From a virus, in IMG/VR virus record IMGVR_UViG_3300046512_000378, positions 1 through 37,652 of that record: a stretch of DNA of 37,652 nucleotides, one strand, 5' to 3'. The notes under the pieces are model-generated. The model was not told the origin of the DNA. It searched no databases and was given only the letters and a program-made list of their open reading frames with translations. Position numbers and translations under genes: made by a program. Below, one piece after another: positions 1-37,652 of the stretch (position 1 is its first letter; every line of letters begins with the position of its first letter).

Positions 1-168
1 GCTTTCTGCGCGGCCTCCAAAAATCTGGATACCCTGCGAGCCGGGGGCACGGACGCGGTTGGCCCGCGCCGCCAGCATTCCATCCAGCCCCGCCACCGGC
101 ACCGCCCCCTGCGCCAACGCCAAAGCCTTCGCCGCCCTCGACGCGGCCAGCAGCTCGATCACGCTCAT
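1..168 (-). CDS. Partial hypothetical protein of the appendage module
   Basis: The first 56 residues of a protein that runs off the left edge. The ATG at 168 overlaps the stop of the preceding gene as ATGA, so the start is well supported. The visible part begins MSVIELLAASRAAKAL and is rich in Ala with an amphipathic helical look, followed by a Gly/Arg stretch. No domain is recognisable. It is the last visible gene of a chain of overlapping small genes downstream of the lysis cassette, one of which carries a collagen-like repeat, so a role in a virion appendage is possible but unproven. Confidence 0.6.
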   Translation of the reverse strand, partial: MSVIELLAASRAAKALALAQGAVPVAGLDGMLAARANRVRAPGSQGIQIFGGRAES

Positions 169-737
169 GCCGAGATCCTCACAGCAACGCTGCCAGCGGT
201 CCGCGCCGTGCAGTTCCAGCGATAGGTGACGCCCGCCTCTGTTTCCGTCAGGGCGAAACTCTCGGGCAGGCTGGGCAGATCGGCATAGCCCAGCGCGACA
301 TACCAGTTATCGTCGCCGGTGAATTTCTTCTCCAGCTGGTAGCTGCCGGTGAACCCGGTCACCTTGTGCGTGACGTTGAACGGGCGGCCGAGAATGGGCG
401 TGAAGGGCTGCGACGTACCAACAGCCGACAGGGCGACCGCGACAGGCACGACCCCAGACGGATCAAGCAGCGCCACCGTCTTCAGCGTCATGTCTTCAAG
501 TTCGTCAGCGAGCGCCACGGCTCCCCCCTCTGCTAGATAGGCCGCATAGACGGCGCTCAGTTGATTGTCGGGCGTGTCGGCAGGGATCAGGCCGTCAGCG
601 CGGGCTTGGGCGGCTTCGCGGATGCCATCGGTGCCATTCGTTCCATCGGTGCCGTCCCGTCCCGGCGGCCCGACGACAGCAGCAGGCGCAATCCCAGCGG
701 AAGGCGCCTGTGGCACCCATTGCAGCACAAGCGTCAT
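165..737 (-). CDS. Collagen-like repeat protein, probable virion appendage
   Basis: 190 residues. Residues 23-38 form a short collagen-like Gly-X-Y run (GPPGRDGTDGTNGTDG), a common trimerising element in phage tail fibres and appendages. The rest is unrecognised: residues 40-90 look helical, and residues 100-190 look beta-rich with several aromatic residues. The start overlaps the stop of the gene at 734-1072 (ATGA) and its stop overlaps the next start the same way, so the three are probably translationally coupled. A fibre or decoration role is inferred from the repeat and from the position after the tail and lysis genes. Confidence 0.7.
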   Translation of the reverse strand: MTLVLQWVPQAPSAGIAPAAVVGPPGRDGTDGTNGTDGIREAAQARADGLIPADTPDNQLSAVYAAYLAEGGAVALADELEDMTLKTVALLDPSGVVPVAVALSAVGTSQPFTPILGRPFNVTHKVTGFTGSYQLEKKFTGDDNWYVALGYADLPSLPESFALTETEAGVTYRWNCTARTAGSVAVRISA

Positions 738-1072
738 GGGGTCGCCTCCGTTACGGGTTCGGTGATGCGGATGGCGATCGGATCGGTGATGATGACCCCG
801 CCCGCGATAACCAGGCGCGCGTCGGCAAGATGATAGCCGATGGCAAGACCGACGCTCGTGGCCGCATCAATCGTTAACAGCCAGCCATCATCGGTTTCGA
901 CGATCGCGAAGTCGGCCGAGATTGGCAGACTGGGCGCGATCGGCGTTGTGACATAGCGGGCATAGCGGGCCTGCGCGGTGATGGCGGATACGTCGCCTCG
1001 ATCGCCCAGGGCGATGCGCAGCGGGATGGCGATCGTCTCGCCACGTTCGAAGCTATAGGTGGCAGATAGCAT
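734..1072 (-). CDS. Hypothetical beta-rich phage protein
   Basis: 112 residues of alternating hydrophobic and polar pattern, suggesting a beta-sandwich. There is no signal peptide, no membrane segment and no known motif. It overlaps the upstream small membrane gene by 20 bp and the downstream collagen-like gene by 4 bp. The pairing with a collagen-like protein suggests a baseplate or fibre accessory, which is inference only. Confidence 0.65.
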   Translation of the reverse strand: MLSATYSFERGETIAIPLRIALGDRGDVSAITAQARYARYVTTPIAPSLPISADFAIVETDDGWLLTIDAATSVGLAIGYHLADARLVIAGGVIITDPIAIRITEPVTEATP

Positions 1073-1217
1073 CTACACCCCCATGTGCCAGAATGGTCAG
1101 GACGGCGACCGCAGCCAGCGCGATCGGCACGAAAGGCCTGCGCGTGCGGCTGCGACTGCACAGAAGTTGAGTCAGCTCCCGATATTCTCGGGAGCCGGGT
1201 TCAGGGCCTTCAAACAT
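1053..1217 (-). CDS. Small single-span membrane protein
   Basis: 54 residues. The ATG at 1217 is preferred over a GTG at 1241 because GGAG lies 10 bases upstream of it. An Arg-rich stretch (residues 22-28) is followed by one hydrophobic segment (about 30-45, PFVPIALAAVAVLTILA) and a short tail. This gives one predicted membrane span with a positive N-terminal side. It lies two genes after the endolysin, so it could belong to the lysis cassette or be an unrelated membrane peptide. No family is recognised. Confidence 0.5.
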   Translation of the reverse strand: MFEGPEPGSREYRELTQLLCSRSRTRRPFVPIALAAVAVLTILAHGGVDAICHL

Positions 1218-1359
1218 ATGTGGGGTGCTCCTATTGCCCACACTTCGCCCGTCTGATTACCTCCGCTGTCGGGGAAGCTATCGAGTCGGGGGTGGGGTGA
1301 TGTCGGGCAAGAAAGACGTGAGTGACGATCCGGGGAATGGTCCGGATATTGTCGGTCGA

Positions 1360-1545
1360 TTATTGCGGGCTTCCATCGTCGCCACCGCGGTGATCATGGC
1401 TGTCAGGTTCATGATTTGATGTAGGCGGATGCTTTCTTGGCTTTATCGCGCGCCACAGGGATTGGCCCGCCAGAAAGACATAGCGGCCGACCTCCAGCGC
1501 AATGCCGACCTTGCCGACGGTTCGGGTGATTTTGCCGAGGCCCAT
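1360..1545 (-). CDS. Small protein coupled to the endolysin gene
   Basis: 61 residues. The ATG at 1545 shares one base with the endolysin stop (TGATG), indicating translational coupling; an in-frame TTG at 1566 is less likely. Residues 1-40 alternate basic and hydrophobic residues (KVGIALEVGRYVFLAG), resembling an amphipathic or weak membrane helix. The C-terminus is polar and His/Asp/Gly-rich. Its place directly after the endolysin is where spanins or Rz-like partners often sit, but it has neither a lipobox nor a clear coiled coil, so function is unknown. Confidence 0.55.
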   Translation of the reverse strand: MGLGKITRTVGKVGIALEVGRYVFLAGQSLWRAIKPRKHPPTSNHEPDSHDHRGGDDGSPQ

Positions 1546-2024
1546 CAGGACAGTCCCGTCATGCAAAGTCGATATTCATCAGCCCGGCGGTTAGCGAGGC
1601 CGCGCACCGTTTGAAGCTTGCCACTGACCCGCGCCTTGTCCCACAGCTTCAGGCCAGCACACCCGCCCACGAAGTTGCGCTGATCAAACCGCTTATCGGC
1701 ACTCGACCCGCAATAGGCGCCAATGCCGATATTGTATGCCAGCGAGGTCGCGGCGGCGAGCTGATAGGGACGGTCGGCGATGGTAGGGGTGCAGCGCGCC
1801 ACAGGCTCGGCAAATTCCTTCACCGCCTTTTCCAGCATGTCGCGGCACTGCTGATCGCTGTATCGCTTCATGGCGGCGCGCGTCTCGCCGTAGCAAACCG
1901 TAGGAATGCCCGCGATATCGATATAGGGGTCGTTTCGCTTGCCCTCCCAGGACGCGATGAGGGGAACGGCGAGGACAAGCGCAGCCGCTATGCCCCCGCC
2001 GGCAACTTTCTTGCCGGTGGCCAT
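1545..2024 (-). CDS. SAR-type endolysin, GH24 lysozyme (RrrD-like)
   Basis: 159 residues, the usual size of P21-type phage lysozymes. It cleaves the glycan strands of peptidoglycan at the end of the lytic cycle. The GH24 catalytic triad is intact with the classic spacing E-8-D-5-T: E27 (in SWEG), D36 and T42, followed by VCYGET. The N-terminus (residues 7-24) is a weakly hydrophobic Gly/Ala-rich segment without a signal-peptidase site, as in signal-anchor-release endolysins. This suggests Sec-dependent export in an inactive tethered form. It is preceded by two membrane-protein genes and followed by a coupled small gene, forming the lysis cassette. Confidence 0.93.
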   Translation of the reverse strand: MATGKKVAGGGIAAALVLAVPLIASWEGKRNDPYIDIAGIPTVCYGETRAAMKRYSDQQCRDMLEKAVKEFAEPVARCTPTIADRPYQLAAATSLAYNIGIGAYCGSSADKRFDQRNFVGGCAGLKLWDKARVSGKLQTVRGLANRRADEYRLCMTGLS

Positions 2025-2047
2025 GATGATCTCCGATTTTTCCGTGG

Positions 2048-2326
2048 TTAAAGCTTGTCGCGCAACCGTTCGACCTGGTGCGAATTCTCGCGCACGTCGT
2101 CGCGCAGGCGATAGACCGCCTCAGTCATTTCCTTGATGCTCTCGGTGAGCATCAGCATCGATGTGTTGTCCATGATGATACCGCCCGCCAACCGGACGCC
2201 AGAATCCGGCTCGTCGCTTGCCACCTTCTGACGGCCCTTCATTATTCCGGCGATCGCCGCGCCGATGAAACCGCCTGCACCCAAGACCATTGCAACGATC
2301 CCTTCCCCGTCAACGCCTTCCAACAT
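2048..2326 (-). CDS. Membrane protein with coiled-coil tail (holin- or spanin-like)
   Basis: 92 residues. The ATG at 2326 is chosen because GAGGAG lies 11 bases upstream; a longer frame exists up to 2410 but has no such site. One Gly/Ala-rich membrane span at residues 9-29 is followed by a polar linker. A heptad-like charged helix fills the C-terminus (residues 60-92, ending RLRDDV...QVERLRDKL). One span plus a long coil resembles an inner-membrane spanin or a class III-type holin. It overlaps the preceding multi-span gene by 17 bp and sits just before the endolysin. The exact lysis role is not proved. Confidence 0.7.
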   Translation of the reverse strand: MLEGVDGEGIVAMVLGAGGFIGAAIAGIMKGRQKVASDEPDSGVRLAGGIIMDNTSMLMLTESIKEMTEAVYRLRDDVRENSHQVERLRDKL

Positions 2327-2798
2327 TTTGCAGCAAGCTCCTCTGGGCGTGATCGCGGTTTTTACCTGCAACTGGGATGTCGCTGGAGGCTCGGTAGGCG
2401 GATGCGACATCAGCTAGGAACAGCCAGAAATATGTCACGATGCCGGTGTTGGGCAGCCCGCTCCGCACCATTCCGTAGACGATGTTGGCAAGCACAAAGG
2501 CGCTGACGGCACTGGTGGCGAGCCTGATGGCTGGCGTTCGAGTGTAGGCGCCATTGATGAACAGGGCTGCCATGCGAACCAGGCCGACGATAACGGCGAG
2601 CAGGCCCCAAACGTTCGCGGGGGGCGCTCCCGTCCAATCCGTTACCGCCGCCAAGCCAGAGAACAGGGCAGCGGATTCGGGATTGCTGAACATTTGGGGA
2701 TGAAGCGCCACATAGACGCCCCAACAAGTCAGCCACCCCGCGTTCTGCCATTCAGGCAATCGGGCGGGGAAGTGATATTTAAGGGACTGGATCAGCAT
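2310..2798 (-). CDS. Multi-span membrane protein of the lysis cassette
   Basis: 162 residues from the ATG at 2798. The frame is open to an ATG at 2906, but that extension collides with the divergent gene starting at 2905 and is low-complexity, so the shorter form is preferred. Three to four hydrophobic stretches are visible (about 22-32, 62-84, 95-115 and 120-135), with a polar C-terminal tail. Its size, membrane topology and position ahead of the span-plus-coil protein and the endolysin fit a holin or a holin-associated protein. No specific holin family motif was recognised. Confidence 0.7.
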   Translation of the reverse strand: MLIQSLKYHFPARLPEWQNAGWLTCWGVYVALHPQMFSNPESAALFSGLAAVTDWTGAPPANVWGLLAVIVGLVRMAALFINGAYTRTPAIRLATSAVSAFVLANIVYGMVRSGLPNTGIVTYFWLFLADVASAYRASSDIPVAGKNRDHAQRSLLQNVGRR

Positions 2799-2874
2799 AA
2801 GCTCGGTCCATGGCTTCGAGGTGTATTCACAGGCATCTCCATTCTGAACTTTGGTGGACGGCAAGCGTCTAAGT

Positions 2875-2894
2875 GCGGAGCAATCAAGCTCCGC
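2875..2894 (+). promoter_or_regulatory. Perfect 7-bp hairpin just before a ribosome site
   Basis: GCGGAGC-AATCAA-GCTCCGC is a perfect 7-bp stem with a 6-nt loop. It ends at the first base before the GGAG ribosome-binding site (2895-2898) of the plus-strand gene at 2905. The sequence GCGGAG occurs again across the ribosome site itself, so an alternative pairing could hide it. It has no T-run, so it is not a typical terminator on either strand. Confidence 0.45.
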
Positions 2895-2904
2895 GGAGAA
2901 GAAC

Positions 2905-3081
2905 ATGCCTGATGATGTGCGCGCCGCCCTCGATCGGTTTCAGCAGTTCCTTGGCCGCTATGCAGGCGACGACGTGATCGACCAGGAAAGCGGCTTTACA
3001 GCCGCGGACGGTCAGTTGCTCGCCGGTGAGGTCGAAATGTCATCGGCTCATTCGGAGCCGGATGAAAATCCGATTGATTAG
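2905..3081 (+). CDS. Small plus-strand moron-like gene
   Basis: 58 residues, acidic, with no membrane segment. Residues 1-25 (MPDDVRAALDRFQQFLGRYA...) form a likely amphipathic helix and the C-terminus is polar. GGAG lies 6 bases before the ATG, one of the best ribosome sites in the window. Codon use matches its neighbours. It runs against the whole late region, between the tail fibre and the lysis genes, like the other two plus-strand insertions at 10289 and 14506. Function is unknown. A lysogen-expressed accessory gene is the working inference. Confidence 0.6.
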   Translation: MPDDVRAALDRFQQFLGRYAGDDVIDQESGFTAADGQLLAGEVEMSSAHSEPDENPID

Positions 3082-3166
3082 GATACAAACAGGCGGGTCA
3101 GCATTCGCTTCCACCATGGAAGGCGACGAAGCAAAAGCTGAACCGCCGCAGCCCCCTCTACGTCAG

Positions 3167-3259
3167 CTACAATTTTGGCACGCAATGCCTCCACCGCAGC
3201 TCATCTCCCTCAATGCGAGCAGCACGAGCGGAGGCAACCGGTTCGCGGTCAGCACTCAT
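3167..3259 (-). CDS. Possible 30-residue coupled peptide
   Basis: A very short frame whose ATG overlaps the tail-fibre stop as ATGA (3256-3259). The product starts MSADREPVASARAARIEGDE and ends in VPKL before a TAG. The coupling is the only support. Many ATGA overlaps in this phage are real, but a 30-residue product could equally be chance read-through. The rest of 3082-3166 holds nothing recognisable. Confidence 0.25.
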   Translation of the reverse strand: MSADREPVASARAARIEGDELRWRHCVPKL

Positions 3260-4611
3260 CGTGATGCCTCCAGCGCAACCATACGGGCCTCAAGGGCGCT
3301 CACACTCATGGACAGGGCGGTGTGGGCCACCTTGGCATCCTTGAGATCCGCCGCCAGCGCGGCGGCGATGAACAGCGCCAACTGATCCATGCGCAGGCCG
3401 AAGCGGTTGCCAGCGGACTGAACCTTGATCATTCCCCCGGTCGGTCGCATCTCGGTCGTGGTGACAGTTTTCATCACCACATTGCCGTTATGATCGAACA
3501 GGCCGCTCGGAACCTGGTGCGGCACCTCCACCTGCTCATATTCAGGCGCGAACTCATCCTGCCAGGTGTCGAAGCATAGGAACCCGGTACGGAAAGACGG
3601 GCGTTGATCTTCGGTGAGATAGGCGTCGGACGCGAAGTCGATCGGCTGTTCCTGTTCAACGCCTTCTTCGATCAGGATGCGAGCGGCCTCTTGGGCGCGG
3701 ACGCCGAAGTGCATGCGCGCACCATCTTCACCCTTCTCGGCAACAGAATCCGACCACTGGAAGAAGCCCAGTTCGTTGATGATACGCCGTGCCGCGGCCA
3801 GCTCGGCGTCCGACATCCCGCCGCGCCAGACCTTCTCGCGCCGATCCGATGTGTTGATCGTTCCTGTACCAGCGAAAACCGTCGACCATCGCTTATTGGG
3901 CAGCCCCAAGGCGTTCAGATTGTTATCCTTGCCGGAATAGACGTTGCCGCCCACATCCATAGTCAGCATGTCGGTTTTAGACGCGCCGACCCAAGTCTGG
4001 AACGTCAGCGCATGCTCGCTGATTGACTTTTGACCCATGAACCATTCGACGCTCTGGCCGCCGTTGTAGATGCGATAGCCAGCCTCACCGTCCGCGATAA
4101 CGTAGACCTTGCCAGCGACGTTCAAGCGCTCCGCAGCGGTCAGCGAGCCAATCATCAGTCGACCAGAACCGTCGAAAATTGCCCGCTCCACGCCGCCGGT
4201 CGCAACGCTCAGGCTGTTGTTGCCTGACCAGAAAAGCCCTGTGTCCTGATCGTTCTCGAAGCGAAGGCCCGGCGATGCCGCATTGCCTGGCTTCATCAGC
4301 CCTGCGCCGATCCCGTCGCGTACAGCCCCAAAAGTGGCGAGCAGGTTGCTCACCCCTTCGACAAGGATCTGCGTCGGCCCCTGGTTCGGCATAATGTCAT
4401 AGCTCTGGCCCGATCCGGTCGCCGCCAGATAGGGCTTCCGCAACAGCAGCTGTGTCGCCGAAACTACCTGTTCGATCTCGTAGGATCGGCTGTCACCAGC
4501 CCCGATGAACGCCTGACCGGCCAGCACATTACTGACGAAGTCGGTCCCTGCGCCAGTGACGGTTCGCGACCCATTCGTGACGGTTACGGTTCCGGTGCTG
4601 TACCAAGTCAT
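3256..4611 (-). CDS. Tail fibre with C-terminal S74 self-cleaving chaperone
   Basis: 451 residues. The N-terminus (about 1-85, MTWYSTGTVTVTNGSRTVTG) is a beta-rich domain found at the start of many phage fibres. The middle (110-250) has the shaft-like pattern of trimeric fibres (LRFENDQDTGLFW, LNVAG). At 254-260 is TSDRREK, the Ser-Asp cleavage site and Ser255/Lys260 dyad of the peptidase S74 intramolecular chaperone, followed by a helical domain with HFGVRAQEA. Such chaperones fold the trimer and are then released by autocleavage at Ser255. The C-terminal helix (415-451) could form the trimeric coil. It lies directly after the tail-tip gene, as expected for a receptor-binding fibre. Confidence 0.88.
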   Translation of the reverse strand: MTWYSTGTVTVTNGSRTVTGAGTDFVSNVLAGQAFIGAGDSRSYEIEQVVSATQLLLRKPYLAATGSGQSYDIMPNQGPTQILVEGVSNLLATFGAVRDGIGAGLMKPGNAASPGLRFENDQDTGLFWSGNNSLSVATGGVERAIFDGSGRLMIGSLTAAERLNVAGKVYVIADGEAGYRIYNGGQSVEWFMGQKSISEHALTFQTWVGASKTDMLTMDVGGNVYSGKDNNLNALGLPNKRWSTVFAGTGTINTSDRREKVWRGGMSDAELAAARRIINELGFFQWSDSVAEKGEDGARMHFGVRAQEAARILIEEGVEQEQPIDFASDAYLTEDQRPSFRTGFLCFDTWQDEFAPEYEQVEVPHQVPSGLFDHNGNVVMKTVTTTEMRPTGGMIKVQSAGNRFGLRMDQLALFIAAALAADLKDAKVAHTALSMSVSALEARMVALEASR

Positions 4612-4623
4612 TAGAAATGCTCC

Positions 4624-7600
4624 TTATGCGTAAGTGCGATGGACGAGCATCACCGAGCCGCCCGCGTTGATGGAGACAGCGCCGGCGGTGCGGCGCGCGC
4701 GAAGGTGAACGACGTAATTTCCCGGCGCGGATGCGTAGAAGGAGCCGATCAGCATCGACTTGTGATCGATGTTGCCGCTCTCGCTCATGAGCGTCTCGGT
4801 CCCGACCTTCAGCTCCGCTTCCCACGCGCCGCCCGTCGCGAACACCAGCTGATGCACGGCGTTGACCATGATGGTGCCGGGGCGGTTCATCGTGACCGTG
4901 AAGGTGACGATATCCGCCATTTCGGTGGACAGGACGGCCGCCGCACTGTTTGTCGCTGAGAATGTGCGGGTGACGCCGTTGGCCTCGATCTCGCGCGCGG
5001 TAATCGAACCGGGCGTGATGACATCGCCCAGGATCTTGGTGTTGCCACCAAGGACGATAACGCCGGTGCCGTTCGACCGCACGATCTCCAGATAGGTCGT
5101 GCCGTCTGGATCGGTGGCAGCAACACGGAAGTAGGCGATGACCTTGCCTTCAAGGTCGACCAGAACTGCGGCTTGCTCTACCACCTGCCCGCTGATGTCG
5201 TTGACAGTGGCCGTCAGTGTGTCCTGGCGCGCAGCAAGTGCGCCGTCGCCATCGATCCGTGCTTGGCGATCGAGATTGGCCTGCGCCGCCAGTGCGGCAT
5301 CACCGCTATTTTTTTCGGCGCGAAGCGTATCGACACTGGCGGCAACGGCTGTGTCACCATCGATGCGGGCCTGGCGATCAAGGCTGGCATTCGCCAGAAT
5401 TGCTGAGATGTCATCATCGCGAAGGGCGCGGAGTTCATCGACGCTCGATGCCAGCGCGGTGTCCCCATCAATCCGCGCTTGCCGGTCCACACTCGCATTG
5501 GCGAGAATGGCGGTAAGGTCGTCCTCCCGGAGCGCCCGTAAATCGTCAACCGACGCAGCGATCACGCTGTCGCCCTCGACCCGCGCCTGGCGGTCGAGAT
5601 TGGCCTGCGCCACCAAGACAGCGTCGTCGCTGTTCTTCTCGGCACGTAGCTGATCAATGCTAGCGGCCAGAACTCCGTCGCCGCTGACCCGTGCCTGCCG
5701 GTCCAGGACGGCCTGTGCCGCCAGCGCGGCATCGCCATCCTCTATTTCGGCCGTCAGCGTCTGGATGCTCGCGGCAAGCGCTTCATACTGCGTTGCCCGG
5801 GCCAATTCTTCGGCTGCGACCCGCGCATCCACTGTCCCAAGGCTGGCGCCCAGCTGGCTTAGCTGCGACGCGATCGCGACGTCAGCCGTCACGCGCGCCA
5901 ACTGTTCCGCGACGATCGACGCCTCTGCCACACCCATGCGCGCGAGCAGCGCACTGACGCGTTGAACGACGACCTCTACGTCGCCGTTAATCTTGACCGT
6001 CAGTTCTTGCCGCGCCGCCGCGATGGCCCCGGCCTGCTCGCGCTTCGTCCGGTCACCGGTCAGCAACGTCATCAGCGCCGTTTCCGCCGCCGCCGCCGCG
6101 TCATCACCCAACCCGCGCACCGCGCTAACGGTCTGCGCCAGCCCGGCCGTAATCAAATTGTCGTTCTGGACGAGAGAGAAGATGCGCTGATCAAAGGCCG
6201 CAAGCTGGCCATCGATCGAGGTCGTCAGATTAGTGATCTGTGTAGCGAGCACCTGATCGCCTTCGATCCGCAACCGTGTTTCGATAAGCGCCGAAGCGTC
6301 GGCTGCGCCAATGCGAACAATCAGTTCCTGCCGGGCGACGGCAATGGCGGTGCGGGCATCGGTGATGCCTGCCGTCAATTCCTGCCGCGCAGATGCTAGG
6401 GCGCTGATGCTGCCGCGCTTCGCGGCGTCGCCTTCCAGCAGGGCCAGCAAAGTGTTTTCCTGCGCTTTGCCGACATCGATGGGCAGGCGGCGCGCCACGA
6501 TGACCGCCTGCGTTATTCCGGCTGTGTCGCCCAATGCGCTCAGCGTCGTCTCAGCGCTGGTGACCCGCTCGCCAAGCGCGGTGAAATCTACGGTATCGAC
6601 CTTCTGTTCGATCCGACCGTTAAGGGCGTCGATGGTCTGTTCCGCCGTCGACAGACGCGCGCCCTGCGCATTCAGATCGAAAACGCTGGCCTTCTGGTTG
6701 ATTGACGCTTCCGCACCGTCAAGGCGCAACTCCGCCGACGTGATGCGGATGTCGAGGCCTTCGAAGATCGGCACTTGGCTAGGATCGAGAACTGCGGTCG
6801 CTATTGCACTGTCAACGTAGGTGCGGGTCGCGCGCAGAGTGATTGCACTCTCGGCGGCGCTGAGCCGGATATAAGCCTCACTGACACGCTCGGCCGTCTG
6901 CTCTACCGCCGCGATCTTGACTGTTCCCGTCACTGGATCGACGTAGACACCAGCATCGCGGAAAGTCTCGCGCGTGCGGCTCGCCTCGGTCAGAGCCTGC
7001 GCAACAGCATGACCCAGCCGGTCAACCGCATCGTCCAGCTGCCGCCACACCGATTCACTGGCAGCGCCGATATCGGGCAGCTCGATCTTGCCCAGCTCGA
7101 TTTCAACTGCCGGATCGCCATACGGCTGATAGACAAGCCCGCCGTCTTTGCGCAGCTTCAAGAGGTCGTTGCGGATCAGGCCGGGCGGGGCCGGGATACC
7201 GGGGATCTCGGGAATGCGGATATCGACGCCGATGGTGCCGCCGACGGTGGCACCATCTTCGATTCCCGACAGCTTGCCGACGCCAGTGATGGCACCAAGG
7301 ATGATGAAGTCCCCGTCGATTTGCTCGACGCGGTAACCGATGCGGACCTGATAGCCGGTTTCGCTCTCTAGCGGTGCAATGACGTGCTGCACGGGCGCAT
7401 TTGCCGACACGATCGCGGCACGGTTCCAGTCATCGTCCCCGACCTTGCGATAGTCGATCAGCACCGCATCGGCGCTGGGCATGTCACTTTCGCCGACGAC
7501 GATGATCGCGGGCAGGCCTTCGCCGGTCGTGGTGCCGGATGCAGCCCAGCTGGCCGACACCGGCGCGGGGGGCTTAAGGTCGGGTGGCGTCAGGCTGAAC

Positions 7601-9150
7601 GGCGCGGGCGGCGTCGTGGACTGGCCCAGCGCATAGGCGTGTTTGGAATAGGTTTCCGTCTGAGCGGCGAACGACACCTTGCCAGTGGCCGGATCCGGTG
7701 CGCGACGGGTGATGAGGATGGGCTGATTGGCCAGCCCCTCTTCCGGCACGTTAAGCAGGACAACGTCACCAGTCTTGAGGCCGATCCATTCCGGTCCGGT
7801 CGTGAAGGTGATTGGCCCTGCCTCGCGGCTATTGACGATGTCATAGGCCGCCAGCTGGCCCGGCTGCATGGCCGTCTCGCCAGAAAAGACCTGTACCAGC
7901 GGATAGTCGATTTCCTTGGTGCGCTGGCCTTTATCGGCCGTGACATATTCGGGAACCGTGATCGCGGTACCGGAGATGACCGACCAATCGCTGTCTTCAT
8001 CCACATAGCGCGGAATGACGCTGTTGAACCGATCGCGGCGGCTCTTGGTCGCTGCGATCGACAGACTGTCGAGCAGATGGCGGCTTTCGATGGTGGCGAT
8101 GGCGGTGCGCGGCGTCGACACCATGCAACCGATCATAGCTCCGGTCTTCGTCGGCCGCGCGCCACCGGCTTGTAGGATCCGCTTGAGCGTGTCCCACTTG
8201 CTGTCCGTCGTCCATTCGACCCCACCGACCTTCCAGGCGTTCGCATCGCAGACGTTCGCGCACTCGACAAAATCGCCGATGCGGATGGTCGATACCGGCG
8301 CGCCGATCCCGCATGTCCGCTTGCCGTTCTGCCAGCGACCGAGCGCCCAAGTCAGTGCATGAAGACCCGGATTCTGCGACCAGACATAGGTCGTCTCGTC
8401 CAGCGCGCGGCACGGACCAGAGCCGCCGGGATAAGTGCTGTCGAGGCGCGGATCATAGACGCGGACCCACTTGCCGATCCACGCGGGTTCCGGCGCGCCC
8501 GCGCCGTACATCTCGCCTTCTTTATTGTAACGCAGCGCCCACATGGCGTGCGTGATGCCGGACAGCCGATGCGGGGCCGACCATCCGGGCGCTGATCCAC
8601 CGCCCAGCGTAAGTGCGACAGCGCTAGCCTGCGGGCCGCCCATGTGGAGCTTCTGCCCCTGATAGTCGCGATAGTTACCGACGGCGTTGCCGCTGCCGTC
8701 GAAGGTCACCACCTCATTATCGATGGTGAACCGCTCGACCTGCTCGATCTGGCCGCCAATGCTGAGCATTGCGCCGAACCATAGCAGGTCATTGAATTTC
8801 GTGTAGCCAGGGCGCGTATTGGTATCGGCGAAGATGCGCAGGCCTGACATGCGCGTCCGGCCCATTGCATAGGGCAGACCGCTTTGCGGGTTCGTCTGGA
8901 AGGATGTGGCGCTGCCCTGATTGGACATGCCAGGCGCAGTCGCTGCCGACACGGCGGAAAGGACACCGGCAGCCAAACCGCCATAGGTGCCGATGGCGGC
9001 AAGCGTGGCGGCCGAGATGCCTGCAACACCGCCAGCGGCCGCCGCCGTGGTGGCGGTGGCCGCGACGGCGGGGGCAGCAAGGCCTGCCGTGGTAGCGACC
9101 AGCGCAACCGCCCCGACCACAAGTGCAGCCTTCCGCATGAAGCCGGACAT
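4624..9150 (-). CDS. Central tail tip protein J-like host specificity protein
   Basis: 1508 residues, the longest gene in the window. The N-terminus (1-70) is very hydrophobic and Ala/Gly-rich, as in many tail-hub proteins. Residues about 75-520 form the hub region typical of lambda J-like tip proteins. Around 535-640 is a fibronectin type III-like segment (PAPVSASWAAS...YQVRIGYRVEQ). From about 700 to 1330 the protein is a long, coil-like stalk of repeated Ala-rich motifs containing five near-identical 36-residue repeats. The C-terminus (1340-1508) is beta-rich and could carry the receptor-contact or fibre-docking domain. Its ATG overlaps the stop of the NlpC/P60-like gene by one base (TAATG). 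Confidence 0.9.
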   Translation of the reverse strand: MSGFMRKAALVVGAVALVATTAGLAAPAVAATATTAAAAGGVAGISAATLAAIGTYGGLAAGVLSAVSAATAPGMSNQGSATSFQTNPQSGLPYAMGRTRMSGLRIFADTNTRPGYTKFNDLLWFGAMLSIGGQIEQVERFTIDNEVVTFDGSGNAVGNYRDYQGQKLHMGGPQASAVALTLGGGSAPGWSAPHRLSGITHAMWALRYNKEGEMYGAGAPEPAWIGKWVRVYDPRLDSTYPGGSGPCRALDETTYVWSQNPGLHALTWALGRWQNGKRTCGIGAPVSTIRIGDFVECANVCDANAWKVGGVEWTTDSKWDTLKRILQAGGARPTKTGAMIGCMVSTPRTAIATIESRHLLDSLSIAATKSRRDRFNSVIPRYVDEDSDWSVISGTAITVPEYVTADKGQRTKEIDYPLVQVFSGETAMQPGQLAAYDIVNSREAGPITFTTGPEWIGLKTGDVVLLNVPEEGLANQPILITRRAPDPATGKVSFAAQTETYSKHAYALGQSTTPPAPFSLTPPDLKPPAPVSASWAASGTTTGEGLPAIIVVGESDMPSADAVLIDYRKVGDDDWNRAAIVSANAPVQHVIAPLESETGYQVRIGYRVEQIDGDFIILGAITGVGKLSGIEDGATVGGTIGVDIRIPEIPGIPAPPGLIRNDLLKLRKDGGLVYQPYGDPAVEIELGKIELPDIGAASESVWRQLDDAVDRLGHAVAQALTEASRTRETFRDAGVYVDPVTGTVKIAAVEQTAERVSEAYIRLSAAESAITLRATRTYVDSAIATAVLDPSQVPIFEGLDIRITSAELRLDGAEASINQKASVFDLNAQGARLSTAEQTIDALNGRIEQKVDTVDFTALGERVTSAETTLSALGDTAGITQAVIVARRLPIDVGKAQENTLLALLEGDAAKRGSISALASARQELTAGITDARTAIAVARQELIVRIGAADASALIETRLRIEGDQVLATQITNLTTSIDGQLAAFDQRIFSLVQNDNLITAGLAQTVSAVRGLGDDAAAAAETALMTLLTGDRTKREQAGAIAAARQELTVKINGDVEVVVQRVSALLARMGVAEASIVAEQLARVTADVAIASQLSQLGASLGTVDARVAAEELARATQYEALAASIQTLTAEIEDGDAALAAQAVLDRQARVSGDGVLAASIDQLRAEKNSDDAVLVAQANLDRQARVEGDSVIAASVDDLRALREDDLTAILANASVDRQARIDGDTALASSVDELRALRDDDISAILANASLDRQARIDGDTAVAASVDTLRAEKNSGDAALAAQANLDRQARIDGDGALAARQDTLTATVNDISGQVVEQAAVLVDLEGKVIAYFRVAATDPDGTTYLEIVRSNGTGVIVLGGNTKILGDVITPGSITAREIEANGVTRTFSATNSAAAVLSTEMADIVTFTVTMNRPGTIMVNAVHQLVFATGGAWEAELKVGTETLMSESGNIDHKSMLIGSFYASAPGNYVVHLRARRTAGAVSINAGGSVMLVHRTYA
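5179..5718 (-). repeat. Five tandem 108-bp repeats within the tail tip gene
   Basis: Five in-frame copies of a 36-residue unit, sharing the pattern (A/N)xxLDRQAR(V/I)xGDxxxAxSxDxLRA. All five keep the core DRQAR-x-x-GD. The copies alternate between two linker types, one with RAEKNS and one with RALR(E/D)DD. They make up part of the stalk between the hub and the C-terminal domain. Weaker relatives of the unit extend further towards the N-terminus. Confidence 0.85.
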
Positions 9151-9572
9151 TACAGGACGCTCCAGGCGATATCGGGCTTGACGTCGATGGCCACTAGGCC
9201 ATGATCGAGATAGTCCTCGTGGAAGCCCAGCACATGGTTGTTACCGGCATAGATGCCGATCGCGTCGATCCCGGCATGGCCTTCATTCATGATGAGGTCG
9301 CCCAGCAGCAGTCGCGAGTAGGGGATGCGGGACAGGCCGAGGCTATCGACCAGAGCAGGCAGGCTATCGAAACCCATGCGCGTGATTGCCCGGCGCGCGG
9401 TCAGCGCTGAGCCATAGGCGCCCGCCTTGCTGATCCTGATCGGGTAGCCGAGCTTCTTCAGGTGGAACGCGGCGACCTTAGCGCAGTCAACCTTGCCCCA
9501 CACGAAGGGGCGCCCGCGATAGCGCGCCATCGTCGCCTCGATCGCGGCGTGCCGCCGTTCGAGCGGGGTCAT
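9150..9572 (-). CDS. NlpC/P60-like tail protein (DUF6950 type)
   Basis: 140 residues. The motif FVWGKVDCAK places a Cys at position 30, in the setting of the catalytic Cys of NlpC/P60 peptidases. GDLIM at 91-95 and GIYAG at 106-110 match the following conserved strand. The usual His just before GIY is not in place (the sequence reads DAIGIYAG), and the nearest His is 99, so activity is uncertain. In this position, just before the tip protein, lambda carries gpK, a peptidoglycan hydrolase that helps cell-wall passage. It overlaps both neighbours (ATGA upstream, TAATG downstream). Confidence 0.82.
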   Translation of the reverse strand: MTPLERRHAAIEATMARYRGRPFVWGKVDCAKVAAFHLKKLGYPIRISKAGAYGSALTARRAITRMGFDSLPALVDSLGLSRIPYSRLLLGDLIMNEGHAGIDAIGIYAGNNHVLGFHEDYLDHGLVAIDVKPDIAWSVL

Positions 9573-10213
9573 CGCGCTTGGCTCCAGGCCGCAAGGGCGG
9601 AACTGGCGGCATCAATGCCGGTGCGCGTTGTCATCCGCCCCTTTGGTGGCTTCACGCCCCAATAGAGATTGACGTCGGTTCCCGTCATATATTCAAGCCC
9701 CAATTCCCCCGGCCAGATCGATTGATGCCAACCATTGGAGGCGCGCTGACCTTCCTCGACCTCGAACAGGCGTTCGAACACGCTGACGATCGAGAACTCG
9801 ATGGTGCGTTCGCCACGTTCGCTGACACCGATAACCGGGACATCGATCTCGCCGAGGAACAGGATTTCCGGCGTGCCGATGACCGCGCCGCTCGCGCTGT
9901 CCACCGCACCGACCAAGATGGTGGCGACGCTGCCCTGCATGTTGGGGTGCGACAGGACGGCGGCGGCGCTGACGTCCGGCGGAAACAGCGTCACAGTCAC
10001 TTCGGGCGCGCTGTCTTCCATGTCCTCATCCATTTCGGACAGGGCGGCGATCGTCCCGAACGTTTCGTCTTTGCCGCGATAGATCTCAGTACCGATCTGC
10101 AACACGGCCGAGCCGTCGAGTAGGCGCAGCGTGTAATCCGGCAATTCGATCTTGAGCGCGCCAAACAGAAGAGGCGCGGGCGCGGAGAGCGCGTTCCTAA
10201 GTGCTGCGTCCAA
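9569..10213 (-). CDS. Minor tail protein of the tip assembly (gpL position)
   Basis: 214 residues, starting at TTG (10213): an in-frame TGA lies a short way upstream and GAGG lies 6 bases before the TTG. It is beta-rich, with EIYRGKDETFGTIAALSEMDED and WHQSIWPGELGLEYM as striking segments. In order it comes after the distal tail-like protein and before the NlpC/P60-like protein, where siphophages encode the gpL/BR0599-type tip component that connects the tube to the hub. The family assignment rests mostly on position. The gene upstream on this strand lies 450 bp away because a plus-strand gene has been inserted between them. Confidence 0.68.
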   Translation of the reverse strand: MDAALRNALSAPAPLLFGALKIELPDYTLRLLDGSAVLQIGTEIYRGKDETFGTIAALSEMDEDMEDSAPEVTVTLFPPDVSAAAVLSHPNMQGSVATILVGAVDSASGAVIGTPEILFLGEIDVPVIGVSERGERTIEFSIVSVFERLFEVEEGQRASNGWHQSIWPGELGLEYMTGTDVNLYWGVKPPKGRMTTRTGIDAASSALAAWSQAR

Positions 10214-10288
10214 TGGGTGCCTCGCTGGCGGGTTTGACTCGACTCATCGCGCCTGCGCCTATGGCGAGCGGATCGTGGAGAATCTGGA

Positions 10289-10657
10289 ATGGAACTGGAA
10301 GTTGCAGGCATTGCTCACTTGGAAGCATCGCCTGAAGAGAATGTGGTGCGGATCGCCGTCGCCAACCCGGAGGGCCAGGGCATCATGCTTAAATTGACGC
10401 TGCCGGTCCTAATTCAGGTGATATCGGCTCTCGCAAAAGAGGGTGGGGTCTTGACGCGCGCAAAGCCGGATCCAGACTTGGAATTTCTGTTTTCGGCGAC
10501 AGAGTGCGAACTGGCAGTCACGGACGCTGGCGATCCGATCCTGGTGCTTTTGGCGGAAGGTGGTCTGGAGGTTCCGCTGCTGCTGAAAACCGACGCCCTA
10601 ACCTCGTTATTCTCTGCTCTGGCCCAGTTACAAAAGGGATCAGGATTTTTCCACTGA
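10289..10657 (+). CDS. Plus-strand moron-like gene in the tail cassette
   Basis: 122 residues with no signal peptide or membrane span, beta-rich at both ends with a hydrophobic helix at about 36-48 (LPVLIQVISALAK). GGAG lies 8 bases before the ATG. TTGACT at 10234-10239 could be a -35 element, but no good -10 follows. The gene is divergent from the gpL-like gene (75 bp between starts), and its stop lies 6 bp from the stop of the distal-tail gene. It thus fills exactly the only large gap in the tail genes. Not recognised as any family. It is a candidate lysogenic-conversion or superinfection gene by position only. Confidence 0.72.
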   Translation: MELEVAGIAHLEASPEENVVRIAVANPEGQGIMLKLTLPVLIQVISALAKEGGVLTRAKPDPDLEFLFSATECELAVTDAGDPILVLLAEGGLEVPLLLKTDALTSLFSALAQLQKGSGFFH

Positions 10658-10663
10658 AGTCGA

Positions 10664-11266
10664 TCATGCGCCCTCCGACAGGGTGAAGCTGAAGCTGGCA
10701 AGCCGGTCGACGCTGATTTGCCAGGACAGTTCTTCGCCGGGCGACACAAGGCCTTCGATCATCGGCGGCGCGATCTCCACGACGTCATTGTTCGACAGGT
10801 TGGTTCGCAGCATCGGCCAGATGTTCGCGTTGAGCGTGCCATCGGTGCCGACGGTGCCGTCTGCGGCGAAGATATGAAGATAGCGGCGGGCGCCATGGAC
10901 GATGGATAGGAACTGCCCCTCCTTCGCCTGATACCCCGCCGCCATGCCCTTGAACGGGACGGCAGTTCCCGAGACGATCGCAGCGGCGATGCGCGCCGCG
11001 CCAGGCGCGCCGGTGTCGAAGTCTGGCTGCATCCACTCCATGCGCAACCGATCTTCCCGCGCGCGCAGCAGGCGGGACTGGATGATCAGGGCGTCGCTGC
11101 GCGTCTGGGCAGGCGGCAAGGTGATACGGACGCCAAACCGCGTCCCCAGACGATTGATGCGCTGTTCGGGGCCGCCGAGAAAAGGCGTCAGCACCGTGCC
11201 GAAGTCGCGAAGGAAGGGGGTGGCACCATTCGGCACCACCCAATCGGGCATAACAATGACGGCCAT
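10664..11266 (-). CDS. Distal tail protein-like minor tail protein
   Basis: 200 residues. It follows the tape measure directly (stop and start are 2 bases apart), where siphophages place gpM or Dit-type proteins that close the tube and nucleate the tip. The sequence is beta-rich, begins MAVIVMPDWVVPNGATPFLR, and has a C-terminal half with WQISVDRLASFSFTLSE. No named domain could be fixed from sequence alone. The assignment to the tip complex is from gene order. Confidence 0.68.
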   Translation of the reverse strand: MAVIVMPDWVVPNGATPFLRDFGTVLTPFLGGPEQRINRLGTRFGVRITLPPAQTRSDALIIQSRLLRAREDRLRMEWMQPDFDTGAPGAARIAAAIVSGTAVPFKGMAAGYQAKEGQFLSIVHGARRYLHIFAADGTVGTDGTLNANIWPMLRTNLSNNDVVEIAPPMIEGLVSPGEELSWQISVDRLASFSFTLSEGA

Positions 11267-11268
11267 GA

Positions 11269-14200
11269 TTACCTTCCGGGGATGCGGCGGCGCGCGGCGC
11301 GGGTGGCATCGCTGCCAGCGGCAGAGCGGGCCTGCAGGCCCGATGCGACCGACATCGGAGCCGCGACACTTGCTGCACGCTGGTCGACCACCACATCGAA
11401 ATACGGAGACGGCACGATGTGCGCGATGCCTCCACCGCCGCCACTATCGGTCGCACGCCGGACATCGACCGTCTCGCCTGCAGTTCCCCAAAATTGCACG
11501 AGGTTGGTGTCGATGCCCGGCTTGCCGCCAATTTCAAAACTGCCACCCGTCGCGAAGCCCGGCAGGTTCTTGGGGATGGCGAGCGAATTGGACAGCCCAT
11601 CCAGATAAGATTGCGACGAGGCGCTGACACCACCTAATTTGCTGCCGCCGAAGATCGAACCAACACCACCAAGGATCGAGGCAAATAGTCCGCCGCCGCT
11701 CTTGCCTGTAGCGCCTCCCTGCTGCCCCAACGCTTGGCGGAACAAATTGAACAGCATGTCCGAGAGGCTGTTAAGCGCCTCTTCCATGCCGCGCGATACC
11801 TGATCCCGCCACCAATTTTTGGCAAAGCCGCCGAGATCGCCATCGAGCGCGGCGCGCATCCCGTTCTGGAATACATTGCGCCACTGGCCCTGTTGCCGAG
11901 CGCTTTCTTCCTCATCGAGTTCGCGGGCTGCGCGATCGCGGGCATCGTCTTCTGTGACCTTGCCTTCGCCATCCCGGTAGTATTGCTCTGTGCGACGGGC
12001 CTGTTCGGCGGCACGCTCGGCACGTCGCTGCGCCGCGTCCGTGTCTCCGCGAAGGCGTGACAGTTCAGCGGACCGATCAAGAGCTTGTTGGGCCGCAATT
12101 TTAGCGGCGGCGTCGGCCCGCGCGATGTCGATCTGTACCAGATCCTCACCCGCGCGCTTCTGTGCCTCCAGATGCGCTAGCCCCTTTCCCTGCCAGAACG
12201 TCGTGCGTTCTTCGAGATAGGCCTTGTCCGCCGCGAAGCGTGCCATCTGCTCATCGCCACGGATCTCAGCCAGCTGTTGGTTCAGGGCATTTTCGCCCTG
12301 GGCAATCTCGCGGGCGTTGAACTCCGCTTCAGCAGCCTTGATTTCGGCGATGTCCTTGGCGGCGGCCACGCGTGCAGCTGCGTTCGACAGGCCAGCATCT
12401 TCATAGTCGCGCTGACGCTGAAGGATATCGAGCTTGTCCTGCAAGCGGCGCATCTCATCCTTGTCGTCACGAGCGCGGGCGACTGCCATCTGCTGCTCAA
12501 GAGACATCTGCTCGCGGCGGTCCGCGAGCTCCTTGGCAGACAGGCCGGTCGCTTTGGTCTTTTTGTTCGCGTCGGCATCATCGAAGTTGAGATCGATGGT
12601 TCCAAACTCAGGGGTGGCGATCGATCGGCTATAACCTTCGACCGTCTTGGCAAGAACATCCAGCGCTTTCGCCCGCTCGAGAAGGTCTGCCTCCGCCTGG
12701 TCTACGGCGACGTTGCGCTTCGCGCCTGGCAGGTATCCGAAGCGAGCGACAGATGATCCTTCCTGCCCAGCCGACTTCATCTTGGCTCGAGCTAGCTCAG
12801 CCTTTGCCGCCTGCACATCCGCTCTTGCTGTTGCCATGGCTTGTAGTTCTGCGGCCCGATCCGCCTTCATCTTATCAATGATTGCTTTACGCGCGGCCCC
12901 AGTGGCGGCCACCAGCCCAAGCGCTGCGGCCTGCTGCTTCTCATACGCAGCTGTTGCCTTTTCCGTGGCCTGCTTTGCCGCGGCTGATGCGGTAGATGCC
13001 CGAGTCATCCACAACACCAACAGCGTGATACCGACGACGACAAGTCCGATCCATCCGGCCGAGGCCGTCATGGCCACACCGAATGCACGGAGAGCGATAC
13101 TAGCGCCTGATAGCGCAACGACGGCTCTGCCGATCAAGGCAATGAGCGTCCCAAGCGGGTTTATCAGCGCAGAAAGGACCACCCCCACGGCACCAAAACT
13201 GCCACGAAGTAGGATCAAAGGTGCAATCAGCTTCACGACTGCCATCGTCGCCAGAATCATCGGGCCGATCGCGGCGGTGACCCCCCATATCGCAACCACA
13301 ACCTGATGAATGATTGGCGGCAAATCCGCGAACCATCGCACGGCGCCTGCCAGAGCGTCTTGCACAGCGGTGAAGGCAGCGAGAATGCCAGTAGCCCCAA
13401 GGACAATCTTCAATTGTTCGAACGCGCCTGACAGCCGGTTCGAGGATTCCTCAACCCCCTGCAATTGGATCGACAGCTTTTCACCCGCGTCCGTCCGTCC
13501 AATCGTGTTCTGCAATTCCTCGAATGATTTTCCGCCTAGCCTCATCAAGCCGATGGCTGTGCGCATGGCGTCGGCACCGAAAATTTCCGTCAGCACCTTT
13601 GTGCGGGACCGGTCAGACAGGTTTCCCAACTTCTCGCGCAGCATCTCAGAAATATCCGCGAGATCTTTCATCTTTCCGGTAGCGTCGTAGAAATCGAGGC
13701 CCAGCTGCTTCATCATTGCCGCAGCCTCTTTGGACTTGGGCGTCAAAGTGGTGATGAAAGTCTTGAAACTAGTGCCGGCATCCGAGCCGCTGCCAAATAG
13801 CGCTGCCGTCCCCGCCAGTGCCGTATTGAAGTCCTCGAAGCTAACACCCGCTGCGCCTGCAACGCCGCCGCCTTGGGCGATCGCATCCTTGAAATCATTG
13901 AAGCCGAGCTTGGAGGCGTCCAGCGAGCCTGTTACCTGATTGACGACACCTTCGAGATCGCTAGCCGATTTCCCAAACTGAGCCATGACGTCGGTGACCA
14001 GCGCCGCTGACTGGCCGAGATCCGCCGCGTTGGCCGCCGCAAGCCGCAAGGTTTGCGCCAGGCCGCCGCCGAGAATATCGCGTGAGGACATGCCTGCCAG
14101 AGCAAGCGTTTCAATGCCGTCAGCTGCATCCTTAGCACTTCGTCCCACGGTTGGGCCAAGCTCTTGTGCCGCTTTGGAAAGCTCGTGCAACTGATCGCCG

Positions 14201-14478
14201 CTGATACCGCGCAAAGCCGCATGAACATTATTCATCGACTTTTCGAAAGCGCCCGCACCTCGCTTAGATACGATAGCCATACCAGCGAACGGCGCCGTAA
14301 TCCCGGCCGTCAATCCGAGCGCTACGTTGCGGATCGATCCTTCAAGTTCCTTGAACTGGCGCATCACCTCCTTCGAAAAGTCTGCCAATACCTCGCGGGC
14401 ATCTTCGAAGCCGTCAAACCAACCACGGACATCCAGCCCAAGTTCGCCGTGCATGCCGCCGATTTTCATGTCATCCAT
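11269..14478 (-). CDS. Tail tape measure protein
   Basis: 1069 residues from the ATG at 14478, which has GAGG 5 bases upstream; a GTG at 14484 is the longer alternative. It sets tail length and carries DNA-ejection functions. Residues 75-330 form the conserved phage tape-measure core (AFEKSMNNVHAALRGIS, GVSFEDFNTALAG). Residues about 355-500 hold several long hydrophobic stretches likely to insert in the host membrane. Residues 505-850 are an extended charged coiled coil rich in Ala, Glu, Lys and Arg. The C-terminus is Gly-rich (GGATGKSGGGLFASILGG). It lies between the tail chaperones and the distal tail gene as expected. Confidence 0.95.
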   Translation of the reverse strand: MDDMKIGGMHGELGLDVRGWFDGFEDAREVLADFSKEVMRQFKELEGSIRNVALGLTAGITAPFAGMAIVSKRGAGAFEKSMNNVHAALRGISGDQLHELSKAAQELGPTVGRSAKDAADGIETLALAGMSSRDILGGGLAQTLRLAAANAADLGQSAALVTDVMAQFGKSASDLEGVVNQVTGSLDASKLGFNDFKDAIAQGGGVAGAAGVSFEDFNTALAGTAALFGSGSDAGTSFKTFITTLTPKSKEAAAMMKQLGLDFYDATGKMKDLADISEMLREKLGNLSDRSRTKVLTEIFGADAMRTAIGLMRLGGKSFEELQNTIGRTDAGEKLSIQLQGVEESSNRLSGAFEQLKIVLGATGILAAFTAVQDALAGAVRWFADLPPIIHQVVVAIWGVTAAIGPMILATMAVVKLIAPLILLRGSFGAVGVVLSALINPLGTLIALIGRAVVALSGASIALRAFGVAMTASAGWIGLVVVGITLLVLWMTRASTASAAAKQATEKATAAYEKQQAAALGLVAATGAARKAIIDKMKADRAAELQAMATARADVQAAKAELARAKMKSAGQEGSSVARFGYLPGAKRNVAVDQAEADLLERAKALDVLAKTVEGYSRSIATPEFGTIDLNFDDADANKKTKATGLSAKELADRREQMSLEQQMAVARARDDKDEMRRLQDKLDILQRQRDYEDAGLSNAAARVAAAKDIAEIKAAEAEFNAREIAQGENALNQQLAEIRGDEQMARFAADKAYLEERTTFWQGKGLAHLEAQKRAGEDLVQIDIARADAAAKIAAQQALDRSAELSRLRGDTDAAQRRAERAAEQARRTEQYYRDGEGKVTEDDARDRAARELDEEESARQQGQWRNVFQNGMRAALDGDLGGFAKNWWRDQVSRGMEEALNSLSDMLFNLFRQALGQQGGATGKSGGGLFASILGGVGSIFGGSKLGGVSASSQSYLDGLSNSLAIPKNLPGFATGGSFEIGGKPGIDTNLVQFWGTAGETVDVRRATDSGGGGGIAHIVPSPYFDVVVDQRAASVAAPMSVASGLQARSAAGSDATRAARRRIPGR

Positions 14479-14505
14479 GCGCACCTCGGAGATGAAGGGG
14501 TTTTT

Positions 14506-14826
14506 ATGCCGGTGGTGGCGACAGGGATGACGTGGAAAGCCACGCTAGAGGGCGGAACCATAACGATCGAATCTGGGCCGCTGGCAGGCGGTTCGAGTGA
14601 TCGTTGGGATATTTCGGTCAGCCAAATTACCGGCGTTAAGTTTGAGAAGGCTGGCTGGCTCAAGTGGGGAAAGTTGACACTGCTAGGCCCAGATCTTCAT
14701 CATCCGTTACGTCACCTATGGATGAAAGAACCGAACGTGCTGGATTTCACGAGGCATGAACAACCTCAGTTTGTGGCGCTTCGCGACGCGATCGCGGAAG
14801 CTATGAGGATCAGGCCACCTTCCTGA
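14506..14826 (+). CDS. Plus-strand PH-like (DUF4429-type) moron gene
   Basis: 106 residues. AAGGGG lies 5 bases before the ATG at 14506. The pattern WKATLEGGTITIES... ISVSQITGVKFEKAG... GKLTLLG, then DFTRHEQPQFVALRDAIAEAM is that of small bacterial PH-like domains (DUF4429 type): seven strands closed by a C-terminal helix. It is divergent from the tape measure (27 bp between starts), and its last 17 bases overlap the end of the tail-chaperone T frame on the other strand. Like the genes at 2905 and 10289 it is an opposite-strand insertion in the structural cassette. The function of the domain in phages is unknown. Confidence 0.75.
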   Translation: MPVVATGMTWKATLEGGTITIESGPLAGGSSDRWDISVSQITGVKFEKAGWLKWGKLTLLGPDLHHPLRHLWMKEPNVLDFTRHEQPQFVALRDAIAEAMRIRPPS

Positions 14827-15148
14827 TTGTAATTGGCGCTCCTGCCGCCTTCATGTCCTGGAACGCAGCAAGCATGGCATCGGTCGATTGCTTCTGCTCA
14901 GGTACCGCTGGTTTCAGCAGACTATCCAAAGATGGTAGATGCTGACTTTTAGGATAGCGGCCGAGATTGACGACCAAGCGGGCCTGGTAAGTCAGTGCCG
15001 CAATTTCAGCCTTTCTGTGCGCCGTATAACCATCAAGCGCGGCCTTGAGCGTGCGGGGCGTCTGACGCCAGAACGCATCTGGATCATGCCCCGCTTGCAC
15101 CCACAGCGTCAGGAGGGCGATCCAGTCCCAGCCCTTTTTCGTGGAGCC
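14810..15148 (-). CDS. Tail assembly chaperone, T frame (made by -1 shift)
   Basis: 112 codons in the -1 frame relative to the G gene. The open stretch has no good start of its own, only a GTG at 15100 without a ribosome site. The conserved sequence starts earlier, with WDWIALLTLW then FWRQTPRTLKAAL, which matches the phage tail assembly chaperone pattern (W...FW..TP.EL). Slippage at 15148-15154 would join it to the first 111 residues of G to give a 223-residue GT protein. In lambda, GT binds the tape measure and loads tail-tube subunits. The end of this frame overlaps the plus-strand gene at 14506-14826 by 17 bp. Confidence 0.8.
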   Translation of the reverse strand, partial: GSTKKGWDWIALLTLWVQAGHDPDAFWRQTPRTLKAALDGYTAHRKAEIAALTYQARLVVNLGRYPKSQHLPSLDSLLKPAVPEQKQSTDAMLAAFQDMKAAGAPITIRKVA

Positions 15149-15480
15149 TTTCCCTCCGCACCCGCTTTATCGCCCGATGGCGCGGGCATCGCAGCCTTGA
15201 GTGCGCGAGCGAGCGCGTCCTTCATGACATCAAGTCCGGCGTCGGACATGATCTCGCCCGCTTCCTTGATCGCCGTCTGCGGATGATGCGCCTGCAAACC
15301 GGCGCAGAAGATTGACCGGAGCAGCTTGAAGCTGGGTTTGTCCTGGATCTGGTCGACCAGTTCGGCGACGGCAAGGCCCGTCTCGTCTTCCAGCTCGCAA
15401 AAGGTGTTGATGTCGAACACCAGGGTGAATTCGGAAGCGCCTGCCTTGAAGGACGCCTGTCCACGAAGCGGATTAGCCAC
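15109..15480 (-). CDS. Tail assembly chaperone G
   Basis: 123 residues when terminated in the zero frame. Residues 1-75 (FKAGASEFTLVFDINTFCELEDETG...) fit the GTA/phage tail-assembly chaperone fold, and the Lys/Ala-rich C-terminus is encoded over the slippery site. It coats the tape measure before tube assembly together with the frameshift product GT. Its start overlaps the tail-tube gene by 8 bp. The zero-frame stop TGA at 15109-15111 comes 12 codons after the slippery heptamer. Confidence 0.85.
   Translation of the reverse strand: MANPLRGQASFKAGASEFTLVFDINTFCELEDETGLAVAELVDQIQDKPSFKLLRSIFCAGLQAHHPQTAIKEAGEIMSDAGLDVMKDALARALKAAMPAPSGDKAGAEGKAPRKRAGTGSPS
15148..15154 (-). promoter_or_regulatory. 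Slippery heptamer G GGA AAG for -1 frameshift
   Basis: On the minus strand the zero-frame codons read GAG GGA AAG. The heptamer is GGGAAAG, identical to the lambda G/T slippery site, and is phased correctly (X XXY YYZ). A -1 slip continues as GGC TCC ACG AAA AAG into the T frame. The T frame is open only from a TAA shortly upstream of this site, so the shift must occur in a window of about 55 bases. Confidence 0.8.
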
Positions 15481-15919
15481 CGGCGCTGCCCTCTGCTTCG
15501 ACTTCCTCGCTGGCCCATTTCACGCGCAGCGTGCCGGTGCGGCGTTCCAGCATGGGATTCGAGCGCACATAGTTGCGGACGATCAATTCGCCGGTGATCT
15601 CCCAGGTGCCATCGCCGTTGACCAGCACGATCTTATATTCGAGCGGCCGACCATAGTTTTTCGCCTTGCGGCACAGGATGTCAGTCGGAGAGCCGGGGAT
15701 CCAGTTCATCACCAGATCGGCTTCTTCGCCATCCTTCAGCGGAGCGTTGATGTAGCTCTTATAGCCGAGCGTCTTCATATGGCTGGTTTCAACCAAGTCC
15801 GCCGTTCCTTCGGGAAGCGGGACTTCGGTCAATTCGCCAAGCTCTACCAGCGTGCTGCTGCCAGAAGTCGGGTCTTTGAGCCAGAACTCGCTAAGATGAC
15901 CAGTTTCGACGTCACTCAT
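15473..15919 (-). CDS. Major tail tube protein
   Basis: 148 residues, beta-rich, of the size of siphophage tube proteins. Residues 1-30 (MSDVETGHLSEFWLKDP...TLVELGELTEV) open the fold, and the conserved segments are DLVETSHMKTLGYKSYI and LKDGEEADLVMNWIPGS. Many copies stack into the tail tube around the tape measure. It lies directly upstream of the chaperone pair, the invariant order in this phage class. The C-terminus is acidic and Gly-rich. Confidence 0.88.
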   Translation of the reverse strand: MSDVETGHLSEFWLKDPTSGSSTLVELGELTEVPLPEGTADLVETSHMKTLGYKSYINAPLKDGEEADLVMNWIPGSPTDILCRKAKNYGRPLEYKIVLVNGDGTWEITGELIVRNYVRSNPMLERRTGTLRVKWASEEVEAEGSAGG

Positions 15920-15933
15920 GACAAAAGCCTCCT

Positions 15934-16329
15934 TCAGGCTGGGGAAAAGCGGACGATGAGATCCGTTTGTTTGCGATGGATAGTGGCGGTGTCCGCTTCT
16001 TCGGACATGTCGCGTGGGGTTGTTGCTGATGCTCGCCGGAAATAGATCCCGTTGCCCCGCGATCGCGGCAGGGCGGCGGCGAGCATGGCGTCAACCAGAT
16101 CTTTCGTTTGGCTGTACGACGTGCCCCAGCAATCAATCTGGACGCGGGCAAACTGCAGCGGCTGCACACCCTTCATATGTTCGTCAATATTACCAGTGAT
16201 GACGTTCAGCGTTATCGCGGGAAGGGGCGTTTTAGGGGGGCGTATCCCCCAATATATTCGCTGCTGAACAAGTGCGGAGACTGGACCTGCCGCGACCAAT
16301 CGCGCGCGAAACGCCTGTTGCATGTCCAT
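15934..16329 (-). CDS. Tail completion protein, DUF3168 family
   Basis: 131 residues. The segments IYWGIRPPKTPLPAITLNVITG and FARVQIDCWGTSYSQTKDLVDAML match DUF3168, the family of tail terminator/completion proteins that form a ring at the top of the tube. It stands between the HK97 gp10-like gene and the tail tube, the usual place. A second in-frame ATG two codons in leaves the exact start open. Confidence 0.85.
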   Translation of the reverse strand: MDMQQAFRARLVAAGPVSALVQQRIYWGIRPPKTPLPAITLNVITGNIDEHMKGVQPLQFARVQIDCWGTSYSQTKDLVDAMLAAALPRSRGNGIYFRRASATTPRDMSEEADTATIHRKQTDLIVRFSPA

Positions 16330-16332
16330 AGG

Positions 16333-16755
16333 TCACGCCGCCTTCTTGATATCGACCCAAAGCGAATGCCCCATCGCCCGCCGGACTTCATCGCGCGTAT
16401 TATCGAGCGCTGGGCGCATGAACGGGTGAGGGGAGGAGTGGGATGTACCGAACTCAACCATATGTCCGTAGAAACCACGGCCGTATGATGGTCCGATGTA
16501 AACGGACGTGAAGAAGCGTCGCATCGATACGCTGGATGAATTTACACCGCTGGCGCGCGATCCGATGGCGCCCCCTTGGAAACTTATGATGATGCTGTCG
16601 CGAAGGTTCCCGGTGAGGGTAGGGACGAGCCGCCGCGCCTCATCGGCCACGATCTCCGCCCCTGCTAGGAGGGAACGCTCGCGCGCCTGTGGCGACACAG
16701 CGTCGCGGATGGCTACAATTTTACGATCGAGCGCCCCCGCGCCTATCAGCCTCAC
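16333..16755 (-). CDS. HK97 gp10-like tail-joining protein
   Basis: 140 residues. The HK97-gp10 pattern is clear: SLLAGAEIVADEARRLVP followed by TGNLRDSI, a beta segment (SVYIGPSYGRGFYGHMVEFGT) and the C-terminal HPFMRPALD. Members act at the head-tail junction or the tail end. Its start overlaps the stop of the head-closure gene as ATGA, which suggests coupled translation. Confidence 0.88.
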   Translation of the reverse strand: MRLIGAGALDRKIVAIRDAVSPQARERSLLAGAEIVADEARRLVPTLTGNLRDSIIISFQGGAIGSRASGVNSSSVSMRRFFTSVYIGPSYGRGFYGHMVEFGTSHSSPHPFMRPALDNTRDEVRRAMGHSLWVDIKKAA

Positions 16756-17078
16756 TGCACTTCGCGGACAGCGGTAAATCGAAAACCCTCACGCCCCAGC
16801 GGCCTGGAAGCAGTGATATTCCACTCAGCATCGGCAAACTGGATGCGATGGTCCAAGATGGTGATCTGGCGCGTCTTGCTGTCCGCCTGCACCTCAAAGC
16901 TGGCGACCTGCGACCCGCCCACGCGCGCCGCCTCGCGCTGCTCTGCGCCGGAGCCATAGAAGACCTCACCCCACGCCTTGCAAAATGGTGTCCATGTCTC
17001 CTGTTCGCCGCCATAACCGTCGTCGGCGGCAGTGCGGAATTCGAATGCGATGCGGTCCTTAAGCCGACCCTTCTTCAT
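16752..17078 (-). CDS. Head closure protein (SPP1 gp16-like)
   Basis: 108 residues from the ATG at 17078, which overlaps the connector stop (ATGA) and has GAGG 5 bases upstream; a longer start at 17105 is less likely. The pattern LKDRIAFEFR...GGEQETWTPFCKAWGEV and the C-terminal beta strands match the phage head-tail adaptor family that plugs the connector after packaging. Confidence 0.85.
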   Translation of the reverse strand: MKKGRLKDRIAFEFRTAADDGYGGEQETWTPFCKAWGEVFYGSGAEQREAARVGGSQVASFEVQADSKTRQITILDHRIQFADAEWNITASRPLGREGFRFTAVREVQ

Positions 17079-17605
17079 ACCGCCCTCGGCCGCAATCCCC
17101 GGCATAGTGCGCGGGCAGTTTCTTCCGCTTTCTGGAAAGCGGCGCCGCCCTCCCGGTCATCGTCATAGGCGGCGATCAAAATCAGCATCACGCGCCGGAA
17201 CACGCCTGGCACGGTGTCGCTATCTTCATATCCAGCGCGAACCGTAGCTGTTGCACCCGTGCCGACACTGACAGTTGGCCAGCGCGATCCGATCCAAGGT
17301 AGTATGCGGACCGGGCGGCGGCTGGTGATGGCGCGGACATCGGTAACAGTGACTGCCGAACCACCATCTGGGTACGTCACGGTTGGCGCCGCGCCGGGCG
17401 CGATCGGCCATTCGCGGAACGAAATGTCCTTAAATGAGGCGAATTCTGCGGTTATGTCGCGAGCCACAAAAATGTGACCGGTCCATTCCTCGACCCAAGC
17501 AACCGCGTCGTTGATGAAGCCGACGATCTCTTCGTCTCGCTCGTCGTCGTCCAACTCCACACGGAGCTGGCGCTTGGCGTCTTCCAGTGTGACAGGAATG
17601 GCCAT
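17075..17605 (-). CDS. Head-tail connector protein (HK97 gp6-like)
   Basis: 176 residues. The N-terminus (VTLEDAKRQLRVELDDDERDEEIVGFINDAVAWVEEWTG) is the hallmark of gp6-like adaptor proteins that form a ring under the portal. The middle is beta-rich (ITAEFASFKDISFREWPI). The C-terminal helical part contains FRRVMLILIAAYDDDREGG. It lies between the capsid-linked gene and head closure. Confidence 0.9.
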   Translation of the reverse strand: MAIPVTLEDAKRQLRVELDDDERDEEIVGFINDAVAWVEEWTGHIFVARDITAEFASFKDISFREWPIAPGAAPTVTYPDGGSAVTVTDVRAITSRRPVRILPWIGSRWPTVSVGTGATATVRAGYEDSDTVPGVFRRVMLILIAAYDDDREGGAAFQKAEETARALCRGLRPRAV

Positions 17606-17622
17606 GCGCCAGATCCTTCCGT

Positions 17623-17883
17623 TTAACCCTTCGCCTGGTCGGCGAGGTTCTTTTCGACAGCTTCTGCGCCGGTGAGCGTCGGATCGTTGAAGTCGATGCG
17701 GTTCTGATTTTCCGTGGTGTTCGATCGCGGGTTCGCATCCACGGCCGGATGTTCCATATCGACGTCCGGTACGATCTGGACGGGCGCACCCGAGGGATCG
17801 ATGGTGGTGGCTGCCGGCATGTCGGCGGGCTTGTCGGCAGGGCTTTCGCCGGACTTATCCGCGTCGGTCTTCTTGACGGTCAT
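17623..17883 (-). CDS. Disordered small protein beside the capsid gene
   Basis: 86 residues from the ATG at 17883, which has GGAG 7 bases upstream. It is rich in Asp, Pro, Ala, Lys and Asn with no hydrophobic core (TDADKSGESPADKPADMPAA), so probably intrinsically disordered. Such genes between capsid and connector often encode head decoration or assembly factors, but no family can be named. Low complexity makes the coding call less certain than for its neighbours, though the ribosome site is good. Confidence 0.65.
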   Translation of the reverse strand: MTVKKTDADKSGESPADKPADMPAATTIDPSGAPVQIVPDVDMEHPAVDANPRSNTTENQNRIDFNDPTLTGAEAVEKNLADQAKG

Positions 17884-17972
17884 GTTCATTCTCCAAAAGC
17901 TGACCGAAACGGCGCGCATGGGCGTCGCTTCGATCAACCGGGGCGGCATGAACCGCCCCGGAGGATTGAATT

Positions 17973-19244
17973 TTAAGGAACGGTCGGCGCGACCTGGATC
18001 TTCACGGCGCGCATCGGTTCGGGGTTATGGACACCGCCGCCCACGCGCTTGGTCGTGTAGAAGTGGACGAATGGCTTGTTGGTGTAGGGGTCGCGCAGGA
18101 TGCGGATGCCGATGCGATCGACCACCAGATATGTGGCCTCCATGTCACCGAACAGCGCAGCGATATTGCCGGCCGCAACCAGTGGCATGTCGGGATATTC
18201 GACCACCGGCGCACCGGCCAGCGTCTGCGGTTGACCAGACGCGTACGAAGGCTGCCAGAGATAATTTCCCTGGCCATCCTTCAATTTGCGCGCGGTGCCG
18301 ATCGAGAGACGGTTCATATGCCATTTGGCATTGGCCGCGAACTCACTCGGCAGGTCGTACATGACATCCAGCAAGCCGTCGCCGGTGAACGCCGCTGCCG
18401 CCTGCGAACCCAGAGCCTTGATCGCGCCATAGGGGTGGCGCGCGGCGTTGGCGGCGCCGGTGACATAGGTAAGAACGCCGTAGGGCTTGTTGACGCCATC
18501 GCCCGAAAGGAAGGCGATACCCTCCTGACGGTTGAACTCGGTGTCGACTTCGCTGCCCAGCCACTGCTCCAGATCAACCGCAGCATCATCCAGCAGCTGC
18601 TGAGTGATGGCCGGATTGGCGTAAAGCTCGCCGGGCGTGAACTCGACAATCCCGATCTGCGGCGTGGAGGTCGCAGGACGCGACGCGGTTTCACCGACCC
18701 AGCCCGACCCGACATTGCGGTCGCCGAAATACTTCTTGAAGCCTGCGACGCTGATGGTGATGACGCGCGATTCCTGGCGCATCGGACTGATACGCTTCAG
18801 CTTCTCGCCAATGGTGCGGTCCCATTCGATCGGGGCCAGGTAGCCACCGTCAGCGTCGGTGCCCTTCGACATGGCGGCCTGAATATCCGCAGGGGCCTTG
18901 TCACCCTTGCGCATATGAGCCTTGAACGCGGCGGTATATTCGGGATCGCCCTGAATATCGCCGATCACAGCGCCGTTGCCCAGCTTTGCGGCGGCCTGGA
19001 TCTTGGCCTGGTCATCGACTGCCGTCTGCAATTCGGTCAGAGCAGCGTTGATTTTCTCAAGCTGCTCTGCCGTCACGACGTCGGCGATACCCTTCTTCAC
19101 TTCTTCGAGCTGGCGGGTGTGGGTTTCCTTGAACGCCTCGAAGCCGCGGGCAAGGGCGTCAATGGTCGGCGGAGCCTCGGCGCGCACAGCGATGAGACCC
19201 CGGGCGCGCGGACCTGCCGTCCGCACGGTGTTCTGCATGAACAT
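17973..19244 (-). CDS. HK97-family major capsid protein
   Basis: 423 residues from the ATG at 19244, which follows an AAGGAAAAG ribosome site; the frame extends further but with low-complexity Arg-rich sequence. Residues 25-115 form the helical delta/scaffold domain (coiled coil RQLEEVKKGIADVVTAEQLEKINAA), normally removed by the prohead protease. The mature fold begins near MSKGTDADGGYLAP (125-138), with E-loop, P-domain and A-domain segments following to the C-terminus. It lies right after the protease gene. Confidence 0.95.
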   Translation of the reverse strand: MFMQNTVRTAGPRARGLIAVRAEAPPTIDALARGFEAFKETHTRQLEEVKKGIADVVTAEQLEKINAALTELQTAVDDQAKIQAAAKLGNGAVIGDIQGDPEYTAAFKAHMRKGDKAPADIQAAMSKGTDADGGYLAPIEWDRTIGEKLKRISPMRQESRVITISVAGFKKYFGDRNVGSGWVGETASRPATSTPQIGIVEFTPGELYANPAITQQLLDDAAVDLEQWLGSEVDTEFNRQEGIAFLSGDGVNKPYGVLTYVTGAANAARHPYGAIKALGSQAAAAFTGDGLLDVMYDLPSEFAANAKWHMNRLSIGTARKLKDGQGNYLWQPSYASGQPQTLAGAPVVEYPDMPLVAAGNIAALFGDMEATYLVVDRIGIRILRDPYTNKPFVHFYTTKRVGGGVHNPEPMRAVKIQVAPTVP

Positions 19245-19266
19245 GGGTGCTTTTCCTTTGTGGGGT

Positions 19267-20142
19267 TTAGGCCGACATGGCCTGGAGGAGGCGGTTGATG
19301 TCCGCCGCCGTTTCATCGCCAGCGTTTTGCGTGGCAAGGTCAGGCCCGGCAGCGCGGGGCGTGCCGGTCCCTATCGCGCGATAAAGGTCACGGCGCGCGG
19401 CGCGCGGCATGCCCTTCGTCGCGAGAAGCTTGTCGAGCGTCGCCTTGTCGCTCGGAAATTCGTCCGCCTTTGCATAGACAGGCATCTGCGCCTCGCGCTG
19501 CATGACCTCGTCTGCGAAACCAGCGTCGACAGCGTCCTGGCCGCCGATATAGGTTTCGGCCTTCATCATGGCGATCAACTCATCGATGCCCTTGCCGGTC
19601 CGCGCCGCATAGGTCTCGGCCATGGCGTTATCCAGCTTGCGCAGGGTGGCGATGGCGTCTTCCATGTCGTCCGCATTGCCGAAGAATACGCCCTGAGCCT
19701 GGTGGATCATGATCTCGGCATTATGCGCTATGGCGACGGTGTCGCCCGCCATGGCGATGATTGACGCGGCCGACGCGGCGATGCCAAGCACCTGCACATT
19801 GACCGCCTGCGTGTGGCGACGGAACAAGTTGTAGATGGCGACGCCTTCAAAATAGTTGCCGCCTGGCGAATTAATTTCGGCGATGACGGGCTTGTCACCG
19901 ATCTGGCGTAGTGCCGCGGCAATGCGCGCCGCCGTGACGCCGTTGCCTTCCCAGTCCGCACCGACCCTGTCGAAGATCGAAATGGTCGGCTGGTCGGAGG
20001 CCAGCGCCTTTATCTCGAAATTGGCGAAGCTGGCGTCGAGCGCCTGCGTTTCGAAGGTCCAGTCGCCATGCGCGGCGAGGTCAGGCATGATCGGGGGGCG
20101 TTCGGCGTGAACCGATCGCAGAGCGTTACGCTGCATCGTCAT
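19267..20142 (-). CDS. ClpP-like (S14/S49) prohead protease
   Basis: 291 residues. It cleaves the capsid delta domain during head maturation. The ClpP-type signatures are clear: NSPGG at 91-95, the catalytic Ser124 in GIAASAASIIA, and His147 in MIHQAQG. The C-terminal part after about 215 is charged and variable and may serve as a scaffold extension. It overlaps the portal gene by 17 bp at its start. Confidence 0.94.
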   Translation of the reverse strand: MTMQRNALRSVHAERPPIMPDLAAHGDWTFETQALDASFANFEIKALASDQPTISIFDRVGADWEGNGVTAARIAAALRQIGDKPVIAEINSPGGNYFEGVAIYNLFRRHTQAVNVQVLGIAASAASIIAMAGDTVAIAHNAEIMIHQAQGVFFGNADDMEDAIATLRKLDNAMAETYAARTGKGIDELIAMMKAETYIGGQDAVDAGFADEVMQREAQMPVYAKADEFPSDKATLDKLLATKGMPRAARRDLYRAIGTGTPRAAGPDLATQNAGDETAADINRLLQAMSA

Positions 20143-21424
20143 TTTCCTCTTTGGCGATCTCGGCCGCAGTCGTCCCGGCGCGCGGCAGATCCTCGCCCCC
20201 GGCGATCGGGTTGCGGTCCATGTATTCGCGGGCCTCGTTGGGGGTCAGGAACGCGGCGTTCGGTCCCAGCGCCGCCTTGAGGAACTCAGCCTGCTCTTTC
20301 AGCGAGCCGCGCAGCAGCGCGCCATCATTGTATTTCGCATACATCGTGTCCTGCTCGGCCGGGGTCAGCAGGCACAGCCAGACCGCCTCTTCCCAGATGA
20401 CGAACCATTGCAGCAGGCAGTAGGTGACGAAGAACAGTCCCAACTGATTGATGCCCGTGCCCCAGCTGGTTTCATCAAACATCAGGAGCGGCCTGGGCGC
20501 GCCGGTGAAGCGGGAAACTTCCTCCGCCTCCTGCTTGCGCAGTTCCACCAGCATGTTGTCTTTTGCCGTTCCCGAAAGCACTTTGACCTTCAAACCCTCT
20601 TCCAGGATCAGAAAATCTTCGTCGGCGTCGGCGCCAGAAAAATTGTCGCGCAGGCTGTCGCGCAGATTATTGATTGCCTCATCGCCTAGCGTTTGATCGG
20701 TTTCCAAGGCGCCGCGCGCCATAGTGCCTTTTTCCAGTACGCGGCCGACGCTTTGTACGGCGCGGAAGGATAGCCCGAGGGTATCAGCGGCGACATCGAG
20801 CAGCGAAACTCCGGTGATGCCGTCCAATGAGATTGGCCCACGGAAGTGAAAAATGTCCTCTTTTGCCAGCGTAACCGGTCCGCCTTTTTCGCGATCGTAG
20901 CGGAAGCTCAGGTCGAACGTATCGGACAGTATTGGCCGCACACGGCGGCGAGGCAGCGGTATCAACTGCCGAACTGCGCCGCGCGATCTAACGATCAATG
21001 CATAGGCGTTACCGTCGAGCAGCGCGCATGTCTGCATATAGCTTTTGAACTGGCTGGCTGTTTGGAAGTCGTTGGGACGACGATGCAAAACCTTGAACAG
21101 CGGATGGTCGCGCGCCTTTTCAATGAGGCCATCCTTGGTCCGGCGCATAAGGTGTAGCGGCAACATGCCCATGGAACCGGAAATGAGCGACATGGCGCGG
21201 TAGAACGTGCTGTTGCGCAGCGCCATCTTCTCGTTGACGGCCACACCGGCAACCCCGGTACGTCCGCCCGATCCGCGCATCATTTCTAGTAGGCGCGGGT
21301 CGCTCAGGTCATAACTGTCGTAGGCGACGATCGGGCCGGACAGGTTCGCGCGTGTGGCGATGCGGGCAGGAGCGTAGCTTCGGCGGCCGCCCGCCGCGCG
21401 CCGGTAATCGTCTGGGGATGCCAT
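20126..21424 (-). CDS. HK97-family portal protein
   Basis: 432 residues, the usual length. It forms the dodecameric ring through which DNA enters and leaves the head. Recognisable segments are NSTFYRAMSLISGSMGMLPLHLMRR, HPLFKVLHRRPNDFQTASQFKSYM, NAYALIVRSRG, the stem-helix region FIVLEEGLKVKVLSGTAKD-like sequence at about 280-300, and FTGAPRPLLMFDETSWGTGI. The gene starts 3 bases from the terminase stop. Confidence 0.95.
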   Translation of the reverse strand: MASPDDYRRAAGGRRSYAPARIATRANLSGPIVAYDSYDLSDPRLLEMMRGSGGRTGVAGVAVNEKMALRNSTFYRAMSLISGSMGMLPLHLMRRTKDGLIEKARDHPLFKVLHRRPNDFQTASQFKSYMQTCALLDGNAYALIVRSRGAVRQLIPLPRRRVRPILSDTFDLSFRYDREKGGPVTLAKEDIFHFRGPISLDGITGVSLLDVAADTLGLSFRAVQSVGRVLEKGTMARGALETDQTLGDEAINNLRDSLRDNFSGADADEDFLILEEGLKVKVLSGTAKDNMLVELRKQEAEEVSRFTGAPRPLLMFDETSWGTGINQLGLFFVTYCLLQWFVIWEEAVWLCLLTPAEQDTMYAKYNDGALLRGSLKEQAEFLKAALGPNAAFLTPNEAREYMDRNPIAGGEDLPRAGTTAAEIAKEENDDAA

Positions 21425-21426
21425 GC

Positions 21427-23154
21427 TTATCGTCCGCCCCCCATTCTCAAAATACCGCGTGAAGCATAAATGGAGTGACCACGCGCGGCTGGGTTTCGGC
21501 TCATCAGCATCACGGCGTTGAAGGCTGCCACAAGCGGGTCAATCTTAGCCTTGCCAGCGATCTGCTTGGTAATAAGCACTGCATTAGCGCGCTGTTCGCA
21601 TTTGGCGTTGCCGACGCACCAGGACATTAGCGCCTGCCCGCCGTGCATCATGGTCCCGTCTTTCAGTTTCCGCTCCGTACCCCAGATGGCGCCGGAGAGG
21701 CGGAAGCCTTGGGGGACAGCAAGCATCTGCTCGCCGGTAAAACCACGACTGGAAAGTTCATCGACAAGGGTGGTGACGCCCTGTGGATCAAGCCCGATCG
21801 CCGCCTGCTCGGGGAACAGCCCTTTATTCTTCACCGCTTCCAGAAGGTCGGCAATCTCCACAAGATCCTGCGTCGGATTCTCGCATTTGGTCAGCGTACC
21901 CTCTTTTATGAAGTCGGCGAGGCGGGTGACGATATCCTTGCGCCGCTCAAAAACATCGAGCTGCGCCCATGCCCGGCAATATAGAAGCCACTGTTTGGTG
22001 TCGCGATGGCGCCCCAGCAGCGCCAGGCCAAGGAGATCGTCCAAACCACCGCCATCGATACCGGCTACAGCCACCTCGATGATCTGAAGGAACTGTTCAA
22101 GCGTGCCGTCCCAGAGTTCGACTGGAGCTTCTGCCGATGCCCAGTAAAGAGCTCCCACCCAGGCATCATGCCGCAAGCCAACGCCGATCTCGACGTTCAG
22201 ATGCTTCGCATAAAAGACCTGTTTGGTGCCATCCTCGGCGTTTTCGACCTGTCGAAATTCGCTTTCCAGCCACTTCTGGCTGACCGACCGGCCGAGGTTG
22301 GGATTGGTGATATAGAAATTGGCTGGGTCCAGATGTTCGTCCGACGCGATCATCTCGTCTGGAAACTCATACAGGACCGGCAGGAATTCTTGATCTTCGA
22401 TCAGCCCGTCACGGACGTCCCGCGCATAGGCTAGCATTTCCTTGAACACGCCAGCGGGCGGTTCGTCCGACTGTGTCGTGAGATAGAGGGTGTAACCCTC
22501 CGGCCGTGACACCTGCCCGCCCGATGCTTCGCGGAACATCGCATCGGCCGTCGCTTTCTTGCCAAAGAGCCATAGCTCATCGACAAGCACGCGGCTGGCC
22601 TTCTTGCCTGACACCGTCGCGCTATCCGCCGCAACAACCTTAAGCGTGGCCTTCGTCACCCTGTTGGTGATGAGTCTGACATGCTCCTGGATATGCAGGA
22701 GATCGTTAAGCTCCTCATCGTTGCGGATCATGTCACAGGCAGGTTTGAAGCTGTTGCCTGCTACCTCGATCGTGGGCGCAAGGATCAGGTTTTCGTCCGA
22801 CGGCCTCCATCCGCAGATCAATTCTGTAAGCATGATGCCAGCCGCGATGGTCGATTTCGTGTTCTTCTTGGATACGAGCAACAGACCCTTGCGGATCATC
22901 TGTTCCCCAGTGTCGGGATTATAAGCGCCGAATATGGCGGCGGCGAAATCGAGTAGCCACTCGTCGGCCGATTCCCCGATCGTCCAATAGTCTTCCGTTG
23001 CTGGGTTGATGCCCAGGTCAACAATCTTGAGCGAGGTGAAGACCGCCATTTTCGCCTCGGCAGAGGCTGGAAACAACGGTGAGAATGATATCAGCGACCG
23101 GCGGTCCCTGATGCGGCGTTTCCAATCAAGGCAGGCCGTCGTCCAGTTGATCAC
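21427..23154 (-). CDS. Terminase large subunit
   Basis: 575 residues, the packaging ATPase and nuclease. A Walker A-like segment reads VSKKNTKST (94-102), with the Lys/Ser/Thr of HK97-type terminases. Walker B with the catalytic Glu is RVLVDE (188-193). The RNase H-type nuclease domain starts around AGIDGGGLDDLLG (D367). It is one base from the small subunit stop. The protein is of the HK97/TerL_ATPase family used by cos-type phages with an adjacent HNH nuclease. Confidence 0.95.
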   Translation of the reverse strand: MINWTTACLDWKRRIRDRRSLISFSPLFPASAEAKMAVFTSLKIVDLGINPATEDYWTIGESADEWLLDFAAAIFGAYNPDTGEQMIRKGLLLVSKKNTKSTIAAGIMLTELICGWRPSDENLILAPTIEVAGNSFKPACDMIRNDEELNDLLHIQEHVRLITNRVTKATLKVVAADSATVSGKKASRVLVDELWLFGKKATADAMFREASGGQVSRPEGYTLYLTTQSDEPPAGVFKEMLAYARDVRDGLIEDQEFLPVLYEFPDEMIASDEHLDPANFYITNPNLGRSVSQKWLESEFRQVENAEDGTKQVFYAKHLNVEIGVGLRHDAWVGALYWASAEAPVELWDGTLEQFLQIIEVAVAGIDGGGLDDLLGLALLGRHRDTKQWLLYCRAWAQLDVFERRKDIVTRLADFIKEGTLTKCENPTQDLVEIADLLEAVKNKGLFPEQAAIGLDPQGVTTLVDELSSRGFTGEQMLAVPQGFRLSGAIWGTERKLKDGTMMHGGQALMSWCVGNAKCEQRANAVLITKQIAGKAKIDPLVAAFNAVMLMSRNPAARGHSIYASRGILRMGGGR

Positions 23155-23155
23155 C

Positions 23156-23716
23156 CTATTTCACTGCCTTGAGGTGCGGCGCGCCCATGGCGCCGAAACG
23201 GCGACTGCCGCCCACGGCGTTGGCGCGATCCTGCGCCGCTGCTTTTTTTCCCTGCGGCGCGGACGCCTCGTTGATCGTCTTCAGCGCAAGCGCCAAGGTC
23301 TTCAACGTGTTCGCTCGCCCCGGCAGGCTCACCGCCTTCATCAAAGCATCGCGCTTCGAATCGTCGTCGTCGCCGTCGGTCGCCTCGATGATGAGGTCTT
23401 CCAGTTCGCCCCGGCGGCTGGTGACGACGTCCAGCTCATCAAGCATGCGGGCAATCAGCGACCGGCCGTCATCTGCGATCACCGCAGGATCGGCTGGCTT
23501 TTCCGGGTCGCGTGGCGGGGGAGGCGGTGGAGATCGCTCAGGTTCGCGGCGGTTCGCAGTGCGAACCATTCTTTCCCATTTTTCAGCCTTGGCCCGTTTC
23601 CGAATAGCGGTGTCCGAAATCTCGTGTCGGTCAGCTATTTCTCGGATTGAATCTTCGCCAGCCAAGTATTCGAGTTCGATGCGCGGCCAGTCGATAGTAG
23701 AAATTCGTTTCGCCAT
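23156..23716 (-). CDS. Terminase small subunit-like HTH protein
   Basis: 186 residues. The N-terminus contains a helix-turn-helix (residues about 8-48, LEYLAGEDSIREIADRHEISDTAIRKRAKAEKW split over that range), the DNA-recognition element used to find the packaging site. A Pro-rich linker (PPPPPPR at 64-70) leads to a helical C-terminal half likely used for oligomerisation and contact with the large subunit. Its position immediately before the large terminase gene supports the call. Confidence 0.85.
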   Translation of the reverse strand: MAKRISTIDWPRIELEYLAGEDSIREIADRHEISDTAIRKRAKAEKWERMVRTANRREPERSPPPPPPRDPEKPADPAVIADDGRSLIARMLDELDVVTSRRGELEDLIIEATDGDDDDSKRDALMKAVSLPGRANTLKTLALALKTINEASAPQGKKAAAQDRANAVGGSRRFGAMGAPHLKAVK

Positions 23717-23852
23717 CGGCGCTTAACTCCGGCGAAAGTTCGCACCCCCAGACATCCAGCAGGATTTTTTCTCTGCGTGAGAGCAGCACCGGTCTGGAGC
23801 GGAAGGGGTTTCAGAACTTTTGGACCGGGGGTGGTGATATAGTTCTGCGGCG
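23717..23852 (-). other. Intergenic region, candidate packaging (cos) site
   Basis: 136 bases between the HNH and small terminase genes without a reading frame worth calling. HNH-linked HK97-type phages often have cos and the terminase-binding sites in or near this interval. The GC-rich stretch around 23821-23836 (GGACCGGGGGTGGTG) resembles cos-like sequences, but no repeat pair defines the cut. No terminator with a stem and T-run was found. Confidence 0.3.
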
Positions 23853-24215
23853 TCAGTACCCTGCGGCGCCTTGCTCTGCCCGCTGCTTGGGTCCGTCATG
23901 GCACGGCTTGCATAGGGTCTGGAGGTTGCCCTCATCCCAGAACAAGGATGGACTGCCGTTGTGCCTGCGCTTGTGGTCTGCAACGAGGCGCGATGTGTTG
24001 CCCTCGACCCTTCCGCATCCAGGCCACTGACATGTGAAACCATCTCGCTTGAAGATGGCTATGCGCAGCTTGCGCCACCGCTCAGTGCTGTACCACTTGC
24101 GCCATGGCGCATAGGCGATGCGCGTCGCAGCCTCACTCTTCGGCGACTGTTGAAGGAACCCGACGGTTGGCTTCAATGAAACAAGGTGGCTGCTGATCGC
24201 TTTGAGCTTCCCCAT
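23853..24215 (-). CDS. HNH endonuclease
   Basis: 120 residues from the ATG at 24215, with GGAG 7 bases upstream. The HNH core is intact: VADHKRRH (D80, H81), N97 and the C-terminal CKPCHD (His106). Cys pairs C62/C67 and C102/C105 are placed to bind structural zinc. In HK97-type phages this small nuclease works with the large terminase in cos cleavage and particle morphogenesis. Here it is the first gene after the putative late promoter and directly precedes the terminase genes. Confidence 0.92.
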   Translation of the reverse strand: MGKLKAISSHLVSLKPTVGFLQQSPKSEAATRIAYAPWRKWYSTERWRKLRIAIFKRDGFTCQWPGCGRVEGNTSRLVADHKRRHNGSPSLFWDEGNLQTLCKPCHDGPKQRAEQGAAGY

Positions 24216-24341
24216 AGGTTCGCTCCGATTATCTGATATGCGTCGCACAACCCCGAAAGAACATTCGGTGGATCGGCGACCGCAGTGGCTAGGCCACACC
24301 TCGGCAAATGCCTATGCCGCAATGTGCGGCGAAGTCTTGGA
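24216..24341 (-). promoter_or_regulatory. Structured leader before the late genes
   Basis: The transcript from the promoter at 24342-24369 would start near 24335 and cross three stem-loops before the HNH start. The first is GCCGCA/TGCGGC (24316-24330) with a 3-nt loop, within about 20 bases of the start. The second is GTGGC/GCCAC (24285-24297). The third is CCGAA/TTCGG (24253-24268). The arrangement suggests an antitermination or pausing leader. None has the T-run of an intrinsic terminator. Confidence 0.5.
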
Positions 24342-24369
24342 TGTATATGATATGTTCCGATTGCGTCAA
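24342..24369 (-). promoter_or_regulatory. Candidate late promoter
   Basis: On the minus strand TTGACG (24364-24369) is followed after 16 bases by TATACA (24342-24347), a good sigma70-type pair. The -35 overlaps the stop codon of the NusG-like gene, and the promoter points into HNH, terminase and the structural genes. No other late promoter of this quality was seen upstream of the terminases. Confidence 0.6.
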
Positions 24370-24938
24370 GCCGCTGATAGCAGGCTGCGCGCATTTACCT
24401 TCACTGTTGGATGCGTACCGAACAGGCTGAACCGCACGAACGCATAGTTACCCTTCACTTCTGAGATCTCGCCGATCAATCCCTCGAACCCAGACCCTGC
24501 GCCTAACCGCACTGCCTCGCCGGGCTTGAAGATGCGCACATGCTCGATGGGCCGACCCTGGCGCTCAGCAAGGCGCAGCTTATCGAGGTCGCGATCGCTG
24601 ACGGCTGGGTAGATATGTCCATGACGGAACACGCGAAAGAACGGGCGGCCGCGCATCACCATGCGCCGCTGTTCCTTATCCCACACCTGATAGACCGGCG
24701 CGGGCGCGTGAGCCATTGCCAGCACATCGGGCAGGCTATGGTACCGGGCGAATGCGAAGGTTGGCATCAGCGGCACGGTTTGCTCTACACGATCGCGCGT
24801 CTTGCCCATGCGCTTTACCGCGATACCGATCGGCGTCCACGCCTCAATGCCCGCGTCGTTGAGCGCGGACGCGAGCGCCAGCGTTCCCGCGCTGGACGTC
24901 TGCACGATACACCAATCCGTTGCCCTATACCCGCTCAT
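24366..24938 (-). CDS. NusG/RfaH-like transcription factor (late regulator?)
   Basis: 190 residues from the ATG at 24938, with GGAG 9 bases upstream; the longer frame to 25031 is Arg/Lys-rich and unlikely. The NGN domain runs from about 8 to 80: WCIVQT at the first strand and VPLMPTFAF (55-63), the counterpart of the NusG PVFPGYVFV motif. A charged linker follows. A KOW domain at 137-188 reads FKPGEAVRLGAGSGFEGLIGEI. NusG paralogues such as RfaH and LoaP bind RNA polymerase at specific leader sequences and suppress pausing and termination. As the last gene of the early operon, just before the candidate late promoter, it holds the place of lambda Q. Confidence 0.85.
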   Translation of the reverse strand: MSGYRATDWCIVQTSSAGTLALASALNDAGIEAWTPIGIAVKRMGKTRDRVEQTVPLMPTFAFARYHSLPDVLAMAHAPAPVYQVWDKEQRRMVMRGRPFFRVFRHGHIYPAVSDRDLDKLRLAERQGRPIEHVRIFKPGEAVRLGAGSGFEGLIGEISEVKGNYAFVRFSLFGTHPTVKVNARSLLSAA

Positions 24939-24966
24939 GACCGCTCGCTCCGTTCTACTCTTGTTC

Positions 24967-25530
24967 TTACTGCGCTTCGCCTTCGCCCGCCAGAGGCGCG
25001 GCAAGGATGCGACCGAGACGCGTCGCCTCATCGACGGTCAGCAACGGCTGGGGCTCTTTCCATTCCCGTTCATGCTTCATGATCAGCATGTCGGCCCTGC
25101 TCACCCGCGCCATGCGCTTCGCCCGGATCGGCAACACGATCTCTTCGATCTCTGCCACGGTCGGAAAGAACCGGCACCGGCGCAGGATGACATCAAAAGC
25201 AGCCTGAAGGTCAGGCAGCGCGTGGCGGCTGAGCGTGCGGCGATAGAGCATCATCCGCTCGTCGGCCTGCTCCCTCGTCAGCCCGCGCGGGCTGGGCATC
25301 ATGTTGGCAACGCGGGTCATCATCTGATTGACCTGATATTCCGTTGCCGTGGGCGGCACAGCGTCGGCGACGTAAGCGCGGAGATGATCTGCGCTGACTG
25401 GTCCGACGACGGGCAGGTCATTGAGGCCAAGGCGTTGATCGAGCAGCGTACTCAGCTTCGAAGGCAAGCCCGGCTCCGACCAACTTATTGCCGTCGCCGT
25501 CTTGGTGCTGATTGCGGTTTGAGCGTTCAT
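24967..25530 (-). CDS. Hypothetical protein following the replication gene
   Basis: 187 residues. It starts inside the end of the replication gene, overlapping it by 113 bp in another frame, which is long for this phage. Segments PVVGPVSADHLRAYV and CRFFPTVAEIEEIV recur in sphingomonad phage proteins of unknown function as far as I can recall. It is mostly helical with no catalytic motif. Position after the replication initiator suggests a helicase-loader-like or other replication accessory, inferred from order only. Confidence 0.7.
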   Translation of the reverse strand: MNAQTAISTKTATAISWSEPGLPSKLSTLLDQRLGLNDLPVVGPVSADHLRAYVADAVPPTATEYQVNQMMTRVANMMPSPRGLTREQADERMMLYRRTLSRHALPDLQAAFDVILRRCRFFPTVAEIEEIVLPIRAKRMARVSRADMLIMKHEREWKEPQPLLTVDEATRLGRILAAPLAGEGEAQ

Positions 25531-26068
25531 TTCGTCCGATCCTATCGTCGGCTTGTATCAGCCAGTTGATCCATGTTCGTTGCCAGCTGGTCTTCGTCCC
25601 GTCCTTGCCGGGCTTGGCGATCCAGTAATTGCGGAACTTCTCCAGTTCCCGTGCCAGTGTCCCTGGCGGCCAACCTGCAACCATGTCGGCAGTCGGACCG
25701 ATCACGGGATCCGGCGCCCAATCCTCCGGCAAACGGGTGCCCTTACGCGTGGGTGCGGATTTCGCGGGGGTGTGGGTGGGGGCGGGGGTTGGTTGGGGGT
25801 TTGGGGGAAGGAAGGGGGAGGGGGCGGGAGAGGGGGACTTGTCCGCAATGTCCGCCTTGTCGGCGGACTCCGGCGGATGTCCGGTGGACAGCTTCGCCGC
25901 AGCCCGCTCGTTGCGGCGGCGATTGCGGTCATATTCACGGCGCTTGTCGGCCACGGGATCTGACGGGACAGCCATGTTGGCTTCCATTTCCGCCACGGCG
26001 GCGACGATCGCGTCCGCAGGCATCCCTGCGGCGAGCATATGCTTCAATGCGGACGCGATGATGCTCAC
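25418..26068 (-). CDS. Phage replication protein (DnaT/O-like C-terminal domain)
   Basis: 216 residues. The N-terminal part (1-60) is helical and basic. Residues about 75-105 form a Pro-rich linker. The C-terminal domain reads RLPEDWAPDPVIG...ELEKFRNYWIAKPGKDGTKTSWQRTWINWL, the pattern of DnaT-type and phage replisome-organiser C-terminal domains (W-x-P...F..YW...W..TW.NW). It probably recruits the host helicase or binds the origin. Its start overlaps the stop of no-gap neighbour VRR-NUC as ATGA. The linker DNA is an unusual G-rich tract that may be part of an origin. Confidence 0.78.
   Translation of the reverse strand: MSIIASALKHMLAAGMPADAIVAAVAEMEANMAVPSDPVADKRREYDRNRRRNERAAAKLSTGHPPESADKADIADKSPSPAPSPFLPPNPQPTPAPTHTPAKSAPTRKGTRLPEDWAPDPVIGPTADMVAGWPPGTLARELEKFRNYWIAKPGKDGTKTSWQRTWINWLIQADDRIGRNERSNRNQHQDGDGNKLVGAGLAFEAEYAARSTPWPQ
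25766..25836 (+). other. G-rich tract inside the replication gene
   Basis: About 71 bases of almost pure G and T/A-spaced G-runs on the plus strand, with seven runs of five or more G. It encodes the Pro-rich linker of the replication protein on the other strand, using mostly CCC codons. It has clear G-quadruplex potential. Lambdoid phages keep their origin within the equivalent gene. Confidence 0.55.
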
Positions 26069-26484
26069 TTAATCCACCCCCACGAGCGCACGACGTCCAG
26101 CGCCTCCTCGGGCTGGCGGATCATCGCCCAGGGGAAGCCCCAGCCGAGAATCATGTCACGCCAGTCTTCCTGATCGTCCGACAGGTCGTTGCCGATCTCC
26201 CGCTTCACCTCGATGAAGCCGATTTGCAGCTGCTGACGGCCGAACAGGATAAGATCAGGGAAGCCTGGTCGCAGTCCATCCTTGCGCAGCGCCGCCATCT
26301 GTTTGATGCGCGCCAGCTTATCGCCCGCCAGGTGCGCGCCATTGGGCACGGCCACCGCTTCGATGCGCTGCATGGCGAGCAGGCGGATGGCGCCGCGCTG
26401 GACCGGCCGCTCGGCCATTCCAGCGGGTGCCGCCCGCTTTCGCCCGCCCGTCGCGCGGGGCGCCTTGAACCATGATGCTGCCAC
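26065..26484 (-). CDS. VRR-NUC nuclease (PD-(D/E)XK)
   Basis: 139 residues, starting at GTG (26484) with only a weak ribosome site; an ATG at 26418 is an alternative. The VRR-NUC active site is intact: GFPDL (74-78, Asp77), IEVK (Glu92, Lys94) and Gln105 in DDQEDW. PNGAHLAGDKLARIKQ is the typical N-terminal part. Such nucleases resolve branched DNA during phage replication or recombination. It is located between the GapR-like and replication genes and overlaps the latter by 4 bp. Confidence 0.9.
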   Translation of the reverse strand: MAASWFKAPRATGGRKRAAPAGMAERPVQRGAIRLLAMQRIEAVAVPNGAHLAGDKLARIKQMAALRKDGLRPGFPDLILFGRQQLQIGFIEVKREIGNDLSDDQEDWRDMILGWGFPWAMIRQPEEALDVVRSWGWIK

Positions 26485-26490
26485 GATGGG

Positions 26491-26733
26491 CTATTCCATG
26501 CCCAACGCGGAAAGGTACGTCTGGAGGATGGCCTCCATCTCCTGCCGGTCGTGCGGCTGCATTTTGCGCAGACGGAAGATCTGGCGCATGATCTTGACAT
26601 CAAAGCCAGTTGCCTTGGCCTCGAGCAGGACATCCTTCTGGTCGTCGCTGATGCCCTTCTTTTCCTCGTCCAGCCTCTCCCAGCGCTCGATGAGCAAACG
26701 GAGCTGATCGCCCGCTACAGTTCCTTCAGACAT
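26491..26733 (-). CDS. gapR: GapR-type DNA-binding protein (DUF2312)
   Basis: 80 residues, the size of alphaproteobacterial GapR. The ATG at 26733 follows GGAG by 7 bases. The family core is clear: [23 protein letters not shown], then [22 protein letters not shown] and [12 protein letters not shown] at the C-terminus. GapR dimers or tetramers clamp overtwisted, often AT-rich DNA ahead of replication forks and RNA polymerase and stimulate topoisomerases. A phage copy beside the replication genes could help its own replication or displace the host protein. It overlaps the preceding gene by 8 bp. Confidence 0.9.
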
Positions 26734-26974
26734 TCGGTATCTCCTCAAACATAGATCTCTGCGGGTCGGGATGCGCGACATCCCATTGGGCCAGGTGCGC
26801 CTTTGCCTTTTCCAGATCGGCGCTGGAGGCATCTCGTTCGGTGACCGCAGCCGCGTGTTTCGCAGCCGCCCGATCGCGACGAGCCTCGCCAAAGGTTACA
26901 GCCGCCACCCGCCGCTCGCGCTGTTGCTCCGGAGTTGCGGGGCGCGGCTCAATCTCCACTGGACACCCCAGCAT
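26726..26974 (-). CDS. Hypothetical charged protein
   Basis: 82 residues from the ATG at 26974, with GAGG 9 bases upstream. It is highly charged and Ala-rich ([19 protein letters not shown]...DLEKAKAHL), predicted mostly helical and perhaps coiled. No domain is recognised. It overlaps the upstream gene by 26 bp and the GapR-like start by 8 bp, so translation of the three is probably linked. Confidence 0.6.
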
Positions 26975-27212
26975 GGTCAGCGACCTCGAAGCCCAGATAC
27001 GCGCGGGCATAGTCCAGCCGGCGGGCGGAGAACCGGGCTGGTACCGCGATCGTGTCGGCGGTACGGGCGATCAGGGCTTCGATGCGGCCGTGCAATCGCT
27101 CACTACCATTGCTGCCGTCGGCGCGGCGAACAGCCATCTCTGCATTGCCAATGGGTTCCCCGGCAGAGGGTGTGTGAACATGTCGAGGCGCTGTAATCCT
27201 CTTCCCGGTCAT
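26949..27212 (-). CDS. Hypothetical early protein
   Basis: 87 residues from the ATG at 27212, which overlaps the preceding stop (ATGA) with GAAGGG nearby; a GTG at 27221 is possible. The N-terminal third is polar and Pro/His-containing (PRHVHTPSAGEP), and the C-terminal half looks helical (LHGRIEALIARTADTIAV). No homologous family could be named. Confidence 0.6.
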   Translation of the reverse strand: MTGKRITAPRHVHTPSAGEPIGNAEMAVRRADGSNGSERLHGRIEALIARTADTIAVPARFSARRLDYARAYLGFEVADHAGVSSGD

Positions 27213-27442
27213 CGTCCGCACCCTTCACTATCAACATGCAGACCTTGCTCAATCTGCTCCACGAACGTCGCCAGCCGAACGCCGAGCAATGTGCCGCTCT
27301 CCGCGTCCAGCTTGCCCACTGCGATTAGATTTGTGACGGCGGTGATCTGCCAACGGCCGAAGTCGGCGACCTGTCGACGTTCATCGATCCGCGCTTGTGC
27401 GGCCACCTCGGCGAAGGTGCGGCGGCGGTAGCGGCGCGTCAT
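27209..27442 (-). CDS. Hypothetical early protein, basic N-terminus
   Basis: 77 residues. The start MTRRYRRRTFAEVAAQARIDERRQ is strongly basic and could bind nucleic acid. The remainder is a helical hydrophobic stretch (WQITAVTNLIAVGKL) and an acidic tail. It overlaps the neighbours on both sides by 4 bp. Unknown family. Confidence 0.6.
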   Translation of the reverse strand: MTRRYRRRTFAEVAAQARIDERRQVADFGRWQITAVTNLIAVGKLDAESGTLLGVRLATFVEQIEQGLHVDSEGCGR

Positions 27443-27807
27443 GCTGCGACTGCCTTGATTTGATCGGGAAACGTCGGACGCCCGACCAACCGCGCATTAA
27501 ACACCGTAAAGCCCGATGCTCGAACGACCTGAAGGCAATCTTTGAAATCTTCCACGCCTGCCGGATCGGTGAACGACCAATCTCCCAGTGATCGAATGAG
27601 ATCCACGCATTGGATCACGTCGCCGATCTCGTGATCGATCGCCATCATAACCCAGCCGGTGGGCAGGTGGTGGAGAACCCATGCTGGCTTTAGAGTTTCA
27701 CGGTTTACCGCCCAGTCGAGGCCGAAAGGGTCTGATATCCAGCCGGGTAGCGACTTCGCCCCGTCCAGACAGTTCGCAGCTATGATGCCGGGCTTCCAGT
27801 CGCTCAT
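27439..27807 (-). CDS. Hypothetical early protein
   Basis: 122 residues with mixed alpha/beta composition and several Trp and Cys. No signal peptide or membrane segment is seen. Sequence features such as DPFGLDWAVNRETLKPAWVLHHLPTG do not match a family I know. ATGA overlap with the GcrA-like gene upstream and with the basic small gene downstream indicates a coupled operon. Confidence 0.65.
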   Translation of the reverse strand: MSDWKPGIIAANCLDGAKSLPGWISDPFGLDWAVNRETLKPAWVLHHLPTGWVMMAIDHEIGDVIQCVDLIRSLGDWSFTDPAGVEDFKDCLQVVRASGFTVFNARLVGRPTFPDQIKAVAA

Positions 27808-28307
27808 GCTGCCTGATGCCCCATGCTTGCCGCCAGCGCGTGGAATCGGCTGACGCAGGCGTTCTTGCTCTTGCCCAGGATCTTGCCGATGGCTGCAAAC
27901 GTCAGACCTTCCGCCATGCCGTCCATCAGGATCGCTTCTTGATCCTCAGTCCAGCCGTTCTTCTGCCTGCGCTTGCCGACCTCGCCCGCCGTCCGCTTCC
28001 CCGTCTTAACGATCGTCACGACCCGAGTGTCGCAGCCGCGCTCGACCGTGATGAAGCCGATAGTCTCCAGCATGGCGATCAGGTCGGAGGCTTTCGACGG
28101 GCTGGCGTAACCCAGCGTTCGCGACAGGTCGTCATTGCTGGGGCAGGGGACTCCAGCGTTTGCGGCACGCTCCAGCGCCCGAAGCATCTTCGTCAGCCGG
28201 TCGTCACGGACCACCTGTTGCGGCGTCCGCTTGCCGTTCCGGCCGGGCAATATAATATCGTTCGCGGAACCGGCATTGACCGGGACCGCGCTATTCGCGC
28301 TTTCCAT
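27804..28307 (-). CDS. Winged-helix regulator with GcrA-like C-terminus
   Basis: 167 residues; AGGAG lies 7 bases before the ATG at 28307. Residues 38-100 form a winged helix like LexA or MarR N-domains (NDDLSRTLGYASPSKASDLIAMLETIGFITVE spread over 59-89). Residues 118-160 read GWTEDQEAILMDGMAEGLTF then AAIGKILGKSKNACVSRFHAL, which matches the DNA-binding domain of GcrA (WT.E....L...W.EGLSA..IA..LG...RNAV..K.HRL). GcrA is an alphaproteobacterial cell-cycle activator that works with sigma70 at methylated sites. A phage protein combining the two folds is probably an early transcriptional regulator. Its target is unknown. Confidence 0.8.
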   Translation of the reverse strand: MESANSAVPVNAGSANDIILPGRNGKRTPQQVVRDDRLTKMLRALERAANAGVPCPSNDDLSRTLGYASPSKASDLIAMLETIGFITVERGCDTRVVTIVKTGKRTAGEVGKRRQKNGWTEDQEAILMDGMAEGLTFAAIGKILGKSKNACVSRFHALAASMGHQAA

Positions 28308-28346
28308 ATCGTCACTCCTGGGCCGCCCGGCCCGCTCAGTTCAGTC

Positions 28347-28781
28347 CTAGATGATGTGCGCGCGCAGCGTCGGGATCAGCGCCTCGGCGCGTTCGGAAAA
28401 GATTGCGCGCTCGCGATGGTCGATGACGCCATCGGCCAGAAACTCATTGCCTTCCGCCACCAGCATCGACGCCTGGGCCAGGGCGCGGCGCATGCAGGCC
28501 GCTTCCTCATCCTCGATGCGCGGCGGGGCGCAGAAGCCCATGACGGCGTTGACCTTCGCCCATGCAGCAGACGGCAGGATAGCGAACACGCGCATCATGA
28601 GCGGCGCCGACATCTCGACCGGCGGCGTGGCGGCATAGGTGCGCAGTGTGCCAGGCTTTTCGCCGACGGCTTCGGCCAGATCTTCCCAGCTGATCGTCTT
28701 GCCGCGGCCGACGAACAGGCGAAGGGCGTCGGCGATGACGCGTTTTCCATTCTCGTCAGAAAGGGAGTGGTTCAATTCCAT
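28347..28781 (-). CDS. HTH regulator in the CII position
   Basis: 144 residues from the ATG at 28781 with GAAGG upstream; the frame is open to 28856. Residues 28-50 (KTISWEDLAEAVGEKPGTLRTYA) resemble a helix-turn-helix of the XRE/CII type. The rest is helical and acidic (IEDEEAACMRRALAQASMLVAEG). It is the second gene after the Cro-like gene in the lytic operon, the place of cII in lambda. A regulatory role is likely but the family is not certain. Confidence 0.62.
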   Translation of the reverse strand: MELNHSLSDENGKRVIADALRLFVGRGKTISWEDLAEAVGEKPGTLRTYAATPPVEMSAPLMMRVFAILPSAAWAKVNAVMGFCAPPRIEDEEAACMRRALAQASMLVAEGNEFLADGVIDHRERAIFSERAEALIPTLRAHII

Positions 28782-28833
28782 GGTGAAACCTTCGCAACTG
28801 CGGCAATCCAGCCGGTATGGAACAGGGAAAACA

Positions 28834-29115
28834 TCAGGCGGCGTCCCTCTGGGCATTGGGGCAATCGCGGACCGAGCAGGCGCGGATGGCGGTGTCCGTC
28901 AGCCGAACGTCGCAGATGGTGCAGAGGGCGGGTAATTGCTGGCGCATGAAATCACGGACCCTACCCTCCGTCTCTGGCCAACATCGGCGACCCTCGCGAA
29001 GCTGTCGAACGAAGTGGGGGTCGTTCATAGCTTTGCGGCCGAATGTGATTTCGGACATGCCATTTTCAGCGGCGAAGCGCTCAACGGCCGACAGCAGGTT
29101 TTCCGGTTGGAGCAT
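28834..29115 (-). CDS. Cro-like protein of the immunity switch
   Basis: 93 residues from the ATG at 29115. LLSAVERFAAENGMSEITFGRKAMNDPHFVRQL at residues 7-39 (a single segment given here in outline) has the helix-turn-helix look of small phage repressors. Four Cys in the C-terminus (C65, C68, C80, C85) could bind a metal. The gene is the first of the minus-strand lytic operon and diverges from the repressor across the three operators. The predicted transcript start is at or within a few bases of the ATG, so the message may be leaderless; no ribosome site is present. Confidence 0.72.
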   Translation of the reverse strand: MLQPENLLSAVERFAAENGMSEITFGRKAMNDPHFVRQLREGRRCWPETEGRVRDFMRQQLPALCTICDVRLTDTAIRACSVRDCPNAQRDAA

Positions 29116-29121
29116 GACCAG

Positions 29122-29151
29122 TGCATAACGTAGGACAAATCCCACGGTCAA
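29122..29151 (-). promoter_or_regulatory. PR-like promoter of the lytic operon
   Basis: On the minus strand TTGACC (29146-29151) is followed by the operator O1 in the 17-base spacer and then TTATGC/TATGCA (29122-29128). The -10 is weak, with three matches at the better offset. Repressor on O1 would block polymerase directly. The distance to the Cro-like ATG (29115) is only 6-7 bases. Confidence 0.55.
29130..29145. promoter_or_regulatory. Operator O1
   Basis: GTAGGACAAATCCCAC, a partly degenerate copy of the palindrome GTGGGATnnATCCCAC: the right arm is perfect and the left arm matches at five of seven. It fills the spacer of the PR-like promoter. Confidence 0.65.
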
Positions 29152-29160
29152 GTAAAATGA

Positions 29161-29176
29161 GTGGGATAAATCCCAG
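29161..29176. promoter_or_regulatory. Operator O2
   Basis: GTGGGATAAATCCCAG, matching the palindrome at all but the last base. It lies 31 bp from O1 and 37 bp from O3, measured start to start. Confidence 0.72.
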
Positions 29177-29197
29177 CATGGTCGCGGTGTTAGATTT

Positions 29198-29213
29198 GTG
29201 GGATGTATCCCAC
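29198..29213. promoter_or_regulatory. Operator O3, abutting the repressor start
   Basis: GTGGGATGTATCCCAC, a perfect 7-bp inverted repeat with a 2-bp centre. The repressor ATG follows immediately at 29214, so repressor bound here would block its own expression. On the minus strand the site is also preceded by TTGACA (29215-29220), giving a second possible leftward -35. Confidence 0.78.
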
Positions 29214-29936
29214 ATGTCAAATACCGATGAAACGCCTCTCCAGTTTTTTGTGCGGAAGGCGATCGAGCAGGCGCCGCGTGCTCGAGACTATTACGACAGC
29301 GTTATCCAGAAGCGCGCAGGAACCAAAGGCAAGCCTCTATATGACCTGTCTCGGGGGAAGGGTTTGCGGCCCAGCGTCGCGATGCTTGATCACATGGCCA
29401 CCGCGCTGGGGCAGCCGATCGGATTGCTGACCAGGGCGGCGCAAGGTGAGGATGTTTTGCCTTTGCCTGTTCCAGAACATCCCCAGCCTGACCAGATGCC
29501 CACAGTGGGCGTCGCCGACGGCGATGGCGCGATCACCCTGAAGCGCATCAACCTCGGCTTTGCGATGGGCGATGGCTCTAACCTTGATGATTATGTCGAG
29601 GAAGGTACCGTCGAGTTCGATCCGAACCTACTTCGGGCCATCAGCCAGTCGCCCCCACATCGCCTCTTGGTCGCGCATGGCGCAGGCGACAGCATGCAGC
29701 CCACGCTGCTCGATAGCGACATGATCGTGATCGACACGCTGCAAACGCGCCTCAACATGACGGACCGGATCTGGGCGATTGCGCTTTACGGGGCAGGGGC
29801 GGTGAAGCGCTTGCGGCCAGCCGCAGGCGGGAAGGTGGAAATCATTTCCGATAACACGTTGCACGACAAGCAAGTGGTCGATGGCCAGGATGTTCGGATC
29901 ATTGGTCGGGTGGTCTGGTCCGGCCGACGGCATTGA
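29214..29936 (+). CDS. CI/LexA-type repressor with S24 peptidase domain
   Basis: 240 residues from the ATG at 29214; longer starts would run over the operators. The N-terminal DNA-binding part (8-75) contains LYDLSRGKGLRPSVAMLDHMATALGQP around 42-68. The C-terminal S24 domain carries Ser160 in GAGDSMQPTL and Lys198 in GAVKRL, the self-cleavage dyad used for SOS-linked induction. The repressor keeps the prophage silent by binding the palindromes at 29130-29213 and probably those at 31501-31547. No ribosome site precedes the ATG. A TTAGAT at 29190-29195 is the best -10 but lacks a clear -35. Confidence 0.93.
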   Translation: MSNTDETPLQFFVRKAIEQAPRARDYYDSVIQKRAGTKGKPLYDLSRGKGLRPSVAMLDHMATALGQPIGLLTRAAQGEDVLPLPVPEHPQPDQMPTVGVADGDGAITLKRINLGFAMGDGSNLDDYVEEGTVEFDPNLLRAISQSPPHRLLVAHGAGDSMQPTLLDSDMIVIDTLQTRLNMTDRIWAIALYGAGAVKRLRPAAGGKVEIISDNTLHDKQVVDGQDVRIIGRVVWSGRRH

Positions 29937-29958
29937 CCACCCGTGTCCATAAATAGAC

Positions 29959-30939
29959 CTATGCGCCCGGTGACGGCTGAATACACTTGTCCACCGTCCA
30001 TGTTGTGCAACCGGACGGCGCCAGTATCGGGGCTTGTTGGCCAAGCGATGGGGTGGAGGTAGGCGGCTGGGTTGCCGGAATTGCTTGCGGCGGAAATGCG
30101 TTTGTAAGCGCGGCTGTCGTAGGGTCAACTGTCTCGCTACTACTGATCGCAGGAACATGATCCGCTGGCACTATCGGTGTTGGCTTGAAAGCTGGTGCCG
30201 GGGTTCCTGGCTTTGCCAGCTGGAAAGTGAACGGGTATTTCTGTCCGGCCCAATCCACGATCATCGTGACTTGCTGAGGCAGCTTCGTGATTTTTACCTT
30301 TTCGAACACGATCGTCCCGGCATAGCTCTCGCCCGGATCGACCGTCGTAATCTGGACAATCTGACTGCCAAGTTCATCCAGGGTCTTGTCAAGCTGAGTT
30401 TGAATAGCAGCTACGCCCAATCCAGCGCCGGCGATCGCGGCGGTGGCCTGCAATTGACCATAGGCGCTTGGTGCGCTGTAATAGCTGCGATAAGTACCGC
30501 GGGGCGTGACAAAGGTGCTGCGATATGTGTCCCGCTGGCTCGCTGCGGCGACCGCTGACAGGCCGCCAGCCATGGCCACCGCAAATTGCGCCCATGCCGC
30601 GCGGCTTTGGGCTTTCTGCTGGAGCCGATCGGCAGTTTGGGCCGTAACCGTTACTTCGCCCGCCATAAGCGTGAAGTTCGCCACGTCGATATTGATCGAC
30701 TGCGTGCCGGTATTATAAACGGCGATGTTGAAGGCGAGGCTGCCATGGTCCAAAGGCGCTGGCCGGACCTGAACGGAGCCGCCGGTCGAGAATTGATCTA
30801 TAGTCGGAATGCCATGGTTGTAGCGAATACTCTCCTCGGCGAGCTGCACCGGTTGAACCACCATCTTGGGCGCCGCGACTGCCGTGCTAGAGATGGCAGC
30901 GAGCAACATTACGGCTGGCGCCGTTCGAAAAGTAAACAT
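29959..30939 (-). CDS. Exported protein, likely lysogenic conversion gene
   Basis: 326 residues from the ATG at 30939. Residues 1-23 form a Sec signal peptide (MFTFRTAPAVMLLAAISSTAVAA) with an Ala-X-Ala cleavage site before APKMV. A beta-rich region (40-105) resembles a DUF4352/immunoglobulin-like fold. An Ala/Gly hydrophobic stretch and a Tyr/Arg/Ser-rich segment (about 130-190) follow. The C-terminus (235-326) is Pro/Thr-rich with two Cys. It is convergent with the repressor (22 bp between stops) and stands outside the lytic operons, so it is probably expressed in the lysogen. Confidence 0.78.
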   Translation of the reverse strand: MFTFRTAPAVMLLAAISSTAVAAPKMVVQPVQLAEESIRYNHGIPTIDQFSTGGSVQVRPAPLDHGSLAFNIAVYNTGTQSINIDVANFTLMAGEVTVTAQTADRLQQKAQSRAAWAQFAVAMAGGLSAVAAASQRDTYRSTFVTPRGTYRSYYSAPSAYGQLQATAAIAGAGLGVAAIQTQLDKTLDELGSQIVQITTVDPGESYAGTIVFEKVKITKLPQQVTMIVDWAGQKYPFTFQLAKPGTPAPAFKPTPIVPADHVPAISSSETVDPTTAALTNAFPPQAIPATQPPTSTPSLGQQAPILAPSGCTTWTVDKCIQPSPGA

Positions 30940-31078
30940 TTGGAACCCCCATATGATTCGGCGCGCCCCCGTGCCGAACCTTGAGAAACCTGTTTTTCGC
31001 CAACTATTCAACAGATATTAAAGGTTAGATTGCTCTATTTCGGAATATTAATGCTCTACTTCTGCGGACTTTAGCCTG
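30940..31078. promoter_or_regulatory. Divergent AT-rich promoter region
   Basis: 139 bases between the exported-protein gene and the HIRAN gene, markedly AT-richer than the surroundings. A weak pair TTGAGA (30981-30986) and TATTCA (31005-31010) points towards the HIRAN gene. No convincing promoter was found for the leftward gene. The repressor palindrome was not found in this interval. Confidence 0.4.
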
Positions 31079-31501
31079 ATGCCCCAATTATCTCTCATCA
31101 TCGTCGGCGCTGACCATCCAAATAAAGATAAGTCGAATCGCCGTTCTGAAATCGTCTGGTCGCATCCTGGCGAGGAAGTGCATCTCGTTCCCGAGCCAAA
31201 GAACCCGGTCGATCCGCAGGCTGTTGCCGTGTTCAGCGCTCGTGGTGTGCAGATTGGCTATGTGAAGTCAGTCCAGGCGCAATTGATCCGTAGTTATTTG
31301 GGGCGCGGGCGGATTACGGAAGCTGTTTTTCAAAGCGCTCATGCCGATGGTGCAGTCATCCGGTTGGGGCTGGACGGCGATCTTCCTGTCCTCCCCGAAA
31401 ACATTGATGCGTCCCCAATTATCACCGCGCAGCAGCGTCCGGCCGAGGCATCGCCGGATCATGACGGATTTTGGCCTGATTATATCCCGCCGGATGAGTG
31501 A
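31079..31501 (+). CDS. HIRAN-domain protein
   Basis: 140 residues. The N-terminal 95 residues fit a HIRAN domain: VGADHPNKDKSNRR, GEEVHLVPEPKNPVDPQAVAVFSARG and QIGYVKSVQAQLIRSYL. In HLTF-type proteins HIRAN binds the 3'-OH end of single-stranded DNA. In bacteria and phages it also appears as a stand-alone unit of unclear role. The C-terminal 45 residues are acidic and Pro-rich. Its stop codon touches the operator at 31501-31516. No strong ribosome site is present at the ATG. Confidence 0.82.
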   Translation: MPQLSLIIVGADHPNKDKSNRRSEIVWSHPGEEVHLVPEPKNPVDPQAVAVFSARGVQIGYVKSVQAQLIRSYLGRGRITEAVFQSAHADGAVIRLGLDGDLPVLPENIDASPIITAQQRPAEASPDHDGFWPDYIPPDE

Positions 31502-31516
31502 TGGGATAGATCCTAC
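31501..31516. promoter_or_regulatory. Operator O4
   Basis: ATGGGATAGATCCTAC: each arm differs from the immunity palindrome at one base. It lies just upstream of the -35 of the second-operon promoter and overlaps the HIRAN stop by one base. Confidence 0.65.
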
Positions 31517-31523
31517 ATTACTG

Positions 31524-31553
31524 TTGACAAGGTGGGATACGTCCTACTATCTA
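31524..31553 (+). promoter_or_regulatory. PL-like promoter of the plus-strand operon
   Basis: TTGACA (31524-31529), then the operator O5, then TATCTA at an 18-base spacing (31548-31553) or TACTAT at 15. A perfect -35 with an operator in the spacer repeats the design of the PR-like promoter. The first gene starts 58 bases further on with a strong GGGGAGG ribosome site (31599-31605). Confidence 0.65.
31532..31547. promoter_or_regulatory. Operator O5
   Basis: GTGGGATACGTCCTAC: the left arm is perfect and the right arm matches at five of seven. It sits between the -35 and -10, so repressor binding would exclude polymerase. Confidence 0.68.
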
Positions 31554-31610
31554 CTCTCCATCACCTGACGCGCCGCGCATTCAGCCGGCCGCCACGGTGG
31601 GGAGGTTCCG

Positions 31611-31886
31611 ATGGCAATCCCATCCTACATGGTCGGCTCAGCCGCAGCGGACACGCTGTCCCGCCTGGGCAACCTTCAGCGCCTTGGCGCGCAGTATCGC
31701 ACCGTCGATCTCGTCAACATCGCTGGCTACTGCGCGACCGAAGCGCACGACCTGCTGCTGACCGACGTCGGCCTGGCGCGCGAATTTCTCTTGAACGGCG
31801 CCAGCCGCATGATCCGAGCCGCCGAGCAGCTTGAGATCGAGGTCAACGGCAGCAAGGTCGTGCCACTCCGGGTAGCGTCGGCATGA
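31611..31886 (+). CDS. First gene of the second operon, hypothetical
   Basis: 91 residues. GGGGAGG is placed 5 bases before the ATG. It is predicted all-helical until about residue 75, then a short strand (LEIEVNGSKVVPLRV). No known family is recognised. As the first gene behind a repressor-controlled promoter it is an immediate-early product, a class that often contains host-takeover or anti-defence proteins. That role is only a guess here. Confidence 0.72.
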   Translation: MAIPSYMVGSAAADTLSRLGNLQRLGAQYRTVDLVNIAGYCATEAHDLLLTDVGLAREFLLNGASRMIRAAEQLEIEVNGSKVVPLRVASA

Positions 31887-32017
31887 CCGCCTTTTCCCTC
31901 TTCGCCGCCACGCTGTTCGCCGCCGCTGGCATCGGCTCGCTCGCCCTGACGGTTCGCATGCTCTGGCAGTACCGCGACAAGATGGCCGCCGCCCTGCTGT
32001 TCGAGCCGATCTCATGA
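31883..32017 (+). CDS. Small membrane peptide
   Basis: 44 residues. The ATG overlaps the preceding stop (ATGA). A single hydrophobic span (residues 3-25, AFSLFAATLFAAAGIGSLAL) is followed by RMLWQYRDK, giving one membrane segment with a basic inner side. The stop overlaps the next start the same way. Too short for family assignment. Confidence 0.6.
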   Translation: MTAFSLFAATLFAAAGIGSLALTVRMLWQYRDKMAAALLFEPIS

Positions 32018-32163
32018 CCGCGCGCTTCCACACGCGCGGCACTGACCCGCTCACCACCGCGCCGCAGACGCAATGGCAGGCCCAGCGCATGCGCGGCCCG
32101 ATCCTGCCGATGGACCAGCCGCGCCGCCGTTGGTGGTCGCGTCTGTGGAGGGCAGGGCGGTGA
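32014..32163 (+). CDS. Small basic peptide
   Basis: 49 residues, very basic with a Trp/Arg-rich C-terminus (QPRRRWWSRLWRAGR). Coupled by ATGA upstream and TGATG downstream. There is no known family. The cationic amphipathic tail could bind nucleic acid or membrane, which is speculation. Confidence 0.5.
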   Translation: MTARFHTRGTDPLTTAPQTQWQAQRMRGPILPMDQPRRRWWSRLWRAGR

Positions 32164-32450
32164 TGGACATAAACCACGCGGCTCTGGCCTTCACCCGCCT
32201 GATGCGCATGCGCCGCAACATGCACCTATCCCCCTTGCCAGACCTGCGCGTCATCCCCCCGACCGCGCAGCTGGCGGGAGCCTCGGACAGTCCACGCCCC
32301 TCTCCAGGGCTGTCACCTGATCCACGCGGGTCGGCCGTCGAGGCCGGTCGGCCCGCCAACCAATCCGATCCGGGCGACGAATGCGGCTGCCCGGTCTGCA
32401 CCAGCGATTGCGCGCGGGTTGCCCCGTGCCAGCGGGAGAGTGAACGATGA
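32163..32450 (+). CDS. Hypothetical protein with Cys-rich C-terminus
   Basis: 95 residues. The N-terminal part has a short basic helix (FTRLMRMRRNMHL), the centre is Pro/Ser-rich and probably disordered, and the C-terminus has five Cys (CGCPVCTSDCARVAPC) that could form a zinc knuckle. The start shares a base with the previous stop and the end overlaps the next gene by 4 bp. Confidence 0.55.
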   Translation: MDINHAALAFTRLMRMRRNMHLSPLPDLRVIPPTAQLAGASDSPRPSPGLSPDPRGSAVEAGRPANQSDPGDECGCPVCTSDCARVAPCQRESER

Positions 32451-33127
32451 ACGATTTAACCAACATCATCAGCGCGGCCGTGGCCGCCAAGATGACGCCC
32501 GACTTCATTGAGAAGGAGGTGAACAGCCGCGTTGAAAAGCTAATTGTCGAGAGCGTGGACCGCGCGCTGCGCTCCTACAGCGACACTGGCAAGCTCATCG
32601 AAAAGGCCGTCGAGGACGCTTTGCGCGTCGATCGCCTGGACCTGCCGACATATGGCAGCGTGGTCACCGGCATGCTGAAAAAGCAGATTGATGCGCGCGT
32701 GTCGGATCTGGTGGCGGGGCGGTTGTCTCAGGACATGGATGACCTGCTCAGCCTGGCGCCGAAGGAGATCAAGCTGTCGGAAATCGCCAATGGCATGCGC
32801 GAGCGCTATAAGGGCCGCCACGATTATGCATACGGCCCGATCATCAGCGTCGTGGTCAATGAATCTGAGACGACCAGCGGCTATTATCGTATCGGGCTTG
32901 ATGAAGATGAGGCAGAGAGGCGCACCGTCCACGCATGCTCTTATGAGATCGCGATCGACAGGGACGGCAAGATCTATTCGGCGACGCTGGAAGGTCGAAA
33001 CCTAAAGGACACTTCCCGCCTCGGCCGCAATTGGGGCATGGATCAGCTTATCCGGGGCTGGTACGCTTGCGGCACCAAGATCATCATTGATGAAGACGCG
33101 GTCGTTACCTCCGAAGGTGACTACTGA
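32447..33127 (+). CDS. Hypothetical early protein, 226 residues
   Basis: GGGAG lies 8 bases before the ATG. Residues 1-125 form a long helical, charged part (FIEKEVNSRVEKLIVESVDRA), while residues 130-226 look alpha/beta with segments RHDYAYGPIISVVVNESE and DLDEDEAER-like acids. It lies just before and coupled to the nuclease-like gene (TGATG). No family is recognised. Confidence 0.7.
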   Translation: MNDLTNIISAAVAAKMTPDFIEKEVNSRVEKLIVESVDRALRSYSDTGKLIEKAVEDALRVDRLDLPTYGSVVTGMLKKQIDARVSDLVAGRLSQDMDDLLSLAPKEIKLSEIANGMRERYKGRHDYAYGPIISVVVNESETTSGYYRIGLDEDEAERRTVHACSYEIAIDRDGKIYSATLEGRNLKDTSRLGRNWGMDQLIRGWYACGTKIIIDEDAVVTSEGDY

Positions 33128-34011
33128 TGGCGCATGGTTGGACCCATGATGGCCTTCTGGACGACCTTGCCACGCACCTCCGCCAGCCGGAGCGCATGGT
33201 ATGGTGCGATATGCAGCTGGGGCCAAGCGGTTCGCCGCGCCCCGACGTCTTCACCATGCAGAAGAGTTATAGCAAGCCCGCACCAGCCGCGTTCGAGATC
33301 AAGATCAGCCGCAGCGATCTGCGGTCCGACACGACATCCGCGAAGTGGCAATCGTACCTGAAATTCGCCGGGTCGGTTACGTTTGCCGTGCCTGACGGCC
33401 TTTGCACGGTCGCCGATATCCCTGAAATGTGCGGCCTGATTGTCCGTAAGGATCAGGTGTGGCGCTACGCGCGCCGCCCGACAGTGCAGCGCGTCGATCT
33501 GCCGAAGGACGCGTACATGAAGCTCCTGATAGACGGCGTGAACCGCACGCATGCCTCGCGGCGTCCAGCCCCGCGGCAGGTGGATATGTGGCGCGGTAGC
33601 GAAGTCGTTCGCAAACGGTTCGGTGAAGCCGTCGAGAAGGCAGCGCGGGATATGGTCAGCCTCCAAATCCGTATCGACCAGCTGAAAGATCACTACGCTT
33701 ATCAGGACGCCGAGATGCGCAAGCGCGTCGAGATCGAGCGCCAGCTTCTGCTGAAGGAAGCGGAAAAGGAAATACCAAAGCTGACCGAGTTGCGTGACGC
33801 GCTCTGTGCGATGCTGGAGATAGACCCTAAATCCGGCAGCTATCTCATTCGCAATGCGCTTTCCCAGAAGCTGGCAGACTGCAACGCCGATGCTCGGGTG
33901 CGGGCCGCTGATGAGAGGCTGCGGAATGCACGCCGCTCCATTGAATACGCGTTGAACCAGCTTCCGAAAGACGAGCCGGTCACCCCCGCTTGGGCGGAGC
34001 ATGCAGCATGA
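33127..34011 (+). CDS. MmcB-like PD-(D/E)XK nuclease with coiled-coil tail
   Basis: 294 residues. The N-terminal 120 residues match the MmcB/RecB-like nuclease pattern: RPDVF (Asp40), AAFEIKISRSDLRSD (Glu57, Lys59), then KWQSYLKFAGSVTFAVPDGL and a GLIV strand. The C-terminal half is different from MmcB: a long charged helix (about 170-250, with MRKRVEIERQLLLKEAEKEIPKLTEL split in this range), which should dimerise. MmcB itself is a DNA-damage-linked nuclease in Caulobacter. The phage enzyme may act on host or phage DNA. Its activity is untested. Confidence 0.72.
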   Translation: MAHGWTHDGLLDDLATHLRQPERMVWCDMQLGPSGSPRPDVFTMQKSYSKPAPAAFEIKISRSDLRSDTTSAKWQSYLKFAGSVTFAVPDGLCTVADIPEMCGLIVRKDQVWRYARRPTVQRVDLPKDAYMKLLIDGVNRTHASRRPAPRQVDMWRGSEVVRKRFGEAVEKAARDMVSLQIRIDQLKDHYAYQDAEMRKRVEIERQLLLKEAEKEIPKLTELRDALCAMLEIDPKSGSYLIRNALSQKLADCNADARVRAADERLRNARRSIEYALNQLPKDEPVTPAWAEHAA

Positions 34012-34421
34012 GCAAGTTCGGCGCCGCCACCGACGACTTCACCATCGGCATGGGCCGGTGGGGCCTGGCGCACATCGTCAGGAGCGGCACGGAAGGGCGG
34101 ATCGCCCACTGCCGCCGCAACCCGGCCTCGTGCAAATTCTGCCACGAGCATGGCGTGCCGCAGTCCGAGCCGGATCCGTTCGACGCTGCCTGCGACCGTC
34201 TGCGCGCCCACTGGGGCAAGCAATGGCTCGAAAGCGACCGGGTGCCGGGCGACCTGCGCGAAGACGAGATCTGGCCAGCCGAAGGCCTGCACATCGTCGC
34301 CCTCGATGATGAGACGCGGGCGCGCACGATCCTCGTGAGCTTTGGCGACAATCACGCTGCGATGGGCGCGCTGAGCGCGATCGTCGCTGTCCACAATGAG
34401 ATGATCGGGAGGCCGGACTGA
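34008..34421 (+). CDS. Hypothetical early protein, 137 residues
   Basis: The ATG at 34008 overlaps the preceding stop (ATGA). Residues 25-50 contain HCRRNPASCKFCHEH, a possible metal-binding His/Cys cluster. The rest is alpha/beta with DLREDEIWPAEGLHIVALDDETRAR in outline. No family is known to me. Confidence 0.65.
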   Translation: MSKFGAATDDFTIGMGRWGLAHIVRSGTEGRIAHCRRNPASCKFCHEHGVPQSEPDPFDAACDRLRAHWGKQWLESDRVPGDLREDEIWPAEGLHIVALDDETRARTILVSFGDNHAAMGALSAIVAVHNEMIGRPD

Positions 34422-34531
34422 TGGGCGAACTGCTCGGCATTTTCGCGATCATCTGGATTGGCTGGCCGCTCCATTCGATCAGCACCGACCTGCGGACACT
34501 CCGCAAGATGGCGGAAGGGAAACGCAAATGA
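34421..34531 (+). CDS. Very small membrane peptide
   Basis: 36 residues with one hydrophobic span (residues 4-20, LLGIFAIIWIGWPL) and a basic C-terminus (RKMAEGKRK). It shares a base with the preceding stop (TGATG) and overlaps the methyltransferase start by 4 bp, strong evidence that it is translated. The function is unknown. Confidence 0.55.
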   Translation: MGELLGIFAIIWIGWPLHSISTDLRTLRKMAEGKRK

Positions 34532-35349
34532 TCGCCGCCACCGTCTGCTCTGGCATCGGGGCGCCGGAAGTCGCCATGCCGCATTGGCAATGGTCGCTCG
34601 CCTCGGAAATCGAGGCCGCGCCGCGCGCCATCATGTCGTACCGCCACGGCGCGGAGGACGCACGCCGCACGCGCCAGGGTAGCGGCCCCGCGCTCTGGGG
34701 CGACTTCACCGCAATACGCGTGCGGTTCCTCCGCAGGCTGGGCGTCACTCTTCCGCAATGGCTCGTCGCCGGAACGCCGTGCCAGTCCTTTTCCGTCGCG
34801 GGGCTGCGCGGCGGCATGGCCGACGCCCGCGGCAATCTCACCATGGAGTTTCTCCGCCTTGTTCACGCTCTTCGACGCGCTGGAAGCCTCCGGGGATTCC
34901 TCTGGGAAAACGTCCCCGGCATCCTCTCCCACGCCGACAATCCCTTCGGATGTTTCCTGGCAGGAATTGTCGGAAGCGATACCCCCATCGTTTCACCACT
35001 CAAACGCGGACGGTGGAGCAGTGCGGGCATGGTTGATGGACCCTTCGGAAAAGCCGCGTGGCGTGTTTCGGACGCTCAATATTTCGGCCTGGCCCAGAGA
35101 CGCGCGCGTGTCATCCTTGTCGCAAGTTTTGTGGACGGGATCGATCCCGCTGCGGTACTTTTTGAGCGCACTGGCCTGCACGGGAATCATCCGCCGCGCC
35201 GCGAACCGGGGCAAGCGGCTCCCACCATCCCTAGCCGCAGCACTGGAGGCGGGGGCCTCGGCACCGACTTCGACTGCGATGGTGGTCTTATTACGGAAGC
35301 CTTCGGGGGGGCAATACCAGCGGACCAATCGACCGGGCTGCCTGCCTGA
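34528..35349 (+). CDS. C5-cytosine DNA methyltransferase, N-terminal part
   Basis: 273 residues until a premature stop. It holds motifs I (TVCSGIGAPEVA, 5-16), IV with the catalytic Cys85 (GTPCQSFSVAG), VI (WENVPG, 126-131) and VIII (QRRARVILV, 190-198). Motifs IX and X are missing and are found in the next frame. Up to AFGG the frame is normal. After the G7 run (35305-35311) it reads an unrelated 12-residue tail and stops. A single added G would join both frames into about 548 residues. The enzyme would transfer methyl groups to cytosine C5, either for self-protection against restriction or for regulation. Confidence 0.88.
   Translation: MIAATVCSGIGAPEVAMPHWQWSLASEIEAAPRAIMSYRHGAEDARRTRQGSGPALWGDFTAIRVRFLRRLGVTLPQWLVAGTPCQSFSVAGLRGGMADARGNLTMEFLRLVHALRRAGSLRGFLWENVPGILSHADNPFGCFLAGIVGSDTPIVSPLKRGRWSSAGMVDGPFGKAAWRVSDAQYFGLAQRRARVILVASFVDGIDPAAVLFERTGLHGNHPPRREPGQAAPTIPSRSTGGGGLGTDFDCDGGLITEAFGGAIPADQSTGLPA
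35305..35311 (+). repeat. G7 homopolymer at the frame break
   Basis: Seven G at the point where the two methyltransferase frames diverge. Eight G would give GGG GGG GGC AAT ACC and restore an uninterrupted protein (AFGGGNTSGPIDRAACLTAK). The tract could be phase-variable, a site of ribosomal or polymerase slippage, or a sequencing error. Confidence 0.75.
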
Positions 35350-35366
35350 CCGCGAAGGGGCAGCGG

Positions 35367-36173
35367 GTGGACTTTGAGATTGAGACGTTCGTCACGCATA
35401 GCCTTCGCGCGGAGGGCTTCGACGCCAGTGAGGACGGCACTGGTCGCAGCACTCCACTCGTGCCGGTCGCGTTCAACAGCCGGGAGGATCTGACCCATAG
35501 CGAGGAAGTTTTCGGGTCGCTCGGATCATCTAGCCCGCAAGCCCAGGCGATCGCCTATGCGGTCCATGCCGATACTGTCGGCCGCACTGGTGAGGCTAAG
35601 AGCATGTCGCCTGACGCTGAGGGGCGCATGCGCCTGCGCGACGCGGGCATGGGTATCAGCGAGGACGCATCGTTCAGCCTGACCACGGGCCAGCCGCACG
35701 TCGTTGCCTTCGCTCAGAACCAGCGCAATGAAGTGCGCACCATGGGTATCGCTGGCGCGCTCGCTGCCGAACCGGGAATGAAGCAACAGACGTATCTGGC
35801 GTTCGACCTGAGGGGTAGGGAGGGTGGAGCGCAGTTCGAAGGGCCGCACGACACCGCCAACATCCGCGCGGCGTCTGGCGGCTCCAGCCGCAGCTACGTC
35901 GCCAGCACAGGCGTTCGCCGCCTCATGCCGGTCGAGTGCGAGCGACTCCAGGGTTTCCCCGACCACTTCACCGCCATTCCATACCGTTCGCGGACCGTCG
36001 AGGTGGACGAAGCCCAGCTGGCGGCTGTCGAGGGCAGGGCGGTCTGGCAAGATGGCGATAGGCTCGTGACCGACTGTATGGCGGACGGCCCGCGCTACAA
36101 GGCACTGGGCAATTCCATGCCGGTCAACGTGATCCGCCACTACCTCCAGCGCGTGGAAAGGCAGGCAGCATGA
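35367..36173 (+). CDS. C5-cytosine DNA methyltransferase, C-terminal part
   Basis: 268 residues if started at GTG 35367, but this frame is open back over the G7 tract and reads GNTSGPIDRAACLTAKGQRV before that GTG, so it is the continuation of the upstream gene, not a separate one. It carries a variable target-recognition region and then motif IX (RRLMPVECERLQGFPDHF) and motif X (KALGNSMPVNVIRHYL). Without motifs I-VIII this part would not be catalytic. The stop overlaps the PP-loop gene as ATGA. Confidence 0.82.
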   Translation: MDFEIETFVTHSLRAEGFDASEDGTGRSTPLVPVAFNSREDLTHSEEVFGSLGSSSPQAQAIAYAVHADTVGRTGEAKSMSPDAEGRMRLRDAGMGISEDASFSLTTGQPHVVAFAQNQRNEVRTMGIAGALAAEPGMKQQTYLAFDLRGREGGAQFEGPHDTANIRAASGGSSRSYVASTGVRRLMPVECERLQGFPDHFTAIPYRSRTVEVDEAQLAAVEGRAVWQDGDRLVTDCMADGPRYKALGNSMPVNVIRHYLQRVERQAA

Positions 36174-37051
36174 CCCCGCCCGCATTCTTGGACAATGAGT
36201 TCCCAGGCATCTCATCGCCGCTGCCAAACCCAGCGTTGCGGGCGATTTCCAATGGCCTTGGCATCCAATCGCTCACCATGATCTATTTGGCAGATCGCGG
36301 GTTGATTGGCCCACGGCCGTCGGTGGCGATCAACGGAGATCCTGACGACGAACAGACATCAGCCAAGGATAACCTTCGGTTCCTGCTGAGCGACAATACC
36401 CGGCCGCGCGATATTGATGTGATCGTACGGCAGGATGCGAGCCTGAAGCAGGAGTTCGATGACGCGATCGCCGGTAAGCGGAAGCGTTTTTCTAACCCGC
36501 CGTTTTTCATTCGGAAGCCGGATGGGTCGCGCGGGATACTGACGCGCGGCTGCACTCAGGACTACAAGATCCGACCAGTGCGACGCGAATTGCGGAAGCT
36601 GCTCGGCAAATCGCCGCGGGCGCGCATGGGTAAAGATCCGATAGTTGAGTTGTGGATCGGGATCACGCGAGATGAGGCCCACAGGGCCGCGCCGTCGCAC
36701 ATGCCTTGGATATACAATAGGCATCCACTGCTCGAGATTGGGTGGAGCCGCAGAGATTGTGAGCGGTGGCTCAAGAAAGAGTTCGGGCAGTCCTTTGGCC
36801 GGTCAGGCTGCATTCGCTGCCCATTTCGCTCAGATTACGAATGGGCAGTCATGCAGCGAGATTATCCAGACGACTTTGAGGAGGCCTGCCTTGCCGATGA
36901 GGCAGCGCGTCACGGCCTGCCCGGCGTCGAATTTCCCGCCTTTATACACGATAGCCTTGAACCTCTCCGGTCGATCGACTTTTCGCATGTGTTCGTTGAT
37001 GGCGACATGTTCGGATGGGGCAATGCTTGTGGGGGAGCCTGCGGAACATGA
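36170..37051 (+). CDS. PAPS reductase-like PP-loop protein
   Basis: 293 residues. A PP-loop-like segment SNGLGIQS (27-34) starts an adenine-nucleotide alpha-hydrolase fold. RGCTQDYKIRPVRREL (126-141) is the conserved second block of PAPS-reductase-like phage proteins. Cys at 214, 217, 287 and 291 (SGCIRCPF and ACGGACGT) may hold an Fe-S cluster or zinc. Relatives include sulphate-assimilation enzymes and DndC of phosphorothioate DNA modification. No other dnd or cysteine-desulphurase gene is visible, so substrate and product are unknown. It is coupled to the methyltransferase gene. Confidence 0.8.
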   Translation: MTPPAFLDNEFPGISSPLPNPALRAISNGLGIQSLTMIYLADRGLIGPRPSVAINGDPDDEQTSAKDNLRFLLSDNTRPRDIDVIVRQDASLKQEFDDAIAGKRKRFSNPPFFIRKPDGSRGILTRGCTQDYKIRPVRRELRKLLGKSPRARMGKDPIVELWIGITRDEAHRAAPSHMPWIYNRHPLLEIGWSRRDCERWLKKEFGQSFGRSGCIRCPFRSDYEWAVMQRDYPDDFEEACLADEAARHGLPGVEFPAFIHDSLEPLRSIDFSHVFVDGDMFGWGNACGGACGT

Positions 37052-37440
37052 CCGACACCCTCGAAACCCTGCGCGCCGAACGCGACGAGGCCGATCGCCG
37101 CGCCGGTGCCGCTGAGCGCCAGGCGGCGCAGCTGCACGGCGTGCTGGCGGAAGGGCAGGCGGCCATTGCCGTCGTCGTCGCCGGACTGTCGGACCCGCAG
37201 AAGCGCTTGCTCTGCCGCCTCCAGCCGCACCGGCCAGCTGACGATGACGGCCAGGACTTCACCTATGTCGTGGAAACGCGCGGCGTCGGCCTCGATACCT
37301 GCGCGGCGCTCGCCCGGCGCGGGATCATGGTCGGCGGAGAGGGCTATTCATATCAGAACCGCAATCGCGGGTACTGCCGACTGACGCGGCTGGGGCTGCG
37401 CATTCGCGAGCAGCTGATGATTGAGAGGAGAGAAGGATGA
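37048..37440 (+). CDS. Hypothetical protein, 130 residues
   Basis: The ATG at 37048 overlaps the preceding stop. Residues 1-45 form a coiled coil (LETLRAERDEADRRAGAAERQAAQL). The C-terminal 75 residues look like a winged helix (LCRLQPHRPAD...CAALARRGIMVGGEGYSYQ...CRLTRLGLRIREQL), so a DNA-binding role is possible. There is a 4-bp overlap with the AlpA-like gene. Confidence 0.65.
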   Translation: MTDTLETLRAERDEADRRAGAAERQAAQLHGVLAEGQAAIAVVVAGLSDPQKRLLCRLQPHRPADDDGQDFTYVVETRGVGLDTCAALARRGIMVGGEGYSYQNRNRGYCRLTRLGLRIREQLMIERREG

Positions 37441-37652
37441 CCGCCCAGCGTGATAGGCGGCAGGATAGCCTGCTGCGCATGGCAAGGGTGCGTGAGCGCA
37501 CCGGCCTTTCCCCTGCAACGATCTACCGGCGCGAGGCGGCCGGGACGTTCCCGAAACGCGTCGTAATCGGCGCGCGCAGCGTGGCCTGGTACGAGAGCGA
37601 CATCTCTGATTTCGTGGCGGCGCCGATGGATTACAGGGCAGAGGCAGCATGA
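37437..37652 (+). CDS. AlpA/excisionase-like HTH protein
   Basis: 71 residues. The MerR/AlpA-type helix-turn-helix RVRERTGLSPATIYRREAAGTFPKRVVIG is followed by the wing and SVAWYESDISDFV, the standard end of this family. AlpA-like proteins act as excisionases or activators of integrase genes. The stop TGA is the last codon of the window, and an ATG overlapping it begins the next gene. In temperate phages that gene is usually the integrase. Confidence 0.85.
   Translation: MTAQRDRRQDSLLRMARVRERTGLSPATIYRREAAGTFPKRVVIGARSVAWYESDISDFVAAPMDYRAEAA
37649..37652 (+). CDS. First bases of the next gene (possible integrase)
   Basis: ATGA at the right edge: the stop of the AlpA-like gene overlaps an ATG in the pattern used throughout this operon. 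Only the start codon is visible, so identity is a guess from phage gene order. Confidence 0.3.

Follow-up and report, generated by a model that had tools for sequence, protein, structure and literature searches.

The window analyzed in this study, i.e., the whole stretch of 37,652 bases making up one virus record, carries a NusG-like gene at positions 24366-24938 of the minus strand, the 190-amino acid product of which is the proposed late antiterminator. Downstream of it on the same strand, the first gene after the leader codes for an HNH endonuclease (23853-24215; profile matches), and is followed by the genes for the small terminase subunit (23156-23716; phrog_1206, E 2e-39), the large terminase subunit (21427-23154; PF20441 and PF03354 of Pfam, and phrog_9), portal, protease, capsid, tape measure and tail fiber. 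The proposed target operon, with the large terminase gene close to its beginning, comprises packaging and structural genes, is about 24 kb long and ends around position 165 on the minus strand. The initial annotation, made from this DNA alone, had a promoter pointing into some 24 kb of terminase and structural genes, and the gene content of the downstream minus strand indeed matches that description. On the upstream side are replication-type genes, including DnaT-like and VRR-nuclease genes (Pfam), so that it is reasonable to regard the NusG-like gene as the last early gene, as had been claimed. The plus-strand genes of the window include an ORF (35367-36173) with matches to DNA-methyltransferase PHROGs.

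The NusG-like protein and its relatives

The protein is a member of the NusG/Spt5 family, with NGN and KOW domains and the NusG fold, and its earlier identification as such was upheld. In the PHROG profiles, it matched phrog_6386, a 'transcription antiterminator' (E 5e-24), and among PDB sequences it showed a weak match to E. coli NusG in the KOW region. Its AlphaFold model (pLDDT 76) retrieved NusG, RfaH and Spt5 as the top Foldseek matches in the PDB, and the C-terminal domain was modeled as a beta KOW domain (7 sequences, one predicted state), the point of comparison being the alpha-helical C-terminal domain of autoinhibited RfaH. Pfam returned no match for the 190-residue protein itself; its relatives, which align with it from M1 on, gave sub-threshold KOW and NusG matches. 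It is to be noted that phrog_6386 was rejected as a specific marker, since it matched host NusG in 389 of 401 genomes (Sphingomonadaceae) and is in effect a generic NusG profile. By score, the nearest named subfamily was UpxY (NF033644; E 1.5e-8), whose antiterminators serve capsule operons, and from which the window protein is set apart by a score of 34.8 bits against the curated cut-off of 100.

By profile searches, relatives were found on well over 100 viral contigs, mostly of uncultured phages; the wider profile yielded 101 viral contigs with relatives, of which 80 were kept, and about 45 further contigs came from a second profile. The closest relatives, designated here by locus number, share 78% (L002/L053), 77% (L054) and 57% (L004 and L005) protein identity with the window protein. 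A search of named phage and plasmid records with the window protein gave no match, and neither did four family proteins against 50,697 named phage records, which makes the system invisible in cultured collections. A class-wide genome search for the family, in which no more than 8 candidates per genome were scored, produced a single match, which is of little weight given this limit. One genome (G060) contained three loci with NusG paralogs (L059, L060, L061), possibly representing three prophages.

The initial annotation had asked whether such relatives always precede the terminase operon. A gene for the large terminase subunit was indeed found downstream in 77 of 92 loci, at a median distance of 1.7 kb from the NusG stop codon, and these terminases were of two unrelated types, namely TerL_ATPase/TerL_nuclease (50 loci) and GpA (27 loci); of the 15 loci lacking one, 6 have less than 2 kb of sequence remaining. 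Linkage alone cannot say that the NusG-like protein acts on the leader RNA.

A promoter-like pair at the end of the gene

A -35-like TTGACG (24364-24369, minus strand) overlaps the TGA stop codon of the NusG-like gene, and a -10-like region follows at 24340-24347. The initial annotation had read these as a TTGACG-N16-TATACA promoter, and this sequence is present exactly, at 24369-24342 of the minus strand. Taken alone, the pair is weak evidence: position -7 carries a base other than T, no site was listed here by a standard sigma-70 scan, and sites matching the same pattern with up to two mismatches appear in about half of the shuffled sequences. In the register of the family, the window reads TTGACG-N18-TACATC, with the -10-like hexamer at 24345-24340, and in the clade of the window, where the element is found at the stop codon, the spacer to the TA has 18 bases.

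Comparison across the family allowed a clearer view. TTGAC-N18-TA (once N17) recurs in the relatives of the window, and, more broadly, a TTGRCN-N17/18-TA pair of fixed spacing marks the end of the NusG-like gene across the family, the family logo, CTT(G/T)(G/C)C-N17-GTAnA, having sigma-70 spacing. Outside the clade of the window, the pair sits within the last codons of the gene in most members, where it leaves a mark on codon usage. The codon before a conserved W/F column has T in its third position in 67 of the 70 cases in which it is fourfold, as opposed to 13.7% elsewhere in these genes; eight codons further on, all 46 valines are encoded by GTA (7.6% elsewhere), and the isoleucine and leucine codons at that position also end in TA. 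The p-value of this wobble bias (5e-54) ignores relatedness and is descriptive only. In three loci (L104, L112, L118), the element contains the end of the coding sequence, and yet GTATAA or GTATAT is kept at the same spacing; in two others (L055, L072), the gene already ends about 30 nt upstream, and yet the -35-like part is kept (in L055 as TTGACGGCGAGTC, which L056 also has). The pattern TTGAC-N7-GAACRTWTCRNRTAC occurs in only 4 of 2.9 million viral contigs, all of which carry a NusG-like gene. These comparisons demonstrate that the promoter-like pair is constrained across the family, and the codon and spacing patterns place the selection at the DNA level. Readings of the motif as a sigma-54 or EcfG promoter were dropped, as the consensus was not met by eye. 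Two members (L006 and L011) keep the promoter-like block with different leaders; after their NusG stop codon they have GTTTGACACAC and GAAAAAYGCCC in common, possibly an alternative type of leader.

The leader RNA and its covariation

The initial annotation had also predicted three stem-loops at the start of the transcript, and these were found at 24330-24316, 24297-24285 and 24268-24253, all on the minus strand, the first stem beginning only about 3-6 nt past the putative start near 24333-24335. The first hairpin, HP1 (GCCGCA-CAT-TGCGGC; 24316-24330), is supported by folding, by a covariance-model match and by covariation of homologous HP1 hairpins elsewhere. It is followed by stem P2 (24275-24312; GGC/GCC and GCCG/CGGU; fold and covariance model), enclosing the inner hairpin GTGGC-CTA-GCCAC (24297-24285), and by HP3 (24253-24268; CCGAA-TGTTCT-TTCGG), which keeps its position in the relatives with different sequences. 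The minimum free energy of the leader in the window is -46.4 kcal/mol (z -2.5). The 3' part of the leader contains a conserved motif, TGTGCGACGCA (24239-24249, minus), found by alignment and folding, which can pair with TGCGGTCGC (24284-24276, minus), a segment that is also used by P2. In L004, both sides of this pairing change together (GUUGC/GCAAC), and the alternative pairing may constitute a two-state switch. A short conserved motif likewise ends the leader after HP3 in most members, including L082, L106, L137 and L086, in the forms GTCCTACGGCATGG, GTCCGAAGGCTACC, GTTAGAGACCTGCC and CTGCTACCGCAATGG, and in six members (L073, L094, L117, L131, L134, L139) tRNA-like sequences directly follow the leader.

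The evidence for conservation of the leader was obtained at several levels of distance. Among the closest relatives (L002/L053, L054, L004, L005), the leader remains alignable though the following genes differ, and both elements show compensatory change, HP1 from GCCGCA/TGCGGC to GCTGCA/TGCAGC, and P2 in L004 and L005. A structure-blind MAFFT alignment analyzed by RNAalifold gave 15 pairs, 8 of them with double changes (30 cells versus 9 in shuffled alignments, and 1-5 in slid controls); the MAFFT alignment of clade II was too gapped, and RNAalifold returned no structure for it. A covariance model, R1, built from HP1 and P2 of eight members, was applied to 33 gene-bearing loci and gave 30 matches, of which 29 follow the gene. 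In the alignment of these matches, which was fitted to R1 and therefore leans towards the model, 11 of 16 pairs had double changes, with 62 cells versus 15 in shuffled alignments and 97.2% paired positions. A second model, R2, was built from these 30 matches, of which only L056 belongs to the wider group of the window. On 45 new gene-bearing contigs, i.e., out of sample, R2 found 24 matches at E<=0.3, 14 of them at E<1e-6, and all but one of the 24 coincided with the end of the gene or followed it; on 80 unrelated viral loci (650 kb) with no relatives of the gene, it found none at E<=0.1. Applied unfiltered to the whole window, R2 gave its best match at 24332-24273 of the minus strand (17.6 bits, E 0.086; next best 13.4), exactly at the hairpin proposed earlier, the modest score being due to the divergence of the window's clade. 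For the core of the leader, a short DNA pattern was also tried; being too loose, it gave chance matches only and served as a negative control.

Thus, the leader covaries and is specific in position, and the conserved hairpin sought in the leaders of the relatives exists; the base-pair changes point to selection at the RNA level on HP1 and P2. Homologs lacking the leader, which the initial annotation had named as contrary evidence, were mostly not encountered, the exceptions being four loci (L057, L066, L070, L071) without a recognizable one. The placement relative to the gene varies. In many members (L007, L082, L120 and others), HP1 overlaps the NusG stop codon, with the stop in the loop, as a result of which nearly all the proteins end in Ala-Ala whatever their length; in L183, the NusG reading frame runs through HP1, and in L186 the leader is found 603 nt downstream, together with its promoter-like pair.

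Searches for known RNA elements were negative. In Rfam, the window gave chance-level matches only and six relatives gave tRNAs only, and the leader is apparently a new RNA family, judging from these sequences. An ops-like sequence, with two mismatches allowed, was absent near the leader, the window as a whole containing 4 such sites as against 5.7 expected by chance. As the candidate recruitment element, the 24316-24330 hairpin is backed by covariation and by the R2 match, whereas its earlier description as ops-like is not borne out. The loops in the window are CAU in HP1 and CUA in the inner hairpin, neither of which is a UNCG-type hairpin as in LoaP.

A proposed switch for the late genes

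The arrangement suggests the following order of events. The last early gene would yield the NusG-like protein, and a sigma-70-like promoter, situated where the same gene ends, would fire into the leader, which would fold almost at once into HP1 and P2. The NusG paralog would then be loaded onto RNA polymerase at or just after the leader, and the loaded polymerase, being resistant to pausing and termination, would transcribe the whole late operon. The termination resisted would most likely be Rho-dependent polarity; a scan for intrinsic terminators downstream of the leader gave zero in test and control regions alike and is uninformative, and with no such terminator found nearby, Rho would be the likelier target. 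Transcription start, protein-leader binding and antitermination are what we infer here, and we consider it probable that the locus switches on the late genes by means of a NusG paralog, which is recruited at the leader and directs processive antitermination of late transcription. With somewhat less assurance, although still on the favorable side, we extend this to a widespread and hitherto undescribed class of phage late switches. In such a switch, the late transcript would begin with a structured RNA of a new family, via which the paralog, encoded just upstream, would be loaded, and the promoter would lie within, or directly next to, the last part of the paralog's own coding sequence.

Several known systems resemble parts of this design. 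The put RNA of phage HK022 is a structured phage leader linked to antitermination, which acts on polymerase and is not known to require a phage protein; the leader described here is likewise a structured phage leader, but differs from put in its proposed use of a phage protein and in having no Rfam match. Lambda Q is encoded just upstream of its promoter, and a similar layout is proposed for the window, where the promoter-like pair, conserved at the DNA level, is situated as a putative promoter between the NusG-like gene and the late operon. Q, AlpA and GafZ, however, are not known to be NusG paralogs, and the DNA elements via which they load are situated between -35 and -10. What the proposed switch shares with Q at PR', and with AlpA and GafZ, is an antiterminator of a late or phage-like operon that is loaded near its promoter, for which these proteins are precedents (PMC11150451). 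Of the earlier suggestion of a Q-like late switch, the architecture (NusG paralog, promoter-like pair, structured leader and terminase operon) is upheld family-wide, the suggested replacement of a Q gene by the paralog being conjectural. The window protein had no Q-family match in Pfam, PHROGs or NCBIfam. RfaH is a specialized NusG paralog that needs ops and serves long operons (PMC7593976), and resembles the present system in these respects and in having a leader site; ops, however, is a short non-template DNA element, whereas the family here conserves an RNA fold and the leader of the window has no ops. In Bacillus, LoaP requires a leader RNA hairpin (dfn/mln) for antitermination of a long operon (PMC12691694), so that a NusG paralog and an RNA hairpin in the 5' leader of a long operon are common to both; LoaP differs in using one UNCG hairpin and in serving biosynthesis operons, as opposed to the larger HP1 and P2 with other loops, found in phages and beside the paralog's own gene. 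In kind, the conserved multi-part RNA structure has more in common with LoaP/dfn or put RNA than with ops.

Other explanations of the same features were weighed. The promoter and leader may be real, with the leader acting as a cis element for host factors or for RNA stability or translation, and the NusG-like protein acting elsewhere, e.g., broadly on phage transcription. The position of the leader at the extreme 5' end, like that of stabilizing hairpins, would suit such a role, as would L208, in which the leader is 921 nt downstream of the gene, behind an inserted ORF; contact between the protein and the leader is, moreover, our deduction. This explanation nonetheless appears unlikely, because the leader occurs only beside a NusG-like gene, as judged from the absence of model matches in 650 kb of unrelated viral DNA, and because the significant matches in gene-bearing contigs are almost all directly downstream of the gene. 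We hold it to be more improbable still that the leader does not belong to the late operon but autoregulates the NusG-like gene or the 3' end of its mRNA, or represents a processed small RNA. The frequent spanning of the stop codon by HP1 would agree with this; however, HP1 is clear of the stop codon in the clade of the window and several others, in most members HP1 comes after a promoter-like pair, and terminase operons follow.

That the promoter and hairpins of the window are chance features of a GC-rich gap is hardly credible. The promoter match on its own is unremarkable and the folding z-score modest, but L054, L002, L004 and L005 have kept the leader in alignable form, and a model derived almost wholly from other clades ranked the exact site first in the window.

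The general kind of mechanism, i.e., specialized NusG antitermination, is already known, and the RNA family is apparently new. No description of phage NusG paralogs as late regulators was found in the literature searched, which is not proof of novelty as most subscription journals were outside its coverage. The way in which specialized NusG paralogs locate their operons has been worked out in few cases, and the recruitment of operon-encoded ones has been stated to be unknown (PMC7593976). In the family described here, recruitment is directly testable, because the gene, the promoter-like element and, in most cases, a covarying RNA share one compact cassette, with well over 100 members. A possible means of switching on the late genes is also put forward for phages whose late operon has no recognized Q-like gene beside it. 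Overall, a NusG copy, a promoter-like site and a folded leader placed before the late genes look like a new way of switching these genes on in phages.
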